Assembly: GCA_030616165.1 (NCBI GenBank) | Contig: JAUWXV010000046.1 | Location: 1-19,470 of the forward strand | Length of the DNA stretch: 19,470 nt | From: a bacterium | GTDB lineage: Bacteria; SM23-31; JAUVVT01 | Reading direction: 5' to 3' | Shown here: positions 1 through 19,470 of the stretch, one piece after another | Position numbering within the stretch: the first letter of the stretch is position 1 | Layout of the letters: the number at the start of each line of letters is the position of its first letter | Translations under genes and position numbers: made by a program | Notes under the pieces: generated by a model | What the model saw: only the letters and a program-made list of their open reading frames with translations | Database searches by the model: none | What the model was told of the DNA's origin: nothing

Positions 1-713
1 TTTATATTTCCCTTGTCGGTTACAGAACGATACTCACAATTAAGAAAAGATTCCCCTTTTTTGCATTTTGCCAAAATATCTTTCACTCTTTTCTTATATT
101 CTTTATCTACAATTTCGTAAAAATATTTTCCAATAATCTCATCTGGATTAGAAAATTCATTCAGTTCAATACACCCTCTATTAATATGTAAAAGTTTGTC
201 CTTCAAATCAAGAAGATAAATACATTCTGTCGCATTTTCAACAAGAACTCTGTATTTTTCTTCCGATTGCTTAAGTTCTTTGGTTCTGATAATTACTTTA
301 TTTTCGAGTTCTTTCAAAAGTCTTTTATTCTCCTGTATAGACTCATAATGTTCAAGGGCTCTTTTTAACACAATTTTCATATTATCAATGTCAATCGGTT
401 TTGTAATTATCTTATATACCTCCCCCTCATTAATAGCATCTTTAAAAATTTTGGTTTCTGGAAATCCGGTCATCAGAATTTTAATGGCATCAGGATATTT
501 ATTTTTAACCATTTTTAAAAAGTCAATTCCGAGCACTTCCGGCATTCTGTTATCACTCATTATAAGGTCGACTCTCTTTTTACCCATTATTTTAAGAGCA
601 TTTTTAGCACTGGTCGCAGTGATTATATTATAATCCTCCTCTTCTAACATAAATTCAAGCATCTCAAGCATTTCCGGCTCATCATCCACCAGCAAAATAT
701 TATATTTTTTCAT
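1..713 (-). CDS. Response regulator receiver-PAS protein, 5' part only (runs off the left edge)
   Basis: Reading down from an ATG at 713, the frame stays open for 237 codons to the window edge, so only the N-terminal part is present. Residues 1-115 form a CheY-like receiver domain. The acidic pair is at D10-D11 (LLVDDEPEM), the phospho-acceptor is D54 in the MSDNRMP motif, and T82 and K105 (ITKP) complete the switch residues. Residues about 118-150 look like a coiled-coil linker, and a PAS domain starts near 150 (SEEKYRVLVENATECIYLLD). MSDNRMP is common in receivers attached to PAS, HD-GYP or kinase outputs. The output domain lies outside the window, so a histidine kinase, diguanylate cyclase or HD-GYP domain are all possible. 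No partner kinase is adjacent. The receiver and PAS calls are firm; the role is unknown. Confidence 0.9.
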   Translation of the reverse strand, partial: MKKYNILLVDDEPEMLEMLEFMLEEEDYNIITATSAKNALKIMGKKRVDLIMSDNRMPEVLGIDFLKMVKNKYPDAIKILMTGFPETKIFKDAINEGEVYKIITKPIDIDNMKIVLKRALEHYESIQENKRLLKELENKVIIRTKELKQSEEKYRVLVENATECIYLLDLKDKLLHINRGCIELNEFSNPDEIIGKYFYEIVDKEYKKRVKDILAKCKKGESFLNCEYRSVTDKGNI

Positions 714-801
714 AACATTAAAAAATTTGGGCCCTTATGACTTTTTGTAATAAGGTCAACAATATTTGTTCTTCCCCTCCCCAACTTTCATCCATTTTAT
801 A

Positions 802-901
802 ATATTAATTTTATATTTGTAGGGGCTTGATTTATCGAGCCCTTTTAATTTATGATATTAATTTCATATTTGTAGGGGCTTGATTTATCGAGCCCTTTTA
901 A
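802..901. repeat. Two tandem GTAG-hairpin repeats (53-bp period)
   Basis: Two near-identical units (802-848 and 855-901, one mismatch) each carry an imperfect hairpin. In the first unit the arms are GGGCT (823-827) with AGCCC (838-842), plus inner GAT/ATC. GTAG lies directly 5' of the hairpin at 819-822, and again 53 bp further on. The layout matches REP elements recognised by RAYT transposases, which use a 5' tetranucleotide such as GTAG next to a hairpin. The units sit downstream of hepT and the carA fragment and upstream of the response regulator gene. Confidence 0.75.
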
Positions 902-911
902 AATATTATTA

Positions 912-1060
912 TCATTTACAAAACACATCCATTAACCTGAGAAATTCTATAAACAAATACCCGCTGTTATGTAGTCCGGGACCTGCTTCAGGATGATACT
1001 GCACCTAAAAGAAATGTTTATCTTTGCCTCTAACTCCATCTACTGTTCAATCATAGGAGC
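912..1060 (-). pseudogene. Fragment of a carA-like 3' end (copy A)
   Basis: One minus-strand frame reads TVDGVRGKDKHFF, a stop (TAG at 1005-1007), then [18 protein letters not shown] and [12 protein letters not shown] before its stop at 912-914. The QYHPEA-PG-H signature is the C-terminal glutaminase motif of the carbamoyl-phosphate synthase small subunit, including the catalytic His of its triad. A second in-frame TGA at 1047-1049 replaces a residue where CarA proteins have the Gly of DGTV. Only about 45 residues of a protein of roughly 370 remain and the frame is interrupted, so this is a dead fragment; a functional carA would have to be elsewhere. It lies directly downstream of hepT. Confidence 0.75.
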
Positions 1061-1110
1061 CAAAAGCGATATGGTATATAAAATGAGGATGCAAATTCTA
1101 CTTTAATTAA
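952..1110. repeat. 159-bp direct repeat, left copy
   Basis: This copy matches 2150-2308 with three clustered mismatches (around 1033-1037) and no gaps. It contains the carA-like fragment and the stop codon of hepT. Similarity continues more weakly on both sides: into the last codons of hepT on the right, and into the final codons of the carA tail on the left. The copies are 1198 bp apart and enclose the hicB-mntA-hepT island. Confidence 0.95.
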
Positions 1111-1460
1111 CTATCGCTCCTCTCCAAGTCTTTCCTTATTTTTAGTAGTTTGTTCCTCAAGTCAAAAATGTCTTCTTTGATAATCTTCCAAACTCGCACC
1201 ACATTTACGCCAAAATATTCATGAATAAGAATATCCCTCATCCCTGCAATTTTTTTCCATGGTATTTCAGGATATTTATCTCTAAACTCTTGGGGAATAT
1301 TCTTTGCAGCCTCACCCATAATTTCTAATCGTCTTAAAATAGCATCTTGTATCTGAGTATTTTCTAAAAAGTCATCTTTAGTAGTTTCTTGTGTGTATTC
1401 CTCTATTTTCACAATGCTCTCTAAAATATCCTCGATATACACCCTCACATCTCTTTTCAT
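1107..1460 (-). CDS. hepT: HepT-like HEPN toxin (DUF86 family ribonuclease)
   Basis: This 117-residue all-helical protein has the HEPN ribonuclease signature R-x4-H-x-Y at R75-H80-Y82 (RDILIHEY). In HepT toxins this motif forms the RNase site, and the Tyr is AMPylated by the MntA antitoxin, which silences the enzyme. The start codon overlaps the mntA stop by 4 nt (ATGA), so the two are translationally coupled in the usual mntA-hepT order. Length and the motif near residue 80 are typical. The final codons ([11 protein letters not shown]) have a diverged counterpart at 2305-2343, showing that a second hepT once stood next door. The substrate RNA is not deducible. Confidence 0.9.
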
Positions 1461-1744
1461 AGAATTATCACCTGTTCATTTAAAATCCTCTCCTTAAGAA
1501 TTGGTTTAATTGTATCGTACTCTACTAAATCCACTTTTTCCCCCAACGCTTCCTCAATTTCCAGTTTAATTCCTACAAAATCAAACAAACTAATATCTTT
1601 TTCAATCTCTACTAATATATCTATATCACTCCCCTTTTTCATCTCGCCACGAACAAATGAACCAAATAATCCTACTCTTTTGACTCCATAACGCTTTAAA
1701 ATTGGAAGAATTTTTCGCTTTATGTCTTCTATATCTTTATTCAT
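1457..1744 (-). CDS. mntA: MntA-like minimal nucleotidyltransferase antitoxin
   Basis: This 95-residue protein has the polymerase-beta-type nucleotidyltransferase motif: GSF at 28-30, RGE at 32-34 and the metal-binding pair D40-x-D42 (SDIDILVE). A further acidic residue lies near D72 (KVDLVEYD). Members paired with HepT neutralise the toxin by adding AMP to its Tyr. The gene starts within the stop of the hicB-like gene (ATGA at 1741-1744) and ends inside the start of hepT, so the three genes form one tightly coupled unit. All catalytic positions are present, so the antitoxin looks intact. Confidence 0.9.
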
Positions 1745-1995
1745 TTTAATAATTTATTTGTTATTTTTTGCTCATTTTGAATAATAACTTTAGGATTCGC
1801 ATTCTTAGGGGGAATGGGTAATCCTTTTTCTTTTATTAGGTTAACATGTTCCTTCATTCCCCATTTTGCCTTATATAAACAATCTTCAATAGAATGTCCT
1901 ATACCGGTGAAGCCTTCTAAATCCGGCGAATAAAATCCAAAGTAGTCAGGTTCTTCAGGGGCTTCAATTATTAAAGAATAATCTAATTCAATCAT
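1741..1995 (-). CDS. HicB-like antitoxin-fold protein without a visible HicA partner
   Basis: This 84-residue protein has the partial RNase-H-like HicB fold: an N-terminal beta region (YSLIIEAPEEPDYFGFYSPDLEGFTGIG), then the helix motif SIEDCLYKAKWGMKEHVNLI and the family end motif KGLPIPP. The C-terminal tail is short and shows no obvious DNA-binding domain. A GGGAG ribosome-binding site precedes the ATG at a good distance. No HicA-type gene (small, with a GSH motif) lies on either side. Instead the gene overlaps mntA by 4 nt, suggesting it now serves as first gene or regulator of the mntA-hepT module. That role is inferred from position. Confidence 0.8.
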   Translation of the reverse strand: MIELDYSLIIEAPEEPDYFGFYSPDLEGFTGIGHSIEDCLYKAKWGMKEHVNLIKEKGLPIPPKNANPKVIIQNEQKITNKLLK

Positions 1996-2016
1996 TTCTA
2001 TACTCCCATTAATGTT

Positions 2017-2112
2017 TTATTTCTTTAAATCCGCTGCCTTTAATACAAAATGCCATGTGCCTTTAGGTACTTCCTTTGACCCATAATAATCAATTCGGAT
2101 TAACTTATCTAA
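2017..2112 (-). pseudogene. Short unidentified 3' gene fragment
   Basis: Immediately after the stop of carA copy B (2113-2115), the same minus-strand frame continues open for 31 codons. It reads LDKLIRIDYYGSKEVPKGTW followed by HFVLKAADLKK, then a stop. It has no convincing start codon and reads like the C-terminal end of a folded protein. I do not recognise the family. It lies just upstream of the hicB-like gene in a patch made of gene ends, so I take it as another remnant. It could also be a frame kept open by chance. Confidence 0.35.
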
Positions 2113-2258
2113 TCACTTAAACTCATCCATCAACTTAATAAACTCCCTGAACAAATACCCGCTGTTATGTAGTCCGGGACCTGCTTCAGGATGATACTGC
2201 ACCTAAAAGAAATGTTTATCTTTGCCTCTAATCACATCTACTGTTCAATCATAGGAGC
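2113..2258 (-). pseudogene. Fragment of a carA-like 3' end (copy B)
   Basis: This is the counterpart of the fragment at 912-1060. It has the same internal stop before [18 protein letters not shown] but a different C-terminal end, REFIKLMDEFK, before the stop at 2113-2115. The ends of copies A and B differ at about a quarter of nucleotide positions yet encode similar residues, while the core is almost identical. The differing ends look old and the matching core looks recently homogenised. The fragment is not functional. Confidence 0.75.
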
Positions 2259-2308
2259 CAAAAGCGATATGGTATATAAAATGAGGATGCAAATTCTACT
2301 TTAATTAA
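2150..2308. repeat. 159-bp direct repeat, right copy
   Basis: This is the partner of 952-1110, in the same orientation and 1198 bp away. The hepT stop codon of the left copy (1107-1109) aligns exactly with a stop at 2305-2307, which closes the leftover hepT-like tail described next. Confidence 0.95.
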
Positions 2309-2343
2309 ACATTATTCTTCTCCTGGTCTCTCCTTATTTTGCC
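2305..2343 (-). pseudogene. Remnant of the 3' end of a second hepT
   Basis: The last 12 codons plus stop read GKIRRDQEKNNV. They align without gaps to the end of the intact HepT ([11 protein letters not shown]), and the stop codons sit at matching positions of the 159-bp repeat. Upstream of about 2345 the similarity to HepT is lost and the sequence becomes low-complexity AT. This supports a former tandem toxin-antitoxin cassette of which only the end remains. Confidence 0.6.
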
Positions 2344-2756
2344 TGTTTTTACTAATGTTAAACAAAATATAATAGCTGTTTTTTTAGTAAATAAAATATA
2401 CATATTTATTCAATAAATCAACTAAAATTTTGATATTATAATTTATAATAAAATAAAAAATCCATCGTTATTATTGTAATTAACAATGTGTTATATTTTA
2501 GTAATCATCAGGGGATTCACTCATCAAAACTTATTTAATTTTGTTTTTAAAAAAAATTTTTAAAAGAATTTGATTTTTGATTATATTCGCTATATATTAA
2601 AGAAACCACAAAATATCAAAAAAGACCAAAAATAATTCACATACTGATGTATATCTGAGGAACTTCCAACACAACACCAAAATGCAATGATATCCGAACT
2701 TATTCAGATATAATTTTAGGCAAAATTTTGACTTACTAACCGATAGAGGAATTCCA
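2344..2756. other. Gene-free AT-rich spacer
   Basis: I see no supportable gene, RNA gene or clear hairpin here. The sequence is low-complexity A/T from about 2380 to 2600 and more mixed after that. Short minus-strand open frames overlapping its right end have no recognisable content. The promoter of the membrane protein gene at 2757 should lie near the right end, but no convincing -35/-10 pair stands out. Confidence 0.5.
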
Positions 2757-3245
2757 ATGAACATTAAAAGATTCCTGATTTTTTCTGGCAAAGTCATTAT
2801 AGCGCATGTGGTAACATATTTCATAGTGGGAGCCCTCGCTTATCAATTTTTCACGAAGAAATTCTACGTTGGTGCTAATCCAATATTCTCGACGTTTATG
2901 CGCACGCAGTCCGAGCCGGATATGTGGAGTCACGTGATGACATGGTTCATACCCGGTCAGATCCTGCGTGGTCTACTCATCGCTGCTGTGCTGTACCCAT
3001 TTTTCGACACGCTGAAACAATGGGGTTTCTGGAAGCGCTTCTTGTCAATCGCTGGCATATATCTTGTACTGGGTTTCTGGGCATCGACGGTTGCTGCACC
3101 CGGCACAATTGATGGAATGATCTACATGCGGCCCGAGATTACACCTTATGCCCACATGATTGTTCAACCAGAAATTGTTGTGCAGGGTCTTGCTCTTGGT
3201 GCATGGGTAGCATTGTGGATGGCGCGAAAAAATCATAAATTCTAA
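2757..3245 (+). CDS. Small integral membrane protein of unknown function
   Basis: This 162-residue hydrophobic protein has four likely membrane segments, near residues 9-31, 67-86, 92-112 and 136-156. A conserved-looking loop between the third and fourth reads TIDGMIYMRPEITPYAH. I do not recognise a named family. An AGAGG ribosome-binding site lies a few bases before the ATG. Codon use and base composition (many C/G third positions, runs such as GCACGCAGTCCGAGCCGG) differ sharply from the AT-rich genes around it, suggesting recent transfer. A repeat-rich spacer begins directly after its stop. Confidence 0.75.
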   Translation: MNIKRFLIFSGKVIIAHVVTYFIVGALAYQFFTKKFYVGANPIFSTFMRTQSEPDMWSHVMTWFIPGQILRGLLIAAVLYPFFDTLKQWGFWKRFLSIAGIYLVLGFWASTVAAPGTIDGMIYMRPEITPYAHMIVQPEIVVQGLALGAWVALWMARKNHKF

Positions 3246-3450
3246 ATACTAAATCCTAAACAAATTCCTGTCTGCCGACAGGCAGGTAAATTAAATAAAT
3301 TCAAAATTCAAAACGATATAAGTTTAAATTCATGATAGAAAAATTAAAATATGTTTATAACATTTGAATTTAGGATTTGTTTAGGATTTAGGTATTAGGA
3401 TTTATTTAGATATTAGTATTTAGTATTTGTTTAGAATTTAGAATTTATCA
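3233..3450. repeat. AT-rich degenerate repeat with inverted outer arms
   Basis: The left arm (about 3233-3265) contains AAATACTAAATCCTAAACAA. The right side (about 3366-3450) repeats variants of its complement several times, built from TTTAGGATTTGTTTAGGATT and TTAGTATTTAGTATTTG. The result is an imperfect inverted repeat enclosing an A/T spacer and the CCTGTC hairpin. It may be the edge of a small non-coding element or a degenerate minisatellite. No gene is visible between 3246 and 3520. Confidence 0.6.
3268..3287. repeat. CCTGTC/GACAGG hairpin
   Basis: This is a short palindrome with arms CCTGTC (3268-3273) and GACAGG (3278-3283) around TGCC. An alternative fold pairs the outer CCTG and CAGG. 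It differs from the GTAG and GATC hairpin families in this window. Only one copy is seen here. Confidence 0.6.
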
Positions 3451-3520
3451 TTGTATATATATATTTTTCTTTTTTTGTCGTAAAATTTAACAGAACAAGA
3501 AACATTAATAGGATACTAAA

Positions 3521-5032
3521 ATGCGTAATGCAAAAATGAAAACCATTGGATTGTCAATAAGAAGTGCTGCCATTATTACTGGCGCCTTATTATTTCTGCT
3601 TGTTTTAAGTACTATCACTGGTTGTACTTCTCTAAATATAAAACCAAAGGTAGATGAGTTTATTGATGCTTATCTGAAAAAGGGGAAACTTAGTGGGGCA
3701 ATTTTGATAGCCAAAGATAGGGAAATCCTTTTAAACATAGGATACGGAACGGTAAACTCTGAACGTGATGTCCCCAATACACTTCAAACAATATTCCGTT
3801 TTGACTCGGTTACAAAACATCTATCTGGAATGGTTACCATGCAGATTTTAAGTATTCCCACTACCGAAACTGCACAAGAGGTTGAATCAAAGGTAGATGA
3901 ATATATTGGTGCTTATCTGAAAATGGGGAAATTCAGCGGGTCTGTTTTGATAGCCAGAGATGGTGAAATCCTTTTAAAAAAGGGATATGGAATGGCAAAC
4001 TATGAACACGATGTCCCAAATACACCTGAAACAAAATTCCGCTTGGGTTCGGTTACAAAACAATTCACTTCAATAGCAATCATGCAGCTCCAGGAAAAAG
4101 GATTGCTGAATGTTAATGACTCCATAAAGAAATACATTACAGATTATCCTAATGGTGAAAAGATTACCATCCGCCACCTGCTAACTCATACCTCAGGAAT
4201 ACCAAATTTCACAAGCTTTACAAATTATCGGGAGACTATGATGTTAATCTCTCCTGTTGAAAAGACAATAGAAAGATTCAAGGATAAACCGTTGGAATTT
4301 GCACCGGGAGAAAAATATAAATACAGCAATTCAGGATACATTCTATTAGGATATATCGTTGAAAAGGCTTCTAAGAAATCTTATGAAGAATACCTGAAGG
4401 AAAATATTTTCCAGCCGCTTAATATGACAAATACGGGATATGACCATCACAGCCCCTTAACGAAACACCGGGCTTCGGGCTATTCTTTAGGTGGTGATGG
4501 ACTTATTAATGCACCTTATGTTGACATGTCAATCCCTCATGGTGCAGGTGCGTTATATTCCACAGTTGAAGACCTCTATATCTGGGATAGGGCTTTATAT
4601 ACTGAAAAACTGGTGAGTAAAAGTTCACTGGATAAGATATTTACTCCTTTCAAAGAAAACTACGGCTATGGTTGGCAAATAACTGAATCCTTTAATCATA
4701 AGCATATTAGCCATGGCGGAGGAATTAATGGATTTAGCACATATATCTCGAGGTATGTTGATGATGATGTTTGTATCATTGTATTAAGTAATTTTGAACG
4801 TTCACCGACGCAGAAAATTAGTAAAGATTTAACTGCAATTGTTTTTGGGGAAAAGTATGAACTTCCTGAGGAACGAAAGGCAATAAAAGTAGACCCAAAA
4901 ACCTATGATGCCTACGTTGGTCAATATGAATTCTCTCCTGAATTTACTGCTAAGATTACAAGGGAAAATGACCGTCTCTTCGCCCAGTCACCTGGACAGC
5001 CTAAATATGAAATTTTTCCTGAAGGTGGTTGA
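3521..5032 (+). CDS. Lipoprotein serine hydrolase, class C beta-lactamase/penicillin-binding-like (3' frameshifted)
   Basis: The gene has an N-terminal signal with lipobox ITGC (Cys35), so the product is probably a lipoprotein. The catalytic domain has S177-x-x-K180 (SVTK), Y268-S-N270 (YSN) and H398-G-G (SHGGG), the three motifs of the class C beta-lactamase-like serine hydrolases, which act on acyl amides or esters. The N-terminal segment 43-110 is repeated at 124-190, including a second SVTK (S96-K99). The reading frame stops at 5032 (IFPEGG) inside the C-terminal DUF3471-like domain. The rest of that domain (FFLKVVDAQISF to KIKNK) continues in another frame to 5135. The truncated protein keeps all catalytic motifs and could be active. 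Its substrate is unknown. It stands first in a row of three genes for exported proteins. Confidence 0.88.
   Translation: MRNAKMKTIGLSIRSAAIITGALLFLLVLSTITGCTSLNIKPKVDEFIDAYLKKGKLSGAILIAKDREILLNIGYGTVNSERDVPNTLQTIFRFDSVTKHLSGMVTMQILSIPTTETAQEVESKVDEYIGAYLKMGKFSGSVLIARDGEILLKKGYGMANYEHDVPNTPETKFRLGSVTKQFTSIAIMQLQEKGLLNVNDSIKKYITDYPNGEKITIRHLLTHTSGIPNFTSFTNYRETMMLISPVEKTIERFKDKPLEFAPGEKYKYSNSGYILLGYIVEKASKKSYEEYLKENIFQPLNMTNTGYDHHSPLTKHRASGYSLGGDGLINAPYVDMSIPHGAGALYSTVEDLYIWDRALYTEKLVSKSSLDKIFTPFKENYGYGWQITESFNHKHISHGGGINGFSTYISRYVDDDVCIIVLSNFERSPTQKISKDLTAIVFGEKYELPEERKAIKVDPKTYDAYVGQYEFSPEFTAKITRENDRLFAQSPGQPKYEIFPEGG
3647..4093 (+). repeat. Internal tandem duplication in the serine hydrolase gene (81-codon period)
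   Basis: Codons 43-110 (3647-3850) and 124-190 (3890-4093) encode similar peptides: VDEFIDAYLKKGKLSG against VDEYIGAYLKMGKFSG, and FRFDSVTKHLSG against FRLGSVTKQFTS. Both keep SVTK. The first copy ends in a short linker (SIPTTETAQEVES) before the second begins. The second copy continues into the full catalytic domain and is therefore the functional one. Confidence 0.9.
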
Positions 5033-5135
5033 TGCACAAATCTCCTTCATAAAGAATGATAAGGGGGAAGTCACACAATTAAGTCTCCATCAGGGCGGCA
5101 AAGATATGCCTGCTGAAAAAATAAAAAATAAGTAA
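5033..5135 (+). pseudogene. Out-of-frame 3' end of the serine hydrolase gene
   Basis: Beyond the stop at 5032, a different frame (already open across 5008-5032 as FFLKVV) carries DAQISFIKNDKGEVTQLSLH and QGGKDMPAEKIKNK up to 5135. This is the expected end of the DUF3471-type domain. The frame changes at TTTTTCCTGAA (5013-5023), which reads as IFPE in one frame and FFLK in the other. Family members usually have both, separated by a few residues. The next gene starts 26 bp downstream. Confidence 0.8.
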
Positions 5136-5161
5136 TAATTTTACATTTCGGAGGTAAAAAA

Positions 5162-6202
5162 ATGAAAATCAAATTGATATTTTATTTTTTGATTTTAATA
5201 TTTATTCCTATTTCAGCATATTCAAGAGAAAGCCCTTTTTATAAGGGAGAAATGATTTTTGATAAAGTTGCAAAATTTCCATCATGTCATGCATCTTTCA
5301 TAATAGAACTTCCAAGCAAAGATTTATTCGTGGTCTGGTATGCTGGTACAAGAGAAAGTGCAAAAGATGTAGCTATTCTGGGGTCAAGACTAATCTATGG
5401 GAAATCAGACTGGACAGAACCAGAAATTATCGCTGATACACCGAATTACTCCGAGGGGAATCCAGTTCTTTTTGTGGATAAATATAAAAGACTAATTCTT
5501 TATTATATGACGATGTACGGAAGGGGATGGACAACTTGCAAAATTAAATCGAAAATTTCAACAGATAATGGATATACATGGAATAAGGAAAAAATTTTTA
5601 GGGATGAATTCGGATGGATGGTAAGGAATCATCTATTAGTTTTAAATAATGGTGACATTATTTTTCCAATGTATGATGAAATGGCGTGGAGTTCAGTTTT
5701 TATGTATTCCAATGACAATTTAAAATCATGGAAAAAAACATCAATCTTAAAAAGCACTCCCGGAAATATTCAGCCAACAACAGTCCAGTTGAAAAACGGA
5801 AATCTATTATCATTAATGAGAACGGGGAGAGACCGTAATAAAAAAAACTATTTATGGAAATCAATCTCTTTTAATAACGGAAGAGATTGGACTAAACCGG
5901 AACCAACAATGATTCCGAATCCCAATGCTGCCGTTGAAATGGTTATGTTAGACAATGGAAACATTGCATTAGCATATAATGACAGTTTTAACAGAAGAAC
6001 TCCGTTTAAACTGGCTCTTTCTGAAGATGAAGCGAAAACCTGGAAATACAGCCGGGCAGTAGAAACCGACGAGGGCGAGTTCTCGTATCCAAGTATTATC
6101 CAGACAAAAGACGGAAAAATCCACCTCACATTTACTTATAGACGCACCCATATCAAACACGTCGTCGTAAATAAAGAATGGATAAAAAATGCTCTTAAAT
6201 AA
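5162..6202 (+). CDS. Exported BNR-repeat sialidase-like glycoside hydrolase
   Basis: The 346-residue protein starts with a signal peptide (hydrophobic residues 4-20, cleavage likely after SAYS). The rest fits the BNR_2/sialidase-like beta-propeller family. It has WYAGTRES near 59-66, GNPVLF at 99-104, one full Asp box STDNGYTW at 133-140, and degenerate boxes FNNGRDW (237-243) and EDEAKTW (288-294). IQPTTVQL, LLSLMR and IPNPNAA follow, and it ends in HLTFTYRRTHIKHV. Such proteins cleave or bind terminal sialic acid or related sugars, but the substrate cannot be told from these motifs. A strong GGAGGT site precedes the ATG. It lies 26 bp after the serine hydrolase remnant and 79 bp before the aldolase gene. 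Confidence 0.85.
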   Translation: MKIKLIFYFLILIFIPISAYSRESPFYKGEMIFDKVAKFPSCHASFIIELPSKDLFVVWYAGTRESAKDVAILGSRLIYGKSDWTEPEIIADTPNYSEGNPVLFVDKYKRLILYYMTMYGRGWTTCKIKSKISTDNGYTWNKEKIFRDEFGWMVRNHLLVLNNGDIIFPMYDEMAWSSVFMYSNDNLKSWKKTSILKSTPGNIQPTTVQLKNGNLLSLMRTGRDRNKKNYLWKSISFNNGRDWTKPEPTMIPNPNAAVEMVMLDNGNIALAYNDSFNRRTPFKLALSEDEAKTWKYSRAVETDEGEFSYPSIIQTKDGKIHLTFTYRRTHIKHVVVNKEWIKNALK

Positions 6203-6281
6203 TTTTATCTGATAATATTTATGGTTTAATATTTTTAACTCTCATATTTCTAACTTTAACAAATAATGTCAGGAGGCTAAT

Positions 6282-7244
6282 ATGAAAACATTAAAAAGAT
6301 ACAACACAATATTACTCTTAATATTTTTCAGTGTTAATTTATTATTTAACTTCACAGTTTCAGCACAACAAAAAAATCCTTTCCGCCTCAATAAAGTAAT
6401 ACAACTATTCGAGGAGGGAAAACCTGCTTTTGGTCTTTTTTCTTTAGACCGCTCTCCAAGAAATGCAATTGTTATATCTGAGTCAGACCTGGATTATGTT
6501 TTCATCGATATGGAACATGCCCCCTGGGATATAAATTCGTTCCAACTTTTCCTTTATTCTATGATTAACAAACAAGAGATACTTGCAAAGGGAAATCCAC
6601 AGCCAAATGTTGTTCCAATTGTTAGAATTCCAGCAAATGGTGCGGAAAAAAAGGAATATATGATAAAACAGGTTTTTGACCGCGGGGCTTATGGTGTAAT
6701 TTCTCCACACATTGATACTCCGGAACAGGCAAGAGAACTTGTTCAGGCATGTAGATACCCACAGGAAATAAATGCTCAGGATTATTATCCGGAAGGGCTG
6801 CGTGGTGCTGCCGGAACTCCCGCTCCAAGATACTGGGGCATTACCCTTCCTGAATACATAAATAAAGCGGATGCCTGGCCACTTGACCCTTCAGGTGAAC
6901 TGCTGGTTATAATTCAGATTGAAAGCAAACAGGCAGTTGAAAATATTAATGAAATTATCGATGTCCCGGGAATTGGTGCGGTTTTTATTGGTCCTTTTGA
7001 TTTATCCTTTTCGCTGGGCTACCCGGCAAACACTTCAGCACCACCTGTGGAAAACGCAATGCAAAAAGTTTTAAAAGCCTGTCTTGCAAAAAATATCCCC
7101 TGTGGTATAACAGCGGGCCCCGATGATATCGAGAAACGCCTCAAAGAAGGTTTTAAACTCATTGCATTTAACGGATTAGACGGGGGTCCGAGTACATTAG
7201 TCGTTGAAGGACTGCGAGTTGCGAGGGAATTTTTAAAATATTAA
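6282..7244 (+). CDS. HpcH/HpaI-family aldolase with a signal peptide
   Basis: Residues 1-28 form a signal peptide ending in VSA. The rest is a complete HpcH/HpaI aldolase-type TIM barrel. The equivalents of the HpaI catalytic residues are present: H79 in DMEHAP, R115 in VRIP, and the metal ligands E214 (IQIESKQAV) and D240 (GPFDLSFSLG). The family carries out metal-dependent retro-aldol cleavage of 4-hydroxy-2-oxo acids, releasing pyruvate or a similar oxo acid. An AGGAGG site precedes the ATG. Most family members are cytoplasmic, so export is unusual. Its position after a sialidase-like gene hints at extracytoplasmic sugar-acid breakdown; that link is inference. Confidence 0.9.
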   Translation: MKTLKRYNTILLLIFFSVNLLFNFTVSAQQKNPFRLNKVIQLFEEGKPAFGLFSLDRSPRNAIVISESDLDYVFIDMEHAPWDINSFQLFLYSMINKQEILAKGNPQPNVVPIVRIPANGAEKKEYMIKQVFDRGAYGVISPHIDTPEQARELVQACRYPQEINAQDYYPEGLRGAAGTPAPRYWGITLPEYINKADAWPLDPSGELLVIIQIESKQAVENINEIIDVPGIGAVFIGPFDLSFSLGYPANTSAPPVENAMQKVLKACLAKNIPCGITAGPDDIEKRLKEGFKLIAFNGLDGGPSTLVVEGLRVAREFLKY

Positions 7245-7587
7245 TTTTTTGATACTTCATTCATTTGACTTTTAATTGAAATGTACACAATTATTTTTTA
7301 TGCTTTAAGATTGCTGAAAAAGTCGAATAAATGTTCAGTTTAACCAATACTTCAGATGACAGCGCGTATTCGGTTTTCCCGATAAATCAAGACTCTCTGA
7401 ATGCCTTCAGCACTTAGTATAGCCAGAGAACGTTATGAAAAATGTTTAGTCCAAAAGTATATAAGGAGATTAAATAAACCCCAGATGCACGAATAAAATT
7501 TAAATAAAGATGAGGATTAATATATTTAATTAATATAGGAATGGAACACTTTATTATAGGAGATATAATTAGGTGTGAATTATTCTT
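7245..7587. other. Gene-free spacer between convergent genes
   Basis: The aldolase gene and the kinase gene converge here. I found no supportable gene, hairpin with a T run, or repeat shared with other spacers. The part around 7310-7460 is less AT-rich than its surroundings and could be an old gene remnant, but no frame gives a recognisable peptide. Confidence 0.5.
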
Positions 7588-8268
7588 TTATTTTCTGGGA
7601 ATTCTGACGACAAATTTAGAACCAACATTAAGTTCACTTTCTGCAATTATATCTCCTCCATAAGATTCCAAAATCTGTTTTGCAATTGTTAATCCCATTC
7701 CCTTACCCGCTGATATTTCTGTTAGAAGATTATTTGACTTTGTTGAGAAAAAAGGATTGAATATTTTTGAGATATTTTCTTCAGATATCCCACACCCTGT
7801 ATCTCTAATAGAAAAATAACAATTATTTTCTTCACAAAATGTATCAATAAAAATTTTTCTTTCAACAGAATCATACATGGCTTCCTTCGCATTGGTAAAC
7901 AGGTTATTTACAACCTGAAAAAAATCTATATATTGCCCATTAATTTTATGTGGACATTTTAATTGAAAACTCTTCTCAATCTCATCTCTGTAAAAAGGTT
8001 CAACTTCTTGCAGAAAATTAACCTCCTTTAACAATTGATTAAGCGAAAAATCGGACTCCTCTCTCAATAATTCTACCTTGTCTTTTATGACAAGTCTTTT
8101 TATCATATCGTCCATCCTTTCTGTATATATCTGGATTTTCTCCACATATTGTGAAATCTTCTTATTATCTGACCCTTCCTTTAAATTCCCTGTTAAGACC
8201 ATTACCGCCTGGAGCGAACTTCTAAAATTGTGCAGGAATCCAGAAAAATAAATATCTTCATTCTTCAT
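7588..8268 (-). CDS. Soluble sensor-less histidine kinase
   Basis: This 226-residue protein contains only the transmitter part of a histidine kinase. The phospho-acceptor helix has H13 in LHNFRSSL, a variant H box in place of the common H-E-x-R-T-P. The ATPase domain has the N box NNLFTNAKEA (121-130), the G1 box DTGCGIS (156-162), NPFFSTK (171-177) and GKGMGL (188-193). There is no membrane segment, PAS domain or receiver, and a stop codon lies shortly upstream of the start, so no sensor domain is attached. It should phosphorylate a separate response regulator. None is adjacent; the nearest is the receiver-PAS gene at the left edge. No strong ribosome-binding site is visible. Confidence 0.88.
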   Translation of the reverse strand: MKNEDIYFSGFLHNFRSSLQAVMVLTGNLKEGSDNKKISQYVEKIQIYTERMDDMIKRLVIKDKVELLREESDFSLNQLLKEVNFLQEVEPFYRDEIEKSFQLKCPHKINGQYIDFFQVVNNLFTNAKEAMYDSVERKIFIDTFCEENNCYFSIRDTGCGISEENISKIFNPFFSTKSNNLLTEISAGKGMGLTIAKQILESYGGDIIAESELNVGSKFVVRIPRK

Positions 8269-8573
8269 TTTATTTAAACTATCGTTTCATTTTAAATTCA
8301 TATCAGGTTACTCTTTCATTTTATCGATTTTTTTATGCTCATAATTCAGATTTAATAATTCTATCCTATCCCCCAATTTCTACATTTTTTAAATTATTGT
8401 TAAATTAAATAAAATATTATGAGATTGTAAAGTTCTTTATTAGTAAAATAAGTTCTTTAAAAGTCCCTTTTTAGTAAAAAACTCTTTTTAATATTCCAAT
8501 TGAAAAATTATTCTCCAAATGTTGAATTTAAAATGAATTCTTATTTTAGCGATCTGATTTGATAAATTAGAGA
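8269..8573. other. AT-rich spacer upstream of the histidine kinase
   Basis: The stretch holds the presumed promoter region of the kinase gene. Around 8432-8510 there are repeated short motifs (TTCTTTATTAGTAAAATAA and CCTTTTTAGTAAAAAACTC) that could form weak A/T hairpins. No gene is visible. Confidence 0.4.
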
Positions 8574-8598
8574 GTAGGACAGACATTCTTGTCTGTCT
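8574..8598. repeat. GTAG-hairpin repeat
   Basis: GTAG (8574-8577) overlaps the first base of a hairpin with arms GGACAGACA (8577-8585) and TGTCTGTCT (8590-8598) around TTCT. One wobble pair lies at the base. The same sequence recurs almost exactly at 10304-10328 and, inverted, at 19438-19462. Confidence 0.8.
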
Positions 8599-8642
8599 AA
8601 TAATTAAGATTTTCTTTCAAAGAAATTATCTTTACAGACTAT

Positions 8643-8674
8643 AAAAAAAAGCCGACCAGAAAGATCGACTTTTT
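8643..8674 (-). terminator. Rho-independent terminator of the HtrA gene
   Basis: On the minus strand, AAAAAGTCGA pairs with TCGGCTTTTT around a 9-nt loop. Allowing one G-T pair this makes a continuous 10-bp stem, followed by a run of T (A at 8643-8650 on the plus strand). It lies 36 bp beyond the HtrA stop codon. A shorter T run on the other side could give weak termination in the opposite direction. Confidence 0.75.
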
Positions 8675-8709
8675 AATTATTAAAAAATAAATATCAAATT
8701 TAAAAATTA

Positions 8710-10224
8710 TCAATTTGGTATTCTTAAAGATAAAACAGATGTATCTCCTGTTTTTTGTCTTACTATAAAAAATCGCGCCGCTTTACCCTTGTATTTTTCC
8801 AATGCAATCTTAAAATCACTCCCTGACTTCATTTCAATACTCTCAATTTTCCATATCAAATCCCCTTTTAACAGTCCTTTTTGAAAAGCCTGACTATCAT
8901 TATTTATATCTGCTATAATTACTCCTCTCTCTTTTATTCCACTTGATTTATAATATTCGGTTGAAGGCATTTCGACAGATATTCCAATATCGGGCATTTC
9001 TTTTTTGTCGCTCTCTGCTAGAGCGGCTATCAATTCTGTTCCCCCATCCGACCTTGCCCGAAGAGTGACTTTAATATACTTTTTCTCACCACCTCTTATA
9101 ACTGATAGTGTAACTTCATCCCCGGGATCTTTTCCAGCAATTATGGTTTGTAATTCATTTCTTCTTGCAACCTTTTTCCCATTCACTTCAATAATAACAT
9201 CCCCGGATTCAAGGCCAGCCTCCTCTGCCGTACTACCAAGGGTAAAACCCTGCACAATAACACCCTCTGGACTGTCCAGTCCAAATGCTTCCATATCATC
9301 GGTATCCTGTATATCACCTATTGAAATTCCTATATATCCTCTTGTCACTTTTCCATGCCCTTTTAAATCGGAAACAACATTTTTTACAATATTTATCGGT
9401 ATAGCAAAAGCATATCCCTGACTGTACCCGCTTCCTGACATAATTGCGGTATTGATTCCTATTACTTCACCATCAATATTTAAAAGTGGACCTCCGCTGT
9501 TGCCAGGATTGATGGCAGCATCCGTCTGTATAAAATTCTCAATTGAATACTTGTTTGTTCTATCAATATCAATATTTCTTCCAATTCCACTTACAATCCC
9601 TGCTGTTACAGTCGAACTTAAATTCGGGGAAAGTGGGCTCCCGATTGCAAGTACCCACTGTCCGACCTCTACCTCATCCGAATTCCCTAATATAACTATT
9701 GGAAGACCTTCTGCATCTATTTTCAAAAGAGCGATATCTGTATCACTGTCGGAGCCTACCACTTCCGCTTCATATGTTCTCTTGTCAGTAAGTTGAACTC
9801 CTCTTTTATCTACTTTATCAATCACGTGCTTATTAGTTAAAATATACCCATCACTGCTGATAATCATTCCAGACCCAAGACCTTGAAATCGACGTTCAAG
9901 CTCCTCATCATCCCTTCTTCCAAAAGGAAAAAAGAAAAATTCTAAAGGATTTTCCCGAGATGAAAGCTTAACCTTTCTCTCTGTATTTATACAGACAACT
10001 GCTGGAATTACCCTTTGGGCTATTGATACAAAAGCATTATTTAAATCCCTCAAATCTAAAACATCTTTTGTCTGTTTTTCCTGACTTTCAGTATAAACAA
10101 CCTTTTTAACCAAATTATCTCTAACGACATACCTATTCTTCGTCAAATTAAAATCAACAAATAGTGAAAGAGATATTATTATTACAAAAAATATTAAACC
10201 TAATATCGATATATATCTTTTCAT
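8710..10224 (-). CDS. HtrA/DegP-type periplasmic serine protease with two PDZ domains
   Basis: The 504-residue product has an N-terminal membrane anchor or signal (residues 5-24), then a trypsin-like protease with triad H133 (TNKHVI), D163 (SDTDIALL) and S243 (GNSGGPL). PDZ1 lies near 285-385 (GYIGISIGDI to VTLSVIRGG). A second, more diverged PDZ lies near 420-500 (IGISVEM to FFIVRQKTG). HtrA proteases degrade or refold damaged envelope proteins. I chose the ATG at 10224 rather than one 13 codons upstream because AGGAG sits 7 nt before it and hydrophobic residues follow directly. The loop near residues 85-112 (ENPLEFFFFPFG, then charged residues) matches the LA-loop region of DegP-like proteins. 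A terminator follows. Confidence 0.95.
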   Translation of the reverse strand: MKRYISILGLIFFVIIISLSLFVDFNLTKNRYVVRDNLVKKVVYTESQEKQTKDVLDLRDLNNAFVSIAQRVIPAVVCINTERKVKLSSRENPLEFFFFPFGRRDDEELERRFQGLGSGMIISSDGYILTNKHVIDKVDKRGVQLTDKRTYEAEVVGSDSDTDIALLKIDAEGLPIVILGNSDEVEVGQWVLAIGSPLSPNLSSTVTAGIVSGIGRNIDIDRTNKYSIENFIQTDAAINPGNSGGPLLNIDGEVIGINTAIMSGSGYSQGYAFAIPINIVKNVVSDLKGHGKVTRGYIGISIGDIQDTDDMEAFGLDSPEGVIVQGFTLGSTAEEAGLESGDVIIEVNGKKVARRNELQTIIAGKDPGDEVTLSVIRGGEKKYIKVTLRARSDGGTELIAALAESDKKEMPDIGISVEMPSTEYYKSSGIKERGVIIADINNDSQAFQKGLLKGDLIWKIESIEMKSGSDFKIALEKYKGKAARFFIVRQKTGDTSVLSLRIPN

Positions 10225-10231
10225 AGCAGGT

Positions 10232-10236
10232 CTCCT
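10232..10236 (-). promoter_or_regulatory. Ribosome-binding site that sets the HtrA start
   Basis: AGGAG on the minus strand stands 7 nt before the ATG at 10224. The alternative upstream ATG at 10263 has no such site and would add a charged extension before the signal segment. Confidence 0.8.
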
Positions 10237-10252
10237 GGTAAAATAATATATA

Positions 10253-10375
10253 AAAAATTTCAATTATACACCTTAATTATTAACCTAACCCATGACAAAA
10301 ACGGTAGGACAGACATTCCTGTCTGTCCATAAGGACCAAAAATTTCAATTATACATTTGATTATTAATCTCATCC
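10253..10375. repeat. GTAG hairpin lying between duplicated flanks
   Basis: The flank at 10253-10290 recurs 85 bp further on at 10338-10375: 18 identical bases (AAAAATTTCAATTATACA), then a diverged continuation. Between the copies lies GTAG (10304-10307) with a perfect 9-bp hairpin, GGACAGACA (10307-10315) and TGTCTGTCC (10320-10328), loop TTCC. The block is upstream of the HtrA gene, so its promoter may be affected. Confidence 0.75.
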
Positions 10376-10491
10376 GGTAAATCCACTTTCACGAGTGGAA
10401 AAAATATTAATAAAAAAAACGGTAATTTATTACATAAATTTTACCATAACCAATATTTGTGGTTAAATAAAAGATTAATAATTGTTATTAT

Positions 10492-10911
10492 TTAATTTTT
10501 ATTATTTTTCTTCTTTTTCCTTTTTTTACTATCCTCAGTCTTGGTTGTTTCTGGTTTACTTTCTTCATCGCTGACAGTCTCTTTTTTTTCGGCTTTTTCT
10601 TTCACCTCCTCTTTTTCTGCCTCTTGCTTCTTGGCTTCCTCGTCTTTTTTAACTTCATCCACATAATTAAGTCTCAGTTCAGTCAATACATTTTGAATTA
10701 AAGATTCTTCCTCTATTGAAAGATTACCTTTTGTCCTATTTGAAATCATACCAAGCATATCAATAGCAAACTTTGCTTCATTTAAATTTCTGGTAATCTC
10801 TTTGGTAATAGGATGTATAATCTTCCCCATACTAATCATAGCTGAAGATTGGAAATTCAAAACAAGTATGGCAAACAATTCATCGTCAAGTTCCCTGTTT
10901 TCTTCTGGCAT
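10492..10911 (-). CDS. DUF1844 protein with a charged C-terminal tail
   Basis: Residues about 5-90 match the small helical DUF1844 family: LFAILVLNFQSSAMISMGKI at the start, then NEAKFAIDMLGMI and EEESLIQNVLTELRLNYV. The family's function is not known. Residues 90-139 are almost entirely Lys and Glu (KKRKKKKNNKN at the end), a low-complexity tail longer than in many members. There is no signal peptide or membrane segment. It is preceded by the zinc peptidase gene 108 bp upstream on the same strand. Confidence 0.85.
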   Translation of the reverse strand: MPEENRELDDELFAILVLNFQSSAMISMGKIIHPITKEITRNLNEAKFAIDMLGMISNRTKGNLSIEEESLIQNVLTELRLNYVDEVKKDEEAKKQEAEKEEVKEKAEKKETVSDEESKPETTKTEDSKKRKKKKNNKN

Positions 10912-11019
10912 AATAATCCTTTTATTTTATTCAACAAATTGTACTTATACCAAAACTTTGTTAAATTTTGAATTTTTTTGTATCTTTTTTTGTCAAAAAA
11001 TTGAACAAAAAACTTTAAA

Positions 11020-11700
11020 TTAATCTCTGCTGCCTCTCAGAAGAATTAATCTTATAAGTTGTAAAACAGCCATCGCAGCAGCAGCAACATAAGTAAGAGC
11101 CGCAGCATTAAGAACCTTTCTGGCTTTTGAAATTTCATCTGCCTCCAAAAATCCCGCACTTTTTAAAGACTCAATTGCTCTCCCGGATGCATTGAATTCA
11201 ACCGGCAGAGTAACAACCTGAAATAAAACCGCAGCAGTGAACAATATTATACCCAGATCCAAAAGAAAGGGAATACTGAAAAAAAATCCTCCAATAAAAA
11301 GTGGCCAGGCAAGGGTACTGCCAAATTTTGCAGATGGAAGAACGGAATTCCTGATATTTAAAGGCATATATCCGGTTCCATGCTGAACTGCATGCCCAAC
11401 CTCGTGTGCCGCTACTCCAAGAGCCGCTAATGAACTGCCTCTGAAATTCTCACTCGAGAGCCTAAGAACCCTCTTCACAGGATCATAATGATCGCTTAAT
11501 CTACCCTCTGACTCTTCGATAGGTATATCTCCAAGACCATTTTTTCGTAATAAATATGAAGCAACCTCTGCCCCTGAGATACCTCTCCTCGACTTTATCC
11601 TGCTGTATTTAACATAGGTACTTTTTACCTTCTGCTGGGCATACAGGGTTAATAACAAAGCCGGTATTAACAACAAAAATGTCGAGTCCCAATAAAACAT
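11020..11700 (-). CDS. YugP-type membrane zinc metallopeptidase
   Basis: This 226-residue protein belongs to the neutral zinc metallopeptidase family (Zn_peptidase_2). The metal-binding motif is HEVGHAVQH near residues 93-101, followed by the family motif MPLNIRNSVLP. A membrane segment near residues 5-20 begins the protein. Further hydrophobic stretches lie near 130-175 and at the C-terminus (AAALTYVAAAAMAVLQLIRL). The natural substrate of this family is unclear; it is a membrane peptidase. The ATG at 11700 is preferred over a TTG one codon earlier because AAGGAGG is 5 nt before it. A palindromic repeat sits about 30 bp upstream. Confidence 0.92.
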   Translation of the reverse strand: MFYWDSTFLLLIPALLLTLYAQQKVKSTYVKYSRIKSRRGISGAEVASYLLRKNGLGDIPIEESEGRLSDHYDPVKRVLRLSSENFRGSSLAALGVAAHEVGHAVQHGTGYMPLNIRNSVLPSAKFGSTLAWPLFIGGFFFSIPFLLDLGIILFTAAVLFQVVTLPVEFNASGRAIESLKSAGFLEADEISKARKVLNAAALTYVAAAAMAVLQLIRLILLRGSRD

Positions 11701-11705
11701 CAATG

Positions 11706-11712
11706 CCTCCTT
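11706..11712 (-). promoter_or_regulatory. Ribosome-binding site that sets the zinc peptidase start
   Basis: AAGGAGG on the minus strand stands 5 nt before the ATG at 11700 but only 2 nt before the alternative TTG at 11703, so the ATG is the better start. Confidence 0.8.
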
Positions 11713-11732
11713 ATATTTCCTTTCACATTCAC

Positions 11733-11762
11733 GATCGCCTCGGGTATCTTACCCGAGGCACT
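11733..11762. repeat. GATCG-hairpin repeat (same family as those flanking the RAYT gene)
   Basis: GATC leads into a perfect 9-bp hairpin, GCCTCGGGT (11737-11745) and ACCCGAGGC (11751-11759), loop ATCTT. The copy at 18013-18040 is nearly the same sequence on the opposite strand, and the copies at 17269 and 17363 are relatives with a changed stem. This copy stands alone, 5.5 kb from the transposase gene. The rest of the spacer 11704-12131 shows no gene. Confidence 0.8.
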
Positions 11763-11986
11763 CATATTTGTATAAAAAAATCAGAATTTGAAGACTTAGT
11801 TAAATCTTTAGAGAACAGACATTTTTGCCTATTCATTCATTAAATGTTTAGACAATAATATTAGAACTACCACCTTTTTCTTCTGTATCAACTTATAGTA
11901 AAATACCTTTTTTAAACATAAAAGTTCCTATTTACCAATATAATAAATTATTTTAATTTATCACATAAAATTATAGAATTATAAAC

Positions 11987-12014
11987 TTGATTTTTTGAAC
12001 AATTTTGTTATATT
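11987..12014 (+). promoter_or_regulatory. Candidate promoter of the penicillin-binding protein gene
   Basis: TTGATT (11987-11992) and TATATT (12009-12014) are separated by 16 bp, a fair sigma-70-like pair about 118 bp before the GTG start. The region is so AT-rich that chance matches are likely. Confidence 0.3.
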
Positions 12015-12131
12015 TAAGTAAAATAAATTAGATAAAATCAATTAAATATCAAAACTTTGGTAAATTCCGAATATTTATCAAAAGTAGTGAAACCAGAAAA
12101 TATATAAAATTCCCAAAAAAATCTGAAAAAA

Positions 12132-14225
12132 GTGCAAAAAAGAAGAAAATACAATAAAATAAAAAAGATAAACACAGAATCAAAAAGAATATCTGAATAC
12201 TTTACTTTAGGATTAATTGTATTTGTATCAATTTCAATCTGGACATTTTTCATTATTAAGTATCTCAGCAGAGACCTTCCCTCTTTGGAGCAACTTGAAA
12301 GATATGAACCCAAATTAGTAAGCAAAATATATTCCAGAGATATTCAGTTGATACGGGAAATCTCGGGTGAAGAAAACAGGAAACTTGTCACTTTCAATAA
12401 ACTACCTGAACATCTAATCAATGCCCTAATCGCTACAGAAGACCATAGTTTCTATAAACATTGGGGAGTAAACACTTATAATTTTTTCGGTGCTCTTTAT
12501 GCAAATATTAAATCGTTAAGCTGGAAGCGTGGATTCAGCACAATTACTATGCAGCTTGCAAGGAATATGACATATCTTACCAAAGAAAAACTTATTATCA
12601 GAAAGATTAAAGAAATTCTCACTGCTTTGAAAATTGAAAAAGCATATACTAAAAATGAAATATTAGAGATGTATTTCAATCAGACCGACTTTGGATGGAA
12701 TTCATTTGGAATCGCATCTGTGACTCATACCTATTTCACCAAAAATGTGGAAGATTTAAATCTTGAAGAATCTGCTCTTCTGGTTGCGCTCTTGCCATCA
12801 ACCACCCAATATTCTCCCTTTAAGAATATGGATCTTGCTTTGAAAAGGAGAAATATTATCCTCAGGAACATGAGGAATATGAACTATATAACAGAAGTGG
12901 AATATCAGGAAACCATAAAAAAACCTATAATTCTTAATCCTGGCCCGAAAAGCTTTAAAGATAAAGCACCTTACTTTTCTGAATATGTCAGGCAGTTAAT
13001 AGATGAAAAATCAAAAGAATTGGGCATAAATCCCTACGAAGATGGATTATCAATATATACAACATTGGATATAGAAATTCAAAAGATAGGGGAAAAATGC
13101 CTGAGCGATCAACTTAACATTATGCAAAAAAATCTCAGTGAACGTCTTAAGACTGACTATGCTAACACAGACATAGATACCACTGTTCAGGGTGCATTTG
13201 TAGCAATTGACCCAAGAAATGGACATATATTAGCAATGGTTGGAGGTAAAGATTACAGTGTCTCCCAATTCAACAGGGCTACCCAGGCAAAAAGACAGCC
13301 GGGTTCTACTTTCAAGCCATTCGTATGGACTGCTGCAATTGACAACGGATATTCCCCTAATGTCGAACTATGGGACCAGGAAATTATTAAGCATAATCTC
13401 GACGGAACTATATGGAGACCGCAGAACTATGACAGAAAAAGGGGAGGACTCACCACCTTGAGAGAAGGATTAAAAAGGTCTCTGAACAATATATCTAATA
13501 GAATTATTTTAGAATTACTTCGGACGCCGAATACCGTTGTGCAATATGCGCATAATATGGGTATAAATTCTGAACTGCGAGCAGTTGAATCTATCGCTAT
13601 GGGCACCTCAGAGGTTAATCTACTGGAACTTACGTCAGCATTTGGTGTATTTCCGAATAAAGGCGTCCTGGTAAAACCTTTAGCAATATTAAAAATTACT
13701 GACAGATTTGGTAATGTTATTTATGAATCAAAACCAGAGAAAAGGGAAGCCATATGTGAAGAGACCGCTTATATTATGACTAATTTGCTTGAATCCGCTT
13801 TAGAACCGGGCGGCACAGGTCAAATCACTCGAATCGTCTATAATTTCACGAGACCAGCAGGAGGAAAAACCGGAACATCTCAGGAATTCACTGATACCTG
13901 GTTCGTGGGATTTATACCACAACTTGTAGTAGGAACATGGGTTGGTTTTGATGACCCCCAGATATCTCTGGGTGAAAAGAATTCCGGTGCAGTCGTGGCT
14001 TTACCAATCTGGGCAAACTTTATAAAAACTTATTGCGACTCTCTACAAATTCCAGTCGCAAATTTTGTAAAACCAGATGGTGTAGTGCAACTCGATATCT
14101 GCAAAGAAACAAAACTCGTTGCTGCAAAATACTGCCCAAACCAGATTAAAGAAATATTCAATATAAGATATGCACCAACCGAAAAATGCCCAATTCATAA
14201 TCCTGTCACGCAAAAAACTCCATGA
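12132..14225 (+). CDS. Class A penicillin-binding protein (PBP1A type)
   Basis: This 697-residue bifunctional peptidoglycan synthase has one N-terminal membrane anchor (residues 24-44). The glycosyltransferase domain (GT51, about 60-235) has ALIATEDHSFYKHWG with catalytic E103, FSTITMQLARN (136-144 region) and EILEMYFNQTDFG (176-188). The transpeptidase domain has S392-x-x-K395 (STFK), S450-L-N452, and K579-T-G-T. FSTITMQL varies from the usual GSTITQQL. The C-terminal tail has a Cys-containing segment (LDICKETKLVAAKYC) as in many PBP1A proteins. It polymerises and cross-links glycan strands outside the inner membrane. The start is GTG; a stop lies 9 codons upstream in frame and no ATG is available. 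No clear ribosome-binding site is visible. Confidence 0.95.
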   Translation: MQKRRKYNKIKKINTESKRISEYFTLGLIVFVSISIWTFFIIKYLSRDLPSLEQLERYEPKLVSKIYSRDIQLIREISGEENRKLVTFNKLPEHLINALIATEDHSFYKHWGVNTYNFFGALYANIKSLSWKRGFSTITMQLARNMTYLTKEKLIIRKIKEILTALKIEKAYTKNEILEMYFNQTDFGWNSFGIASVTHTYFTKNVEDLNLEESALLVALLPSTTQYSPFKNMDLALKRRNIILRNMRNMNYITEVEYQETIKKPIILNPGPKSFKDKAPYFSEYVRQLIDEKSKELGINPYEDGLSIYTTLDIEIQKIGEKCLSDQLNIMQKNLSERLKTDYANTDIDTTVQGAFVAIDPRNGHILAMVGGKDYSVSQFNRATQAKRQPGSTFKPFVWTAAIDNGYSPNVELWDQEIIKHNLDGTIWRPQNYDRKRGGLTTLREGLKRSLNNISNRIILELLRTPNTVVQYAHNMGINSELRAVESIAMGTSEVNLLELTSAFGVFPNKGVLVKPLAILKITDRFGNVIYESKPEKREAICEETAYIMTNLLESALEPGGTGQITRIVYNFTRPAGGKTGTSQEFTDTWFVGFIPQLVVGTWVGFDDPQISLGEKNSGAVVALPIWANFIKTYCDSLQIPVANFVKPDGVVQLDICKETKLVAAKYCPNQIKEIFNIRYAPTEKCPIHNPVTQKTP

Positions 14226-14400
14226 GAATCGGTTTTAAGTTATGAAATATTTCTAAAATTAATTTAACATCTATCCTGATTTATTCACAAATCCTGTTTT
14301 TTTCATTCTGAAACAATGACAATAACAGCGATACTCAACTTTCTTTCAAAGGTAATTCTATAGCAATTTTAATAAAATCAATAGTTTGTCTAATAAAATA

Positions 14401-14438
14401 AAGAATTTTATGAATTATCCAGGCTATAAAAAATTCTT
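14401..14438. terminator. AT-rich inverted repeat at the end of the phosphohexomutase gene (weak terminator candidate)
   Basis: AAGAATTTT (14401-14409) pairs with AAAATTCTT (14430-14438) around a 20-nt loop, just touching the stop codon. The stem is weak and lacks G+C, so termination is only possible, not likely. Confidence 0.25.
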
Positions 14439-15805
14439 CATGAACCCATTTTGCTAATATCCGCAATAATTCTTTCCACACCTTTATAAATCTCTTCTAC
14501 TTTCTTTTTGGATTTTGCCTCACAGATTATTCTTACTTCTGGTTCGGTCCTCGATTTTCGGATATGAATCCACCAATTCTTTTTATTTATTTTTAATCCA
14601 TCGATTAAACTGAGATCTTCCTTCGAATTTTCCCTGCTTAATTTCTTTATAAGTTCATTATAAACATTATCAGACAATTGAATTTTCCTTTTAACCATAT
14701 AATATTCAGGCAGTTCTTTCCTCAATTTTCCGATTGAAGTATTATATTCGGCAAGCATTTGTATTATTATTGAAATACCAATCATAGCATCCCTTCCTAA
14801 ATGCACTTCAGGAAGAATCACTCCTCCATTCCCTTCACCACCGATTGGGCTCCCAAGTTCTCTTATTCTCTGAGCGACATAAATTTCCCCTACTTTCGTT
14901 CTTTCAACCCTCACACTAAACTCACTGGCTATATCATCAACAGCCCGGGAGGTTGACTCATTAACAACGACATCCCCTTTTTTCTTCTCAAGAATATATT
15001 TTACAGCCAAAACGAGTGTATAATCTTCTCCGAGAGGAACTCCATTTTCATCAACAACAGCAAGCCTGTCCCCGTCCGGGTCAACTGCAAATCCAATGTC
15101 AGCACCATAAAACTTTACTTTATCACATAATTCGGTCAGATTTTCGGGTAAAGGCTCAGGATTATGAGGAAAAATTCCACTTTGGTCACAATTTAAGGGA
15201 TATACCGTACAGCCAAGTTTCTGGAGGAGATAGGGAATTATTTTCCCACCAGCCCCATTTACGCAGTCCACGACAACCTGAAATCTTCTCTGAGCAATCC
15301 TGTCAGGTGAAATATAAGGAAGGTCCAATATCTTCTCAATATGGCCTTCGATGGCAGAATCATAATCAATAATGGTACCAACATTTTTCCAGTTAACATA
15401 TCTTATTCTCTTTTTTTCATAAATGTTATCCAGTTTTTCCCATTCCTTTTCATCAAGAAAAAGTCCATCTCTACCGATAAATTTCAGAGCGTTCCATTCT
15501 ACTGGATTATGACTGGCAGTAATTGCTATCCCGCCGTTAGCCTTTTGTTTTTCGACCATTAATTGAATGGTGGGTGATGAACAGATACCCAAATTAATTA
15601 CATTACAGCCAACCGACATAAGCCCGGAAAAAACAGCCTTCTCAAGCATCTCTCCTGTGTCTCTGGTATCCCTTCCGACAACTATTTTGCCACTATTGGA
15701 CATTATTCCAAATGCTGAAGAATAATGCAAAACAATTTCCGGTGTAAGACTTTTTCCGACAATCCCTCTAATCCCTGAAACACTTTTCATCAATAATTTC
15801 TTCAT
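14438..15805 (-). CDS. Phosphoglucomutase/phosphomannomutase family enzyme
   Basis: This 455-residue alpha-D-phosphohexomutase has all four motifs: active-site Ser98 in TASHNP, the Mg-binding loop DPDGDR (242-247), the sugar-binding loop GEGNGG (323-328), and the phosphate-binding loop near 424-430, here RKSRTEP where R-x-S-[GN]-TEP is usual. It interconverts hexose 1- and 6-phosphates. Whether the substrate is glucose, mannose or glucosamine phosphate cannot be decided from these motifs. It has no signal peptide and is cytoplasmic. It starts 24 bp after the TPR gene, most likely in the same transcript. Confidence 0.93.
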   Translation of the reverse strand: MKKLLMKSVSGIRGIVGKSLTPEIVLHYSSAFGIMSNSGKIVVGRDTRDTGEMLEKAVFSGLMSVGCNVINLGICSSPTIQLMVEKQKANGGIAITASHNPVEWNALKFIGRDGLFLDEKEWEKLDNIYEKKRIRYVNWKNVGTIIDYDSAIEGHIEKILDLPYISPDRIAQRRFQVVVDCVNGAGGKIIPYLLQKLGCTVYPLNCDQSGIFPHNPEPLPENLTELCDKVKFYGADIGFAVDPDGDRLAVVDENGVPLGEDYTLVLAVKYILEKKKGDVVVNESTSRAVDDIASEFSVRVERTKVGEIYVAQRIRELGSPIGGEGNGGVILPEVHLGRDAMIGISIIIQMLAEYNTSIGKLRKELPEYYMVKRKIQLSDNVYNELIKKLSRENSKEDLSLIDGLKINKKNWWIHIRKSRTEPEVRIICEAKSKKKVEEIYKGVERIIADISKMGS

Positions 15806-15829
15806 CTTTCAATTATCTATTATCTTTTC

Positions 15830-17182
15830 CTAATGAATCCTATCAATTATTTGTTTTATACTTTTATTATTGCCGCCTGACTCCAGATATCTATTATAAT
15901 ATTCTAACGCTTTTAATATTTCACCTTTTATTTCATAAAGTCTCCCGATTGTAATATTGATATCAATATCTTCTGGATTTTTTTTAAGGTCACTTTCAAA
16001 TCCTTTAATCAATTCATCAAAGTCCAAAATATCTGGATTATAATATTCGCGAGGAAAACTGATTTCTGCTCGGGTAGAATCGGGAATCACCTCAAATGCT
16101 TTTTCGATAGAACCCCTTACAAGTTCGTTCTTTCCCATTCTATTATACAAAACACCCATATTAAAATGTGCTTCCGCAAGATTGGGATTAATCATGAGAG
16201 CAGATTTATATTCTTCTTCTGCTAAATCATACATATTTTTTTCCCGATATGCATTTCCTAAATTACAGTGAGCCTCTGCAAGTTTCGGATTAATCGTAAT
16301 TGCTTTCTTTAATTCTTCAATAGCATCATCATACCGCTTATCCAGATAATATATAGTTCCAATCCCGTAATAGGACTCACTATCTGACGGATTTAATGAG
16401 ATTGCTCTCACGTATGATTCCAACGCTCTATTCCACTCATTTTTAATTCTATAAACATTACCCATATTACAATAAGCATCTGAAAATTGGGGATTGATAA
16501 TAACTGCTTCTTCACAACATTTCAACGATTCGTCAAATTTTCCTATTTTGTAATACGCAACTGCGAGATTATTATGAATTTCTGAATTATCAGGGGCAAG
16601 TTCTATTGCATTTATATAATTTGAAATTGATTTATTAAAATCTCCTTTTAAAAAATATGCATAACCCATAAAATGGTATGCTTGAGAACTATTCTTATTT
16701 CTCTCTAAAACCTTTTCATACTGTGCAATAGATTCATCCGGTCGATTTAAATAACTCAGAACAAGACCCATATTCAATCTAACATATTCACTTTTTGGGT
16801 TTAACTCTAATGCTTTCTGATAGTTCTTTAATGCCTCCGGATATTTACCAATATGCAAATAGATATTACCTAAATTGAAATATGAGTCTGAATATTCAGG
16901 GGCAACTTTTATCGCTTTCATCAACTCTTTGACTGCTTCATCGTGCAGTCTTATCATCGAATATATATTCCCAAGTTCATTATAACCTCTTGGGTCTTTT
17001 GGATTCAATGATATTATTCTTTTATACTCATTAATTGCCTCATTAACCCTTCCGCTAACTGCAAGCTGTTTCGCTCTTTTATAGTCTAAATCAGTCTGTC
17101 CTGATAATCTATTTCCTATTACTGCGCCAAAAAATAAAAGACATAAGATAGCCAAACACGATAAAAATACTCTTCTCATCAT
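15830..17182 (-). CDS. Exported TPR-repeat protein (about 11 repeats)
   Basis: This 450-residue protein has an N-terminal signal or anchor (residues 5-24), followed by ten consecutive 34-residue tetratricopeptide repeats from about 33 to 372. Typical units are YFNLGNIYLHIGKYPEALKN and YCNMGNVYRIKNEWNRALES. An eleventh follows near 408-442 after a gap (EFPRE-like linker, residues 375-405). Such superhelices bind other proteins, and no catalytic domain is present. An AGAGGT ribosome-binding site precedes the ATG-ATG start. The first 33 bp and this leader are duplicated at 18059-18109, where the ancestral upstream gene ends, so the TPR gene originally followed the zinc-ribbon gene directly. Confidence 0.92.
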   Translation of the reverse strand: MMRRVFLSCLAILCLLFFGAVIGNRLSGQTDLDYKRAKQLAVSGRVNEAINEYKRIISLNPKDPRGYNELGNIYSMIRLHDEAVKELMKAIKVAPEYSDSYFNLGNIYLHIGKYPEALKNYQKALELNPKSEYVRLNMGLVLSYLNRPDESIAQYEKVLERNKNSSQAYHFMGYAYFLKGDFNKSISNYINAIELAPDNSEIHNNLAVAYYKIGKFDESLKCCEEAVIINPQFSDAYCNMGNVYRIKNEWNRALESYVRAISLNPSDSESYYGIGTIYYLDKRYDDAIEELKKAITINPKLAEAHCNLGNAYREKNMYDLAEEEYKSALMINPNLAEAHFNMGVLYNRMGKNELVRGSIEKAFEVIPDSTRAEISFPREYYNPDILDFDELIKGFESDLKKNPEDIDINITIGRLYEIKGEILKALEYYNRYLESGGNNKSIKQIIDRIH

Positions 17183-17260
17183 AATGACCTCTGAAATTCT
17201 CTATTTTTTCTCATCTTTTTGAATATTTCTCCATACAAATTCTAAAAATTCTTCGTTTCT
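17150..17260. repeat. 111-bp direct repeat flanking the RAYT block, left copy
   Basis: This copy matches 18059-18169 with three substitutions and no gaps. It covers the first codons and ribosome-binding site of the TPR gene and a copy of the last 19 codons plus stop of the zinc-ribbon gene. The copies are 909 bp apart. Weak similarity continues about 15 bp leftwards into the TPR gene. Confidence 0.95.
17201..17260 (-). pseudogene. Duplicated 3' end of the zinc-ribbon gene
   Basis: The last 19 codons (RNEEFLEFVWRNIQKDEKK) and stop of the gene at 18110-19366 occur here again just before the TPR gene. The peptide is identical and two substitutions are synonymous. Sequence to the right of 17260 is unrelated, so this is a severed tail. 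Confidence 0.9.
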
Positions 17261-17268
17261 AAAAATTC

Positions 17269-17415
17269 TCGATCGCCCTGGGTTTCATTACCCAGGGCGT
17301 AACATTTTGGGGCCTCTGCCCTTTTATATGTAGCTGTTTATTTTTCAAACTTCCAATCTACTTCGATCGCCCTGGGTTTCATTACCCAGGGCGTAACATC
17401 TTGGGGCCTCTGCCC
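17269..17415. repeat. Two tandem double-hairpin units (94-bp period)
   Basis: Units at 17269-17321 and 17363-17415 differ at one position. Each begins with GATC and has a perfect 8-bp hairpin, GCCCTGGG and CCCAGGGC, loop TTTCATTA. A smaller hairpin, GGGGC-CTCT-GCCCC, follows (its last base is changed in the first unit). The second unit ends 7 bp before the stop of the RAYT gene, so it may also end that transcript. Confidence 0.85.
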
Positions 17416-17422
17416 CGAAAGA

Positions 17423-17971
17423 TTAAAAACTATCCAGTTTTGAAATTTCGATAATGTTATTATCATCATTTAACCAATTTCGGGCACTGCTATATTTCCA
17501 ATCTTCAGGGGATTCTACGAAACCTTTTCGAACCGGATTGTCATGCATATACTGAAGCTTTTGAACAAACCAACGCCCATATTTCAATGCAATCGGATGA
17601 TATTCATCTTGCCAAACTTTGTACGTTTGATTTAAATGCCGTTTCTTTGCAGCTTTCGTAAAAGTAGAAAAATAATATGATTTCTCATCGGTTTCGAGAA
17701 CTTTGATTATTTGGGTCGAAGTATAATGTTTGAAATCCCGCATAATATCTGCCAGTGATGTATCAGGTTTATTGGATACAATTAAGTGAAGATGAGTGGG
17801 CATAATAATAAATCCATGGAGAATGAGCCCTTTATGCTCCTGACAATATTTAAGGCTTTTAATGATGATTTGGAAATAGGTATCATCCTGAAAAACGGGT
17901 AACCAATTGATGATAGTACATGTGGCATAATAAAATACCGTTTCTTCAGGGTATATACGATATCGTTTCAT
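17423..17971 (-). CDS. REP-associated tyrosine transposase (RAYT, Y1/HUH superfamily)
   Basis: This 182-residue protein has the HUH metal-binding pair H60-L-H62 (MPTHLHLIV) and the single catalytic Tyr141 in the RAYT block LQYMHDNPVRKGFV, followed by W-x-YSSA (158-163). W120-Q121 (VWQDEYHPI) also fits the family. RAYTs are single-copy relatives of IS200/IS605 transposases that cut and join single-stranded REP hairpins. Length and motif order are normal and no residue is missing, so it may be active. An AAGG site precedes the ATG. REP-like hairpins lie 7 bp beyond its stop and 16 bp before its start. Confidence 0.93.
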   Translation of the reverse strand: MKRYRIYPEETVFYYATCTIINWLPVFQDDTYFQIIIKSLKYCQEHKGLILHGFIIMPTHLHLIVSNKPDTSLADIMRDFKHYTSTQIIKVLETDEKSYYFSTFTKAAKKRHLNQTYKVWQDEYHPIALKYGRWFVQKLQYMHDNPVRKGFVESPEDWKYSSARNWLNDDNNIIEISKLDSF

Positions 17972-17986
17972 CGATTGCCTTTATTT

Positions 17987-18006
17987 AGTGGGCTATGAAG
18001 CCCACT
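17987..18006. repeat. Perfect 8-bp hairpin upstream of the RAYT gene
   Basis: AGTGGGCT (17987-17994) and AGCCCACT (17999-18006) flank the loop ATGA. It lies 16 bp upstream of the transposase start, where it could be both a REP-like substrate and an element affecting expression. Confidence 0.75.
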
Positions 18007-18091
18007 TATTATGTGCCTCGGGTAAGATACCCAAGGCGATTATGAAAAAACATGAAACAGCCAAACACGATAAAAATACTCTTCTCATCAT
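17993..18091 (-). pseudogene. Truncated 5' copy of the TPR gene (32-codon frame)
   Basis: The duplicated ribosome-binding site and start (MMRRVFLSCLA) lie 18 bp after the zinc-ribbon stop, as the TPR gene must once have done. After 11 codons the frame runs into the hairpin region and ends as VSCFFIIALGILPEAHNKWAS, so part of the peptide is encoded by hairpin repeats. With its leader intact it could be translated as a short hydrophobic peptide. Confidence 0.7.
18013..18040. repeat. GATC-type hairpin on the right side of the RAYT block (inverted)
   Basis: GCCTCGGGT (18015-18023) pairs with ACCCAAGGC (18029-18037) with one mismatch, loop AAGAT. Read on the minus strand it starts ATCGCCTTGGGT, matching 11735-11746 with one difference and the left-hand units of this block more distantly. 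The orientation is opposite to the left-hand units. Confidence 0.8.
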
Positions 18092-18169
18092 AATGACCTC
18101 TGAAATTTTCTATTTTTTCTCATCCTTTTGAATATTTCTCCACACAAATTCTAAAAATTCTTCGTTTCT
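18059..18169. repeat. 111-bp direct repeat flanking the RAYT block, right copy
   Basis: This is the partner of 17150-17260. It contains the authentic 3' end of the zinc-ribbon gene, the 18-bp intergenic gap and the severed start of the TPR gene. Confidence 0.95.
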
Positions 18170-19366
18170 GGAATTATCTCCCCACTTCGTATAGGAAAGT
18201 TTACCCAAATCTGGAGGGATAAAATAATTACCTGTCGGCAGTTCGACAAAAATCCCCTCGCATTTCATATTCAACTCTTCTAAAACAGAACCCACTCCTC
18301 TTGCAATTTCCGGAAGATAAACCTTTTTATCAATTTTCAGGTCATTCTCAAAAATCCCAACCTGAACTCCCGCATCCTTAAATTCTGAAGGGAATATTTT
18401 TATTTCCGGGTTTATCTCACTCTTACTGCTAAATTTTTCATCCAGATAATAAGCAAACCTTCTGTAATTAAATTTTGAATATTGATAACTGTTAATCTTT
18501 TTTATATTCTGTGAAATAATCTTACCTAAAGAACCTTGCCTCCATGAATATTTATACCACCATGCATTACCCCCGAACCTTCTTTCATCATCTCTATTGT
18601 ATAATAATACTTCAACTTCCTGTGGCTCTTTAAAGTATTTAAAACCGCTCTTTTTTTTCTGGTCATCCCCTAACTTTTTTATCAAATTAAATGCCCCATT
18701 CTCTAAAATACCTTCATCAACTTCAATTTTCAGAGCCAAACGTGCCTCGGCTTCGCTGTCTATAATATCAACACCTATAATTGAATAATTTGAACTAATT
18801 TTCTGCTCGTCCTCAGTTTGAAACGTGAACCCTTTTGTTTCATTATATCTGGGAGTTTTTTGGGATAATTTTAACCCATCTTTACTTTTATAAATAGCCG
18901 GTATATATTTCCGAGAACCAACCATAAAAACAAGACTTAAAATAATTACTGCTAAAAATAGGATTGCCCCTGTTTTAATTAATTTTTTATTTTTATTCCA
19001 AAAACCATTTACAACTTTTCTCTTACTATCAACCTCTTTGGATTCTTGAATTTTAACTGAAGCTCCAAATGATTCAATTCTCAACTTTAACTTATGGGCA
19101 TTTTCCGAAGATATACCTCTGAATAAACAAAGGGGAAGTCTTTTCAAATCTTTATCAATCTTTCTTTTCTTGACTCCCAATATTCGATTTAAAAGATTGA
19201 CCAATTTTTCTCTATCTTTTCCAATATCTATAAGAAAAATGTCAAATTTCGAAGGCTTCAACGAATTTAACTTTTCAGATTTTTTAAAATGTGGTAAAAG
19301 CCCGCCACATTTTGGACACCTGATCATATCTTCAGTGACAGGTGTCTCACATCTTCTGCATTTCAT
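18110..19366 (-). CDS. Zinc-ribbon / ribosomal L12 C-terminal-like / membrane protein
   Basis: The 418-residue protein starts with a zinc ribbon (C3, C6, C17, C20; CRRC and CPKCG). Residues 41-107 align without large gaps to the C-terminal domain of ribosomal protein bL12. FDIFLIDIG matches its first strand, LCLFRGISSENAHKLKLRIE matches the P-x-x-[IV]-x-x-G-[VI]-[ST]-x-x-x-A-x-x-[LI]-K-x-x-[LI]-E part, and SFGASVKIQ matches its GAxVEV end. A single membrane segment follows at 131-150, then about 265 residues outside the membrane with no family I recognise. The lysine cluster near 115-131 supports an inside N-terminus. It was originally followed, 18 bp on, by the TPR gene; the RAYT block now separates them. 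Motifs are clear, function unknown. Confidence 0.85.
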   Translation of the reverse strand: MKCRRCETPVTEDMIRCPKCGGLLPHFKKSEKLNSLKPSKFDIFLIDIGKDREKLVNLLNRILGVKKRKIDKDLKRLPLCLFRGISSENAHKLKLRIESFGASVKIQESKEVDSKRKVVNGFWNKNKKLIKTGAILFLAVIILSLVFMVGSRKYIPAIYKSKDGLKLSQKTPRYNETKGFTFQTEDEQKISSNYSIIGVDIIDSEAEARLALKIEVDEGILENGAFNLIKKLGDDQKKKSGFKYFKEPQEVEVLLYNRDDERRFGGNAWWYKYSWRQGSLGKIISQNIKKINSYQYSKFNYRRFAYYLDEKFSSKSEINPEIKIFPSEFKDAGVQVGIFENDLKIDKKVYLPEIARGVGSVLEELNMKCEGIFVELPTGNYFIPPDLGKLSYTKWGDNSRNEEFLEFVWRNIQKDEKK

Positions 19367-19437
19367 AATAAAATTTCAACCCTTCTAACGGTAATAATCT
19401 AAAATATAAAATCTGAACTTTTGTGAATTTTTAATAT

Positions 19438-19462
19438 GGTCAGACATTCCTGTCTGACCTAC
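19438..19462. repeat. GTAG-hairpin repeat on the minus strand
   Basis: Arms GGTCAGACA (19438-19446) and TGTCTGACC (19451-19459), loop TTCC. GTAG on the minus strand (19462-19459) overlaps the first stem base exactly as in the copies at 8574 and 10304, with one compensating change in the stem (A to T and T to A). Confidence 0.8.
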
Positions 19463-19470
19463 CATTATCG

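Follow-up and report, generated by a model that had tools for sequence, protein, structure and literature searches.

A RAYT/REP block bracketed by two copies of a gene junction, and comparable repeats around REP and RAYT elements at two further loci

The sequence analyzed here (termed the window) is a stretch of 19,470 nucleotides, positions 1–19,470 of contig JAUWXV010000046.1 in GenBank assembly GCA_030616165.1, from a bacterium of the GTDB lineage SM23-31. It carries a zinc-ribbon protein gene and a TPR protein gene on the same strand, and between them is a block composed of REP hairpins and a RAYT gene. The features are:

15830–17182, minus strand: TPR protein gene, intact; its start lies within the left repeat copy
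17136–17260 (core 17150–17260), no strand assigned: left copy of the target duplication (TPR start, 18-bp gap, zinc-ribbon tail)
17269–17321, minus strand: outer 3′ REP, two hairpins (DNA fold −16.9 kcal/mol, z −6.0)
17363–17415, minus strand: inner 3′ REP, two hairpins, 98% identity to the outer 3′ REP (DNA fold)
17423–17971, minus strand: RAYT gene (Y1 HUH transposase), 182 aa, intact (NF047646, Pfam Y1_Tnp, alignment)
~17983–18041, minus strand: 5′ REP, two hairpins, with copies elsewhere in the genome (DNA fold)
18045–18169 (core 18059–18169), no strand assigned: right copy of the target duplication
18110–19366, minus strand: zinc-ribbon protein gene, intact; its end lies within the right repeat copy

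The block between the two repeat copies occupies positions ~17267–18044 (~775 bp) and has the layout REP-RAYT-REP. The outer and inner 3′ REPs are direct repeats downstream of the RAYT gene, the 5′ REP is upstream of it, and all three fold far better than shuffled sequences. The RAYT protein scores 103.1 bits against NF047646, the NCBI RAYT model (cutoff 80), and 30.4 bits against the NCBI IS200 model, which is below the cutoff of 55 and thus does not indicate an IS200-type TnpA. It displays an HxH motif (H60/H62) and a tyrosine (Y141) that are invariant among five relatives. The flanking hairpins have dispersed genomic copies, a further criterion for RAYTs: the 5′ REP hairpin is present at 13 genomic places with one mismatch at most, and the 3′ REP hairpin at 10 places with two at most. 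The canonical GT(A/G)G head is absent from the REP foot, and the ends of the block are GATCG (left) and CGATT (right). RAYT classes 2.6 and 3 have been described without this consensus (PMC6006769), thus the head is not universal to RAYTs. A relative of the window RAYT was not found in the phage records or viral contigs searched.

Other elements of this type were seen. A solo one-hairpin REP of the same family as the block REPs is at window positions 11733–11759. On contig C182 of the same genome (L079, positions 1405–2640), a second RAYT-like gene is found inside a tandem array of ~41-bp REP-like units. In a Zodletone MAG (L095, positions 2254–5058), the first part of a RAYT continues in frame into a cellulase-like open reading frame of 934 aa.

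The block is bracketed by two direct repeats, at positions 17150–17260 and 18059–18169, each 111 bp long; they differ by three substitutions, and their longest stretch of identity is 49 bp. A repeat of this length and divergence around the block had been claimed by the sequence-only reading, and the repeat alignment bears this out for the core; the full extent is greater, as the homology reaches 125 bp at 94% identity (17136–17260 and 18045–18169). The first 14 bp of the 125-bp repeat contain four extra transitions, and a gapped match extends ~10 bp past the other end. The similarity is far above chance (self-BLAST E-value ~1e-52), and a DNA search of the genome did not find further copies of the repeat. 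The start coordinate given by the same reading, 17150, marks where the left repeat copy begins, not the block itself.

Inspection of the open reading frames confirms the junction anatomy that had been proposed. The right copy joins the true end of the zinc-ribbon gene to a severed TPR start, encoding MMRRVFLSCLAV... followed by unrelated residues. The left copy is the reverse, a true TPR start together with a severed zinc-ribbon tail, RNEEFLEFVWRNIQKDEKK*. The reconstructed operon, in which an 18-bp gap separates the zinc-ribbon stop from the TPR start, is likewise upheld (positions 18092–18109). Towards the outer edge of both severed copies the alignment becomes weaker, as would be expected where a sequence has been freed from selection.

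An uninterrupted zinc-ribbon/TPR junction with a single copy of the repeat, which the earlier reading had suggested looking for in relatives, is present in G001, the only genome of the same family that was sampled and one that belongs to a different genus. Its zinc-ribbon orthologue has 54% aa identity, the TPR gene follows directly with a 14-bp overlap, and there is one junction copy. A single-copy target in an element-free relative is thus available for the window locus from this one relative of another genus, a distance at which it does not date the insertion. The single, uninterrupted junction in G001 indicates that the window repeat is a duplicated pre-existing junction and that the block is the insertion. 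The comparison of the two sequences therefore supports the view that the block was inserted into a conserved gene pair.

Two further loci show a similar arrangement. Contig C231, from the same genome as the window, has a solo two-hairpin REP of 62–67 bp between 56-bp repeats that are 98% identical (a single mismatch and a 51-bp stretch of identity). The foot of the first hairpin marks the end of one repeat copy, and the other copy begins within a few bases of the second hairpin. A DNA search of the genome did not find a further copy of the C231 repeat. The other locus, L240, is in G085, a genome from the same phylum as the metagenome-derived genome G060. Here an 820-bp REP-RAYT-REP block is positioned exactly between 79-bp repeats of 95% identity; the RAYT shows 37%–38% identity and its flanks are 71-bp REP-like repeats. 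The left repeat copy starts in the last codons of an upstream 389-aa open reading frame, and the right copy begins 2 bases past the right REP. A DNA search of the whole of G085 did not find a further copy, and a syntenic empty site for L240 was not found in relatives of the G085 family. L240 came from scanning and is not an unselected sample. At all three loci the ends of the element match the edges of the repeats within a few bases, with little junction microhomology, and the repeat length varies, i.e. 56, 79 and 111–125 bp.

A low-copy spaced direct repeat was defined as at least 35 bp in length, at least 88% identical and with a spacer of less than 2.5 kb. In the 868,665 bp scanned of the window's genome (termed G000, ~23% covered), 11 such repeats were found and two of them surround REP or RAYT elements; the remainder mostly represent gene paralogs, domain repeats, an island linked to a tRNA or a toxin-antitoxin relic. 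In the 456 kb scanned of G085 (~9% covered) none of the spaced repeats exceeds 41 bp except that at the RAYT locus. With the G000 repeats as a basis, a randomly placed block of 50–1000 bp has a probability of ~5e-5 of being bracketed to within 20 bp. For the ~105 REP and RAYT loci inspected this gives ~0.005 expected versus three seen, a figure to be read as an estimate since L240 emerged from the scan and some of the loci overlap one another or come from a common genome.

Such duplications are not general. Apart from the window, ~95 RAYT loci were scanned and target-derived repeats were seen at L240 alone, the others having REPs as flanks or none, and 10 other testable 5′ REP sites in the window's genome show no such duplication. 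The earlier reading had proposed looking in the genome for further RAYT blocks with long flanking repeats. In the window's genome such repeats surround the solo REP of C231, and in G085 the RAYT block of L240; most RAYT loci scanned have none. It follows that the duplication is either occasional or has been lost by decay in non-coding DNA, and decay may explain its absence at the other loci.

Several candidates were set aside. The flanking repeats at L061, L093, L094, L231, L232, L235 and others are REPs or REP-like, being palindromic or having further copies, and the repeat at the C233 locus (L073) belongs to a longer dispersed repeat. The repeats in L166, L181 and L153 either consist of paralogous genes or domains or adjoin such sequences. 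In two Bernardetia plasmids with RAYT relatives the flanking repeats are inverted, not direct. A 52-bp repeat on contig C56 corresponds to the 3′ terminus of a tRNA-Ser gene, which points to a tRNA-linked island; at this locus (L180, positions 6500–8271) the two copies are 1.7 kb apart with a ParB-like and other small open reading frames between them, and the region resembles an integrated island. A 222-bp repeat in the window (positions 921–1142 and 2119–2340, 91%) is around HEPN, MNT and HicB-like genes; its second copy resembles a relic of the HEPN 3′ end, and the pair was interpreted as what remains of a duplicated HEPN-MNT unit. The end of the window (positions 19410–19470) is within a repeat also found on contig C259 (L072, ~2140–2200).

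The explanation we put first, with about even confidence, is that the duplication was coupled to RAYT/REP insertion, i.e. that insertion of the block as a unit at the junction copied ~110–125 bp of target. The ~775-bp REP-RAYT-REP element would have inserted between the two co-directional genes by joining to a single-strand break in each strand, the two breaks lying ~50–130 nt apart. One break might, for example, be a nick made by the RAYT and the other a nick or gap associated with replication. Filling of both single-stranded tails would then produce a long target duplication of variable length, and duplication and insertion would be one event. Both genes would keep intact ends because the insertion duplicated the ~110–125 bp of target. 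A comparable outcome is known from mouse cells, where offset nicks on opposite strands give tandem duplications (PMC5730883). There too filled single-stranded tails duplicate the sequence between the nicks, but the likeness is an analogy only, and unlike the mouse-cell duplications the window copies have a mobile element between them.

A two-step origin appears rather unlikely, but it fares best among the alternatives. The block would have inserted without duplication, and the REP hairpins or cleavage by the RAYT at the element ends would later have provoked a local duplication of the target, either by template switching or because target and element were duplicated in tandem and one of the two element copies was then lost. 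In favour of this origin, precise excision of REP doublets has been recorded in reads (PMC3116915), REP arrays by other RAYT genes contain amplified non-REP spacers (L099, L228, L243), and the second RAYT in the window's genome is within its array of 41-bp units. However, two events are needed, with breakpoints exactly at the ends of the element, at three loci, and an intermediate with two element copies was not seen.

It is improbable that the repeats arose from an unrelated tandem duplication of the junction, whether the block landed afterwards between the copies or was captured by the duplication. The genome does contain short spaced duplications with other causes, e.g. the paralogous genes and the tRNA-linked island, but the element must hit the exact seam of the copies, at ~5e-5 per block, and this holds at three independent loci. 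The sequence-only reading had left the choice between a RAYT-linked mechanism and such a duplication. The link to the RAYT/REP element is now favoured, since two further independent REP/RAYT loci, C231 and L240, are bracketed by target-type repeats that are rare elsewhere, and the unrelated tandem duplication is less favoured.

Homology-driven integration of a molecule carrying both the element and the junction (a circle or transferred DNA) would also leave two copies, and is quite improbable. The differences at 3 of the 111 sites are explicable by recombination with a diverged donor, and moved genes with flanking target-derived repeats in Arabidopsis have been explained by circle insertion (PMC2869330). 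Such a donor must, however, already have the element adjoining the same junction, and the differences also fit drift after duplication, because decay is most advanced at the edges of these copies where they are severed. An assembly artefact in this short-read metagenome bin, fragmented into 343 contigs, is very improbable, since the window copies share no identical run longer than 49 bp, read pairs could span the repeat-REP-repeat unit of C231, which measures only ~175 bp, and the anatomy recurs in another genome, G085.

As in the RAYT/TnpA-REP system (REPtron; PMC2817692, classified in PMC6006769), the window block has a Y1 HUH transposase above the RAYT cutoff with hairpin REP flanks and dispersed copies. 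Unlike known REPtrons, the window block adjoins long target-derived direct repeats and its REPs end in GATCG, not in the canonical GT(A/G)G head. It also appears to have inserted as a unit, whereas REPtrons reportedly do not seem to move in this way (PMC6006769). The related transposase and the terminal hairpins recall the single-strand transposition of IS200/IS605 (IS608), but that family is without larger target duplications (PMC2817692) and the window protein is below the IS200 cutoff.

The mechanism of REPIN dissemination has been called a central but unresolved issue (PMC3116915). The window locus illustrates that a gene pair can be split by an insertion with both genes remaining whole. 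A block with recognisable ends, an empty site that can be reconstructed and a long duplication, recurring at other loci, gives a concrete and testable footprint of the spread of REPs by RAYTs. Somewhat more tentatively than for the window locus itself, we suggest that RAYTs and REPs may transpose leaving long duplications of variable length, from tens to more than 100 bp, and that REPtrons may move as units by way of breaks in both strands. The footprint would then mean insertion with breaks in both strands rather than a purely single-strand insertion.
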